From: an uncultured Burkholderiales bacterium
Lineage (GTDB): Bacteria; Pseudomonadota; Gammaproteobacteria; Burkholderiales; Burkholderiaceae_C
Assembly: GCA_902825995.1 (NCBI GenBank)
Contig: CADEDE010000012.1
Span: forward strand, 1-47,797
Direction: 5' to 3'
Length of the DNA stretch: 47,797 nucleotides
Within the stretch, counting starts at the first letter, position 1. Every line of letters begins with the position of its first letter. The position numbers and the translations under genes are program-made. The notes beneath the pieces were generated by a model. That model did no database searches, had not been told where the DNA came from, and saw only the letters and a program-made list of their open reading frames with translations. Positions 1-47,797 of the stretch are shown piece by piece.

Positions 1-54
1 CCCTGGCTCAATATTGAGTCGGCACGGTGGCTCAGATTTGAATCGGCGCCGACA
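1..54. mobile_element. Probable terminus of an IS21-family insertion sequence
   Basis: Two imperfect direct copies of about 20 bp (tggctcaatattgagtcggc at 5-24 and tggctcagatttgaatcggc at 29-48) are followed by gccgaca ending at 54. IS21-family elements typically carry several such terminal repeats and end in 5'-TG...CA-3', which fits an element lying to the left and ending at about 54. No transposase is in view, so the family call is inference. The neighbouring small ORF ends inside this repeat. Confidence 0.45.
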
Positions 55-397
55 ACAACGAGGGACTCATGGCACGGACGCCCGCCCGCTCCATCGGCGG
101 CAGCTGGTGCGCCAGGTTCGCGGGCGTCCAGGGACTTACCAGCGGTGAGTCGGTGTAGATGCCGTTCAGCGACTCCGGATCGTGACGGCCAGGGAGCCGC
201 TCGAACAGGGCATGGTCGTGCGTGACCGCCGCCGCGACGCCATCGCGCAGCGCCTTGGACCAGACGCGGGCCAAGGGTTCGCATCGCACGACCGGCAGCG
301 CGGGCTTGTCGAACAGATCGGGGGCGACGGGCGTAGCCGCGTCGAACGGCATCGGCTGCGCCGGCGGAAGGCTGAAGGGCAGCTTGTAGGGCTTCAT
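32..397 (-). CDS. Small hypothetical protein downstream of the integrase, possibly 3'-truncated
   Basis: A 121-residue protein of unrecognised family. It starts at ATG 397 with GAGG five bases upstream, 7 bp after the integrase stop on the same strand, so the two are probably co-transcribed and this may be an integrase accessory gene. The N-terminus is proline-rich (KLPFSLPPAQP) and the middle is more ordinary; there are no membrane segments or cysteine clusters. The last seven or so residues (APIQI and nearby) are encoded by the IS21-like terminal repeat, so the native C-terminus may have been lost to an insertion and replaced by IS-derived codons. It could be a functional short protein or a fragment; no function is assigned. 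Confidence 0.5.
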   Translation of the reverse strand: MKPYKLPFSLPPAQPMPFDAATPVAPDLFDKPALPVVRCEPLARVWSKALRDGVAAAVTHDHALFERLPGRHDPESLNGIYTDSPLVSPWTPANLAHQLPPMERAGVRAMSPSLLSAPIQI

Positions 398-404
398 GGT
401 GTCC

Positions 405-1562
405 TCAGAGCGTGGAAGGGGAGGGGACGGCCACCGTGGCGGCGTCGGATTCGGCAATCGCGGGCGAGGGCAGTTCGGGCGTCGAGCCGGCTGGCGCCTT
501 GCTGCGCATAACCGCGGACTGACCTAAGTAGGCGTTTGTGATCTGCGGCCGGCCATGGCCGAGCAGGGCGGACACGCGTTGCCTCGCGGCGCTATCGGCG
601 CTCGGGGCGACTCCCTGGCCGCCGGACACCGGGGGCAGCGAGCCGGTCAGCTCGGTGTAGTGGCTTGCGGCGAACTGGTGTCGCAGGCCATGCGGAACCA
701 CGCGCAGATCACGCTTCGTGATGCCGAAGCGCTCCATCACGTAGCGCAACCGGCGCAGGGCCTGGACCAGCGTCAGGTTCGGGTCGCCGACGCTGCCCTG
801 TGTGCCTTTGGCGACGTGGCACGCGTAGGTGAAGGCATGGCGGCACAAGGCATCGTCGATCGGCACGTAGCGCTGCCGCCCGCCTTTCGTGCCGCGGTGG
901 GTGTCGAGGTACTGGACCGCTCCGCTCCCGTCCTCCCCATCCAATCCTGAATCGCCTCTGGCTTGGCGCGCTGTCGCCACGTCGACGTGCGGACGCAGCA
1001 TCAGGCTCTCCTTGAACCGCAGCCCGAAGGCGAGCATCAACCAGAGGCTGGCCGCCGCGTGCACGTCGTAGTCCTCGACATCGTGGATCACCGACGCGAC
1101 ATCGATGCCCAGTGCACGCCACGACTTGTCGTCCGTCGTGATGCCGCTACGGCGGTACAGCGCGGGGTCGTCGAAGTAGGCCCGGATGGGCTTGAGCAGC
1201 TTGGGCTTGCCGATCCAGCGGGTGAAGGTCTTGAGGTGCGAGTAGTAGGTCGGGATCGTGCCCGGCGCCAGGCGGCCGGCCTTGGCTTCGGCACACCAGT
1301 GCGCCAGCACGAAGTCGGCATGGCGACCGCTGAACGAACGCGGGTCGAGCTTGAAGGCCTTGATCGAGTTGTGGTGCAGGAAGCGGAACACCCACACACA
1401 GAGCCGGCCGCGCGACTGCGCGGTGCGATGCCCGATGTTCTTGGCCTTGACGGCGTGCTGCCAGTTGTGCCGGCGCAGGATCAGCGCGAGCACGTGCATG
1501 CACCGCTGCGGCTGCAGCGGCAGGGTGTCGAGATCGACGGTGAGCGGATCAGTTTGGGACAT
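405..1562 (-). CDS. Tyrosine-recombinase integrase of the mobile element
   Basis: A 385-residue site-specific recombinase that would catalyse integration and excision of the element through a 3'-phosphotyrosine intermediate. The ATG at 1562 is chosen because GGAGG lies 6 bases upstream; the frame stays open for 79 more codons but without a ribosome site. The N-terminal third resembles a SAM-like core-binding domain. The catalytic domain shows the first Arg (FGLRFKESL), the HxxR box (HGLRHQFA), the late His (LLGHGR) and the nucleophile Tyr (NAYLGQ). The family resembles the ICE-type integrases with an Integrase_1-like catalytic domain. The C-terminus after the Tyr is a Pro/Ala/Ser-rich tail of about 40 residues. 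It is followed after 7 bp by a small gene on the same strand. All catalytic residues are present, so it is probably functional. Confidence 0.9.
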   Translation of the reverse strand: MSQTDPLTVDLDTLPLQPQRCMHVLALILRRHNWQHAVKAKNIGHRTAQSRGRLCVWVFRFLHHNSIKAFKLDPRSFSGRHADFVLAHWCAEAKAGRLAPGTIPTYYSHLKTFTRWIGKPKLLKPIRAYFDDPALYRRSGITTDDKSWRALGIDVASVIHDVEDYDVHAAASLWLMLAFGLRFKESLMLRPHVDVATARQARGDSGLDGEDGSGAVQYLDTHRGTKGGRQRYVPIDDALCRHAFTYACHVAKGTQGSVGDPNLTLVQALRRLRYVMERFGITKRDLRVVPHGLRHQFAASHYTELTGSLPPVSGGQGVAPSADSAARQRVSALLGHGRPQITNAYLGQSAVMRSKAPAGSTPELPSPAIAESDAATVAVPSPSTL

Positions 1563-2530
1563 GGCGACCTCCGGGTGCCGGTGAATCGAAAGGGATGGCC
1601 CGTTGAGAGACCGACAGGTGCCGGGCCAGGCATCGAGTCGGTTGCGCGTCCCCACGCGCGGTTGCCTAGAGTTCGGACGGCAGCACCGTCCAGGCCTTCG
1701 TAAAAGTGATCGCCTTGCACACGGTGCGTACACGCGTGGCTGTCCGCTCGAGGCGGACCGCGACGCCAGCTCGGCAGGGGCCGAGGGCGGGCGCGGCATG
1801 GTGTGCGGGCGTCACCCGTACGTCGGCCCATCGAGGGGCCGCACGCGGACGTTCAACCGGACCGAGAGGCACCACCGCAGCCAACGCGGTGGGCGGTCCG
1901 TTCACGCAGGTCCCGCGGATACCGGTCGCGCCGGTGGCCGTGGGTCGCGGTCGCTCGAGGCGGCCGCGGCGCGTGATGCTGGAACGTCAGGGGAAAAGAG
2001 GCGGGTGCCTGTGGGCACGCCGCAATCCACGGCCTCGCGGGCCATGGCGGCTGGTGGGTGAACTTGGCGGATCGGGTCCGCGTGGAACCGGGGCTCGAGG
2101 CCCTCGGCGACCGTGGTCACCGGACTGATGGGCTTCCTTCGACGCGGCGACTGTGCACTGAGCCCGGTGTGGAAGCTACCGGCTTGACGCTCCGCAATCA
2201 TGTGCCAGCGCGACGCGGACCTCAAGCTCGAAATGTGCCGATAAGCGCGCCGTGATCGAGGTCGGCTTGCAGAGCGAGGGGGGTTGACAAGCCTTGCTCC
2301 TACCTCTGTCTCCGATGGACCAGGAAGGAGCGGTCTGGCGGGGCATAGGCGCGACTGCGGCACTTGACGGGACCGAGACGGGTGCGACCGTGGAGCGACT
2401 TGCGGAGGCGTCGTTGCGGCTGCGGCGAGGTGGGAGTGGAGCGAGAGCTGCGTTCCACCGCAGTCGTCGCCGCGGGCGACCTGATCGCGATAGCGCGCCC
2501 GGTTCGACGGTCTTCCGCATGGGAGCCAGC
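1563..2530. other. About 1 kb without a recognisable gene
   Basis: Between the integrase start and the ParM-like gene all six frames give only Arg/Pro/Ser-rich translations without family features or good ribosome sites. A TTGACA at 2284-2289 has no matching -10. The region probably holds the promoters for both flanking operons and possibly an element end or decayed DNA. No tRNA or long repeat is seen. Confidence 0.5.
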
Positions 2531-2546
2531 CATCGGTCGTCCGATG
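2531..2546. promoter_or_regulatory. Perfect inverted repeat upstream of the ParM-like operon
   Basis: CATCGG-tcgt-CCGATG is a perfect 6-bp dyad with a 4-base spacer, ending 36 bp before the ATG of the ParM-like gene. Actin-type partition operons are normally autoregulated from, and use as centromere, repeats just upstream of parM, so this may be an operator or part of such a site. Only one copy is obvious, which argues against a classical iterated centromere. Confidence 0.35.
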
Positions 2547-2582
2547 CTGAACAGTCTTCAAAGGTCCTGTAGGAGCAACTCC

Positions 2583-3617
2583 ATGAATGCAATCGTCCGA
2601 GCCATCGACGTTGGCTTCGGCTACACCAAGTACACGACGGGCGGGACTGCCGCTGACATCCGCTGCGCCAGCTTCCCGTCACTCGCCTGCCTCAGCACGC
2701 GCGACCCGTCGGCATCGCTGGGCGCGGAACGCCGGCGAACGTTTGCGATCCCGATCAAGGGCGTCTTCTACGAGGTCGGGCCGGATGTCGTGCTGGCGGG
2801 CGACGGATTCCGCGCAACGCAGATCCACCATCGCTACATCGACACGCCCGAGTACCTGGCGCTGGCGCGCGGGGCGATGCGCTCGATGAAGGTGGAACAC
2901 ATCGACCTGCTGGTGGTCGGCCTGCCCGTGGCGACGTTTGCCACCGACAAGGGCGCGCTCGAAAAGCTGATGACCGGCAGGCACGACTTGGGAGGCGGCA
3001 AGACGGTCCAAGTGCGCAAGGCGCTGGCCATGGCTCAGCCGCACGGCGCGCTGATCGACTATGCGGATCAGCACGACCGCGTGCTCGCCATGCAGGACGA
3101 ACAAAGCCTGGTCGTCGACCCGGGCTCGCGCACCTTCGACTGGTTGGTGGCGCGCGGTATGAGGCTGTCGCACAAGCGGAGCCATTCGGTCGACCGCGGG
3201 GTGGCGGACATCCTGAACCTCATCGCGGACGACGTGAGCGTGGAGATCGGTTCCGCCTATACGAGCCTGGACAGCATCGACCGCGCGCTGCGGACCGGCA
3301 AGGCGCTGACCGTGTACCAGAAGACCTATCAGCTTTCGCGGATGAGGCCGATGGTCGAGAGCATCGCCCGGCAGGCCGTCGCGGCCATGATGCGGCGCAT
3401 CGGGCCCGCCTACGACGTGCGCAACGTGATCCTCGTCGGCGGCGGTGCGTTCCTGTTCCGCAAGGCGGTCAAGCAGGCGTTCGCATCGCATGAGGTGCTG
3501 GAGGTCAAGGAACCGATGTTCGCCAACGTGCGCGGTTATCAGATCGCAGGTTCCAACTATGTGGCCGCGGCCACACAGGGAGCAGGCGTTGTAGCGGCGG
3601 AAGGGGGCAGGGCATGA
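2583..3617 (+). CDS. ParM/StbA-like actin-fold ATPase
   Basis: A 344-residue protein of the actin/ParM/StbA superfamily, which polymerise with ATP and move or stabilise plasmid and ICE DNA. The ATG at 2583 has AGGAG about 6 bases upstream. The phosphate-1 loop is AIDVGFGYTKY near the N-terminus, phosphate-2 is VDPGSRTFDW at about 178-187 and the adenosine motif is LVGGGAFLF at about 282-290, all in the usual spacing. The length fits ParM (about 320-350). It overlaps the next gene by ATGA, as parM and its adaptor usually do. It also resembles the actin-like protein D of PRTRC-type cassettes, but no ParB- or ThiF-like partner is in view. Role in element maintenance is inferred from family and context. 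Confidence 0.85.
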   Translation: MNAIVRAIDVGFGYTKYTTGGTAADIRCASFPSLACLSTRDPSASLGAERRRTFAIPIKGVFYEVGPDVVLAGDGFRATQIHHRYIDTPEYLALARGAMRSMKVEHIDLLVVGLPVATFATDKGALEKLMTGRHDLGGGKTVQVRKALAMAQPHGALIDYADQHDRVLAMQDEQSLVVDPGSRTFDWLVARGMRLSHKRSHSVDRGVADILNLIADDVSVEIGSAYTSLDSIDRALRTGKALTVYQKTYQLSRMRPMVESIARQAVAAMMRRIGPAYDVRNVILVGGGAFLFRKAVKQAFASHEVLEVKEPMFANVRGYQIAGSNYVAAATQGAGVVAAEGGRA

Positions 3618-3913
3618 GCACGGTCGACACGAAGGTGGATCACAGCATCAGGCTGCTCTTCGAGTTGTCGCGCGACGACAACCCACGGCTGTTCGACGAC
3701 CTGATGCGATTCAACAAGGGGCCCAAGCGCGTCAACCGGCTGCGGTTCCTCGCCCATGAAGGCCTGCTGGCGCAGCAGTGGCTTCCTGGCATGACCGTTG
3801 CGGTGCCGATGGCGGCCGCGCCAAAGGCGCTGCCGCATGTCGGCGTGGATCCAGCAGTGGCGCGCCAGACAGGCCAGGCGTTCGAGGTCAGCAACGGTGG
3901 AGCGGAGGATTGA
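3614..3913 (+). CDS. Small protein coupled to the ParM-like ATPase, candidate adaptor
   Basis: A 99-residue protein starting inside the stop of the ParM-like gene (ATGA). Residues about 10-50 are helix-forming and basic (RLLFELSRDDNPRLF, then KRVNRLRFLAHEGLL), reminiscent of the short ribbon-helix-helix ParR/StbB adaptors that join the actin filament to DNA. The second half is Ala/Pro-rich and probably disordered. No family is recognised with confidence; the adaptor role rests on position, size and operon coupling. It overlaps the next ATG by one base (TGATG). Confidence 0.55.
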   Translation: MSTVDTKVDHSIRLLFELSRDDNPRLFDDLMRFNKGPKRVNRLRFLAHEGLLAQQWLPGMTVAVPMAAAPKALPHVGVDPAVARQTGQAFEVSNGGAED

Positions 3914-4371
3914 TGCGGCGCCGGCGCAAGGCGAAGCGCGCGGTCAGCGCGTCAGCGTTGTCGCAGATGGGCGTCTGCGAACGGCTGGTCGTGTTCGAAC
4001 ACCACGAGGGAAAGCAGCCGACACCCGCGCAGAAGGTAGCCCTGCAACGCGGGCTGAGGGCGCATCGGCGGTTCGCGTCCGAAGGTGCGTCGGAAGCAGC
4101 GCGAAGGGGGCGCTGCTTCATCGCCACGCATGTCTTTGGTGAAGGACCAGAGACGCAAGTCTTGCGGCGTTTTCGGGATCGGTACCTCCGACCCACGCGT
4201 GCAGGACGGCACATGATTCTCGTGTACTACCAACTGGCGCCGACCGTGTGCCGCGCGATGGAGCGGTGGCCGATGACGCGGTCCGCGGCGAGGGCGGCGA
4301 TCAGGCCGTTGGTTTGGTACGCCACCCGTCGTCTGCTCGCCGATCAGGATGCAAGCGATGTCAGCGGTTGA
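3913..4371 (+). CDS. Cas4-like nuclease N-terminal half fused to a CFI-box C-terminal domain
   Basis: A 152-residue protein starting one base inside the previous stop. Residues 12-58 look like the opening of a RecB/Cas4-family nuclease: an SASALS entry, Cys22 in CERLVVFE, which sits where the first cluster cysteine of Cas4 lies, and a helix ending in RGLRAHRRF with His51 in place of the motif-I histidine. Residues 67-145 are a CFI-box-CTERM domain: the CFIAT motif at 68-72, then TQVLRRFRDRYL and a hydrophobic helical tail. The usual motif II/III residues of the nuclease are absent here but present in the next gene, so the two may assemble into one enzyme. The domain calls are motif-based; the pairing is inference. 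Confidence 0.55.
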   Translation: MRRRRKAKRAVSASALSQMGVCERLVVFEHHEGKQPTPAQKVALQRGLRAHRRFASEGASEAARRGRCFIATHVFGEGPETQVLRRFRDRYLRPTRAGRHMILVYYQLAPTVCRAMERWPMTRSAARAAIRPLVWYATRRLLADQDASDVSG

Positions 4372-4897
4372 GTTCTGGCCATTTCTCGCCGCTTGCGTTG
4401 CCTGCGTGATAGCGGCCTGGGCTGCGACACGTGTTGTTCGCAGACGCGCGGCAAAAGCGAACGCGTGGATGCCCAGGGAGTTGAAGGACCACACGCTCGC
4501 TTACGCGGAGAGGTCCTTCAGGACCGGTAGCGACAGACAGTTGGTGGCCCGTGTGGATCGCGCATACCGCAGACGCGACGGGCTGATCACGTTGGTCGAG
4601 CTGAAGACACGGCGAGCCAAGCGCACTCACCTGTCGGACGTCATCGAGTTGTCGGCGCAGCGCGTCGCGCTGGAGGCTGAAACTGGGGAACTCGTCGCCC
4701 GCATCGGATGGGTCGTCGTGGAGTCGGAAGGGCGGCGAACAGCCCACCGGGTGCCCCTGATGTCCCCGCGGGCACTTTGGGACCTTATCTCGCGCCGCGA
4801 CGCCCTTCTGGCCGGGACGGAATTGCCCAGGTTCCCAGCTACGAGCGGGGCGTGCACAACGTGCGCCTACCGAGGTCGATGCCGCATGCGTACGTGA
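4358..4897 (+). CDS. Membrane-anchored PD-(D/E)XK (Cas4-like) nuclease, C-terminal half
   Basis: A 179-residue protein. ATG 4358 is preferred because CAGG lies 9 bases upstream; ATG 4349 is the alternative, and both overlap the previous gene. Residues 6-26 form one transmembrane helix followed by arginines. The rest carries nuclease motifs in order: RVD (Asp67), the active ELK (Glu81, Lys83), a conserved Gln (SAQRVALE, Gln101), and a C-terminal CTTCAYRGRC with Cys166, Cys169 and Cys175. This matches motifs II to the end of Cas4/RecB-like exonucleases with three of the four cluster cysteines; the N-terminal Cys and His motifs are missing here and present in the preceding protein. It is the last gene of the element. 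Its role, possibly DNA processing during transfer, is unknown. Confidence 0.65.
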   Translation: MSAVEFWPFLAACVACVIAAWAATRVVRRRAAKANAWMPRELKDHTLAYAERSFRTGSDRQLVARVDRAYRRRDGLITLVELKTRRAKRTHLSDVIELSAQRVALEAETGELVARIGWVVVESEGRRTAHRVPLMSPRALWDLISRRDALLAGTELPRFPATSGACTTCAYRGRCRMRT

Positions 4898-4898
4898 T

Positions 4899-5243
4899 TT
4901 ACCGACGATGACCTCGGTGCCCTTCAATCCGCGCATCCAGCGCCTCGACCTCCTCGCGCGACTTCGCGACGATGGCGTCCTTGCGCGCCGTCACACGGGC
5001 CATGTTCACACGCAGGTCCGCCACGTCGAAGCCGAACTCGGCGCCGCGCTGCGCAAGCCGGATGGCGCGCGTACTGGCCACCAGCGTCTTGGTCGGCACA
5101 CAACCGACGTTGACGCAGGTGCCGCCGAAGTGTTGCCGCTCGATGACGGCTGTCTTCAGCCCTTCACGGCTGCAGCGGGCGGCGATGGCCGGCCCGGCCT
5201 GGCCGGCACCGACGATGATGGCGTCGAAGACTTCCACGTTCAT
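4899..5243 (-). pseudogene. Stub of an FAD-dependent disulphide oxidoreductase cut by the element
   Basis: The first 100 or so residues of a pyridine-nucleotide disulphide oxidoreductase (mercuric or CoA-disulphide reductase-like; usual length about 450-480). Visible features are the FAD dinucleotide motif GAGQAGP at 12-18 and the redox-active pair Cys43/Cys48 in GGTCVNVGCVPTKT. After EEVEAL the frame departs from the family; shifting one base in restores GLKGTEVIVG down to about 4901, so a single-base insertion lies near 4935. Beyond 4901 homology stops and element DNA begins, with the nuclease stop at 4895-4897. It is the last gene of the leftward sulphur operon, 52 bp after the TonB-like gene. 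It lacks the NADH and dimerisation domains and cannot be active. Confidence 0.8.
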
Positions 5244-5295
5244 GATCGCGCTCGCAGCAGTGGCTGTGGTCGGCAGTATGACCAGCGCCAGTCGC

Positions 5296-6189
5296 TCAGC
5301 GTCCGAGTCTGTCGAAGTCCCACTGCTCCAGCAGGCGGCGATCGCGTGCGCTCTCTGCCTCGATCGAGTCCTGCGGCAACTGCTTGAGGCAATCCTCCAG
5401 CGCCTGAGGATCGGGCTTCTCGATCGGCTGGGCCTGGACCTGCGCGCGGGCAGACTTGCCGTCCCAGGCAAAGGGATTGCTGAACACCGGCGGGTCGGGC
5501 ACGCAGTCGTCCTTGTAGAGCGGGGGGTCGTCCGACGCGAACGGCGAGAAGGAGATGGTCTTCTCGAAGATCACGGGCTTGCCGGTCGGCGTGGGCGGCC
5601 ATTGCGGCATGCTGTCGATGGCCTGGCGGGCCAGTCGCTCGGCAACAGCCGATGTGGACCACAGCGTGTCGAGTCGGGTCAAGCGGCCATCGGGCGCGAT
5701 CTCGATCCGGAACCGGACCATGCCCTGGTCGGGGCCTTCGACCGCCGTGCCCATCATGCTGCGCACCTGCTGACCCCAGGTGTAGCGGTAGCCCTTGCTG
5801 TTCTTGAGCTTGTACGTCGAGGCGAAGGCCCATTCTTCTGCCGTGGGCGCCGGTGGTGCAGCCATGGATGCAGGTTGGCGCAGCAGGACCGGCTCGGCCA
5901 CCGCGCGGACCTCCGGCACCGGGAGGGGCGGAAGCGGCGTGGTCGAGGTATCCACGGCGCGTACGGGAGGCTCGGGCTCTGGCGAGGCCTTCTTCGGCTC
6001 AGGCGGCCGGAGGATCAGCACCGTGACCTGTTGTTCGCGCGCCGGCGAGCCCCGCTTGTCCGTGAGCGCGGAGATGTTCGTGAAGGCCAGTCCGAAGACC
6101 AGCACATGCAATGCCAGCGAGATGGCCAAGCCAACGACGGGTCGGACGCCGGCGTAGGGCGCGGCAGCGCTGCGCAAGGCCGCACTCAC
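5296..6189 (-). CDS. TonB-like energy-transducing protein with a C-terminal extension
   Basis: A 297-residue protein, probably starting at GTG 6189 (AGGA about 7 bases upstream). An inner-membrane anchor spans residues about 17-37. A Pro-rich periplasm-spanning region (PEPKKASPEPEPP and LPPLPVPEV) follows, then a TonB-C-like domain at about 145-215 with a FRIEIAPDGRL strand and the QWPPTPTGKPV turn. About 80 further residues with two cysteines (DDC and EDC) follow the usual end of the domain. Known TonB proteins pass proton-motive energy to outer-membrane receptors; no TonB-dependent receptor or ExbBD lies nearby, so it would need partners elsewhere or act as a TonB-C-only envelope protein. 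It sits between the rhodanese and oxidoreductase genes. Confidence 0.7.
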   Translation of the reverse strand: MSAALRSAAAPYAGVRPVVGLAISLALHVLVFGLAFTNISALTDKRGSPAREQQVTVLILRPPEPKKASPEPEPPVRAVDTSTTPLPPLPVPEVRAVAEPVLLRQPASMAAPPAPTAEEWAFASTYKLKNSKGYRYTWGQQVRSMMGTAVEGPDQGMVRFRIEIAPDGRLTRLDTLWSTSAVAERLARQAIDSMPQWPPTPTGKPVIFEKTISFSPFASDDPPLYKDDCVPDPPVFSNPFAWDGKSARAQVQAQPIEKPDPQALEDCLKQLPQDSIEAESARDRRLLEQWDFDRLGR

Positions 6190-6284
6190 GACTGGTCCTG
6201 CTGCGGATCAGGCAGCCACTGCTCGGTCGAGTTCCGCGGATCCTGCGCCAGGACGTGCAAAGGCTGCGCCAGCCAACTCACCCT

Positions 6285-6743
6285 TCAGCTCTTCTTGCTC
6301 GCCCGCGCGTAGGCATCCATGCCGCCACGCGCCTTCCACTCGTTGAAGCCGCCGTACAACAGGCGCACGTTCTCGAAGCCGTCCATGCGCAGCGCCATCG
6401 CCACCTGTGCTGCAAACGAACTGGTGTTGCAGTAGACGAGGATGGTCTTGTCCTTGGGCAGCTTGGCGCGTTGCGCAAAGACTTGACGCCATTCGATGTT
6501 CGAGGCGCCGGGCACATGCTCCTTGGCGAACTGGCCCGCATCACGCACATCGAGCACGAAGAACTTCCTGTAGTCCTCGGCCGGAATCTGCTCGGGCAGG
6601 ATCGTGCCGGCGTTGGCGTCGACGAAGTCGAAGTAGCCCTCGATCGCGTTGACGGTGGCCTTGTCGGCCTGGGCCTGCGCGGCCATGGGCAGACAAGCCG
6701 CGGCGGCCAGCGCAACGGTCAGTGCCAGTCGAAGTCGGAACAT
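6285..6743 (-). CDS. Periplasmic single-domain rhodanese
   Basis: A 152-residue sulphurtransferase. ATG 6743 follows a GGAG site, and residues 1-25 are a Sec signal peptide ending in AQA. The rhodanese fold shows the CH2A-type FFVLDVRDAGQF at about 61-72 and an active loop VYCNTSSF with Cys105 as the persulphide-bearing residue, then the closing GGFNEWKARG. Family members move sulphane sulphur between donors and thiol acceptors. The exported location suggests work on periplasmic sulphur species or on an exported partner. It belongs to the leftward operon, 52 bp after the GH84-type gene. Substrate unknown. Confidence 0.88.
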   Translation of the reverse strand: MFRLRLALTVALAAAACLPMAAQAQADKATVNAIEGYFDFVDANAGTILPEQIPAEDYRKFFVLDVRDAGQFAKEHVPGASNIEWRQVFAQRAKLPKDKTILVYCNTSSFAAQVAMALRMDGFENVRLLYGGFNEWKARGGMDAYARASKKS

Positions 6744-6795
6744 GGAGGTCTCCAGGGGTTGTGATTCTTTGATGCGTGCCGGTCGGGCTTGGCCA

Positions 6796-7872
6796 TCAGG
6801 CCTCTTCGACCCAACTGTCCACCGTGTCGGCACCGTCCAGCCAGCGCACCACTTCGGCGGCCATGGGATGGTTCACGGCGAGGTAGCGCTGGCGCAAACG
6901 CTGGCGTTCGTCGCCCAGCCGATCGAGCCCCAGGTCCTGCAGGGCGTGCAGGTCTTCTTCGAGCATCGGCGCGAGTTCGTCACCCGCCAAGGCGCGTGCG
7001 GCTGCGCGGAAGGCGCGCATGTAGGCATAGGCCGGACCTTCCCGGTAGCTGGCTACCAGCGTGGCGGCGGGGATCAGGCTCAGTTGCGGCTGCATTGCCG
7101 GGTTGATGGCATGCGCCGTCAGGTGGGTTCCGATCGCACTCGGGCGCCCTGTGAAGCCGCGCAGGTGCAGGAAGCGCGACATCTGCGGCCCGTCGTTGAC
7201 CGGGTAGTTGTCCCACAGCGTCGGTTTGCGCCGCAGCGACTCGGCCACGCGCGCGAGGTGGCCGGGACTGAACTCGCGGGCGCAGATCTCTTCGCCCGTC
7301 CAATAGACACCGACACGGGGATCGAGCCTGCGCCCGAGCTCGTCGAGGTAGCCCGACGGGCGCTGACCGAAGACGAGATCCAGCATCCTGTCGTCGGAAT
7401 AGTAGGTCGGACACATCACGACCCGGCTGGCGCGGGTGGTGGCCAGCGCGGTATGCACGATCTCGGCCTCCCGTGCCGCCAGGTCCGGCACATCGCCGCG
7501 TGTGTCGTCGAAGAGGATCGCGAGTTCGTCGATGCCGATCTCGTCGAGCGCCCGGAGCTTGGCGACGAAGTCCGCCTTTGCGGCACCGGTGTCCTCGCGG
7601 TACAGCTCGTAGGGGCTCAGCCCGATGCCGAAGCGCATGCCCAGGTTGCGGCAATGCGCCGACAGATCGGCCAGTTCGGCGAAGGCGGCCGGCGGGTGCG
7701 GCTCGCGCCAGCGTCGCCGCAGGAAAGCGTCCGCCTTCGGCGCGTGGTGGAACCATGCGTAGCCCAGTTCGCGCAGCTGCGTCAGCACGCGCTTGCGATC
7801 CTCGTGGCGCCACGGCTTGCCGAAGTAGCCCTCGATGACACCCAGCTCTGGAACCATGTCGGCGGCGTTCAT
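6796..7872 (-). CDS. GH84-type beta-N-acetylglucosaminidase domain protein
   Basis: A 358-residue protein of the GH84/O-GlcNAcase catalytic-domain family. The opening GVIEGYFGKPW (11-21) is the family signature (usually GFYGRPW), and FDDTRGD at 121-127 supplies the catalytic Asp122-Asp123 pair that drives substrate-assisted hydrolysis of N-acetylglucosaminides. Further family-like motifs are PTYYSDD, YWTGEEI and LWDNYPVND. No signal peptide is seen, so it should be cytoplasmic, unlike secreted toxin-associated GH84 enzymes. It starts 3 bp after the stop of the DsrE-like gene, so translation is probably coupled. Hydrolysis of GlcNAc-containing thiol conjugates would fit the context but is speculation. 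Confidence 0.8.
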   Translation of the reverse strand: MNAADMVPELGVIEGYFGKPWRHEDRKRVLTQLRELGYAWFHHAPKADAFLRRRWREPHPPAAFAELADLSAHCRNLGMRFGIGLSPYELYREDTGAAKADFVAKLRALDEIGIDELAILFDDTRGDVPDLAAREAEIVHTALATTRASRVVMCPTYYSDDRMLDLVFGQRPSGYLDELGRRLDPRVGVYWTGEEICAREFSPGHLARVAESLRRKPTLWDNYPVNDGPQMSRFLHLRGFTGRPSAIGTHLTAHAINPAMQPQLSLIPAATLVASYREGPAYAYMRAFRAAARALAGDELAPMLEEDLHALQDLGLDRLGDERQRLRQRYLAVNHPMAAEVVRWLDGADTVDSWVEEA

Positions 7873-7875
7873 GGT

Positions 7876-8226
7876 CTAGAAGACGAGAACCTTGTCGGCT
7901 TCGACGGTCCAGTCGGCCAGCTGGGCCAGGGTGCTGCGACGGGCGCCTTCGATGACCTCGTCCTCGCGCAGGCCGCGCGCGTCCATGCAGGTGCCACACA
8001 GCGCCACCTCGCCCTTGCGCAGCACCTTGCCGAGCATCAACTGCAGGTTGTAGTAGCCCTCGGGCACCTTCTGGCCGCTCTTGGCGCAGGCCACCGCGTC
8101 GGCCATCAGGAACAGCCGGACCTGCTGGTCGTCCTTGCCCGCCACCGTGGCCGCCAAGCGGAGCGCGTTGTAGGTGCGTTCGTTCCCATAAGGAGCGTCG
8201 TTGAGGATGAACAGGGTGGAGGCCAT
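7876..8226 (-). CDS. DsrE/DsrF-family sulphur-relay protein
   Basis: A 116-residue soluble protein of the DsrE/DsrF/YchN fold. It has the N-terminal FILNDAPYG strand-loop, the AVACAKSGQ helix and the conserved LCGTCMDARG motif with two cysteines, the usual sulphur-carrying site. Members such as DsrE2 and TusD pass persulphide sulphur between rhodanese-like and acceptor proteins in the cytoplasm. It lies 30 bp after the ArsR-rhodanese gene and 3 bp before the GH84-type gene, inside one operon. The length is that of the single-domain family. Direct partners are probably the rhodanese domains nearby; that is inference. Confidence 0.88.
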   Translation of the reverse strand: MASTLFILNDAPYGNERTYNALRLAATVAGKDDQQVRLFLMADAVACAKSGQKVPEGYYNLQLMLGKVLRKGEVALCGTCMDARGLREDEVIEGARRSTLAQLADWTVEADKVLVF

Positions 8227-8256
8227 GACGGTTCCTGGGTTGTTCAGGGATTTGTC

Positions 8257-8919
8257 TCAGGCACGTTGGACCGGCAGGCCCGCGGCCTGCCATTCGCTGA
8301 CGCCATCGAAAGTCTTGCGGGCGCGGAAGCCGCGTGCCTGCAGCAGCTTCACCGCCTCGTCGGACATCAGACAGAACGGGCCGCGGCAGTAGGCGACGAT
8401 CTCGACGTCCCGCGGCAGTTCGGCCAGACGTTGCGCCAACTCGGGTAGCGGCATCGATCGCGCGTAGGGCAGGTGGGCGGTGTCGAACTCCTCCTGCGGG
8501 CGCACGTCGAGCACGAGCACGTCGCCGCGCTTGGCCTGTGCGAGCAGTTCCTTGCGGCCGACACTGGCCAGCCGGTCGGGCTCGGCCATCATCTGCTGCA
8601 GCGCCAGACGCAGTTCCAGCAGGTGCTCCTCGGCCACCTGGCGGAGCGTCACGCCGAGGTGCGCCACGTCCTTGCCGCTCAGGCGGTAGACCATGCGCTT
8701 GCCCTCGCGGCGGCTCTGCACCAGTCTCGCTTCCTTCAACGCCTTCAGGTGTGCACTGGCGAGCTTGACGTCGATGCCGACCTCGGCGGCCACGGTCTCG
8801 ACCGCTTTCTCACCCTGCGCCAGCATCTCCAGCATCTCCAGCCGCTTCGGGCTGGCCAGGGCTTTGCCCACACGGGCGACCTGTTCGTACAGAAGGTCCT
8901 TGAGTGTTCGGTTGTCCAT
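8257..8919 (-). CDS. ArsR-family repressor fused to a rhodanese domain
   Basis: A 220-residue regulator. Residues about 10-95 form an ArsR/SmtB winged helix (SPKRLEMLEML, ASAHLKALKEARLV, then the wing REGKRMVYRL). Residues about 118-220 form a rhodanese domain (VLVLDVRPQEEF) with the active loop YCRGPFC. The only two cysteines are Cys178 and Cys183, both in that loop; the ArsR part has none, so metal sensing of the classical kind is unlikely and persulphide or tetrasulphide formation in the loop is a plausible signal. ATG 8919 is used; ATG 8928 (three residues longer) lies in the -10. It heads the leftward operon and faces the desaturase operon across a 22-bp palindrome, so it probably represses both. 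Confidence 0.9.
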   Translation of the reverse strand: MDNRTLKDLLYEQVARVGKALASPKRLEMLEMLAQGEKAVETVAAEVGIDVKLASAHLKALKEARLVQSRREGKRMVYRLSGKDVAHLGVTLRQVAEEHLLELRLALQQMMAEPDRLASVGRKELLAQAKRGDVLVLDVRPQEEFDTAHLPYARSMPLPELAQRLAELPRDVEIVAYCRGPFCLMSDEAVKLLQARGFRARKTFDGVSEWQAAGLPVQRA

Positions 8920-8925
8920 GGTGTA

Positions 8926-8947
8926 CATTCTAACGGTCGTTGGTATG
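8926..8947. promoter_or_regulatory. Imperfect 22-bp palindrome, probable operator of the ArsR-rhodanese regulator
   Basis: The bases CATtCtAACGgtCGTTgGtATG form a dyad in which eight of ten positions per half match, centred at 8936/8937. It covers the -10 and most of the spacer of the regulator's own promoter and lies 53 bp before the divergent desaturase start, a position from which one repressor could control both operons. No second copy was noticed elsewhere in the window. Confidence 0.6.
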
Positions 8948-8956
8948 AAAGGTAAA
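8927..8956 (-). promoter_or_regulatory. Sigma70-like promoter of the leftward sulphur operon, probably leaderless
   Basis: Reading leftward, TTTACC (8951-8956) is a weak -35 and TAGAAT (8927-8932) a good -10, 18 bp apart. Transcription would begin about seven bases on, at or next to the A of the ATG at 8919. There is no Shine-Dalgarno before that ATG, which agrees with a leaderless message. Confidence 0.5.
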
Positions 8957-8999
8957 GAGCCTGTCTGCCACGTCAGCACCTGAACCCGGGGAGACAGCC

Positions 9000-9875
9000 A
9001 TGGATCTCGAACAATTCGTCCTTGCCCACGAACCTGCCATCCGGCTGGGCTTCTTCGTGGGTGTCTTCGCGATCGTGGCGCTGTGGGAGTTGGCTGCACC
9101 GCGCCGCGCGCTGACGGTGTCCAAGGCCTTGCGCTGGGGCAGCAACCTCGGCCTGGTCGCGCTGAACACGCTCGTGCTGCGGCTCATGTTTCCGCTGGCG
9201 GCGGTCGGCGTGGCCGCGTTCGGCGTGGCCAACGGCTGGGGCCTGCTAAACCACTTCGAGGTGCCGTTCTGGCTGGCCGTGCCGGTGGCGGTGATCGCGA
9301 TGGACTTCGTCATCTGGCTTCAGCATGTGATGGTGCACGCCGTGCCGGCGCTGTGGCGGCTGCACCAGGTGCATCACGCCGACCTGGACTATGACCTGAC
9401 CACCGGCGCACGCTTCCACCCGATCGAAATCGCACTGTCGATGCTGATCAAGTTCGCCACCATCACCGTGCTTGGGCCGCCGGTGCTGGCCGTGGTGATC
9501 TTCGAGGTGCTGCTCAACGCCACCGCGATGTTCAACCACGGCAACATCCGCCTGCCCGCCGGGGTGGACCGGGTGCTGAGGTGGTTCGTCGTCACGCCGG
9601 ACATGCACCGCGTGCACCACTCGGTGGAAGACGACGAGACCAACTCCAACTTCGGTTTCAACCTGCCCTGGTGGGACAGGCTGTTCGGCACCTATCGTGC
9701 GCAACCGCGCGCCGGGCATGACGCCATCGTGATCGGCATCCACGGCCATACCGACCCACACGAGGTGGCGCGCCTGGACGGCATGCTTTTGATGCCGTTC
9801 AAGGGCCAGGTCGACGGCTATGCGATCAACCGTCGCTACTGGTCGAGTGAAGGGTCCGGAGAGAGCGCCTCGTGA
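9000..9875 (+). CDS. Sterol desaturase / fatty-acid hydroxylase-family membrane oxygenase
   Basis: A 291-residue integral membrane di-iron enzyme candidate. It has about four hydrophobic helices before and between the histidine boxes: HVMVH (109-113), HQVHH (122-126), FNH (180) and HRVHH (203-207), the eight-plus histidine pattern of the family. Members hydroxylate or desaturate lipids with O2. GGGGAGA lies just before the ATG. It leads the rightward operon, divergent from the ArsR-rhodanese gene, and overlaps the next gene by four bases. The substrate is unknown; in this context lipid or hopanoid modification under sulphur stress is possible. Family call is firm. Confidence 0.87.
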   Translation: MDLEQFVLAHEPAIRLGFFVGVFAIVALWELAAPRRALTVSKALRWGSNLGLVALNTLVLRLMFPLAAVGVAAFGVANGWGLLNHFEVPFWLAVPVAVIAMDFVIWLQHVMVHAVPALWRLHQVHHADLDYDLTTGARFHPIEIALSMLIKFATITVLGPPVLAVVIFEVLLNATAMFNHGNIRLPAGVDRVLRWFVVTPDMHRVHHSVEDDETNSNFGFNLPWWDRLFGTYRAQPRAGHDAIVIGIHGHTDPHEVARLDGMLLMPFKGQVDGYAINRRYWSSEGSGESAS

Positions 9876-10843
9876 TGAACCGGACCGCACTGCGCTGGGT
9901 GTTGGGCCTGGTATTGCTGGCGGCCGTCGGCGTCGCGCTGACGCAGCGTGGACGCTTCGATGCGGCAACGCTGCAGACTTGGGTCGAAGGTGCGGGCGCG
10001 GCGGGGCCCTTGCTGTTCATGGGCCTCTACGCGGTGGCCACCGTGCTGTTCCTGCCGGGTGCCGTCATCACGCTGGCCGGCGGTGCCTTGTTCGGACCGC
10101 TTTGGGGCACGCTGTGGAACCTGACCGGTGCGACCGTGGGCGCCGCGCTGGCCTTCCTCATCGCCCGCCACCTCGGCGCGGACTGGGTGGCGCGTCGCGC
10201 AGGCCCGCGCCTGCAACGGCTGAACGAGGGTGTGGCGTCCGAAGGCTGGCGCTTCGTCGCCTTCGTGCGGCTGGTGCCGCTGTTCCCCTTCAACCTGCTG
10301 AACTACGCGCTGGGCCTGACCCGCATCTCGTTCATCACCTACCTGCTCGCCACCTGGGTCTTCATGCTGCCCGGCGCCTTCGCGTACTCCTGGCTCGGCC
10401 ATGCCGGGCGTGAAGCGCTGTCGGGTGCCGATGGCCTGGTGCGCAACGTCACCATCGCGCTGTCGCTGCTGGCGGCCGTGGCGCTGTTGCCGAGGCTGGT
10501 GCGCAAACTGCGGGCAAAGCCAATGCTGGAGGTGCTCGACCTGAAGCGGGAACTCGACGCGGGCGAGGATGTGCTGCTGCTGGACGTGCGCGCGCCGGCC
10601 GAGTTCAGCGGCGACCTGGGACACATCGCTCAAGCGCAGAACGTTCCGCTGAAAGAGTTGCCCGGACGGCTGTCGCGCTTCGAGGATCGCAAGCAGCGAC
10701 CTGTGCGCCTGATCTGCCGCACCGACCGGCGCTCGGTGCAGGCAGCGCGCTTGCTCGCCGAAGCAGGCTTCAGCAAGGTCCAGGTCGTCCGGGGCGGAAT
10801 GACCGCCTGGCGCGGCCACGGATGGGCCGTCGTGGGCGCCTGA
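9872..10843 (+). CDS. TVP38/TMEM64 (VTT-domain) membrane protein fused to a rhodanese
   Basis: A 323-residue fusion. After an N-terminal helix (10-24), residues about 45-210 form a VTT/DedA-like membrane domain: the LPGAVITLAGGALFGP segment, RLVPLFPFNLLNYALG and further helices. Residues about 218-323 form a cytoplasmic rhodanese domain (VLLLDVRAPAEF, loop LICRTDRRS with Cys282, final RGGMTAWRGHGW). The ATG lies in the ATGA overlap with the desaturase gene; ATG 9875 is possible. VTT proteins move phospholipids or small solutes; coupling to a sulphurtransferase suggests transport or processing of a sulphur compound at the membrane, which is inference. Confidence 0.88.
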   Translation: MMNRTALRWVLGLVLLAAVGVALTQRGRFDAATLQTWVEGAGAAGPLLFMGLYAVATVLFLPGAVITLAGGALFGPLWGTLWNLTGATVGAALAFLIARHLGADWVARRAGPRLQRLNEGVASEGWRFVAFVRLVPLFPFNLLNYALGLTRISFITYLLATWVFMLPGAFAYSWLGHAGREALSGADGLVRNVTIALSLLAAVALLPRLVRKLRAKPMLEVLDLKRELDAGEDVLLLDVRAPAEFSGDLGHIAQAQNVPLKELPGRLSRFEDRKQRPVRLICRTDRRSVQAARLLAEAGFSKVQVVRGGMTAWRGHGWAVVGA

Positions 10844-10844
10844 A

Positions 10845-11618
10845 ATGCACAGCGCGATGAAAACCGAATCGATGTCGAAGCGGCCCAAACCCTTGTCCAT
10901 GCCCGCGCTGTGGGGCTTGCTGCTCGGCCTGGCAGCGGTGGCCACCATCGTCGCCTCCGGCATCGGCTACCGGCTCGGCTGGTGGCACTTCTTGCGCGGC
11001 CTGCAGGCCTCCGAATGGGCGACCTATGGTGCCGGTGTCGCGCTCGTCCTGTCCGGGTTCGGCCTGATCCAGACCCGTCCCCGTGCGGCGCGGGGCGGAC
11101 GGGCCATGGCCATCCTCGGGCTGCTGATCGCACTGTTTCCGCTGGCGATGGCCCTGCAGTGGGAAGTTGCCAGCCGCACCACGCCGCCCATCAACGACAT
11201 CAGCACCGACACCGCCGATGCCCCGGTGTTCTGGGACATGCCCAACCCGACCGACTACCCAGGCGCCAAGACGGCCGCTCTGCAGCGTGCAGCCTATCCC
11301 GATCTGACATCGTTGAAACTCGGTCTGACGCCGGAACAGGCGTTCGCGCAGGCCTTGTCGGTGGCCCAGGCGAAGGGCTGGACCATCGTCGCCAGCGTAC
11401 CTGCCGAGGGCCGGATCGAGGCAACCACCAGCAGCCTGCTGTACGGCTTCACCGACGAGGTGATCGTCAGGGTCAAGGCAGCGGAAGGCGGCGCCCTGGT
11501 GGATGTACGTTCCCGGTCACGCCTGGGTCGTGTCGACCGGGGCGTGAACGCCAGGCGCATCCGCGCCTACCTCGCTGCCCTGCAGGAGCGCGCGGCGGCC
11601 AACGATCCGCAGCCATGA
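10845..11618 (+). CDS. DUF1499-family membrane protein
   Basis: A protein of up to 257 residues starting just after the TVP38-rhodanese stop; in-frame ATGs at 10857 and 10872 are alternatives because no strong ribosome site is seen. Three transmembrane helices (about 22-42, 58-75 and 85-105) precede a soluble DUF1499 domain with the FWDMPNPTDYPG region, a duplicated beta pattern (GWTIVASVPAEGRIEAT) and the closing VDVRSRSRLGRVDRGVNARRI-type segment. The function of DUF1499 is not known. It overlaps the cysteine desulfurase by four bases, so it is in the same operon. Confidence 0.8.
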   Translation: MHSAMKTESMSKRPKPLSMPALWGLLLGLAAVATIVASGIGYRLGWWHFLRGLQASEWATYGAGVALVLSGFGLIQTRPRAARGGRAMAILGLLIALFPLAMALQWEVASRTTPPINDISTDTADAPVFWDMPNPTDYPGAKTAALQRAAYPDLTSLKLGLTPEQAFAQALSVAQAKGWTIVASVPAEGRIEATTSSLLYGFTDEVIVRVKAAEGGALVDVRSRSRLGRVDRGVNARRIRAYLAALQERAAANDPQP

Positions 11619-12757
11619 CCGATCCAATCTACCTCGACCACAACGCCACCACCCCGGTTGCGCCGGAAGTGCTGGACGCGATGCTGCCGTGGCTGCGTGG
11701 TGAGTACGGCAACCCGTCCAGCACCCACCCCTACGGCCAGCGCGCCGCGCGGGCCGTGGCCACGGCCAGGGGCCAAGTGGCCGACCTCATTGGCGCAGAC
11801 GCGCGGGACATCGTCTTCACCGGCTGCGCGACCGAGGCGAACAACCTGGCGCTGCTGGGCGTGGCACACGCGCTCGGGACCGGGAAGCGCCACTTGGTGG
11901 TCAGTGCGGTCGAACATCCGGCGGTGATGGCCCCAGCGCTTGAGTTGCACGATCAGGGGTGGGCGCTGACGGTCCTGCCCGTCGACACGTTCGGCCGGAT
12001 CTCCCCCGACCAACTGGCGAACGCCTTGAGGCCCGACACGGCACTGGTTTCGGTCATGCATGCCAACAACGAGGTGGGCACGTTGCAGCCGATCGCAGAG
12101 ATCGCCGAGATCACGCGCCCGCGCGGCATCATGCTGCACACGGACGCCGCGCAGTCGGTCGGCAAACTGCCCGTCAATGTCGACGCACTCGGCGTGGACC
12201 TCTTGACCCTCGCTGGGCACAAGTTCAGTGCCCCGAAGGGCGTCGGCGCCTTGTACATCCGCACCGGGACGCCCATCCGATCCATTCTCCACGGCGCGGA
12301 CCAGGAGCATGGCCTGCGGCCTGGCACCGAGAACGCGGCCCTGATCGTCGCGATGGGCGCTGCGGCCGCGTTGGCCGCGGCGGCTCTGCCAGGCCTGTCT
12401 GATCGGCTGCGTTCGCTGCGCGACCGGCTGCACGCACAACTCGAGGCCGGTGTGCCCGCACTTCGCCTCAACGGCGATCCGGAACGCCGGTTGCCGAACA
12501 CCTTGCACGTCTCGTTCCCCGGCGTCAGCGGTCGCGCCCTGCTCGCGGCAGTGTCCGACACGGTGGCCGCGTCGGTCGGCTCGGCCTGCCACTCGGAGCA
12601 GGACGCGGTCAGCGGTGTGCTGGCCGCGATGGGGTTCGGTGCGGCACGCGCGAGCGGCGCGGTTCGGCTGTCGGTCGGGCGCGTGACCCAGCCCGAGGAC
12701 ATCGACATTGCCGCAGCAGCGCTCGTGGCCGCGTGGCGCCGCCTGACGGGTGCATGA
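11615..12757 (+). CDS. Cysteine desulfurase (NifS/IscS-like, class V aminotransferase)
   Basis: A 380-residue PLP enzyme that takes sulphur from cysteine, giving alanine and an enzyme persulphide. The start is in an ATGA overlap. Motifs are YLDHNATTP (6-13), EHPAV with PLP-stacking His101, HTDAAQ, the Schiff-base Lys203 in LAGHKFSAPKG and the catalytic Cys325 in SVGSACHSEQDAVSG. The length fits the family. It is not beside iscU or suf genes, so it probably feeds persulphide to the rhodaneses and DsrE-like protein of this locus, not general cluster assembly. It closes the rightward operon. Confidence 0.92.
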   Translation: MTDPIYLDHNATTPVAPEVLDAMLPWLRGEYGNPSSTHPYGQRAARAVATARGQVADLIGADARDIVFTGCATEANNLALLGVAHALGTGKRHLVVSAVEHPAVMAPALELHDQGWALTVLPVDTFGRISPDQLANALRPDTALVSVMHANNEVGTLQPIAEIAEITRPRGIMLHTDAAQSVGKLPVNVDALGVDLLTLAGHKFSAPKGVGALYIRTGTPIRSILHGADQEHGLRPGTENAALIVAMGAAAALAAAALPGLSDRLRSLRDRLHAQLEAGVPALRLNGDPERRLPNTLHVSFPGVSGRALLAAVSDTVAASVGSACHSEQDAVSGVLAAMGFGAARASGAVRLSVGRVTQPEDIDIAAAALVAAWRRLTGA

Positions 12758-12773
12758 CCTGAGCTCGACCACA

Positions 12774-12810
12774 GTACCGGCAGGTACGGACGCGCACCCG
12801 ACTGGGTGCG
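12774..12810. terminator. Two adjacent hairpins between convergent operons
   Basis: GTACC-ggca-GGTAC (12774-12787) is followed by the perfect 7-bp stem CGCACCC-gact-GGGTGCG (12793-12810). They lie between the cysteine desulfurase stop and the 3' end of the sensor kinase gene, where a two-way terminator is expected, but there is no clear T run. Confidence 0.35.
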
Positions 12811-12967
12811 ATAGGTCGCGTGGCAGGCGACGAGGGTCTGCAACACCCTGGCCAGCGCGACGAGGCTGCTGCTGCCGACGCCCCTGACTTTCGCGGCTGC
12901 GTCGAACTGGCTTGCACGAGGCTGTGAAGTTCGCCGCTACATAGCCTGCGCTGCCCACAGAGTGCGA

Positions 12968-14008
12968 TCACCTCGCACGCGGCAACTCCAGAATCGCGCG
13001 CAGCCCTCCACTGTCCCGGTTCTCCAAGACGACGGTCCCGCCGTGGTACGCCGCTGCATCGCGCACGATCGCCAGACCCAGGCCCACCCCACCGGTGTCA
13101 AGACTTCGCGAGGCGTCCAGGCGAACGAAGGGCTCGGTGACGCGGACCAGGTCGCCCGCCGGAATCCCCGGGCCGTCATCCTCGATGAGCACGCGCAGCG
13201 CGGTCGCGGAGTCCTCGATCCGCACGGCAACGTTCTGGCCGTGTGCCACCGCGTTGTCGATCAGGTTGGTGACTGCCCGTTTGAGGACTGACAGCTTGCC
13301 GGCGTAGGGCGCCGCCGCGCGCCCGGGTGCAGCTTCCGACAGGTTCACCTGGCGCCCGAGCGCCTGCTCGTCCTCGACGATGCTCGACAGCAGGGCTTCC
13401 ATGTTGATCGGCTGGATCGGTTCGGCGTCCTCCAGCCCTCGCAGGTATGCCAGCACGCTGTTGACCATGCCCTGCATGGCGTCGATGTCGGCATTCAGTT
13501 TGCTCTGTAGCACGGGGTCGTCGACCAGTTCAGCGCGCAGCCGCATGCGCGTGAGCGGCGTGCGCAGGTCGTGCGAGACGGCGGCCAGCGCGCGCCCGCG
13601 CTCCACCACCAGCTGGCGCAGGCGCTGCTGCATGAAGTTGAAGGCTTCGGCCGCGCGGCGCACCTCGGTGGGGCCGCTCACCGGCAATGCCGGGGCGTCC
13701 AGGTCGTGCGCAAACGCCGTCGCCGCCGATGCCATCTGCTGCAGCGGCTTGGTGGCCCAGCGCACGGCGATCAAGGACACGATGATGACCGCCGCGAGCG
13801 TCAGCGACACGTGCCAGATGAAGCGCAGCGGCAGCGCATCGAGCGCCGGCATGCCCGGATGCACATGACCCGCGGCCAGCATCGCGGCGCGCTCCTGCAG
13901 GTGCAGCAGCAGGCTGGCGAATTGCGCGGCCAGCAGGCCGAGCACCAGGATCAGGGTCATGCGGCCCGACAGTGAGCGCGGCAGCAGTTTGGCAAGCATC
14001 AGTCGCAT
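12968..14008 (-). CDS. Two-component sensor histidine kinase
   Basis: A 346-residue kinase. Transmembrane helices lie at about 17-36 and 64-82 around a periplasmic loop of only 25-30 residues, followed by a HAMP-like segment. The H box is VSHDLRTPLTR (His146), the N box NLIDNAVAHG, G1 DDGPGIP and G2 GGVGLGLAIV. The short loop, with two His residues (GHVHPG), suggests sensing within the membrane or through a small ligand or metal. It overlaps the 3' end of the response-regulator gene by ten bases and is encoded after it. No target site is identified; the divergent DUF4395 operon is a candidate. Confidence 0.92.
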   Translation of the reverse strand: MRLMLAKLLPRSLSGRMTLILVLGLLAAQFASLLLHLQERAAMLAAGHVHPGMPALDALPLRFIWHVSLTLAAVIIVSLIAVRWATKPLQQMASAATAFAHDLDAPALPVSGPTEVRRAAEAFNFMQQRLRQLVVERGRALAAVSHDLRTPLTRMRLRAELVDDPVLQSKLNADIDAMQGMVNSVLAYLRGLEDAEPIQPINMEALLSSIVEDEQALGRQVNLSEAAPGRAAAPYAGKLSVLKRAVTNLIDNAVAHGQNVAVRIEDSATALRVLIEDDGPGIPAGDLVRVTEPFVRLDASRSLDTGGVGLGLAIVRDAAAYHGGTVVLENRDSGGLRAILELPRAR

Positions 14009-14730
14009 GACGGCAAGCCCTCCACGGCAGCGGCCAGCACATAGCCTTCACCACGCACGGTCTTGATCAGCCCGGACTCGCGCCCCGCGTCCTGCAGGCG
14101 CTGGCGCAGCCGGCTGATCTGCACGTCGATGGCGCGGTCGTAGGGCTCGGCCTCGCGCCCGTGGATCAGCTCGACCAGTTGATCACGGTTCAGCACGCGG
14201 TTGGGGTGGTCGAGCAGGATGCGCAAGAGCCGGTACTCGGCACCCGACAGCGGGGTGGCGACACCATCGGCCCCAGTCAGTACGCGGGTGGCGGTGTCCA
14301 GCTTCCAGCCGGCGAAGGCCAGGCAACGCTGGGTGTCCGGCTTCAGGTTGGGCGGCAGTGAACGCGTGCGCCGCAGGATGCCCTTGATGCGTGCCAGCAG
14401 CTCGCGTGGGCTGAAGGGCTTGACCAGGTAGTCGTCGGCACCCATCTCGATGCCCAGGATGCGGTCGGTCTCTTCGCCCCGGGCGGTCAGCATCAGTACC
14501 GGCAGGTTGGACTTGCCGCGCAGGTCGCGGCACAGCACCAGGCCGTCGGTGTCGGGCAGCATCAGGTCCAGCACCACCAGGTCGATGGCGTGCTTGTCCA
14601 GCACCTGCCACATCTCACGGCCACTGGCGGCCGGCTTGGCATCGAAGCCGTTGCGCGCCAGATAGTCCACCAGCAACTGGCGGATCTCGGGGTCGTCGTC
14701 GACGATCAGGATACTGTCGTTCGGGTCCAT
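13999..14730 (-). CDS. OmpR-family response regulator
   Basis: A 243-residue regulator. The receiver domain has the acidic pair VDDDPEI, the phosphoacceptor Asp in VVLDLMLPDTDG, the switch Thr in MLTARGE and Lys in LVKPFSPRE. A C-terminal winged helix follows (PLSGAEYRLLRILL, RAIDVQISRLRQRL, IKTVRGEGYVL). It is first in the regulator-kinase pair and divergent from the DUF4395 operon start (14913), leaving about 180 bp of shared upstream DNA, a natural place for its binding sites. Regulon unknown. Confidence 0.94.
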   Translation of the reverse strand: MDPNDSILIVDDDPEIRQLLVDYLARNGFDAKPAASGREMWQVLDKHAIDLVVLDLMLPDTDGLVLCRDLRGKSNLPVLMLTARGEETDRILGIEMGADDYLVKPFSPRELLARIKGILRRTRSLPPNLKPDTQRCLAFAGWKLDTATRVLTGADGVATPLSGAEYRLLRILLDHPNRVLNRDQLVELIHGREAEPYDRAIDVQISRLRQRLQDAGRESGLIKTVRGEGYVLAAAVEGLPSCD

Positions 14731-14912
14731 GGCCGTAGTGTGAAAGTCGACGTCGCCGAGCGCGGTGCCCGGGCACCGCGAGTTTTGTATCGCAGTGTTG
14801 CATGCGGCCCCGACGCAAGCTGGCGATGCAAATCCCTCGGCCGCCGCAAACTGGCAGCCAGCTTCTGCAGGTTCAATGCTGGCAGGTCAATACACCCCGG
14901 GGGGAACCCAGC

Positions 14913-15668
14913 ATGCCTGCCATCTTCTCCTTCGGCGAGCGCCTCGAAGGCTTTGCCGTTCCGGTGCTCAACGAGCGTGCCGTTCGCGCCGCCGCCGGCA
15001 TCGTCTTCTTCTTCGCCATCGTCTCCTTCATGAACGCCTGGCTGATCGGCAACTTCCAGCCGACGCGGGTCTTCGTGGTCGCGTTCCTGATCGACTTCAC
15101 GCTGCGCATCTTCGTCAACCCGAAGTTCGCGCCCAGCCTGATCCTGGGGCAGTGGATGGTGCGCAAGCAGCAGCCCGAATGGGTGGGCGCGCCGCAGAAG
15201 CGATTCGCGTGGGCGATCGGCTTCGTGCTCGCGGCGGTGATGCTGTACCTGGTGGTGATCAAGCACGTCATCGGGCCGATCAACCTGATCGTCTGCGCGG
15301 CCTGCCTGGTGCTGCTGTTCTTCGAGACGGCTTTCGGCATCTGCATCGGCTGCAAGGTCTACAACTGGTTCAACAAGGACCAGGCGCAGTTGTGCCCGGG
15401 CGGCGTGTGCGAATTCGAGCCTGCGCGTGGGGCGGGCGGCAACTGGGCCCATGCCGCCGTGGTGCTGGCCTTCGTCGGCGTGGTCGGCGCCTGGACCAGC
15501 CATGTGGTGGCCAACGACCCCTACGCCAAGGCCGTCGTCCCCGCTGTCGCAACCGCCGCAGCCTCGCCGCCGGTCGATGCCGCAGAAGCCGAGCGCTGCA
15601 AGGTGCCCGATTTCGCCAAGGCCATGGGCCATGAAGAAAAGTGGAAGCTCCACAACAACTGCCAATGA
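14913..15668 (+). CDS. DUF4395-family Cys-rich membrane protein
   Basis: A 251-residue protein. ATG 14913 is chosen with GGGGGG about eight bases upstream; the frame continues open upstream for 37 codons. Four or so transmembrane helices occur, at about 25-45, 50-66, 95-115 and 125-145. The DUF4395 hallmark follows: GICIGCKVYNWF and then CPGGVCEF, giving four paired cysteines near the membrane face. After another helix a C-terminal tail carries one more Cys and ends with LHNNCQ. DUF4395 proteins are often beside thioredoxin-like and sulphur genes; a thiol-redox or sulphur-transfer role is plausible but unproven. It overlaps the next gene by ATGA. Confidence 0.8.
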   Translation: MPAIFSFGERLEGFAVPVLNERAVRAAAGIVFFFAIVSFMNAWLIGNFQPTRVFVVAFLIDFTLRIFVNPKFAPSLILGQWMVRKQQPEWVGAPQKRFAWAIGFVLAAVMLYLVVIKHVIGPINLIVCAACLVLLFFETAFGICIGCKVYNWFNKDQAQLCPGGVCEFEPARGAGGNWAHAAVVLAFVGVVGAWTSHVVANDPYAKAVVPAVATAAASPPVDAAEAERCKVPDFAKAMGHEEKWKLHNNCQ

Positions 15669-16111
15669 GAACGACTGTCATGACCTTGCTGACCCTGACC
15701 TTGCAGCGCCGCCGCTGGCTGGCCACCCTGGCCGCATCCAGTGCGTCACTGCTGCTGGCCCCTGCTGCTCACGCGGCGTCACCCGTGGTCGAGATCATTG
15801 CCTTCGCCCACCCACCGGTGCAGTCCGCGCTCAAGCCGCTGCGCGACTGGCTCGCCGCCCAGGGAGCGCGACTGAAGGTGATCGAGATCGACATGGAGAC
15901 CGCGGCTGGTGAGAAGCGCGTGCAGTCGGTGGGAGTGACGGGGCACGTGCCGGTGGTCGTGCTCATCGACGGTCAGCACCTGCACAAGCGCGCCGATGGC
16001 AGCCCGGTCGATCTGGTGAGCTTCCCTGCCGGTCCGGGGACGCCGCCGGGTGTCAAGGGCACCTGGTCCGCCGCGGACGTCGAAGCCATCCTGAAACCTC
16101 GCCTGAAGTGA
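15665..16111 (+). CDS. Secreted thioredoxin-like protein without a CxxC motif
   Basis: A 148-residue protein starting in the ATGA overlap; ATG 15680 is an alternative. Residues 1-38 are a signal peptide with an arginine run (QRRRWLATLAAS) that could suit Tat export, ending AAHAA. The mature part has a thioredoxin-like pattern (VVEIIAFAHPPVQ, RLKVIEIDME and the cis-Pro-like HVPVVVLIDG), but no cysteine at the usual redox site or anywhere in the mature protein. It may bind a cofactor or partner instead of exchanging disulphides. Family not firmly recognised. It lies between the DUF4395 and acetolactate-decarboxylase-like genes. Confidence 0.6.
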   Translation: MRTTVMTLLTLTLQRRRWLATLAASSASLLLAPAAHAASPVVEIIAFAHPPVQSALKPLRDWLAAQGARLKVIEIDMETAAGEKRVQSVGVTGHVPVVVLIDGQHLHKRADGSPVDLVSFPAGPGTPPGVKGTWSAADVEAILKPRLK

Positions 16112-16118
16112 ACTGACC

Positions 16119-16901
16119 ATGTCCTTCTCGACGTTCCCCAAGTGGGCCGCTGCCCCAGTCGCCGCCGCCCTGATGGCCGGCTTCGCCGCCGTGGCGGCCA
16201 GCCTGCCGTTGGACTTCATCCACTTCGGCAACTTCACCCGCATGGTCGAGTCGGGACACTCGGGTGGCCAGGTCCGACTCGCCGACCTGCCGCAGCGCAA
16301 GGGTGACTGGGGGCTGGGTGCCACGGCCGGCTTGAAGGGCGAGATGGTGCAGATCGACGGCCGATTGCTGGTCAGCCCCGGCAGTGATGCGCAGGGCCGC
16401 GTCCAGGCACCCCAGCAAGGAGAAGAGGCCGTCCTGTTTGCCGGCGCCCGCGTCGCCGCCTGGACCGATGTGACGGTCCCCAGCGACATGAGCCAGGCCC
16501 AGCTGGGGTCGTTCGTGCGCGAACAGGCCACAGCGCGCGGCCTGTCGCTGGAACAGCCCTTCGTCTTCCGCGTGGAAGGACGCTTTCCGCACCTGATGTG
16601 GCATGTGGTGACCGGTGAGCCGTCGGCCGGCGGGCAGGGGCCGCAGGGTGGGCATCGTGGGCATGGCGCCATGATGGCCGGCGGTCACGTCAACCAGCAG
16701 TCCGGCATGAAGGTGTTCCATGCGCCGGGCGCGACCGGGGCGTTGGTGGGGGTCTACAGCGGCGCCGGCCTGGAGGGCGTGGTGTCGCATGCCGGCGAGC
16801 GCTTCCACCTGCACTACGTGGATTCGACTGCGACGGTCTCGGGTCACGTGGACCGCTACGCCGTGGCCGCAGGCGCGGTGCTGAAGCTGCCTGTCCCATG
16901 A
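16119..16901 (+). CDS. Exported acetolactate-decarboxylase-like (AlsD/BudA fold) protein
   Basis: A 260-residue protein 7 bp after the previous gene, with an N-terminal signal or anchor helix (10-30). The body matches the alpha-acetolactate decarboxylase family: GDWGLGATAGLKGEMVQIDG (61-80), a middle FVFRVEGRF strand, and the metal site with HLH (His229 and His231) and GHV (His242) in order. A His/Gly-rich insert (GGHRGHGAMMAGGH, about 176-189) interrupts it and may bind metal. Classical AlsD enzymes are cytoplasmic and make acetoin; here no acetolactate synthase is nearby and the protein is exported, so a different substrate is likely. Confidence 0.7.
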   Translation: MSFSTFPKWAAAPVAAALMAGFAAVAASLPLDFIHFGNFTRMVESGHSGGQVRLADLPQRKGDWGLGATAGLKGEMVQIDGRLLVSPGSDAQGRVQAPQQGEEAVLFAGARVAAWTDVTVPSDMSQAQLGSFVREQATARGLSLEQPFVFRVEGRFPHLMWHVVTGEPSAGGQGPQGGHRGHGAMMAGGHVNQQSGMKVFHAPGATGALVGVYSGAGLEGVVSHAGERFHLHYVDSTATVSGHVDRYAVAAGAVLKLPVP

Positions 16902-16993
16902 CCCTCCGACTGCCTGTCGCCGCGCTGGCGGCCCACCTGGGCCACACGATGAAGCAATGCACGGCGTGCCTGCCACGTTCAGGGTACGTTGAC

Positions 16994-17965
16994 ATGACAA
17001 CTGTTCTCGCTCGACTGTGGATGCGGTCTGTCGCCTGGCCCCGTGGCGAGAGCTCGCTCGGGTGGTGCGTCGTCCTGCTGGCGCTGGCCGCCCCGGTCCA
17101 GGCGCAGGACGTGCGCTTCGAGCGTGTGGCCGAGGGGGTGTACGCGCACATTGGCGACCTCGGGGGGCGCACGACAGCGAACCAGGGGCTGAATGCGAAC
17201 ATCGGCCTGGTGCTGACGCCGGGCGGTGCCGTGCTGATCGACAGCGGCGCCACCGCCCGCAGTGCCCGACGCATCGCCGAGGCGGTGCGGCAGGTCAGCT
17301 CGCTGCCGATCAGGTGGGTCATCAACACCGGTGGGCAGGACCACCGCTGGCTCGGCAACGGCTACTTCAAGGCTCAGGGTGCCCAGCTGATCGCCCACGC
17401 ACGGGGCGAGGCCGACCTGCGCAACCGGGGCAACGACCATGTGGAAGCCCTGCGCGCGGCGCTGGGCGACGGAGTGGACGGCACCGTGCCGACGCTGCCG
17501 GAACGCTGGATCAGGGGCACCGACGAAAAGTTGGACCTCGGTGGCGTGACATTCGAGTTCAGGCATCGAGGCGGCGCACACACGCCGGGCGACATGCTCG
17601 TGTGGCTGCCGCAGTCTCGTGTGCTGTTCAGTGGCGACGTGGTCTACGTCGACCGCCTGCTTGGCGTGATCCCGGTGAGTCGGACGCAGACCTGGCTCGC
17701 CAGCTTTGCCGAGATCGAGCGCCTCGCGCCGGCGCACATCGTGCCGGGGCACGGTCGCGTGACTGACCTGGCGACGGCACAGGCGGACACCCGCGACTAC
17801 CTGGTGGCGCTGCGCGCGCACATGAAGAAGGCGGTCGACGACGGCCAGGACATCAGCGCGGCCTACAAGGCCTTCGACGCCCGTCCCTGGCTGCGCCTGC
17901 TGAATGCGGCTGAGCTGATGCCGGGCAACGCCAGCCGCACCTACCTCGAACTCGAACGGGAGTAA
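16994..17965 (+). CDS. Exported metallo-beta-lactamase-fold protein with a degenerate metal site
   Basis: A 323-residue form from ATG 16994; starts at 16898 (four-base overlap with the previous gene) and 17021 are also possible, and no ribosome site decides. A signal peptide ends in PVQAQ. The fold follows SoxH-like hydrolases, but the usual NTHxHxDH is NTGGQDH (111-117): both HxH histidines are missing and the loop is one residue shorter. The other ligands remain: Asp116, His117, His196 in GGAHTPGD, Asp215 in FSGDVV and His253 in PGHG. A single-metal or altered enzyme is likely. It precedes the ABC genes with a TAATG overlap. Confidence 0.8.
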   Translation: MTTVLARLWMRSVAWPRGESSLGWCVVLLALAAPVQAQDVRFERVAEGVYAHIGDLGGRTTANQGLNANIGLVLTPGGAVLIDSGATARSARRIAEAVRQVSSLPIRWVINTGGQDHRWLGNGYFKAQGAQLIAHARGEADLRNRGNDHVEALRAALGDGVDGTVPTLPERWIRGTDEKLDLGGVTFEFRHRGGAHTPGDMLVWLPQSRVLFSGDVVYVDRLLGVIPVSRTQTWLASFAEIERLAPAHIVPGHGRVTDLATAQADTRDYLVALRAHMKKAVDDGQDISAAYKAFDARPWLRLLNAAELMPGNASRTYLELERE

Positions 17966-19038
17966 TGCCGAACCATGTTGCGCCGCCTCGATGCCCGCGT
18001 CTTGATGTCGATCACGTCACTCGCCGGCGTTCGGCCGCACTGTGGGGCCGGCCTTTGATGGCTCCCGTGACCATGACTGCATCCGAGCCCGCTGTTGTCC
18101 GCATGCCTGCGCTCGTCGCCGATGGCCTGACGCGCCGCTTTGGCGATCGCGTGGCGGTCGATCACGTCAGCTTCAGCGTGGGCCAAGGCGAAGTATTCGG
18201 CTTCCTGGGCCCGAACGGCGCGGGCAAGAGCACGACGGCGCGCATGCTGACCGGCTACGTCGCCCCGTCTGAGGGCCGTGCCATCGTCGCGGGCTACGAC
18301 GTGGCGCTTTCGCCGAGCGCCGCGCGGCGCTACATCGGTGTCGTGCCCGAGGAGGCCAACGCCTACGCCGACCTCACGGTGCGCCGGAACGTGCTGCTGA
18401 TGGCCGAACTGCATGGCGTGCCCAAAGCAACGCGCGAGCAGCGCTGCACCGAACTGCTGCAGACCTTCGATCTCGAAGCGCGAGCCACTCAGAAGGGCCG
18501 CGAACTGTCCAAAGGCCTGCGCCAGCGGCTGATGCTGTGCATGGCGCTGGTCAGTGCGCCGCAGATCCTGTTTCTGGATGAGCCAACCTCCGGCCTGGAC
18601 GTTGCCAGCACGCGGATGATTCGCGAGGTCATCACGCGCATGAACCGCGAGCACGGCATGACGGTGTTCCTCACCACGCACAACATGGAAGAAGCCGACC
18701 AGCTCTGCCACCGCGTGGCGATCATCGATCGAGGACACCTGGCGGCCATCGACACACCGGCGGCGCTGCGCGGCCGGGTCGAATCCCGCCGTTCGGTGGT
18801 CGTGAAGTTCGGCGGGACCGGCGCTGCACCTGTAGACCTGCTGCCTCGGGCCGACCTCGAAGTCGAGACGCTGGTCGATGGCTGGCGCGTCTACAGCCCC
18901 GAGCCCGGTCCGCTGGCGCAACACATCGCCGCCCGCGCGGACGCGCTGGGCCTGCGCATCGAAAGTCTGAACACCTTGTCGCCGACGCTCGAAGAAGTGT
19001 TCGTCTCGATCACCGGGGGTGCCCATGGCCGCGCCTGA
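17965..19038 (+). CDS. ABC-2-type exporter ATPase
   Basis: An ATP-binding subunit of up to 357 residues. The first ATG overlaps the previous stop (TAATG) but its GGGAG is only two bases away; ATGs at 18058 and 18073 are reasonable alternatives because the domain starts at about residue 50. Motifs: Walker A GPNGAGKST, Q-loop region VVPEEANAY, signature LSKGLRQRL (LSKG in place of LSGG), Walker B ILFLDEPTSGLD and switch His in TTHNMEEAD. The C-terminal 80 residues are typical of drug/NatA/NosF-type exporters. It works with the overlapping permease gene. Confidence 0.9.
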   Translation: MPNHVAPPRCPRLDVDHVTRRRSAALWGRPLMAPVTMTASEPAVVRMPALVADGLTRRFGDRVAVDHVSFSVGQGEVFGFLGPNGAGKSTTARMLTGYVAPSEGRAIVAGYDVALSPSAARRYIGVVPEEANAYADLTVRRNVLLMAELHGVPKATREQRCTELLQTFDLEARATQKGRELSKGLRQRLMLCMALVSAPQILFLDEPTSGLDVASTRMIREVITRMNREHGMTVFLTTHNMEEADQLCHRVAIIDRGHLAAIDTPAALRGRVESRRSVVVKFGGTGAAPVDLLPRADLEVETLVDGWRVYSPEPGPLAQHIAARADALGLRIESLNTLSPTLEEVFVSITGGAHGRA

Positions 19039-19831
19039 CAACGCTCGCGCCACCGGCACGGAAGGCGGCGAAGAAGGTGCAATGGCCGAGTTCCTGCGCC
19101 AGGTGCGCTGCGCGTGGGTGATCGCCAAGAAGAACGCGAGGGTCTACTACCTGAAGGGGCCCGTGGTCACCTTCGGCATCGTGTTCCCGCTGTTCTTCTA
19201 CCTGTCTTTCGCGGCGGGCCACGACGCGCCGGTGTCGGTGATGGTCCCCGGCATCGCGGCGATGGCGCTGTTCTTCACCGCGTCGGCTGTAGGCCCCTTG
19301 GTCACGCCCTGGGAACGGCAGGCGCGCACCTTCGAGCGCCTGATCACCTCACCGGCGTCGCTGTCGGCGATCCTTGCCGGCGACATCGGCGCCGGTGCAG
19401 CCTTCGGTGCCGCGCTGGCGCTGCTCCCGCTGGGCGCTGCGCTGATGCTGACCACCGCGCAGGTCAGCGCGCCGCTGCCGCTGGTGGCGGGCTGGCTGCT
19501 GGGGGCCATCGCCTTCTCGTCGCTGGGCGTGCTGATGGCCGCGCCGGCCACCGACACGCCTTCGCAAGTGATGATGTTGTCGAACCTGGTGCGGCTGCCG
19601 CTGATCTTCGTCAGCGGCGTCTTCGTGCCCCATGCGCAGATGCCGCCATGGGGCCAGTGGCTGTCGCCCTTGTCCCCGCTGTCGTACTGCGCCGACCTGA
19701 TCCGCGTCGGCTTTGGCGGCGCTTCCTACTTCGGCGTGGCCACCGACGTTCTGGCGCTCGCGGGCATCAGCACCGCCTTTGCGGTGGCGGCGCACTTCTT
19801 CCATCGCCGCACTCGCAGCCGCTTGGCCTGA
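19025..19831 (+). CDS. ABC-2-type permease
   Basis: A 268-residue membrane subunit. ATG 19025 has GGGGG six bases upstream and lies inside the end of the ATPase gene. Six hydrophobic segments follow a cytoplasmic N-terminus (VYYLKGPVVTFGIVFPLFFYL onward), with the ABC-2 signature region around FVSGVFVPHAQMPPWGQWLSPLSPLSY at about 195-222. It pairs with the preceding ATPase to form an exporter; the substrate cannot be read from the sequence. It is followed after 33 bp by a second ABC system. Confidence 0.9.
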   Translation: MAAPDNARATGTEGGEEGAMAEFLRQVRCAWVIAKKNARVYYLKGPVVTFGIVFPLFFYLSFAAGHDAPVSVMVPGIAAMALFFTASAVGPLVTPWERQARTFERLITSPASLSAILAGDIGAGAAFGAALALLPLGAALMLTTAQVSAPLPLVAGWLLGAIAFSSLGVLMAAPATDTPSQVMMLSNLVRLPLIFVSGVFVPHAQMPPWGQWLSPLSPLSYCADLIRVGFGGASYFGVATDVLALAGISTAFAVAAHFFHRRTRSRLA

Positions 19832-19864
19832 GCGCTGCCGCCCCGTACACCCCAAGGAGTTTCC

Positions 19865-20569
19865 ATGAGTCTTGTCGTCGCACAGGGTCTGACCAAGACC
19901 TACCGCGCTGGTGATGTCGAGGTACCCGCCATCAAGGGCGCGGATTTCGTCATCGAGCCGGCGTCCTTCGTCGCCTTCGTCGGCCCTTCGGGCAGCGGCA
20001 AGAGCACGCTGCTGAACATGATTGGCTGCCTCGACCACCCCACCGCCGGCAAGCTGAGCGTGCTGGGCACCGACATCTCCACGCTCGACCGCCGCGCCGC
20101 GGCCGACTTCCGCGGCCAGAACATCGGCTTCATCTTCCAGGATTTCAACCTGGTGCCGGTGCTTACCGCCTACGAGAACATCGAGTACCCCTTGATCATG
20201 GTGCAGCAATGGCCGGTGGAGAAGCGGCGCGAACAGGTGATGCGCCTGCTCAAGGCCGTGGGCATGGAGTCGCAGGCCGATAAGCGGCCCGATCAGATGT
20301 CGGGCGGCCAGAAGCAACGGGTGGCCGTGGCGCGCGCGCTCGTGAGCAACGCCAAGATGGTGCTGGCCGACGAACCCACAGCCAATCTCGACCACGATAC
20401 CGCCCATCACGTCATCGACCTTATGAAGCAGATGCGCGACGAGTTCGGCACCACCTTCATCTTCTCGACCCACGACCCCAAGATCATGGCCGAGGCCGAG
20501 ACCACCTACACGCTCGAAGACGGCCGCGTGCTGTCCCGCAGCAACCACGCGGAGGCCGCCCATGTTTGA
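19865..20569 (+). CDS. LolD/MacB-type ABC ATPase
   Basis: A 234-residue ATPase with AAGGAG seven bases before the ATG. Walker A is GPSGSGKST (40-48), the Q-loop is FIFQDFNLVP, the signature MSGGQKQR, Walker B MVLADEPTANLD and the switch His STHD. The sequence belongs to the MacB/LolD/FtsE clade, which powers FtsX-type permeases that extract lipoproteins or drive mechanotransmission, not classic transport. It overlaps the FtsX-type permease gene by eight bases. Confidence 0.93.
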   Translation: MSLVVAQGLTKTYRAGDVEVPAIKGADFVIEPASFVAFVGPSGSGKSTLLNMIGCLDHPTAGKLSVLGTDISTLDRRAAADFRGQNIGFIFQDFNLVPVLTAYENIEYPLIMVQQWPVEKRREQVMRLLKAVGMESQADKRPDQMSGGQKQRVAVARALVSNAKMVLADEPTANLDHDTAHHVIDLMKQMRDEFGTTFIFSTHDPKIMAEAETTYTLEDGRVLSRSNHAEAAHV

Positions 20570-21872
20570 CATCCTCAAGATCGCCGGGCGCAACCTCTCG
20601 CGCTACCGCCGGCGCACGCTGCTCACGCTGCTGCTGATCATCATCGGCATGGTCGCAGTGCTGCTCTTCATTTCCGTCACCGGCTCGTTCAAGTCGATGA
20701 TGGTCGGACAGATCACCGACTCGGTTCTCGGCCACCTGGAGGTGCATCGCAAGGGTTACGTGGCCTCCATCGACACGCTGCCGCTCAACCTCAACATGAA
20801 GCCGTCGGCCGTTGCCAAGGTCGAAGAAGCACTGAAGCAGGACAAGGCAGTCGAAGCCTGGTCGCCGCGTGTCAAGTTCGGCGGCATGTTCAGCAACTTC
20901 ACCGAGACGACCAGCATCCGCATCAACGGTGTCGATCCTGCACGCGAAGCGGCCACGGTGCCACTGTTGCCAGGACGCATGCTTGAAGGGCCCAAGACCG
21001 GGCCGCTGGTCGAGAAGGGCCAGATCGTCATTCCCTTGCTCCTCTCGCGCGGCATGAAAGTGAAGTTGGGCGACACCGTGGTGCTGGTGGCCACCAACCG
21101 GGACGGTTCGGTCAACGGCAAGACCTTCGTCATCCGCAGCATCACCGAGGGCATCTCGGGCCCGGGTGGTCGTGATGGCTACATCCACATCGACGACGCG
21201 CGCGAGTTGCTCCGCTTGAAGGAGGCCGAGGTCAGCGAAATTGCGATTCGCCTGAACGACCCGGCGCAACTCGACCGCGTTACCGAATCGCTCAAAGGCG
21301 CACTGGGCGTCACTTCAGGCAAGGCGCCGGATCCGATGGCCGCTGCCAGCGCCATTCCAGGTGACGGTGCCGGCGCGGGTGCAGGCAGTGGCAAGCCCCA
21401 GTTGGAGGTGCACACCTGGGCCGACCTGTCGCCCTTCGCCAGCCTGGCCCGCATGATCGACCTGATGACGGTGTTCATCAAGGTCGTGCTCGTGTCCATC
21501 GTGCTGGTCAGCGTGATGAACGTGATGGTGATGGCGGTGTACGAGCGCATCCGCGAGATCGGCACCATTGCCGCCATCGGCACGCGGCCTTCGCGCATCC
21601 TGTCGCTGTTCTTGGCCGAGGGCCTGTTGCTGGGTGCTATCGGTACCGTGCTGGGCACGGTGCTCAGCCTGGTGGCGATCTACGGTATCAACCTCTGGCA
21701 GCCCCACTTCGCGTTCGGCCAGCAGTCCGACCTGGTGATGGCGCCGACGATCGGTGTGGGCCAAGTGGTCACGGTGGCGCTGCTGGTGATGGGCGTGGCC
21801 GTGCTGGCCAGCCTGCAGCCGGCGTGGAAGGCCTCGCGGCTGGATCCCATCAACGCGCTGCGCCATGTTTGA
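20562..21872 (+). CDS. FtsX/LolC-type ABC permease
   Basis: A 436-residue permease with the MacB/LolC layout: one helix near the N-terminus (about 20-40), a large periplasmic domain of about 240 residues, then three helices (about 300-325, 345-372 and 390-415) and a short tail ending NALRHV. The periplasmic domain contains a low-complexity linker (GDGAGAGAGSG at about 267-277). It joins the preceding ATPase and is followed, with overlap or 19 bp spacing, by a LolA-like gene. This suggests removal of a lipid or lipoprotein from the inner membrane and hand-over to the periplasmic carrier. Confidence 0.9.
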   Translation: MFDILKIAGRNLSRYRRRTLLTLLLIIIGMVAVLLFISVTGSFKSMMVGQITDSVLGHLEVHRKGYVASIDTLPLNLNMKPSAVAKVEEALKQDKAVEAWSPRVKFGGMFSNFTETTSIRINGVDPAREAATVPLLPGRMLEGPKTGPLVEKGQIVIPLLLSRGMKVKLGDTVVLVATNRDGSVNGKTFVIRSITEGISGPGGRDGYIHIDDARELLRLKEAEVSEIAIRLNDPAQLDRVTESLKGALGVTSGKAPDPMAAASAIPGDGAGAGAGSGKPQLEVHTWADLSPFASLARMIDLMTVFIKVVLVSIVLVSVMNVMVMAVYERIREIGTIAAIGTRPSRILSLFLAEGLLLGAIGTVLGTVLSLVAIYGINLWQPHFAFGQQSDLVMAPTIGVGQVVTVALLVMGVAVLASLQPAWKASRLDPINALRHV

Positions 21873-21891
21873 GCGAGCGCTGGAGAACAAC

Positions 21892-22626
21892 GTGAAGAAA
21901 CTGACGTCCCTGATACCACTGGCGTGGCTGCTGTTGGCTGCCCCCGCCTTCGCCATCGACGGCACGGCCCTGCTCAAGCAGCTGGACCGCAAGATGGAGC
22001 CCGAGACCTACGAGATGGTGCGCAAGCTCGTCAACATCGAACCCGACGGCACACGCAAGGAGTTCGTGCTGTATTCGGTGAAGAAGGGCAGCGACAAGAT
22101 CGTCGCGCTGTTCCTCGACCCGGCCAGCGAGCGCGACCGCGCCACGCTGCGCCTGGGCGACAACATGTGGCTGTACATCCCGAGCGTCGGCAAGCCGGTG
22201 CGCATCACCAGCCTGCAGTCGGTGACCGGCGGCATCTTCAACAACGCCGACATCCTGGCGCTGGAGTTCTCGGTCGAATACGCGGTGGAGAAGGTGGACG
22301 AGGATGCGGCCGTCTACACGCTGTCGCTGAAGGCGCGCACCGGCGACGTGGCCTACGACCGGCTGACGATGAAGGTGGACAAGAAGACGACGCTGCCGCT
22401 CTCGATCGACTGCTTTGCTGCCAGCGGCCTGCTCATCAAGACCCTGACCTACAAGGACATCAAGGACTTCGGCGGCGGTATCAAGCGACCGGCCACGCTG
22501 GAAACCGAAAGCCCGCTGCACAAGGGCTACAAGTCGCTGATGCTCTACGGCTCGATCAAGGCGCGCAAGGTGCCCGACGAGGCCTTCACGCTGGAGTACC
22601 TGCCGCGGCTCAAGGAACTGCGGTGA
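21892..22626 (+). CDS. LolA-like outer-membrane lipoprotein-sorting family protein
   Basis: A 244-residue periplasmic protein. GTG 21892 is chosen because GGAGA sits five bases upstream and gives a compact signal peptide (KKLTSLIPLAWLLLAAPAFA); ATG 21865 would overlap the permease end. The mature domain is the half-barrel fold of LolA-related proteins: VKKGSDKIVALFLDP, LGDNMWLYIPSVGKPVRI, TLPLSIDCFAASG. Family members carry acylated cargo across the periplasm. Between an FtsX-type permease and an outer-membrane barrel, it is the obvious shuttle of this locus. The next gene's GTG overlaps its stop. Confidence 0.83.
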   Translation: MKKLTSLIPLAWLLLAAPAFAIDGTALLKQLDRKMEPETYEMVRKLVNIEPDGTRKEFVLYSVKKGSDKIVALFLDPASERDRATLRLGDNMWLYIPSVGKPVRITSLQSVTGGIFNNADILALEFSVEYAVEKVDEDAAVYTLSLKARTGDVAYDRLTMKVDKKTTLPLSIDCFAASGLLIKTLTYKDIKDFGGGIKRPATLETESPLHKGYKSLMLYGSIKARKVPDEAFTLEYLPRLKELR

Positions 22627-23900
22627 GCCGGATCGCGGCGCTGTCTTTCTTGCTGCTGGCCGGGATGTCATGTGCCCGGGCCGACGAGACCTTCGATCCT
22701 TCGGCCTACGACAAGAAGGCCTTCGAGTGGACGGGCTTTGTCGAGGCGCGGCCCGAACGCCAATGGCTTCGGCAGGACTCTGCCGGCTACCTGCTGCAAT
22801 ACCCGGGCGAAACGCGGCGCACCGCGAACCGCCTGGGTGGCGCAGCCGAGCTGTCGGGTGTGCTGCGCCATCGAGCGCTGAGCTTCAACTTCACGGGACA
22901 CGCAAGCTGGATCGACGAGCCCCGGGGTTCCGACGACGACAGCCGCATGTACGAGGCTTACGCAGGCTGGCAGGTCGACGAACGTACCAATCTCGAGATC
23001 GGCAAGCGTGCATTGCGCTGGGGCAAGGGCTACGCATGGAGTCCCGTCGCGTTCCTGGAGCGCCCCAAGGATCCGACTGATCCAGAACTCGCGCGCGAAG
23101 GATTCCTGATGGCCACGGCGGCGTGGGTGCGCAGTTTCGAAGGGCCGGTGAAGACCTTGTCGCTGACGGCAACCATCGTGCCCACGTCTTCGAGCGTGAA
23201 TGCGGATTTCGGCGGTGGCACACCGGTGGAACACACCAACCCCGCGCTCAAGCTCTACGGCCTGGTCTACGACACCGATATCGATCTGATCTGGGCGGCG
23301 CGCGGCAGCCGGGCGCCGCGTTTCGGCGTCGACTTCTCGCGCAACCTGGGTAGCCAACTGGAGGTGCACGGTGAATGGGCACGCATCGCGGACGCGCCGC
23401 GCGCCGTGCTGGCGGCGGGTAACACCCTGCAAACTCAGACGCGCACCTACGACAGCGCACTGATCGGGCTGCGTTACCTGACGGAACGTGACACGACCAT
23501 CATCTTCGAGCTGTACCGCAACGGCGGCGGCTACAGCACCGAAGAATTGAGTGCGTTCTACGACCTGGTGCGCGCATCGGCCACCAATCCGGCGATGTCG
23601 CAGCCGGCCAGCCGCGCCGCCACTCAGGGCTACAACCGGCCCAATGCGGCACAGCGCTACGCCTACCTGCGCGTGAGCCAGAAGGAGCCGTTCGACATGC
23701 TCGATTTCACGCCGTCGGTGAGCCTGATCGCCAACACCGGCGACCACAGCTGGTCGCTGATTCCCGAAGTGCTGTACACGGGCATCAAGAACGTCGAGTT
23801 GCGGGCGCGCGTGGCGCTGAACCGCGGTGATGTCGGCAGCGAGTACGGCGAAAGGGCCGTGCGGTCGCGTGTCGAGGTTCGCGCACGCCTGTACTTCTGA
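22623..23900 (+). CDS. Outer-membrane beta-barrel protein
   Basis: A 425-residue protein starting at GTG 22623 in a GTGA overlap with the LolA-like gene. A signal peptide (about 1-21, ending SCARA) precedes alternating amphipathic strands throughout (for example LSFNFTGHASWI, FELYRNGGGY and VELRARVALNRG), and the chain ends in Phe (RARLYF), the BAM recognition pattern. No plug or known porin family is recognised; it resembles the uncharacterised barrel proteins encoded after LolA-like genes. It may accept or display the cargo of the ABC/LolA route. Confidence 0.75.
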   Translation: MSRIAALSFLLLAGMSCARADETFDPSAYDKKAFEWTGFVEARPERQWLRQDSAGYLLQYPGETRRTANRLGGAAELSGVLRHRALSFNFTGHASWIDEPRGSDDDSRMYEAYAGWQVDERTNLEIGKRALRWGKGYAWSPVAFLERPKDPTDPELAREGFLMATAAWVRSFEGPVKTLSLTATIVPTSSSVNADFGGGTPVEHTNPALKLYGLVYDTDIDLIWAARGSRAPRFGVDFSRNLGSQLEVHGEWARIADAPRAVLAAGNTLQTQTRTYDSALIGLRYLTERDTTIIFELYRNGGGYSTEELSAFYDLVRASATNPAMSQPASRAATQGYNRPNAAQRYAYLRVSQKEPFDMLDFTPSVSLIANTGDHSWSLIPEVLYTGIKNVELRARVALNRGDVGSEYGERAVRSRVEVRARLYF

Positions 23901-23975
23901 CATGGAAATTGATCGCGCACGAAGGCGGTCGCGGTCAGACCCCACTCACTTCACTCACACACAAAGGAGTTGCAC

Positions 23976-24485
23976 ATGACCCCGTTTCGCTACGCCAGAT
24001 CCCAGGTGGGCGTTCATTGGCTCGCCGCCGCGCTGATCATCTTCATGCTCGCCACGGGCAGCCTGGTGCTCGCGGAAATGCCCGACACGGCAGCGAAGAT
24101 CGGCAACCTGCGAGTCCACATGATCCTTGGCGCAATGGCCGGACTCCTGGTGCTCACGCGCATCGTGTTGCGGCGCCGCCGTCCCGTGCCGGCACCTGCC
24201 GCCAGTGAACGGCTCGGGCGCATCGCGCATGTGCTGCTCAACGTCGTGGTGCTGCTGATGGTGGCCAGCGGCGTCGGCCTGGCGCTGCAGAGCGGGGCCC
24301 AGGACGCCGTGCTTTTCGGCGGCGCCTTCCCGGCGGATTTCAAGGCCTACACACTGCGACAGGTGCACGGGCTGCTTTCCCGCATCGCGATGGGTTTGAT
24401 CGCACTGCACGTGCTGGCGGCGCTCTACCACCAGTTCGTGGTGAAGGACGGCCTGCTGGCGCGCATGTCGTTGGGCCGCCGCTGA
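23976..24485 (+). CDS. Cytochrome b561-family protein
   Basis: A 169-residue membrane cytochrome. AAGGAG lies six bases before ATG 23976. Four helices (about 14-34, 47-63, 84-105 and 130-152) carry the four haem histidines expected of the bacterial b561 family: His14, His48, His131 and His145. Such proteins pass electrons between the quinone pool and periplasmic partners. It follows the envelope operon after 75 bp and may be a separate unit. Electron partner unknown. Confidence 0.9.
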   Translation: MTPFRYARSQVGVHWLAAALIIFMLATGSLVLAEMPDTAAKIGNLRVHMILGAMAGLLVLTRIVLRRRRPVPAPAASERLGRIAHVLLNVVVLLMVASGVGLALQSGAQDAVLFGGAFPADFKAYTLRQVHGLLSRIAMGLIALHVLAALYHQFVVKDGLLARMSLGRR

Positions 24486-24521
24486 AGCGCTGCCGCCCCC
24501 GGGGTCGTGTCGCGCCTTGCG

Positions 24522-26150
24522 CTACAGCAGGTCTTCGGGCGCGACCAGACCCAGCAGGCGCGAGAACAGGCGCCGCCAGAAGCCTACCAGCGGTTCCTCG
24601 TCATAGAGCACCGACTGGCCGTTCTCTTCGGTTGCCCAAAGCAGATCTGCTGACGGGGTCTGGGGGTTGGCCAGACTGACCCGGAACGCGCGCGTCGGCT
24701 GCACGGCGTCATCGAAGAGGCGGCCGATGGTGGTGCCCAGTTCCGGGCTGTCGGCCAGCAGGCCGATCTCGGTGTTGGACCGGCGCGATCGTGGATCAAG
24801 GTTCATCGAACCCACCACCACATGCCGCCGGTCGATCACGATGGCCTTGGTGTGCAGGTACGCGCCTGACGACTGACCGAGGCGGCTGCGAATGGTCTCC
24901 AGACGCTCCGGGCGCATCTCATGAAGTTCCAGCCCGGCCGTCAGCATGCTTTCGCGGTGGCGTGCGTAGCCCGAGTGCGCGAGCGGGACCACATCGGCTG
25001 AAGCGAGCGAATTCGTCAGGACACGGACCTTCACGCCGCGACGGGCCAGTGCCCCCAGGACCGCCAGTCCTTCGGTGCTTGGAATGAAGTACGGCGAAAT
25101 CAGGATCAGTTCCTGGCTTGCCGCCGCGATGAGGGGGCGCACACGCTCAGCGAAGACAGGCCTGCTCCCCGCCGTTTCGCTCCCGGCCGCAACCTTCTCG
25201 GGCAGGTCTGCAATGGCCTCGACGGGTGCCATCGTGAGCGTGATCCGGCCCGAGCGCAGAGTGGGCCCCAGACCCCCTTCGCGCAACGCCCGCGCATAGT
25301 CGGTGTCGCGAAACCCTTCGATGCGCTTGTGCAGGTCCTGCTCGAAGCGGGCCAGCGTCTCAGGCGCCGGCACAGGGGCCACGAAGGCCTGAATCGGCAC
25401 CGCCCACTCACTGTTCCAGTAGGCATCGAAGCTGCGCGAGATCTCGGCCACCACCGGGCCGGCCACCAGCATGTCCAGGTCGCTGAAGTTGACCTCGCCG
25501 CTGGCGTCGAAATACTCGTCGCCGAGGTTGCGCCCGCCGATCACGGCCATCGCGTTGTCGGCCACCCACAGCTTGTTGTGCATGCGGCGGTTCAGGCGCT
25601 GTGAATCGCCGATGAACTCAAGCACCTGCGACAGGCCGAACGAACCGCGGCTGGTGAACGGATTGAAGACCCGCACCTCGATGTTGGCGAACCCTGCCAA
25701 CGTGGCCAGGTCGAGGTCCTTGCCGGCGGCATCGAGATCGTCCACGAGCAGGCGCACGCGCACCCCCCGCTGCGCCGCCCGCAGCACGCGGGCCATCAGC
25801 AACTGCGTTGTCGTGTCGCCGCGCACGATGTAGTACTGCAGATCCAGCGTTTGCTGCGCGGCTTCGGCCAGCGCAGCACGCGTGCCCAGCGCCTCCATCC
25901 CGCTGGGCAAGGCGTGCAGGCCGGACTTTCCTGCGTGGCCGGCCAACTGCGCGGCGTAGGCCTGGCCCAGAGGCGTTGCGGCAGGCTGGGTCCAGGCCGA
26001 TGAGACGGGACGTGGCACGTCCAGCCGCGTCACGCTGCAGGCTGACAAGGCGAGTGCCAAGGCGCAAGCCAGCGTGAATTGAACGCTGCGCGTCAGGGTG
26101 CGAACTGTGCGTGCAGGTATGGCGCCATGTTCATCACGAGAGCGGATCAT
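24522..26150 (-). CDS. Phospholipase D-family lipoprotein (cardiolipin synthase-like)
   Basis: A 542-residue protein from ATG 26150. An export signal ends in the lipobox LSAC with Cys38. Two HKD motifs are complete: HNKLWVADNAMAVIGGRN (His191) and HTKAIVIDRRHVVVGSMN (His433), each followed by the usual Asn/Asp-rich stretch (NLGDEYF and NLDPRS). The layout matches the ClsC-like group, which makes or remodels cardiolipin or phosphatidyl compounds. It converges with the cytochrome b561 gene. Confidence 0.88.
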   Translation of the reverse strand: MIRSRDEHGAIPARTVRTLTRSVQFTLACALALALSACSVTRLDVPRPVSSAWTQPAATPLGQAYAAQLAGHAGKSGLHALPSGMEALGTRAALAEAAQQTLDLQYYIVRGDTTTQLLMARVLRAAQRGVRVRLLVDDLDAAGKDLDLATLAGFANIEVRVFNPFTSRGSFGLSQVLEFIGDSQRLNRRMHNKLWVADNAMAVIGGRNLGDEYFDASGEVNFSDLDMLVAGPVVAEISRSFDAYWNSEWAVPIQAFVAPVPAPETLARFEQDLHKRIEGFRDTDYARALREGGLGPTLRSGRITLTMAPVEAIADLPEKVAAGSETAGSRPVFAERVRPLIAAASQELILISPYFIPSTEGLAVLGALARRGVKVRVLTNSLASADVVPLAHSGYARHRESMLTAGLELHEMRPERLETIRSRLGQSSGAYLHTKAIVIDRRHVVVGSMNLDPRSRRSNTEIGLLADSPELGTTIGRLFDDAVQPTRAFRVSLANPQTPSADLLWATEENGQSVLYDEEPLVGFWRRLFSRLLGLVAPEDLL

Positions 26151-26169
26151 GGGGTCATCGTAGAGCGGT

Positions 26170-26379
26170 TCATGAACCGTCGTGACGGCGATTCGAATCC
26201 ATCGGCGAGGGCAAGCTGCCGGACGCACTGGAGAGGCTTCGCCTCGATCGAGCCGTGGCGAGGGCGGACTCCCGCGCCTGTGCCAGGCGCGCCTGGACGG
26301 CTGTCGGCAGTTGTTCCAGCCCTCGGTTCAGGTGCTGCACGATGCGCCGTGCGACTTGAGCCTGCAAGGCATCGCGCAT
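26170..26379 (-). pseudogene. Short DUF3619-like fragment
   Basis: A 69-residue ORF with an excellent ribosome site (GGGAG five bases before ATG 26379). Residues about 5-50 (ARRIVQHLNRGLEQLPTAV and QARLAQARESAL) resemble the first third of DUF3619 proteins, normally about 120-140 residues with a membrane helix that is missing here. It ends in a Ser/Arg-rich tail 19 bp before the phospholipase gene. The sigma factor and DUF3106 genes that usually surround DUF3619 are absent, so it is probably a stranded fragment that may still be translated. Confidence 0.35.
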
Positions 26380-26508
26380 ATCCGCTCCCAGTGCCACCGG
26401 TTCCAGCCTTCGGTGTACGAATCACCGAGGTGGCCGGACTTCGGTAACGCGCCATGACCGGTGCAGCGCTGCCTGGTCGGGCAGTGAACCGCACCGGCAT
26501 GGCGTTCA

Positions 26509-27027
26509 TCAGCCGCCGCGCGGGCCGAAAGGCATGCCATGGCTGCCAGGGTGGCCTGCGCCATGGCCGAAGCGCTGATCGGCCACCACCTTCTGCTCGG
26601 GCGTCAGCACGGCATACAGATCCTTCATGGCCGCGGCCATCGAGTCCATGCCAGCCATGCGCTGCTTCATGAACTCGCTGCGCTGCGCCATGCGGTCGGG
26701 AGCCTGTCCGCCGGCGTCCTGCATCTTGGTGCGGGTGGCCTGCATGGCCTGGGCCTGCTGCTTGGCCTTGCCCGTGAACGCCTGCCAGGCCGGCTCCTGC
26801 GCGGCGGTGATCTTCAACTCGGTCTTGAGTTCTCCGATGCGCTGGTCGGCGAAGGCGCTCAGGTCGGTGCCCGTGGCGTGCGCGCCAGGCCCGAAACCGC
26901 CGTGACCCCGACCCATCGGGCCGAAGCCGGAACCCATGCCCGGACCGGGGAAGGCGTAGGCCGCGGAAACCGCCGCGATGGCGAGCGTCGCCACCGTGGC
27001 CGCGATGAACTTGGTGCTGCGTTGCAT
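26509..27027 (-). CDS. Spy/CpxP-like periplasmic protein
   Basis: A 172-residue protein. ATG 27027 has GGAG six bases upstream. A signal peptide ends in SAAYA. A Gly/Met/His-rich segment (GMGSGFGPMGRGHGGF) precedes a helical region with the LTPEQ motif (LTPEQKVVADQRF) typical of LTXXQ/Spy proteins. These act as periplasmic chaperones or metal-stress accessory proteins. The His/Met-rich ends may bind metal. Monocistronic by position. Confidence 0.8.
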   Translation of the reverse strand: MQRSTKFIAATVATLAIAAVSAAYAFPGPGMGSGFGPMGRGHGGFGPGAHATGTDLSAFADQRIGELKTELKITAAQEPAWQAFTGKAKQQAQAMQATRTKMQDAGGQAPDRMAQRSEFMKQRMAGMDSMAAAMKDLYAVLTPEQKVVADQRFGHGAGHPGSHGMPFGPRGG

Positions 27028-27218
27028 GATGAACTCCAATCAATGTCGGTCGTTTGACCTGCGGACCCCGCTGGTCAGTGGCCTGGTTGACCACGACACC
27101 ATTGAAGCGCCACCGCATGTGCGCTGCGTTTCCGGGCAAGGCCGGTTTTGCATCGCCACGTAGCATCGGCTGGTGTTGTCACTCTGCGCAACACGGCTGT
27201 GCCGAAACCCGTGGTGGG

Positions 27219-28391
27219 TCAGCTCCGCTCAGTCTTGCGCAGCAGCAGGATTTGAAGGAGCAAACCGACGCCGAAGCCGATGCCCACGTTCCACATCGAT
27301 AGACCTGCAGTGACGAGCAGCACCGTCGACTCATGGCCCAGGCGGGCCTGGTCGAACTGGCCGCTTGCCAATTGCACGCCGGTCATGAAGAGGATCGTGC
27401 CCAGCACGGCCTGAGGGATGACCTCGAACAAGGCGACGACCGAGGTGCTGAAGCCGATGGCCAGCACCAGCAACAGTCCGCCGAGGATGACCAGCGAGCC
27501 GCCGGTTCGTGCGCCGAATGCCACGTGGCCGGCCATGCCGCCGGCGCCGTGGCACATCGGCACGCCGCCGACCGCCGAGCCGAACACGTTCATCACGCCA
27601 GTCGAGACCGCGACCTGGCGGTCGGTCACAGGACGATCCGGGAAGAGGCGGTTGTTCTCCTCACGCACGCCGATGATCGCGTTGCCCAGCGTGAGTGGCA
27701 CCTGCGGCAGCGCCAGGAACAAGGTGCCCAGCACGATGTCGTTCCAGCCGATGCTGGGCCAGGCCCAGGTTGGCCACCGGAGATCCAGGCGCACTTCCTG
27801 CAGCTCGTGCAGCAAGGCGGGCTGCTGCACCGCGGTCCAGGCGATGCCCAGCAGCAGCAACACGAAGATGCCGGGCACGCGACGGCTCTTCGCCAGCAGC
27901 ACGACCACCAGCAGCCCGACACCCGCCAGCACCCATTCGTCGGCCATCAGGCGAGCGCCTTGCCACATGAACGCCATGCCCAGACCGAGCACCACGCCCT
28001 GGGCCACCGGGCGACTGATCCAGCGGGTGAGGCGCTCGGCCAGGCCGGTGCTGCCGAGGACCAGCCAGATCAGGCCGGTGACGAGCCCGGCCCCGTAGAC
28101 CGCGCCCGGGGTGATGATGGCCGACTGGGCCGCCTGCGTGGTGGCCACCGCGCCCGCCGCCTTCATCGGTTGCACCGGGAAGGGTGTCTTGTAGACCCAT
28201 CCGCACACCACCATGGACAGGCCGAATCCGAACAACACGCCAAATGCGTCGAGCTTCATGACGCTCACGTAGGCGATCACAAAGGGCATGAGCGTGCCGA
28301 GGTCGCCGAAGGCACCGGCCCATTCGAGGCGGTCGTAGCGGTTGACTGACGCTGGCTTGGGCGGGCTGGACGGCGGTGACTGGAGGGACAC
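27219..28391 (-). CDS. MOT1-type sulphate/molybdate transporter
   Basis: A 390-residue permease starting at GTG 28391 (no other reasonable start before the first domain). About ten helices are seen. Two family signatures are present: PVQPMKAAGAVATTQA at about 72-87 and the GVPMCHGAGGMAGHVAFGARTG region at about 278-299. The family belongs to the SulP-related superfamily and takes up molybdate or sulphate; the two cannot be separated by eye. In a region also holding chromate and TauE/SafE transporters, an oxyanion role fits. Confidence 0.87.
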   Translation of the reverse strand: MSLQSPPSSPPKPASVNRYDRLEWAGAFGDLGTLMPFVIAYVSVMKLDAFGVLFGFGLSMVVCGWVYKTPFPVQPMKAAGAVATTQAAQSAIITPGAVYGAGLVTGLIWLVLGSTGLAERLTRWISRPVAQGVVLGLGMAFMWQGARLMADEWVLAGVGLLVVVLLAKSRRVPGIFVLLLLGIAWTAVQQPALLHELQEVRLDLRWPTWAWPSIGWNDIVLGTLFLALPQVPLTLGNAIIGVREENNRLFPDRPVTDRQVAVSTGVMNVFGSAVGGVPMCHGAGGMAGHVAFGARTGGSLVILGGLLLVLAIGFSTSVVALFEVIPQAVLGTILFMTGVQLASGQFDQARLGHESTVLLVTAGLSMWNVGIGFGVGLLLQILLLRKTERS

Positions 28392-28841
28392 GGTTGCGGG
28401 ATTGCGAAGGCAGACTTTCAGTCTACCCGCGGCGAACGCGGTGCTTCATCGGGGCCGAGAAGGACAGTGCTTACGTCATGCGGCGCGGGGTCATGGATTC
28501 ATTCGTCGTGTGACTGGTTTCGGGAGCCGTGCCCTTCACCCGCTACGACCGCAGTGGGTCGGTGCTGCGAGTTCGAGCAGAGGACAAGCAGTCACCGGCA
28601 TGGCCCTGGCGCCTGGACTGCCTCGCGAGAGCCCTACGGCCGCTGTACCTCGTACACGTGTCACTTGCGCAGCCCGCGGCCGCCAGACCCAGCGACTGCT
28701 TGGTGTCACAAGCCGTCGGTCGCCAAGGCTCCACATTGCTGACATTCGACGCAGGAGGTCTTGGTCACCGTTTCACCCGTCGTGCGACGAGCGTTTGGTG
28801 AACCTACTCCACCAAGAAGCTCCTGTACACCGCTCAGTACA
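28392..28841. other. 450-bp stretch with no recognisable gene
   Basis: Between the MOT1-type transporter start and the PadR gene stop. Translations in all frames lack family features and ribosome sites. It must hold the transporter promoter. No long repeats or structured RNA were noticed. Confidence 0.4.
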
Positions 28842-29222
28842 TCAACTACGCGGTGGGCGCAACGATCGCGAGTCCGGGTGCGGGTGCGGGAGGTCCTCGA
28901 GAACTTCCCGCGTCAGTTCACGAATGCGCTCCTTGAGCTGGTCGAGCACCCGCTTGCCGAGCGCCGTTGCCCTGTAGTACTTGCGCGCCTTGCCGTCCAC
29001 CACGGCGTGCTCGCAGCGCAGGTAGCCCGCCTGTTCCATGGCGTGAAGGATCGGATAGAGGGTGCCCGGGCTCAGCTCATAGCCGTGTTCGCGCAGCTCC
29101 TCGATCATCTCGAAACCGAAGATGCGGCCCTTCGTTGCGTGGTACAGGATGTGTACCCGCATGAAGCCCAGAAAGGTGTCGCGGAAGATGTCGCCCAAGC
29201 TGCCGTCCTGCCTCGCGCCCAT
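28842..29222 (-). CDS. PadR-family transcriptional regulator
   Basis: A 126-residue repressor with the PadR winged helix: the N-terminal FMRVHILYHATKGRIFGFEMIEEL, recognition helix ELSPGTLYPILHAMEQAG, wing RKYYRATALGKRVL and a C-terminal helix for dimerisation. PadR proteins bind palindromes in the promoter they control and respond to small ligands. It is divergent from the chromate transporter gene with an operator-like dyad between them. Confidence 0.9.
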   Translation of the reverse strand: MGARQDGSLGDIFRDTFLGFMRVHILYHATKGRIFGFEMIEELREHGYELSPGTLYPILHAMEQAGYLRCEHAVVDGKARKYYRATALGKRVLDQLKERIRELTREVLEDLPHPHPDSRSLRPPRS

Positions 29223-29304
29223 TCAAGCCGCCATGACGCGCTAGATGTACGGCGCAGTCTAGCGGGCCGACCCGCCACCGGTACCGGGCGCAACAGAAGC
29301 TCCA

Positions 29305-29345
29305 CTGACGGCAGGTGCAGGTCGGTTAATATCGTAAACCGATAA
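29305..29345. promoter_or_regulatory. chrA promoter with an overlapping PadR-operator candidate
   Basis: Rightward, CTGACG (29305-29310) and TAATAT (29327-29332) give a promoter with 16-bp spacing. TATCG-taaac-CGATA (29330-29344) is a perfect inverted repeat covering the -10 end and start point; a second dyad CGGTT...AACCG (29323-29341) interlocks with it. The site lies between padR and chrA and would suit repression by the PadR protein. Confidence 0.5.
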
Positions 29346-29398
29346 CATGATTCCGGCGCCCGACGCGGCTCGTGCGGCCGGGGTGCGAGTTGCTCAGC

Positions 29399-30643
29399 AT
29401 GTCGAACCCGCCAGACCACGTACCGCCGAACCCGGACGCATCGTCCGGGCTGGCCATCGTGCCCGGCTCGGGCCGTCTGGGGGAGGTCCTGCTGGCCTTC
29501 CTCAAGCTCGGCCTGACCTCGTTCGGTGGCCCGGTCGCGCACCTGGGCTACTTTCGCACCGAGTTCGTCGATCGCCGGCGCTGGCTGGACGACCGCAGCT
29601 ATTCCGACTTGGTCGCGTTGTGCCAGTTCCTGCCGGGCCCGGCCAGCAGCCAGGTCGGCATGGCGCTGGGCATGCAGCGCGCTGGGTGGCCGGGCGCACT
29701 GGCGGCATGGTCCGGGTTCACGCTGCCGTCGGCACTGGCCCTGATCGCCTTTGCCTATGGCATCGCCCAGTTCAGCGGGCTGGCCGCCTCCGGGGCCGTG
29801 CATGGCCTGAAGGTGGTGGCCGTCGCGGTGGTCGCGCAGGCGGTGTGGGGCATGGCCGGCAGCCTGTGCCCCGACAAGCCACGTGCGGCGCTGGCGGTGC
29901 TGGCCGCGCTGCTCACGCTGGTGCTGCCCTCGGCAGTGGGGCAGGTCGGTGCGATCGTGGTCAGCGGGCTGATCGGCTGGCGCTTGTTGAAGCTGCCGCA
30001 TCAGGAGCCGGTGCCCCACATCGGCTACGGCGTGTCTCGCCGCACCGGGGTCTTGCTGCTCGCGATCTTCTTTGGGCTGCTACTCGGCCTGCCGCTGGCG
30101 CAGTGGCTGATGCCGTCGGCCACGCTCGGGCTGGTCGAGGGCTTCTACCGCGCCGGCGCGCTGGTGTTCGGTGGCGGCCACGTGGTGTTGCCGCTGCTGC
30201 AGTCGTCGGTGGTACCGGCCGGCCTGGTTGGCAACGCCGACTTCCTGGCGGGCTACGGCGCTGCGCAGGCGGTGCCAGGCCCCTTGTTCACCTTCGCGGC
30301 CTACCTCGGTGCGGTGATGGACGGTCCGCTGATGGGTTGGATGGGCGGACTCGTGATGCTGGTGGTGATCTTCGTGCCCGCTGCGCTGTTGGTGCTGGGC
30401 GCGCTGCCGTTCTGGGACGCCTTGCGCCAGCGCGACGCGGTGCGTTCGGCGATGGCCGGCGTCAACGCCGCCGTGGTGGGCCTGCTGCTGTCGGCGCTTT
30501 ACGACCCGGTGTGGACCAGCGCGATCCACGGCCGGGCCGACTTCGGGCTCGGGCTGGCGGCCTTCGGCCTGCTCGTCTACGCGCGGGTTTCGCCGGTGAT
30601 CGTGGTCGTGCTCGGCGCAGCGGCGGGCTGGGTGCTGAACTGA
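29399..30643 (+). CDS. chrA: Chromate transporter, two-domain ChrA
   Basis: A 414-residue efflux protein starting at ATG 29399 (ATG-like starts farther upstream add nothing conserved). Two homologous CHR domains are present: the first has LTSFGGPVAHLGYFR and CQFLPGPASSQ at about 35-90, the second FGGGHVVLPLLQ and AQAVPGPLFTFAAYLG at about 250-305, as in proteobacterial ChrA. It extrudes chromate, which enters through sulphate permeases. It lies divergent from padR and 13 bp before the TauE/SafE gene. Confidence 0.93.
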   Translation: MSNPPDHVPPNPDASSGLAIVPGSGRLGEVLLAFLKLGLTSFGGPVAHLGYFRTEFVDRRRWLDDRSYSDLVALCQFLPGPASSQVGMALGMQRAGWPGALAAWSGFTLPSALALIAFAYGIAQFSGLAASGAVHGLKVVAVAVVAQAVWGMAGSLCPDKPRAALAVLAALLTLVLPSAVGQVGAIVVSGLIGWRLLKLPHQEPVPHIGYGVSRRTGVLLLAIFFGLLLGLPLAQWLMPSATLGLVEGFYRAGALVFGGGHVVLPLLQSSVVPAGLVGNADFLAGYGAAQAVPGPLFTFAAYLGAVMDGPLMGWMGGLVMLVVIFVPAALLVLGALPFWDALRQRDAVRSAMAGVNAAVVGLLLSALYDPVWTSAIHGRADFGLGLAAFGLLVYARVSPVIVVVLGAAAGWVLN

Positions 30644-30656
30644 GGACCACGCGCCA

Positions 30657-31439
30657 ATGGAACTCGTTCTCATCGGCCTCGTCTCGCTCTTCGCGGCCGG
30701 GCTGACGCTGTTCTCGGGCTTCGGCCTGGGCACGATCCTGACGCCGGTGTTCGCGCTGTTCTTCCCGGTGCCGGTGGCCATCGCCGCGACGGCGGTGGTG
30801 CACCTGGCCAACAACCTGTTCAAGTTCGGCCTGATGGCGCGCGATGCCGACTGGCGCGTGGTGCTGCGCTTCGGTGTGCCGGCCGCCGTGGCGGCACTGT
30901 TCGGGGCGGCGCTGCTGACCTGGGTCGATGCGATGCCGGTGCTGTTCGGCTACCGGCTCGGCGGACGCCTGTTCGAGATCACGCCGGTCAAGGCGTTGAT
31001 CGGCCTGCTGATCGCCGTGTTCGCGATCCTCGAGCTGTCGTCGCGCTTCCAGGCGCTGGCCTTTCCGCCGCGCCTGCTCGGCCTGGGCGGTGCGATCTCC
31101 GGCTTCTTCGGGGGTCTGTCGGGCAACCAGGGCGCCTTGCGGTCGGCGTTCCTACTCAAGGCCGGGCTGTCCAAGGAAGCCTTCGTGGCCACGGGCGTGG
31201 TGGCGGCGGTGATCGTCGATGCCGTGCGCCTGGTGGTCTATGGCGCGGGTGTTGTCGGCGAGCATGTCGCGCGCTCGTCAGGCGTCGTGTGGCCCGTGGC
31301 CGTGGCTACGGTCTGCGCCTTCGCGGGCTCGTTCCTCGGCAAGCGCGTGTTGCGCAAGGTGACGCTGCGCGCGGTGCAGGTCACCGTTGCGCTGGCCATG
31401 TTGCTGATTGGGGCTGCGCTCGCGCTTGGCCTGGTCTGA
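30657..31439 (+). CDS. TauE/SafE (TSUP)-family anion exporter
   Basis: A 260-residue permease with two homologous halves of about four helices each; the repeated signatures are FSGFGLGTILTPVFALFFP at about 19-37 and LGGAISGFFGGLSGNQGALRSAF at about 142-164. TSUP proteins export sulphite or organosulphonates, or move other anions. It follows chrA by 13 bp and probably shares its PadR-controlled message, forming an oxyanion pair. Confidence 0.9.
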   Translation: MELVLIGLVSLFAAGLTLFSGFGLGTILTPVFALFFPVPVAIAATAVVHLANNLFKFGLMARDADWRVVLRFGVPAAVAALFGAALLTWVDAMPVLFGYRLGGRLFEITPVKALIGLLIAVFAILELSSRFQALAFPPRLLGLGGAISGFFGGLSGNQGALRSAFLLKAGLSKEAFVATGVVAAVIVDAVRLVVYGAGVVGEHVARSSGVVWPVAVATVCAFAGSFLGKRVLRKVTLRAVQVTVALAMLLIGAALALGLV

Positions 31440-31450
31440 GCTGGCAGGAC

Positions 31451-31610
31451 TCACGGACCGGATGAACGCGCGAAGGCGACGCCGATGACGGTGCCGCCAC
31501 CGGCGGCCTCGCCGATCTTCACGCTTGCGCCACAGCGGTCGGATCTCCTTGACGATCGCCAGCCCCAGGCCGCTGCCGCCCGCGGGCGCGCCCGGCGCAC
31601 GCCAGAAGCA
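31451..31610 (-). pseudogene. C-terminal scrap of a histidine kinase with a 2-base deletion
   Basis: On the minus strand the frame reads FWRAPGAPAGGSGLGLAIVKEI, the G2 box of a histidine kinase, then loses sense. Moving to another frame at once restores CGASVKIGEAAGGGTVIGVAFARS with a stop at 31451-31453. Compared with the expected KEIADRCGAS, two bases are missing near 31550. Upstream of about 31610 no kinase sequence can be followed. This is a decayed 3' end, not related closely to the kinase at 12968-14008. Confidence 0.7.
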
Positions 31611-31864
31611 ATGCCTGCAACGCTTGCCACGCGGTGGAGAAGGTGCCATTCATTCGCGTCGGCTTCGCCTCGATCAAGCAGACCCCGCTGGCGAACACCG
31701 ATTGAGCGCTGGCGTGGTCGCCGTCACCCGGTTCCGCCCACCGTCGGCGCCAGCACGAGCCGAGGCAGCGGCGCCAAACCCAGCGCCAACGGTTCCGTCA
31801 TGTTTGGTGGGCGCAGGGATCGTCCAGACGACGTCGAAAGTGGGCGTGCTCGCTTTGATGACGA

Positions 31865-32203
31865 TCACGCCCGGGCCGCGGCTTGAACGTCGTATGCCCT
31901 GGCCTTGGCCCTGGCACCCCACAGCCCGATGGCCACCAGGGCAATGGCTGCAGCTGCGATCGCGACCAGCGTGAATGTGGGCACGTAGAAGGTCCTATAG
32001 ACCTCCCAGCCGAACAGGCGAAGAACCTCCGAGACCTCGGTATAGACGCCGACCAGATGGCCGCCGAGAGTGCCGGTGATGCCGAGCAGCGCGCTGCCGA
32101 GCAGCGCCAGTGCGGCCATGATCCAGCGCGCGGCTCCATGCCACACGGCTTCTCCGTGGAGCCACCGGGTCACCAGCACAAGGGCCCAGCTGCGAGCGGT
32201 CAC
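31865..32203 (-). pseudogene. Membrane-protein fragment
   Basis: An open frame of 112 codons with two clear transmembrane helices (WIMAALALLGSALLGITG and FTLVAIAAAAIALVAIGLW) separated by a GGHLVGVYTEVSEVLRLFGWEVY loop. The hydrophobic pattern and codon use look genuine, but there is no ribosome site at GTG 32203 and the upstream part runs directly into the integrase remnant on the other strand. It is probably the C-terminal end of a larger unidentified membrane protein. Confidence 0.5.
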
Positions 32204-32579
32204 CGGTATGGCCGTGGGCTACGTCTTCCCATCGCTGTGCAGGCGTTCGGTCCCATTCGCGGACGTCACGTTGAACCACCTCTTCAAGCGGCTCGACTTC
32301 GGCGTCGACGACTTCGCTCCGCACGGCCTGCGGGCGACGGGCGCGACGCTGCTGCGTGAGCACGGCTTCAGCCGCGACGTGGTCGAACTGCTGCTGGCCC
32401 ACAAGGAACGCAACCCGACGACGGCGGCGCACCACCATCACTAACCGGCAGAGGAGCGGAGGAGGGCGCTGCAGTACCTGTCAGACCAGATTCATCACTT
32501 GGCCGAAGTGCACGGGCGGCAGGTGCCAAGCGCCGAGAGCAGCGTCCCGGGCTCGCATCGCGAACCGGCCAACTGCTAG
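32196..32579 (+). pseudogene. Remnant of a phage/P4-type integrase with an in-frame stop
   Basis: Frame translation gives the catalytic-domain end of a tyrosine recombinase: VGYVFPSLCRRSVPF, the HxxR box PHGLRATGATLL, and DVVELLLAHKERN with the late His, then HHHH and a TAA at 32442-32444. The same frame continues after the stop with AEERRRALQYLSDQ, the expected tail, to a second stop at 32577-32579. The N-terminal two thirds and the first catalytic Arg are absent. It is a dead integrase from an earlier insertion and is distinct from the one at 405-1562. Confidence 0.75.
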
Positions 32580-32598
32580 AGTTCTGTGGTCGAGGTCT

Positions 32599-32628
32599 GG
32601 CGTGAGACGTTCTGAACCGGCGTGAGAC
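32599..32628. repeat. Two 10-bp direct repeats next to the integrase remnant
   Basis: GGCGTGAGAC occurs at 32599-32608 and again at 32619-32628, 20 bp apart. Spaced direct repeats of this kind occur at IS21-family ends, and an IstA-like scrap lies 130 bp to the right, but the link is not certain. Confidence 0.35.
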
Positions 32629-32756
32629 TGCTCGTTTTCAGTGGGAAATGGATTGGGAAACGAGCAAACCTCTAGAGGGAAGAATCGTTATGCGACAACG
32701 GCTTGGACGCGGTTTCCATGTATTGATCGAACATGTGATCTCGTTTCACGGCGTCT

Positions 32757-32866
32757 CATGACGTCCCGCAAGCCCTTGACGCCCGGCGGCCCAGGCATGA
32801 GCGCCGCACGGCCCGCGCGCTGTATGTCGAGATCGAGGCGGCAGGCTACGACGGCGGCTTAGACGA
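32757..32866 (+). mobile_element. Possible IS21-type IstA transposase scrap
   Basis: One frame on the plus strand reads RRPRHERRTARALYVEIEAA followed by GYDGGLDDF, resembling the IstA segment with RRTARAL and a GYTGGY turn. It has no start, stop or catalytic DDE residues, and ends exactly against the stop codon of the Anbu gene. Short length makes the call tentative. Confidence 0.35.
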
Positions 32867-33704
32867 TTTTCTCGTCGGCCGCGGTGATCTTTTTCATAGG
32901 CGGAAAGCGTCCCGACGGTGCGCGCAGCGGGTGGGCGGCAACGCCTGCGTCGGTTATGTCCCATTGCGGGTCGTCGATGCCCTCGAAGACTTCGCGCAGG
33001 CGCTGGCCCCAGGTGCTGCGGATCATCTGAAAATACGGGTTGCCCTCGTCGATACAAACAAAATCTTCGCTTTGTAGCGCGCCGGCGCGATAAACCAGCA
33101 GGTCCAGCGGCAGTCCGACAGAGAGGTTGGATTTCAGGGTCGAATCCATCGACACCAGCGCGCACTTGGCGGCTTCGTCGAGCGGCGTCGCCGGTGTGAT
33201 CACGCGATCCAGGATCGGCTTGCCGTACTTGCTTTCGCCGATCTGGAAGTAGGGCGTTTCGCGCGTGGCTTCGATGAAGTTGCCGGGCGAATAGACCAGG
33301 AACAGGCGCATCGCCTCGCTGCCGATCTGGCCGCCGAGAATGAAGCTGGCGTTGAAGTCGATCCCCGATTGCTTCAGCGCCGGGCCGTCCTGCGCATAGA
33401 CCCGGCGCACCGCGCTGCCCAGGATGCGCGCGGCGTCGAACAGGCTGGCGCAGTTCCATATCGTGATCGGCTCCCGGCCCTGACCGTCATTGGCGCCGTC
33501 GATCTTCTCGACCTGCAGGATCTCGCGCACCGATTGCGAAATCGACAGGTTGCCGCCCGACAGCAGCACCATGAAGCGATCGCCGGGCTTTTCGTAGATC
33601 ATCATCTTGCGAAAGCTGGCGATGTGGTCGAGGCCGGCGTTGGTGCGCGAGTCCGACAGGAACACGAGGCCGGCGTCGAGGCGAATGGCTACGCAATAGG
33701 TCAT
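32859..33704 (-). CDS. Anbu (proteasome-related) peptidase
   Basis: A 281-residue member of the ancestral beta-subunit family, Ntn-hydrolases related to proteasome beta subunits and HslV. The N-terminus [21 protein letters not shown] places the nucleophile Thr2 directly after the initiator Met, with Asp/Arg of SDSRTN and FRKM as family marks. It is about 35 residues longer than usual, with a Lys/Pro-rich tail ending at the border with the mobile debris. ATGA overlap with mutS implies coupling. The usual partners (alpha-E, ATP-grasp and transglutaminase genes) are not in the window. Confidence 0.88.
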
Positions 33705-36286
33705 GGTTGGGTCTTGCGGGTGAGTTGCTTGAGGTGGTACAGCGCTTCGAGCGCTTCGCGGGGTGTGAGGCTATCAGGGTCGAGGTCGCTGAGGGCGTCT
33801 TCGATCGGCGAGGGCGTGGCCATCGCCGCTGGCAGCGCTGCGGCGAAGAGGTCGATTTGCAGATCGGTCGCGCGCTGGTTGGCTTCCAGCGCCTCGAGCG
33901 CACCGCGCGCCTGGCGCACCACCGCTGCCGGCATGCCGGCCAGGCGCGCCACCTGCACGCCATAGCTGCGGCTGGCGGGGCCGGGCTGCACCTCACGCAG
34001 GAAGACGATGTCGTGGCTGCCGCTCTCGACCGCCGAGACATGCATGTTGACGGCGCCGGCGTGCTTTTCTGGAAAGGCCGTCAACTCGAAATAATGGGTC
34101 GCGAACAACGTGAATGAGCGGTTGCGGTCGTGCAGGTGGCTGGCGATGGCGCCGGCCAGTGCCAGGCCGTCGAAGGTCGAGGTGCCGCGCCCGATCTCGT
34201 CCATCAGCACCAGCGATCGTTCGGTCGCGCCGTGCAGGATCGCGCTGGCTTCGGTCATCTCGACCATGAAGGTCGATTGCGCATTGGCCAGGTCGTCGGC
34301 CGCGCCGATGCGGGTGTGGATGGCGTCGATGGGCCCGAGGCGGCAGGCTACGGCCGGGACGTAGGAACCCATCGCGGCCAGCAGTACGATCAAAGCCACC
34401 TGGCGCATGTAGGTGCTCTTGCCGCCCATGTTCGGGCCGGTGATGACCAGCAAACGCGTCTTGGCGTCGAGGCGGCAGTGGTTGGCGATGAACTCGCCGG
34501 CACCTAGCTCGGCCAGGCGCGCCTGCACCACCGGGTGGCGGCCGGTTTCGATGTCGATGCAGGGGTGCGCCACGAAAGCCGGCCGGCACCAGCCGAGTGT
34601 CGCGGCGCGCTCGGCCAGCGCGGCCAGCGCATCGAGCGAGGCCAGCGCGCGCGCCAATGCCGCCAGCGTCGCCAGGTGCGGCTGCAGCGCATCGAGCAGC
34701 CGCTCGTAGAGCCACTTCTCGCGCGCCAGCGCACGGTCCTCGGCGGCCAGGGCCTTGTCTTCGAAGGTTTTCAATTCGGGCGTGATGTAGCGCTCGGCGT
34801 TTTTCAACGTCTGTCGGCGTTGGTAGTCGGCCGGTACCTTGTCGATGTGCGACGCCGTGACTTCGATATAGAAGCCGTGCACCTTGTTGAACTGCACGCG
34901 CAGGTTCGGGATCGCGCTGCGCGCGCGTTCGCGGGCTTCGAGTTCGAGCAGAAAGGCGTCGCAGTTCTGCGTGATGGACAGCAACTCGTCGAGCTCGGCG
35001 TCATGGCCGCGTGCGATCACGCCGCCGTCGCGCAGCAGCACGGCGGGTTCCTCCGCAATTGCCGAGCTGAGCAGCGCGGCGTTGGCTGGATCGGGTTGCA
35101 GCGCAGCGTGCAATTCGGCCAGCAGTGGCGACCCGTCAGGCACCGTGCTGCGCAGCGCGGGCAAAGCCTGCAACGAGTGCCGCAGCCCCGCCAGCTCACG
35201 CGGGCGCACCTGGCGCAAGGCGATCCGCGAGACGATGCGCTCGACATCGCTGACACCGCGCAACCCATCGCGCAGCGGCGCGAAGCCCTGCGCGATCAGC
35301 GCGGCGATGGCGTCATGGCGCGCACTGGCCTTGCCGCGCGCGCGCTGCGGGTGCGTCAGCCAATGGCGCAGCGCGCGGCTGCCCATGCCGGTGCGGCAGA
35401 CATCCAGCAGCGACAGCAGGGTCGGGTCGCTTTCGCCGCGCAGGGTCTGCGTCAGCTCGAGGTTGCGGTGCGTGGCCGGCGGCAGCTCCAGCAGGTCGCC
35501 GGCGCGTTCGACGCTGAGCGTGCGCACATGGGCCAGTGCCCGGCTCTGGGTGTGCTCTGCAAAGGCCAGCAGTGCGGAGGCGGCGGCGTGGGCCAACGCC
35601 AGGTTCTGCGCATTGAAGCCGGCCAGGCTCGCGACCTGCAATTGCGTGCACAGCTTGCGCACACCGAGCGCAGCGTCGAACTGCCACGCCGGCCGCTGCG
35701 TGATCGTGATGCCAGTGACGGCCACCGCGGCGGGCAGCGCGTCGCGGTCGGCGCACAGCAGCTCGGCGGCGTCCAACCGCGCCAGCCAGGCCGGCAGTTC
35801 GCGTTCGCTGCATTCGGTCAGGCCCAGGCGGCCGCTGGCCAGGCCGAGCCAGGCCAGGCCGAAGCTCGCGCCGCGGCCTGACCCACGCGTGATCGACAGC
35901 AGCAGGGCATCCTGCCGCTCGGCGAGCAGTTCGTTGTCGGTGATCGTGCCGGGCGTGACCACGCGCACCACCTTGCGCTCGACCGGCCCTTTGGCGCTGG
36001 CCACGTCGCCGACCTGCTCGGCGATCGCCACCGCCTCGCCCATCTTCACCAGCTTGGCGAGGTAGCTTTCGAGTGCATGCACCGGCACACCGGCCATCAC
36101 CACCGGCTCACCGGCCGACGCGCCGCGCGAAGTCAGCGTGATGTCGAGCAGGCGGTTGGCCTTGCGCGCGTCGTCGTAGAAGACTTCGTAGAAGTCGCCC
36201 ATGCGAAAGAAGACCAGCGCATCCGGGTGCTCGGCTTTCAGGCGCAGGTACTGCGCCATGACGGGCGTATGGGCGGCGAAATCCAC
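33701..36286 (-). CDS. mutS: DNA mismatch-repair ATPase MutS
   Basis: An 861-residue MutS. GTG 36286 is chosen because family members have about ten residues (here DFAAHTPVM) before [14 protein letters not shown] 36259 is the alternative, and neither has a clear ribosome site. The mismatch-binding FYEVFYDD motif is near the N-terminus (the sequence is RMGDFYEVF), followed by connector, lever and clamp regions; the C-terminal ATPase has Walker [10 protein letters not shown], Walker [17 protein letters not shown] and the HYFELT motif. It recognises base mismatches and recruits MutL. It lies 19 bp after suhB. Confidence 0.96.
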
Positions 36287-36305
36287 GGTCGCTGGCGTCG
36301 GCGCT

Positions 36306-37256
36306 TCAGGATTGCGGGGTGTCGGCCTTCTTGATGCGCACCGAAGGGCGCTTCGGCGCGGCCGGCTGCGAACTGCTGTCAACCAGCGCTGCGGCCAGCG
36401 CGGTTTCAGGTGTGACCGCAGCGACTTCGGCCACTTCGCCGCCGTCCTTGATGACCCGGGTGTACGGCGACAGAATCTGTACCAACTGGCCATAGATCTT
36501 CGGGCAACCGGCGACCACTTCGCGTTGGTACAGAAAATCCGACTCGCCGGTGAAATTGCCGATCAGGCCACCGGCCTCGGTAATCACCAGCGAGCCCGCG
36601 GCGATATCCCATGGGCTCAAGCCGGTCTCGAAGAAACCGTCGTACCAGCCGGCCGCCACGTAGCACAGGTCGAGCGAGGCAGCGCCCGGGCGGCGCAGGC
36701 CGGCGCACTGCGACATCACCGTTTCCATCATCTTCAGGTAGCGCGCGAGGTTGTCGCCCTTGCGAAACGGGAAGCCGGTGCCGATCAGCGCTTCGGCCAG
36801 GCGGATGCGCTTGGATACGCGCAAACGCCGGTCATTGACAAACGCGCCGCGACCCTTGCTGGCGTAGAAGAGATCGTTGCGTGACGGGTCATAGACAACC
36901 GCCTGTTCGATTTTGCCGCGAAACACCAGTGCGATCGACACCGCATAGACCGGCAACCCGTGGATGAAATTCGTGGTGCCGTCGAGCGGGTCGATGATCC
37001 ACAGGTACTCGCTGTGCTGGGCGCCGTGCTGGCGGCCCGACTCTTCGGCCAGGATGGCATGGCCGGGGTAGGCGGTGAGCAGGGTTTCGATGATCGCCTG
37101 CTCGGCGGCCTGGTCGATCTCGGTGACGAAATCGTTGACGCCCTTGGCGGTGACCTGCAAGCGCTCGACATCGAGCGCGGCGCGGTTGATGATCGATCCG
37201 GCTGCGCGGGCCGCCTTGACGGCGATGTTGAGCATCGGGTGGAGAGTTTGCGACAT
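36306..37256 (-). CDS. suhB: Inositol-1-monophosphatase SuhB
   Basis: A 316-residue phosphatase. ATG 37256 gives the conserved start [12 protein letters not shown]. Metal-site motifs are [21 protein letters not shown] and [15 protein letters not shown], the three signatures of the family. In bacteria SuhB also binds the rRNA transcription antitermination complex. It carries a 45-50-residue Ala/Pro/Lys-rich C-terminal extension ([13 protein letters not shown]) beyond the usual about 265-residue length. Divergent from trmJ, the arrangement common in Burkholderiales. Confidence 0.94.
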
Positions 37257-37386
37257 GGCTGTAACTTTGCAGGCAGGGGCAGGGGTCGATCGGCGGTTGG
37301 AAAGAGCGGGCGGCGACAATCGGCACCGCGCCTGACGCGGCTTGCGCTCAGGCTCCGGCCATTTTACCGGCCATGTATTCCACTCC

Positions 37387-38103
37387 ATGCGAATGACCCG
37401 CTTCGTGCTCGTCGATACCAGCCACCCCGGCAACGTGGGCGCCGCCGCGCGTGCGATCAAGGTGATGGGTTTCGACGAACTGGTGCTGGTGACGCCGCGC
37501 TATCACGACGTGCTGGGCCACGACGAGGCGCTGGCGATGGCCAGCGGCGCGACCGATGTGCTGGCCCGCGCGCGCGTGGCGGCCACGCTGGCCGACGCCC
37601 TGGACGGCGTGACCCACGTTTGCGCCACGGCAATGACGCCGCGCGACTTCGGCCCGCCGACGGCGGCGCCGCGCGAGCACTTCGCCGCCTTGGCCGCTGC
37701 GCCGCCGAATATCGCCTTCGTCTTCGGCGGCGAACGCTTCGGCCTGGCCAACGACGATGTCTATCGCTGCCACCAGTGCCTGTCGATCCCCGCCGCACCC
37801 GGCTACGGCTCGCTCAACCTGGCGCAGGCGGTGCAATTGATCGCCTACGAATGGCGCCAGGCCCTGGGCGGCTACGACGTGACGCCGCGCACGGCCGCGC
37901 CAGTCGTCGCCGATGCGCGGGCCGTACAAGGCCTGCTCGATCACTGGCGCGAAGCGCTGGTCGCTATGGGCTACCTCGACCCGGCTGCGCCGAAAAAGCT
38001 GATGCCGCGACTGAACCAGGCGCTCAACCGCGCCCAGGTGACCGAGGAAGAAGTGCACATCCTGCGCGGCATCGCGCGAGCCCTCGGCGCCGGCAGAAAA
38101 TAG
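37387..38103 (+). CDS. trmJ: tRNA (cytidine/uridine-2'-O)-methyltransferase TrmJ
   Basis: A 238-residue SPOUT methyltransferase that modifies position 32 of tRNAs. ATG 37387 (or 37393) begins the conserved [24 protein letters not shown]. The knot region shows [14 protein letters not shown] and [19 protein letters not shown], the SAM-binding trefoil. A C-terminal helical extension typical of TrmJ follows. It is divergent from suhB with about 130 bp between, and 49 bp before cysE. Confidence 0.95.
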
Positions 38104-38152
38104 CCCACCCCCTACACTGGCCACTGGCCCGACCCTGCCCACATCCACCACC

Positions 38153-38932
38153 ATGTTCAGCCGCCTGCGTGAAGATATCGCCTGCATCCGCGAACGCGAC
38201 CCCGCCGCGCGTTCGACGTGGGAGGTGCTCAGCTGTTATCCGGGCCTGCATGCGCTGGTACTGCACCGCTGGGCGCACGCCTGCTGGCGCGCCGAGTTGC
38301 GCTGGCTCGGCCGTTTCATTTCGCACCTGGCGCGCTTTTTCACCGGCATCGAAATCCACCCCGGCGCCACGGTCGGCCGGCGCGTCTTCATCGACCACGG
38401 CATGGGCGTGGTGATCGGCGAGACGGCCGAAGTCGGCGACGAGTGCACGATCTACCAGGGCGTCACGCTCGGCGGCACCGCGTTCGTCAAGGGCGCGAAA
38501 CGCCACCCCACGCTCGGCCGCGGCGTCATCGTCGGCGCCAATTCGCAGGTGCTCGGCGGCTTCACCGTCGGCGACGGCGCGCGCATCGGCTCGAGCGCCG
38601 TGGTCGTCAAACCGGTGCCACCCGGCGCCACGGCGGTCGGCAACCCGGCGCGCATCCTGCAAGCGCAAGTCGAAGCCGCCCGCGAAGAAGCCGCCTCGCG
38701 CATGGGCTTCTCGGCCTACGGCGTGACCCAGGGCGACGACCCCGTTGCGCAAGCGATGAAAGGCCTGATCGACAACGCCAGCGGCCACGAGCACCAGATT
38801 GCCTTGCTGTGGCAGGCGATCGAAAAGCTGGCGCAGCGCTCGCGCGAGTTGACCGACGAGGCCTGCGTGCCGCAGGATGCGCAGACCAGCGAGTCCTTCG
38901 ACGCGGAGCGCTTGAATCGCTTGGTCAAGTGA
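38153..38932 (+). CDS. cysE: Serine O-acetyltransferase CysE
   Basis: A 259-residue enzyme that acetylates serine as the first step to cysteine. The N-terminal helical part ([19 protein letters not shown]) is followed by a hexapeptide left-handed beta-helix ([30 protein letters not shown] and onward) with the catalytic DHG/H region and [16 protein letters not shown]. The C-terminal 60 residues are extra and helical. It supplies O-acetylserine, so links the core region to the sulphur theme only by pathway; position next to trmJ is a conserved core arrangement. Confidence 0.95.
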
Positions 38933-38943
38933 TACCCCGCCCG

Positions 38944-39612
38944 ATGCCCGAAGCCCTCCAATTCCTGCTCGACTTCGTCCTCCACGTCGATGGGCATCTG
39001 CAGACCTTCGTGCAGACCTACGGCGCCTGGGTCTATGCACTGCTGTTCCTGGTCATCTTCGTCGAGACCGGCGTCGTGGTGATGCCCTTCCTGCCCGGCG
39101 ATTCGCTGCTCTTCGTGGTCGGCGCGCTGTGCGGCGTCGGGCTGATGAGCCTGCCGCTGTCGATGGGGCTGCTGATTGCCGCTGCGGTGCTCGGCAACCA
39201 GACCAACTACGCCGTCGGCCGGCATTTCGGCCCGCGCGTCTTCCAGTGGGAGCACAGCCGCTTCTTCAACAAGCGCGCTTTCGAGCAGGCCCATGCTTTT
39301 TATGAACGCTATGGCGGCGTGACGCTGATCGCCGGGCGCTTCATGCCCTTCGTGCGCACCTTCGCGCCCTTCGTGGCGGGGGTGGCGCAAATGACCCGGC
39401 GGCGCTTCACCTTCTTCGATGTCACCGGCGCTGCGCTGTGGGTGGTGAGCCTGATCGGCGCGGGCTATCTGTTCGGCAATATCCCCTGGGTCAAGCACAA
39501 CCTCACGCACATCGTCTGGGCGATGATCTTGATCCCCGGCGTGATCGCGGCCTACGGCACCTGGAAGGCGAGGCGCCGGCCATCAGCCGCCGTTGCCGAC
39601 GGATTGGGCTAA
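38944..39612 (+). CDS. DedA-family membrane protein
   Basis: A 222-residue membrane protein of the DedA/VTT superfamily. Motifs are [23 protein letters not shown] (about 40-60), then [13 protein letters not shown] and the conserved [15 protein letters not shown] (about 138-152) with its essential arginines. DedA proteins help recycle undecaprenyl-phosphate or phosphatidylethanolamine across the membrane. It follows cysE by 11 bp, and its last ten codons overlap the end of the oppositely oriented rsmA gene. Confidence 0.92.
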
Positions 39613-40350
39613 GGCAACAAATTCGGCGACCGGCACTTCTTCCGCCCGGCGCTGCACGTCGAAACCACCGCCGTAGCGGCGCTCTTCGAGCCAACGGCCC
39701 AAGGTATGGCGCAGCAACTTTCTGCGCTGCGAGAAGGCTACCTGCACCAATTCCTCGAGCAAGGCCGCGTCCAATGCAGCCGGCACCGGCCAAGGAAGCA
39801 TCCGCACGATCGCCGAAAGCACCCGCGGCGGCGGCTCGAAAGCCTCGGGCGGCACGCTGAACAGGGCCTCGATGTGGTGGCGCCATTGCAGCATCACGGT
39901 CAGGCGTCCGTAGTCCTTGTTGCCGGGCGCGGCGGCCATGCGTTCGACGACTTCCTTTTGCAGCATAAAGTGCTGGTCCTGCACCAACGCGGCTGCCGGC
40001 AGCAGGTGGAACAGGATCGGCGTCGAGATGTTGTAGGGCAGGTTGCCGACGATGCGCAGCTTCTGGCCACGTTGACGGGCCAAACCAGCGAAATCGACGC
40101 TCAGCACATCGGCCTCGATCACTTCCAGCGCCGGGTTGCGCCGCAGCCTGAGGGCCAGGTCGCGGTCGAGTTCGACGGCGGTCAGGCGTTCGCAGCGTTC
40201 GAGCAGCGGCAAGGTCAGCGCGCCGAGCCCGGGTCCGATTTCGACCAGCGCCTCTCCCGGTCGCGGATCAATGGCTGCGACGATGTCGTCGATGACGCCG
40301 TGGTCGGCGAGGAAGTGCTGGCCGAAGCGCTTGCGCGGCTGGTGCTTCAC
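39583..40350 (-). CDS. rsmA: 16S rRNA dimethyladenosine transferase RsmA (KsgA)
   Basis: A 255-residue methyltransferase that dimethylates A1518 and A1519 of 16S rRNA. Motifs are [10 protein letters not shown] at the N-terminus, [10 protein letters not shown] (SAM motif I), EADVLSVDF and the catalytic NLPYNIS. The length is normal for the family. It begins 13 bp after surA on the same strand; the pdxA gene usually found between them is missing. Its 3' end overlaps dedA by 30 bp. Confidence 0.96.
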
Positions 40351-40363
40351 CGCGCAACCAGCT

Positions 40364-41704
40364 TCACAGCGGCGCTTCGCGCAATTCGACGTAGGCGCGG
40401 TCGCGCATCTCGCGCACCCACTCGGCGTAGGCGGCGTCGAACTTGCGCTCGCGCAAGGCGTTGCGTGCCTGCTCGCGCAATTGCTTGGCGTCGAGCGCGA
40501 CGCTGCGCCGTTCCACGAGCTGGATCAGGTGGATGCCAAAACGCGAGGCCACCGGCGGCGACACGCCGCCGGTGGCCAGGCCATTCATCGCGGCTTCGAA
40601 TTCGGGGACGAACTGGCCCGGTGTCGCCCAGCCCAGGTCGCCGCCGGCCGGCGCGCTGCCGTCCAGCGAGTGCTCGCGTGCCAGGTCTTCAAAGCGCCGC
40701 GCACCGGATTCGATCTGCTGCTTGAAGTCGGCCAGGCGGGCCTGCACGGCCTGCGCGCTCAATTGCGGCGAAGGCCGCAGCAGGATGTGGCGCGCGCGCG
40801 TTTGTGCCACGCGAAAGGCGCTGCCTTCGCTGCGCTCGATGAGCTTCAGGACGTGAAAGCCCGCGCCGCTGCGCAGCAGGGTCGGCGCCACGTCGCCATT
40901 GGCCAGGGCGCGCACGACCTCGAGAAACACTTCGGGCAGGCGGTCGGCGGGCTTCAGGCCGATCTCGCCGCCGTTGTCCTTGTTGGCGTCTTCCGACACC
41001 GCCTTGGCCACCATGGCAAAGGCCTCGCCGCCGCGCACCCGCACCAGCGCGGCCTCGGCGCGCGCACGGCGCTCGGCGACCACGGCTTCGCTGGCGCCTT
41101 CGGGCACCGTGACCAGCACTTGCGCGATGTTGTATTGCACTTCGCCGGCCGCCGCGCCGCGCTGTTGGTCGATGAACTCGTCGATCTCGCTGTCGGTGAT
41201 GCGGATGCGCTGCGCCACTTCGCGCTCGCGCACGCGCTCGATCAGCATCTGGTCGCGAACGTTGGTGCGAAAGTGCGCCATGTCCAGGCCATCGCGGGCG
41301 AGCTGTTGTCGCATCTGCGCCAGGGTGATCTGGTTCTGTGCCGCAATGCTGGCCACCGCACGATCGACTTCGGCGTCGTCGACACGCACGCCGCTATTGC
41401 GGGCGTGGCCGAGCATGGCGCGGTCTTCGATCAGGGACTCGAGCACCTGGCGGCGCAGCTCGGGCTCGGGCGGCAGGCGCTGGTTGTTGCGCTGGGCTTC
41501 GTCGCGCGCGCGGGCCAGGCGCTGGCCGACCTCGTACGCGGTGACCAACTCCTGGTTGACGACGGCGGCAATGTGATCGCCCGGGCGCAGCGGGCTGGTC
41601 TGTGCGGCGGCCGCGTTGGTGCGTGCCGGTTGCGCCAGGGCCGGCAGCAGTGCGCAGCAACCGAGCAGCGCGGCAAGGGTCGGAACACTCAGGGCAGGCT
41701 TCAT
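40364..41704 (-). CDS. surA: Periplasmic chaperone/peptidyl-prolyl isomerase SurA
   Basis: A 446-residue chaperone for outer-membrane proteins, including LptD. ATG 41704 begins a signal peptide ([19 protein letters not shown]). The N-domain ([21 protein letters not shown]) is followed by two parvulin domains: [15 protein letters not shown] onward and [15 protein letters not shown] onward, and a C-terminal helix. The frame stays open far upstream through lptD, but conserved sequence starts here. It lies 14 bp after lptD, the usual pairing. Confidence 0.95.
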
Positions 41705-41718
41705 CGGGGGCGTCGGAA

Positions 41719-44010
41719 TCAGTGCGTGTAGTCGCGCAAAGGCGGGTCCGCGCGATCCTCGCGCAGCAGCTTGTAGCCGGGGATATTGTCCTTCAAGACC
41801 TGCAGCGGGTTGGAGCCCAGGCGCGACAGGCCTACCAGTTCCAGTTGCAGCAGCAGCCGAGTGGTGGCTTCGGTGCGACCGGTCGAGACGCGCTCGGCGA
41901 CCACCCGGCCGATCCAGCAGCCGGTGTCGTACTCGAAGCCGACCAGCGAATCGGTGATGCGGCTGTCCTTCATCGAATAGTTGATCCGGCCCACGCTGTA
42001 CAGCGTGCCGCGGCAGATTGCACCGCTGCCGCCGGTGGCATTGGGATCGCCACGGTACACCGGCCACTGCCAGCCCAGGTCGAGGTGTTCGCTGGCACCG
42101 CGCGCCAGGCGGTAGCTCGCGGCCAGGGTGTGCATGGCGCCGGGCGAGTAGCGCGCGCTCAACACCGAGCGCGTCGCACGGTCGATCTCGGGGCTGTATT
42201 GCAGGGCGGCGTCGAAGGTCCAGCGTGGCGACAGGTGGGCGCTGCCCACCAGCAACAGGTCGGAGAAGCGCTGCGTCAGGGGCTTGCCGTCGGGCGTGAT
42301 CTGCTGGTCGCGCAGCAAGTAGCGCTGGGCCAGGCCCAGGCGCAAGGCTTCGACGCCGTGGCCGGCGTCGAGCAGGCGGGTGGTGACGCCGGCGGTGATC
42401 TGGTGTGCATCGGATACGCGATCGACGCCGGAGAAGGCGTTGTCGCTGAACGCCGAGACGGTGTTGAAATCCTTGGCCGCGGTGTCGAACAAGGGCAGCG
42501 TGGCTTGCTGGCGCAGCGGCGTGTTGACGTACAGCAAGCGCGGTTCCAGGGTTTGCCGCAGGGTGCGGCCGAACCAGGAAGTTTCGCGTTCGAATACCAG
42601 GCCGCCGTCGATGCTGAACGTGGGAATCGCGCGCGCTGCGCTGCGGCGGCCATCGCTCATTGGCGTGTCGGTTCGGTAGCTGGCCAGGTTGAAGGCCAGT
42701 CGCGGCGCGAGCCAGGCTCCCGGTGTGCGCCAGGTCTGGCTGACGCTGGCCAGCGCATGAGCGCGCCAGCCGTCGGGTCGGGCCGCGCCGGTGTCGTTGG
42801 CGGGGAGCGTGAAACGGTTGATCTCGGCCTCGAAATCGACGCCGAGCCCACTGTTCCAGCCTGGCAGGCTCCCTGCGCCGCGCCAGCCCAATTGCGGCAG
42901 GCGGTGGTAGGGCGCCGATATCAAGGCCTGCGGGTCGGCGTCTTGCAGCACCTGCCAATGTTGGGTGCGGGCGTAGAGCGTGCTCTGCAGGCCGCCGACG
43001 ACCCAATCGCGCTCGATCTGCGTGGCCAGCGGCAGCAGGCGCGGCGTCAGCGAGCGCAGCACGCGCGGAAAGTCCTTCCAGTAAGTCTCGTCGGACACGC
43101 GCAGGCCCTCGTGGCCCCAGCGCAGCGCATCGGCCTGCGTTTTGCCGAAGGCGAACCCTCGCTGTTGCCATTGCAGCGCGTAGCGCGGATCGCCGAACAC
43201 GCGGTCGCTCGGCAGCCAATGCGATTGCAGCTCGCCGCGGTGGCGCGGTTCGAGATAGCGGAACTCGCTGTCCAGGCCCAGGCCGCGGCGCGAGTAGATC
43301 ACCGGGGTCAGCGTCGCGTCGCGCTGCGGTGCGATGTTCCAGTAGTAGGGCACCTTCACTTCCAAGCCGCCTTTGTTGTCGAGGTCGATCGACGGCGGCA
43401 GCCAGCCCGACTTGCGCGCGTCGCTGAGCGGAAAGCTGAGCACCGGTGCGGCCAGAATCGGCAGGCCCAGGAAGCGCAGCACGGCACCCTCGGCAACGCC
43501 TTCGTTGGCCTCGAAGTCGAGCTTGACGCGGTCGGTCGTTAGCAGCCAGGCCGGGGTGCCGCCACCGTCGGCGCTGCAACTGGTGTACGTCGCGCCGCTC
43601 AGTTGCGTACGGTCGCTGTCGAGAAAATCGATGCGCGCGGCGCGACCACCGGCGCCGGTTCGGGCAAAGAAATATTCGGGTTGCAGGAAATAGCCCTCGA
43701 AGCGCTGCAGCCGCAGGTTCAGCTCGGGGCCCGAGAAGCGGTCGCCTTCGGCCGTGAGAACCTGCACCCTGCCGCGTGCGCGGGCGCGGTCCTCGACGTT
43801 GTCGTAGCTCAGCCGGTCGGTGCGGATCGTGACGCGCCCGCGCTGCAGTTCCACGTCGCCTTCGGCAATCACTTCCAGGTCGGGGCGGCCGCGGATGTCG
43901 ATGGCCTTCAGGATCACCGGCGCATTCGAGGCGGCAGCCCCCTGGGCTCTGGCGCCGGCAGGCGACAACAGCAGGGCGGCGGCCAGCGCGAGGGGATGGA
44001 GGTGGGACAT
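41719..44010 (-). CDS. lptD: LPS-assembly outer-membrane protein LptD
   Basis: A 763-residue outer-membrane translocon component that inserts LPS into the outer leaflet with LptE. ATG 44010 gives signal peptide SHLHPLALAAALLLSPAGARA; ATG 44064 is an alternative. The N-terminal OstA-like domain (IRGRPDLEVIAEGDVELQRG) is followed by a large barrel. Cysteines at TSCSADG, AICRG and DTGCW could form the cross-linking disulphides typical of LptD. Divergent from amgK with about 80 bp shared, and followed by its chaperone gene surA. Confidence 0.94.
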   Translation of the reverse strand: MSHLHPLALAAALLLSPAGARAQGAAASNAPVILKAIDIRGRPDLEVIAEGDVELQRGRVTIRTDRLSYDNVEDRARARGRVQVLTAEGDRFSGPELNLRLQRFEGYFLQPEYFFARTGAGGRAARIDFLDSDRTQLSGATYTSCSADGGGTPAWLLTTDRVKLDFEANEGVAEGAVLRFLGLPILAAPVLSFPLSDARKSGWLPPSIDLDNKGGLEVKVPYYWNIAPQRDATLTPVIYSRRGLGLDSEFRYLEPRHRGELQSHWLPSDRVFGDPRYALQWQQRGFAFGKTQADALRWGHEGLRVSDETYWKDFPRVLRSLTPRLLPLATQIERDWVVGGLQSTLYARTQHWQVLQDADPQALISAPYHRLPQLGWRGAGSLPGWNSGLGVDFEAEINRFTLPANDTGAARPDGWRAHALASVSQTWRTPGAWLAPRLAFNLASYRTDTPMSDGRRSAARAIPTFSIDGGLVFERETSWFGRTLRQTLEPRLLYVNTPLRQQATLPLFDTAAKDFNTVSAFSDNAFSGVDRVSDAHQITAGVTTRLLDAGHGVEALRLGLAQRYLLRDQQITPDGKPLTQRFSDLLLVGSAHLSPRWTFDAALQYSPEIDRATRSVLSARYSPGAMHTLAASYRLARGASEHLDLGWQWPVYRGDPNATGGSGAICRGTLYSVGRINYSMKDSRITDSLVGFEYDTGCWIGRVVAERVSTGRTEATTRLLLQLELVGLSRLGSNPLQVLKDNIPGYKLLREDRADPPLRDYTH

Positions 44011-44090
44011 GAAACGTCGCACAAGGCAGCGACCGTCGCGGTTTGTAGAATGAAAATTATCCATGACCGGGTCCGCTGCGCTCGGTGTCC

Positions 44091-45191
44091 ATGTTTCTAG
44101 GCAAGCCACCGATGACTGTTAACGATCCTTCCGGCGCGCGCAACGCGGCCGCACCGATGGTCGCCTGGGGCGACCTCGATCGCCATGCCGCCTTCGAGCG
44201 CTGGCTGGCGCCCTTGGCTGCGGCGCATGGCTTGCGCGTCGAAACCCTGCGCCCGGCTTCGGCCGACGCCAGCTTCCGGCGCTACCTGCGCATCGACGCG
44301 AGCAGCGGCCCGAGTCTGATCGTGATGGACGCACCGCCGCCGCAGGAAGACGTGCGGCCCTTCGTGCACGTGGCCACGCTGATCGGTGCTGCCGGCCTGC
44401 ACGGCCCCCGCGTGCTGGCCAGCGATGTCGAGCGCGGTTTCCTGTTGCTCGACGACTTGGGGCATACGCTCTACCTCGACGCACTGCGCGAAGCCTCGGC
44501 CGCTCAGGCCGACGCGCTGATGCGCGACGCGATCCGCGCCCTCGTGCAATGGCAACTGCAGGTGCCCGCCGCTGCGCTGCCGCCCTTCACCGACGCTTTG
44601 CTGGAACGCGACCTGGCCCTGTTTCCCGAGTGGTGCGTGCAGCGCGAGTTCGGCGTGAACTGGACCAGCGCCCAGCAAGACGCCTGGCAGCGCGTGTGCC
44701 AGCAACTCGTGGCCAGAGCGCAGGCGCAGCCGCGCGTGGCCGTGCACCGCGACTGGATGCCGCGCAACCTGATGGTGGCCGACCCCAACCCGGCGATTCT
44801 CGACTTCCAGGACGCCGTCGCCGGCCCGATCGCCTACGACATGGCCTCGCTGCTGCGCGATGCCTTCATCTCGTGGGACGAAGAACGCGAGATCGACTGG
44901 GCCGTGCGCTACTGGGAAGCGGCGCGCCGTGCCACGCTGCCTGTCGCCGACGATTTCGGCGAATTCTGGCGCCAGCTCGAGTGGATCGGGCTACAGCGGC
45001 ATTTGAAAGTGTTGGGCATCTTCTGCCGCTTGAAGCACCGCGACGGCAAGGCCCGATACAGCGAAGACCTGCCGCGGTTTTTTGCCTATGCGACACGGGT
45101 GGCGACGCGCTATCGCGAGTTGCAACCCTTGTTGGCGTTGATCGAGCCGCTGTCGGGGATAAAGCCCGTGCGGGCGTTTTCCATGCGCTGA
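44091..45191 (+). CDS. amgK: N-acetylmuramate/N-acetylglucosamine kinase AmgK
   Basis: A 366-residue aminoglycoside-phosphotransferase-fold kinase; ATG 44091 or 44112. It phosphorylates the anomeric position of MurNAc in peptidoglycan recycling. Motifs are SADASFRRYLRID at the N-lobe, catalytic VHRDWMPRNLM and the metal-binding ILDFQDAVAGPIAYD. Its divergent position to lptD is the conserved betaproteobacterial and pseudomonad arrangement. The nucleotidyltransferase gene murU usually follows but is replaced here by gcvP on the other strand. Confidence 0.9.
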   Translation: MFLGKPPMTVNDPSGARNAAAPMVAWGDLDRHAAFERWLAPLAAAHGLRVETLRPASADASFRRYLRIDASSGPSLIVMDAPPPQEDVRPFVHVATLIGAAGLHGPRVLASDVERGFLLLDDLGHTLYLDALREASAAQADALMRDAIRALVQWQLQVPAAALPPFTDALLERDLALFPEWCVQREFGVNWTSAQQDAWQRVCQQLVARAQAQPRVAVHRDWMPRNLMVADPNPAILDFQDAVAGPIAYDMASLLRDAFISWDEEREIDWAVRYWEAARRATLPVADDFGEFWRQLEWIGLQRHLKVLGIFCRLKHRDGKARYSEDLPRFFAYATRVATRYRELQPLLALIEPLSGIKPVRAFSMR

Positions 45192-45203
45192 TGTCGCGCC
45201 TCG

Positions 45204-47797
45204 TTATTCAGCGTAGGCCGACAGCGGTACGCAACTGCAAAACAAGTTGCGGTCGCCATAGACATTGTCGACACGCCCGACCGGTGACCAGTATTTGCTG
45301 CGGCGCAGGCCGGGCATCGGGAAGGCGGCCTGCTCGCGCGTATAGGCGTGCGGCCAGTCGCCCTTCAGCAAGGCCTCGGCGGTATGTGGCGCATTCTTCA
45401 GTGGGTTGTCTTCGCGCGGCCAGGCGCTGCTTTCCACTTTGCGAATCTCCTCGCGGATGGCGATCATCGCGTCGCAGAAGCGGTCGAGCTCGACTCGCGG
45501 TTCGCTCTCGGTTGGCTCGACCATCAGCGTGCCGGCCACCGGAAAGCTGAGCGTCGGGGCGTGGAAGCCATAGTCGATCAGTCGCTTGGCGACGTCTTCG
45601 GCGCTGATGCCCGAGCTGTCTTTCAGCGGGCGCAGGTCGAGGATGCATTCGTGCGCGACACCGCCGCCCTTGAGGCCGGGCACTTCGCCGCTGTAGTGGA
45701 TATCGTAGTGGTCGGCCAGTCGCGCGGCCACATAGTTCGCCGACAGGATCGCCACCTCGGTGGCCGCGGTCAGACCCGCCGCGCCCATCATGCGCAGGTA
45801 CATCCAGCTGATCGGCAGCACCGCGGCATTGCCCAGCGGCGCAGCGCAGACGGCGCCGACGGCGGTCTCGACACCGGTTGCCGTGGCGTGACCAGGCAGG
45901 AAGGGCACCAGGTCTTGCACCACGCACACCGGCCCGACGCCGGGGCCGCCGCCGCCGTGCGGGATGCAGAAAGTCTTGTGCAGGTTGAGGTGGCTGACGT
46001 CGCCGCCGAACTCGCCCGGCGCCGCCACGCCGACCAAGGCGTTCATATTCGCACCATCGACATAGACGCGGCCGCCGTGGCGGTGCACCAGCGCGCACAA
46101 CTCCTTCACGTGCGGGTCGAAGACGCCGTAGGTCGAGGGGTAGGTGATCATGGTTGCGGCCAGGTTGGCGCTGTGCTGTTCGCACTTGGCGGCCAGATCG
46201 GCCATATCGACATTGCCGAGTTCATCGCACTTGACCGCCACCACGCTCATGCCGGCCATCTGCGCGCTGGCCGGGTTGGTGCCATGCGCCGACTCGGGGA
46301 TCAGGCAGACAGTGCGATGGCCCTGGTTGCGCGAGGCATGCCAGGCGCGGATCGCCAGCAGGCCGGCGTACTCGCCCTGCGAGCCGGCGTTGGGCTGCAG
46401 GCTGATGCCGGCATAGCCGGTGGCCTGGCCCAGCCACGCGCAGAGCTGATCGTTCAACTGGGCATAACCCGCGAGCTGATCGGCCGGCGCAAACGGGTGC
46501 ATCTGTGCAAACTCGGGCCAGGTGATCGGGATCATCTCGCTGGTGGCGTTGAGTTTCATCGTGCACGAGCCGAGCGGGATCATCGTGCGGTCGAGCGCGA
46601 GGTCTTTGTCGGCGAGCTGGCGGATGTAGCGCAGCATCTGGGTTTCGCTGTGGTGTGTGTTGAACACCGGGTGCGTCAGGAAGGCACTCGTGCGCCGCAG
46701 CGCGAGCGGGATCAGCGGCTCGATGCCCTTGGCGTGCTCGGCCAGCGCCGGTCGAGGAACGCCTTGTGGCGCGAACCACGACCACAGAGCCTCGATGTCG
46801 GCGCGCGTCGTCGTCTCGTCGAGCGCGACGCTCAGGTGGCTTGGCGACAGGCGGCGCAGGTTGGCGCCGTCGGCGACGGCGCGCCCGGAGATGGCCTCGC
46901 TGCGATCGCCGGTTTCGACCGTGATCGTGTCGAAGGCCAGGGGCGTGACGACATTCAGGCCCATCGCCTTCAGGCCCTGCGCGAAGATCGCGGTGTAGCT
47001 GGCCACGCGCCGCGCAATGCGTTTCAGGCCCTGCGGCCCGTGATAGACCGCGTACATGCCGGCCATGACCGCCAGCAGCACCTGCGCGGTGCAGATATTC
47101 GAGGTCGCCTTCTCGCGCCGGATGTGCTGCTCGCGTGTTTGCAGCGCCAGGCGGTAGGCGGGGGCGCCATGCGCATCGACGCTGACGCCGACCAGGCGAC
47201 CGGGCATCGAGCGCTTGAATTCGTCGCGGCAGGCGAGAAACGCGGCGTGCGGGCCGCCGGCCCCCATCGGCACACCGAAGCGCTGTGAGTTGCCGACCAC
47301 GATGTCGGCGCCGAACTCGCCCGGCGGCACCAGGAGTGCGAGCGCCAACAGGTCGGTGGCGACGATGAAAGCGGCCTGCCTGGCGTGGGCCAGCTGGACG
47401 TAGGGCCGCATGTCGTGGAGCATGCCGTCGGTGGCCGGGTACTGTGCAATGACCGCGAAGTAGTCGTGTTGTTCCATCAAGGTCGGCGCAAAACCGACCA
47501 GCACTTTCAACCCCAGCGGCACGGCGCGCGTGCGGATCACCTCGATGGTCTGCGGATGGCAGTCGCCGGCGACGATGATCGTGTCGGACTTGGACTTCAC
47601 GCTGCGCCTGGCCAGGGTCATCGCCTCGGCTGCGGCGGTGGCTTCGTCGAGCATCGAGGCGTTGGCCATGGCCATGCCGGTCAGCTCGCAGACCATCGTC
47701 TGGAAATTCACCAGCGCTTCCATGCGGCCCTGCGAAATCTCCGCCTGGTAGGGCGTGTAGGCGGTGTACCAGGCCGGGTTCTCGAGGATGTTGCGCA
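45204..47797 (-). CDS. gcvP: Glycine dehydrogenase (decarboxylating) P-protein, 5' end outside the window
   Basis: About 863 residues of the PLP-dependent P-protein of the glycine cleavage system, which decarboxylates glycine and passes aminomethyl to the H-protein lipoamide. The frame runs off the right edge: [18 protein letters not shown] is read up to the boundary, so about 95-100 N-terminal residues are missing. The PLP lysine is in [16 protein letters not shown]. Stop TAA is at 45204-45206, 12 bp from the convergent amgK stop. It normally follows gcvT and gcvH, which should lie to the right. Confidence 0.96.

Follow-up and report, generated by a model that had tools for sequence, protein, structure and literature searches.

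The regulator encoded at positions 8257 to 8919 is a fusion of an ArsR winged helix with a rhodanese. It is preceded by a palindrome that is conserved among its homologs, overlaps its own predicted leaderless promoter, and recurs at two places between DsrE and fatty-acid-hydroxylase genes. The only two cysteines of the protein lie in the rhodanese loop CRGPFC. We consider it fairly probable that a dimeric ArsR repressor occupies this operator and that sulfane sulfur at the loop cysteines relieves the repression. The window is the whole stretch of DNA analyzed, 47,797 nucleotides from an uncultured Burkholderiales bacterium (contig CADEDE010000012.1). The regulator and its control region comprise the following features.

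8257 to 8919, minus strand: regulator of 220 aa (counted from the ATG at 8919) in which an ArsR winged helix is joined to a rhodanese (translation and Pfam domains)
8926 to 8947: dyad CATACCAACGACCGTTAGAATG, 22 bp, 8 of 11 arm pairs complementary
8927 to 8946, no strand assigned: putative operator core ATACCAACGACCGTTAGAAT, 20 bp, from homolog conservation; family consensus ATTCNAACGNNCGTTAGAAT
8927 to 8932, minus strand: predicted -10 hexamer TAGAAT, the right arm of the operator, from a sigma-70-like match and the homolog columns
8950 to 8956, minus strand: predicted -35 region, either TTTACC (8951 to 8956, 18-bp spacer) or TTACCT (8950 to 8955, 17-bp spacer)

Domain architecture and start codon

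Domain membership was assessed with profile models. HTH_5 scored 40.5 bits (cut-off 22) over residues 26-72 and the rhodanese model PF00581 47.6 bits (cut-off 22.2) over residues 126-215, both numbered from an alternative in-frame ATG at 8928. NF033788 (metalloregulator ArsR/SmtB) scored 76 against a cut-off of 55, a model whose scope is the whole ArsR/SmtB class and which names no ligand. With HTH_5 and the ArsR metalloregulator model over cut-off, the protein belongs to the ArsR/SmtB winged-helix proteins. Its rhodanese part, which scores over the PF00581 cut-off and has the catalytic cysteine in its loop, belongs to the rhodanese domains and may act as a sulfurtransferase.

The ATG at 8919 is the likely start, because in six homologs (L020, L022-L025, and L055) the codon equivalent to ATG 8928 runs straight into a stop. 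The numbering Cys178 and Cys183 used in the earlier note therefore stands (181 and 186 when counted from ATG 8928).

An AlphaFold model built on 44 sequences had a mean pLDDT of 93.5. In Foldseek, the ArsR part was best matched by 3gw2 and 2kko, which both represent residues 1-100 of M. bovis Mb0332. The rhodanese part matched numerous rhodaneses, one of them fused to a persulfide dioxygenase. Among the Foldseek and VIA-align matches listed, no solved structure of a full-length fusion was present, the Mb0332 1-100 fragment being the only representative.

Cysteines of the rhodanese loop

Read from ATG 8919, residues 1-177 contain no cysteine, and C178 and C183 are the only cysteines of the protein. 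An alignment of 44 sequences, picked for diversity from 81 (the window and 80 homologous loci), showed C178 in 44/44 rows and C183 in 43/44, and the domain order and the C-x4-C loop were common to the aligned homologs. L067 (5001-5633) has CRGPFG, with glycine for the second loop cysteine, and retains an operator-like site. Both loop cysteines were also found in 29/29 homologs from further genera, as CRGPFC, CRGPYC, or CRGPHC. The ArsR part was free of cysteine in 37/44 homologs; in four of the 7 rows with a cysteine there, it stood at position 34. The earlier note had described a fusion with a cysteine-free winged helix and a cysteine pair confined to the rhodanese loop, and this description was upheld for the window; the loop pair, moreover, is family-wide.

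Loop position 6 was then compared with other rhodanese domains of the own genome and six related genomes. Thirty loci were taken from 67 places, one of them being a paralog of the regulator; 18 of the 29 remaining loci gave 20 readable domains and 11 gave none, which makes this a small control. The loops were read both by HMM and directly from the sequence. Position 6 was cysteine in 0/20 of these domains and arginine in 14/20. Unlike the 20 controls, the paralog has a cysteine at this position. Thus, the second loop cysteine looks like a signature of the ArsR-rhodanese family, not of rhodaneses generally, as far as these sequences tell. A sensing role for C183 is proposed mainly because the position-6 cysteine is specific to the family.

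The paralog (L002; contig 30 of the own genome, 20778-21428) is 59% identical to the regulator and has an extra cysteine at the residue-34 position. An MFS transporter gene lies downstream of it.

Conserved palindrome upstream of the regulator

The dyad was not significant by itself: when the window is cut into 477 tiles of 100 nt, 63% contain an equally good best dyad, and its significance as a single dyad was rejected on this count. Because the dyad alone proves nothing, 80 homologous loci were fetched and their upstream DNA was compared. A site matching ATTCTAACGNNCGTTAGAAT at at least 12 of 18 positions was present in 67/81 sequences, the window included; in the other 14/81, no upstream site reached 12 of 18 matches. 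After the mis-registered L063 was left out, 48 distinct sites were available for a dyad count. Their true centre paired 335/480 positions (70%), and 24 slid centres paired 17-46%.

The left arm ATTC/AA was conserved among homologs, the best-conserved half was the -10, and the bases upstream of the -35 showed almost no conservation. No covariation of the arms was detected in these sites, as within-column shuffling of one arm reached the observed pairing in 427/1000 trials. The symmetry is therefore that of the column consensus.

A second set of 29 loci outside the own genome, each from another genus and unused in building the motif, was examined against shuffled sequences. The best upstream site beat all 100 shuffles in 18/29 loci and was reached by at most 9/100 shuffles in 27/29. 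The two failures were L194 (site reached by 90/100 shuffles) and L177 (26/100). Many sites of this set were near-perfect palindromes of the form ATTCAATNNATCAATTGAAT. Judged by its conservation among homologs, the dyad is real.

With up to 3 mismatches, the operator pattern occurred at one site in the window (expected 0.03). In the own genome, the same search found 4 places against 1 for a reversed control, and only the place at the regulator had fewer than 3 mismatches; a large regulon in this genome was rejected on these counts. Across the 80 loci (727,762 bases scanned), 63 sites lay at regulators and 5 hits elsewhere, in three places (L023, L070, and L087), with 0 hits in shuffles. At L070, the site is flanked by the regulator gene and a divergent DsrE gene; neither this place nor that at L087:4439-4458 is an orphan site in a gap between DsrE and hydroxylase genes.

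In ten other genomes, at most 1 mismatch was allowed. Thirty-five places were found against 7 control places, and 9 of them stood before one of 11 regulator genes. Among the 26 non-regulator places, one was examined and is an orphan operator (see below). Further operator targets may exist among the other 25.

Sites resembling ATTCAAACGNNCGTTTGAAT were also collected from other Burkholderiales (L202-L218). The ten proteins examined beside nine such sites included three TetR_C_30 proteins, one ETF protein, one diacylglycerol kinase, and five without a family. TetR_C_30 regulators stand at three of the nine sites. We take such sites as probably belonging to a TetR-type regulator and not to the ArsR-rhodanese family.

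Promoter and leaderless start

TTTACC-18-TAGAAT was the sole sigma-70-like match in positions 8150-9100 (mean of 0.1 in shuffles). Column conservation among the homologs moves the -35 one base nearer, to TTACCT with a 17-bp spacer. Near homologs favored T at -9 (40/67), T at -8 (52/67), and C at -5 (51/67) before the site. The transcription start predicted from this promoter coincides with the ATG at 8919.

An in-frame start codon followed the end of the -10 by 6-8 nt in 62/67 loci. Shine-Dalgarno-like tetramers were counted after leaving out 8/66 homolog rows in which the start was not at codon 4 or the site was mis-registered; they were found before 0/58 regulators versus 26/32 DsrE genes in these loci. 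The paralog has the same layout, with GTG 6 nt after TAGAAT. Because of this spacing, the lack of Shine-Dalgarno-like tetramers, and the layout of the paralog, a leaderless start of the regulator is well supported by sequence in this clade. In distant homologs, the site was usually farther from the start, with a distance of 6-8 nt in just 4/29, and the leaderless layout is therefore not family-wide.

The earlier note had placed a 22-bp dyad over the -10 and spacer of a promoter starting at the ATG, and had suggested a search for the same palindrome upstream of other arsR-rhodanese genes. The homolog comparison confirmed the dyad, which was present in 67/81 sequences, and the predicted start point held up against the start-codon spacing and the Shine-Dalgarno count.

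Gene neighborhood and orphan operators

The operator core lies in an 80-bp gap between the regulator and a divergent operon that begins with a fatty-acid hydroxylase gene. The neighboring genes of the window are as follows.

6285 to 6833, minus strand: rhodanese with a putative N-terminal signal peptide, judged by eye (Pfam Rhodanese, 3.6e-19)
6796 to 7872, minus strand: beta-N-acetylglucosaminidase-like protein (NAGidase; Pfam)
7876 to 8226, minus strand: DsrE-family protein (sulfurtransferase-like), next downstream of the regulator (Pfam DsrE, 4e-22)
9000 to 9875, plus strand: divergent protein of the fatty-acid-hydroxylase / sterol-desaturase family, separated by 53 bp from the operator core
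9872 to 10843, plus strand: fusion of a VTT membrane domain with a rhodanese (Pfam)
11600 to 12757, plus strand: aminotransferase class-V protein (Pfam Aminotran_5, 1.1e-73); the likely Met lies a few codons inside the stretch

We take the class-V protein to be cysteine-desulfurase-like from its motifs. Three rhodanese domains lie within 4.6 kb, in the regulator, in 6285-6833, and in the VTT fusion at 9872-10843. In many of the nearer loci, too, a NAGidase-like gene comes after DsrE.

The regulator is placed among sulfur genes in the window, with DsrE and rhodaneses around it, and in many but not all homologous loci. DsrE occurred anywhere in 45/80 loci and directly downstream of the regulator in 34/75, a fatty-acid hydroxylase was the divergent neighbor in 35/78, and a stretch homologous to 11600-12757 was found in 19/80. 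Of nine named plasmid loci, 4 contained DsrE, 5 an MBL-fold hydrolase, and 7 an MFS transporter; in a Methylocystis plasmid locus, a neighbor is annotated as cysteine desulfurase. No sulfur gene was found among the neighbors of L145 and L150. Copper genes were located near L064 (CopD) and near L146 and L147 (Cu P-type ATPase; CopC), and merA in one plasmid locus (L144). Arsenic-resistance genes were absent among the neighbors examined (window, selected homologous loci, and the nine plasmid loci), and no peroxide-defense family was named among the neighbors examined.

Two orphan operators were found between divergent DsrE and fatty-acid-hydroxylase genes without a regulator gene between them.

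L200:3856-3875 (contig C20 of genome G015): 20-bp core identical to that of the window
L023:6369-6388: core one base off that of the window, approximately 700 bp from the end of a regulator gene

At the G015 site, DsrE is 90% and the hydroxylase 87% identical to the proteins of the window. The 8-kb stretch of this contig gave no tblastn match to the regulator, and the sole match in G015 (the genome of L033) at E <= 1e-40 lies on another contig, C1. G015 is a 7.3-Mb contig set of unknown quality in which mis-binning is possible; L023 has both arrangements on one contig. At both sites, the core was kept (0 and 1 base different) while the flanks differ from the window. The TAGAAT half faces DsrE, the -35 is not kept, and the ATG of the regulator reads ACG. 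The operator thus appears, from its position at these sites, to control neighboring genes too and not the regulator alone. DsrE at 7876-8226 is the probable main target.

Distribution in genomes and plasmids

The family was carried by 41/143 genomes of the class at E <= 1e-40; in a sample of 300 genomes of the order, 70 had it at E <= 1e-60. Cultured Rubrivivax rivuli KYPY4 has two copies (L012 and L039). More than 80% of the regulator query was matched in 204 plasmid records, and 26 of the 30 listed are named 'metalloregulator ArsR/SmtB family transcription factor'. A full-length match was absent in three of the four other genomes of the genus, and 0/8 listed same-family genomes of other genera had a regulator match at E <= 1e-60. 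This patchy presence suggests gain and loss or transfer. In the Roseibium plasmid L146, from an alphaproteobacterium, the divergent sterol-desaturase and VTT neighbors recur (3074-3922 and 2072-2833). Judged from this recurrence, the block of regulator, sterol-desaturase, and VTT genes is either old or mobile.

Proposed mechanism and alternatives

In the proposed mechanism, the regulator would act as a dimeric ArsR-type repressor on the 20-bp ATTCNAACGNNCGTTAGAAT-like palindrome at 8927-8946. This palindrome spans the -10 hexamer and the greater part of the spacer in the predicted leaderless promoter, so that its occupation would block RNA polymerase. The operator itself is supported by the sequence comparisons, and we infer dimerization and repression from ArsR biology. 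Control would reach the regulator, DsrE, and the genes behind DsrE, and would probably extend to the divergent fatty-acid-hydroxylase, VTT-rhodanese, and cysteine-desulfurase-like genes. Taken together, the operator and its orphan copies suggest a regulon of few genes: regulator, DsrE, and fatty-acid hydroxylase.

The signal would be sulfane sulfur, with the catalytic rhodanese Cys178 as the presumed acceptor of a persulfide. Cys183, at the position where arginine often closes the loop, would act as the resolving residue and give a disulfide or a short bridge of sulfur. The altered loop would then weaken DNA affinity, and the sulfur-trafficking genes would be switched on. Reset might follow by reduction or by sulfur transfer, perhaps to DsrE. 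A tetrasulfide between the two residues, as in the earlier note, is an analogy, because C178 and C183 are five residues apart and the pairs of YgaV, HlyU, and sHdrR more than 60. A cysteine persulfide, a trisulfide, or a disulfide formed after attack on the persulfide should be at least as likely. The more specific reading, in which a working rhodanese is itself the sensor, Cys178 is loaded by DsrE or a low-molecular persulfide, the family-specific Cys183 locks the loaded state as a bridge, and the loop, not the winged helix, switches DNA binding, is possible, and we give it somewhat less than even credence.

The rhodanese could instead be an enzyme or a sulfur-relay partner of DsrE, with DsrE binding, or a different ligand acting on the ArsR dimer, as the trigger for DNA release. 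This would suit the occurrence of DsrE in 45/80 loci and at the orphan operators, and also the short CX4 loop with its catalytic cysteine. However, plain sulfur transfer has no need of a position-6 cysteine, which is near-invariant here and was found in 0/20 domains elsewhere, and the covalent fusion to a repressor favors direct control. We regard such a relay as unlikely.

A thiol-oxidant sensor, in which peroxide or general thiol stress would join C178 to C183 by an ordinary disulfide and sulfane sulfur is one of several oxidants, is a distinctly weaker candidate. Two close loop cysteines in a protein with no other cysteine would allow it, but the recurring neighbors are sulfur-transfer genes, with no peroxide-defense family named among those examined. 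In addition, HlyU, an ArsR persulfide sensor, is reported to be unreactive to peroxide.

Sensing of a metal or arsenite, in which the loop cysteines would bind As(III), Cu(I), or Hg(II), is what the automatic name 'metalloregulator ArsR/SmtB' would imply, and we consider it very improbable. On its side are the NF033788 score, three loci with copper genes nearby, and a plasmid locus with merA. That model names no ligand, however, and arsenic-resistance genes were lacking among the neighbors examined. The cysteine ligands of metal- or arsenite-sensing ArsR proteins are absent from the winged helix (residues 1-177), a comparison that covers cysteine ligands, and the loop has the short spacing that one paper ties to sulfur or selenium, not to arsenic or phosphorus.

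That the palindrome is nothing more than a -10 element, symmetric by accident, is hardly credible: comparable dyads are common, the -10 is the best-conserved half, and the arms do not covary, but a promoter spacer has no need of the conserved left arm ATTC/AA, and near-perfect palindromes stand away from the start in other genera and orphan copies before DsrE.

Comparison with known systems

The fusion architecture is already known and is common in named records. For the ArsR-rhodanese family, the operator, the leaderless start, and the loop signature are described here. In the open-licence PMC literature, no function or sensed signal was found for ArsR-rhodanese fusions; a paper on ChrB mentions that rhodanese-like domains are found in ArsR.

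The closest solved structures to the ArsR part are those of the Mb0332 fragment 1-100 (3gw2 and 2kko). Rv0324 of Mycobacterium is presumably orthologous to Mb0332 and presumably carries a rhodanese, and it is taken here as a relative of the regulator. The Rv0324 papers examined concern drug response, networks, and CRISPR promoters, and neither sulfur sensing nor a defined operator was found in them. An EMSA showed binding of Rv0324 to the promoter of its own gene (PMC9953421).

CstR has another regulator fold than ArsR. CstR systems with CstA-CstB, and PDO-rhodanese (Blh) systems, have similar targets (rhodanese, MBL-fold hydrolase, and TauE-type exporter), whereas here the candidate sensor is the rhodanese itself.

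BigR, SqrR, YgaV, SoxR, sHdrR, and HlyU share the ArsR winged helix with the regulator. These persulfide-sensing ArsR regulators are mostly repressors of sulfur genes, HlyU being an activator, and rhodanese, persulfide dioxygenase, and transporter genes are their targets or neighbors, likewise here. The site deduced for SqrR is ATTC-N8-GAAT, compared with ATTC-N12-GAAT in the present operator, and both are AT-edged palindromes. The paired cysteines lie 63-67 residues apart in three of them (YgaV C31/C98, HlyU C38/C101, and sHdrR C50/C116). The pair described here lies in the fused rhodanese loop, five residues apart, with none in the winged helix. The score against the BigR equivalog NF040642 was 48.9 (cut-off 155), and BigR-like helix cysteines are absent from the regulator, with no cysteine before 178, and from 37/44 homologs. 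Because both the model score and the helix cysteines fail, the regulator is not a BigR, though it may work like one.

The persulfide-sensing ArsR proteins compared here use paired cysteines of the winged-helix protein; the widespread ArsR-rhodanese family mostly lacks such a pair and has a C-x4-C rhodanese loop instead. If this loop is the sensor, a catalytic sulfur-transfer site has become a transcription switch, and many genes labeled 'metalloregulator' would be sulfur sensors. Persulfide sensing would then have arisen twice, independently, in the ArsR superfamily, here in a rhodanese loop coupled to a leaderless autoregulated promoter.
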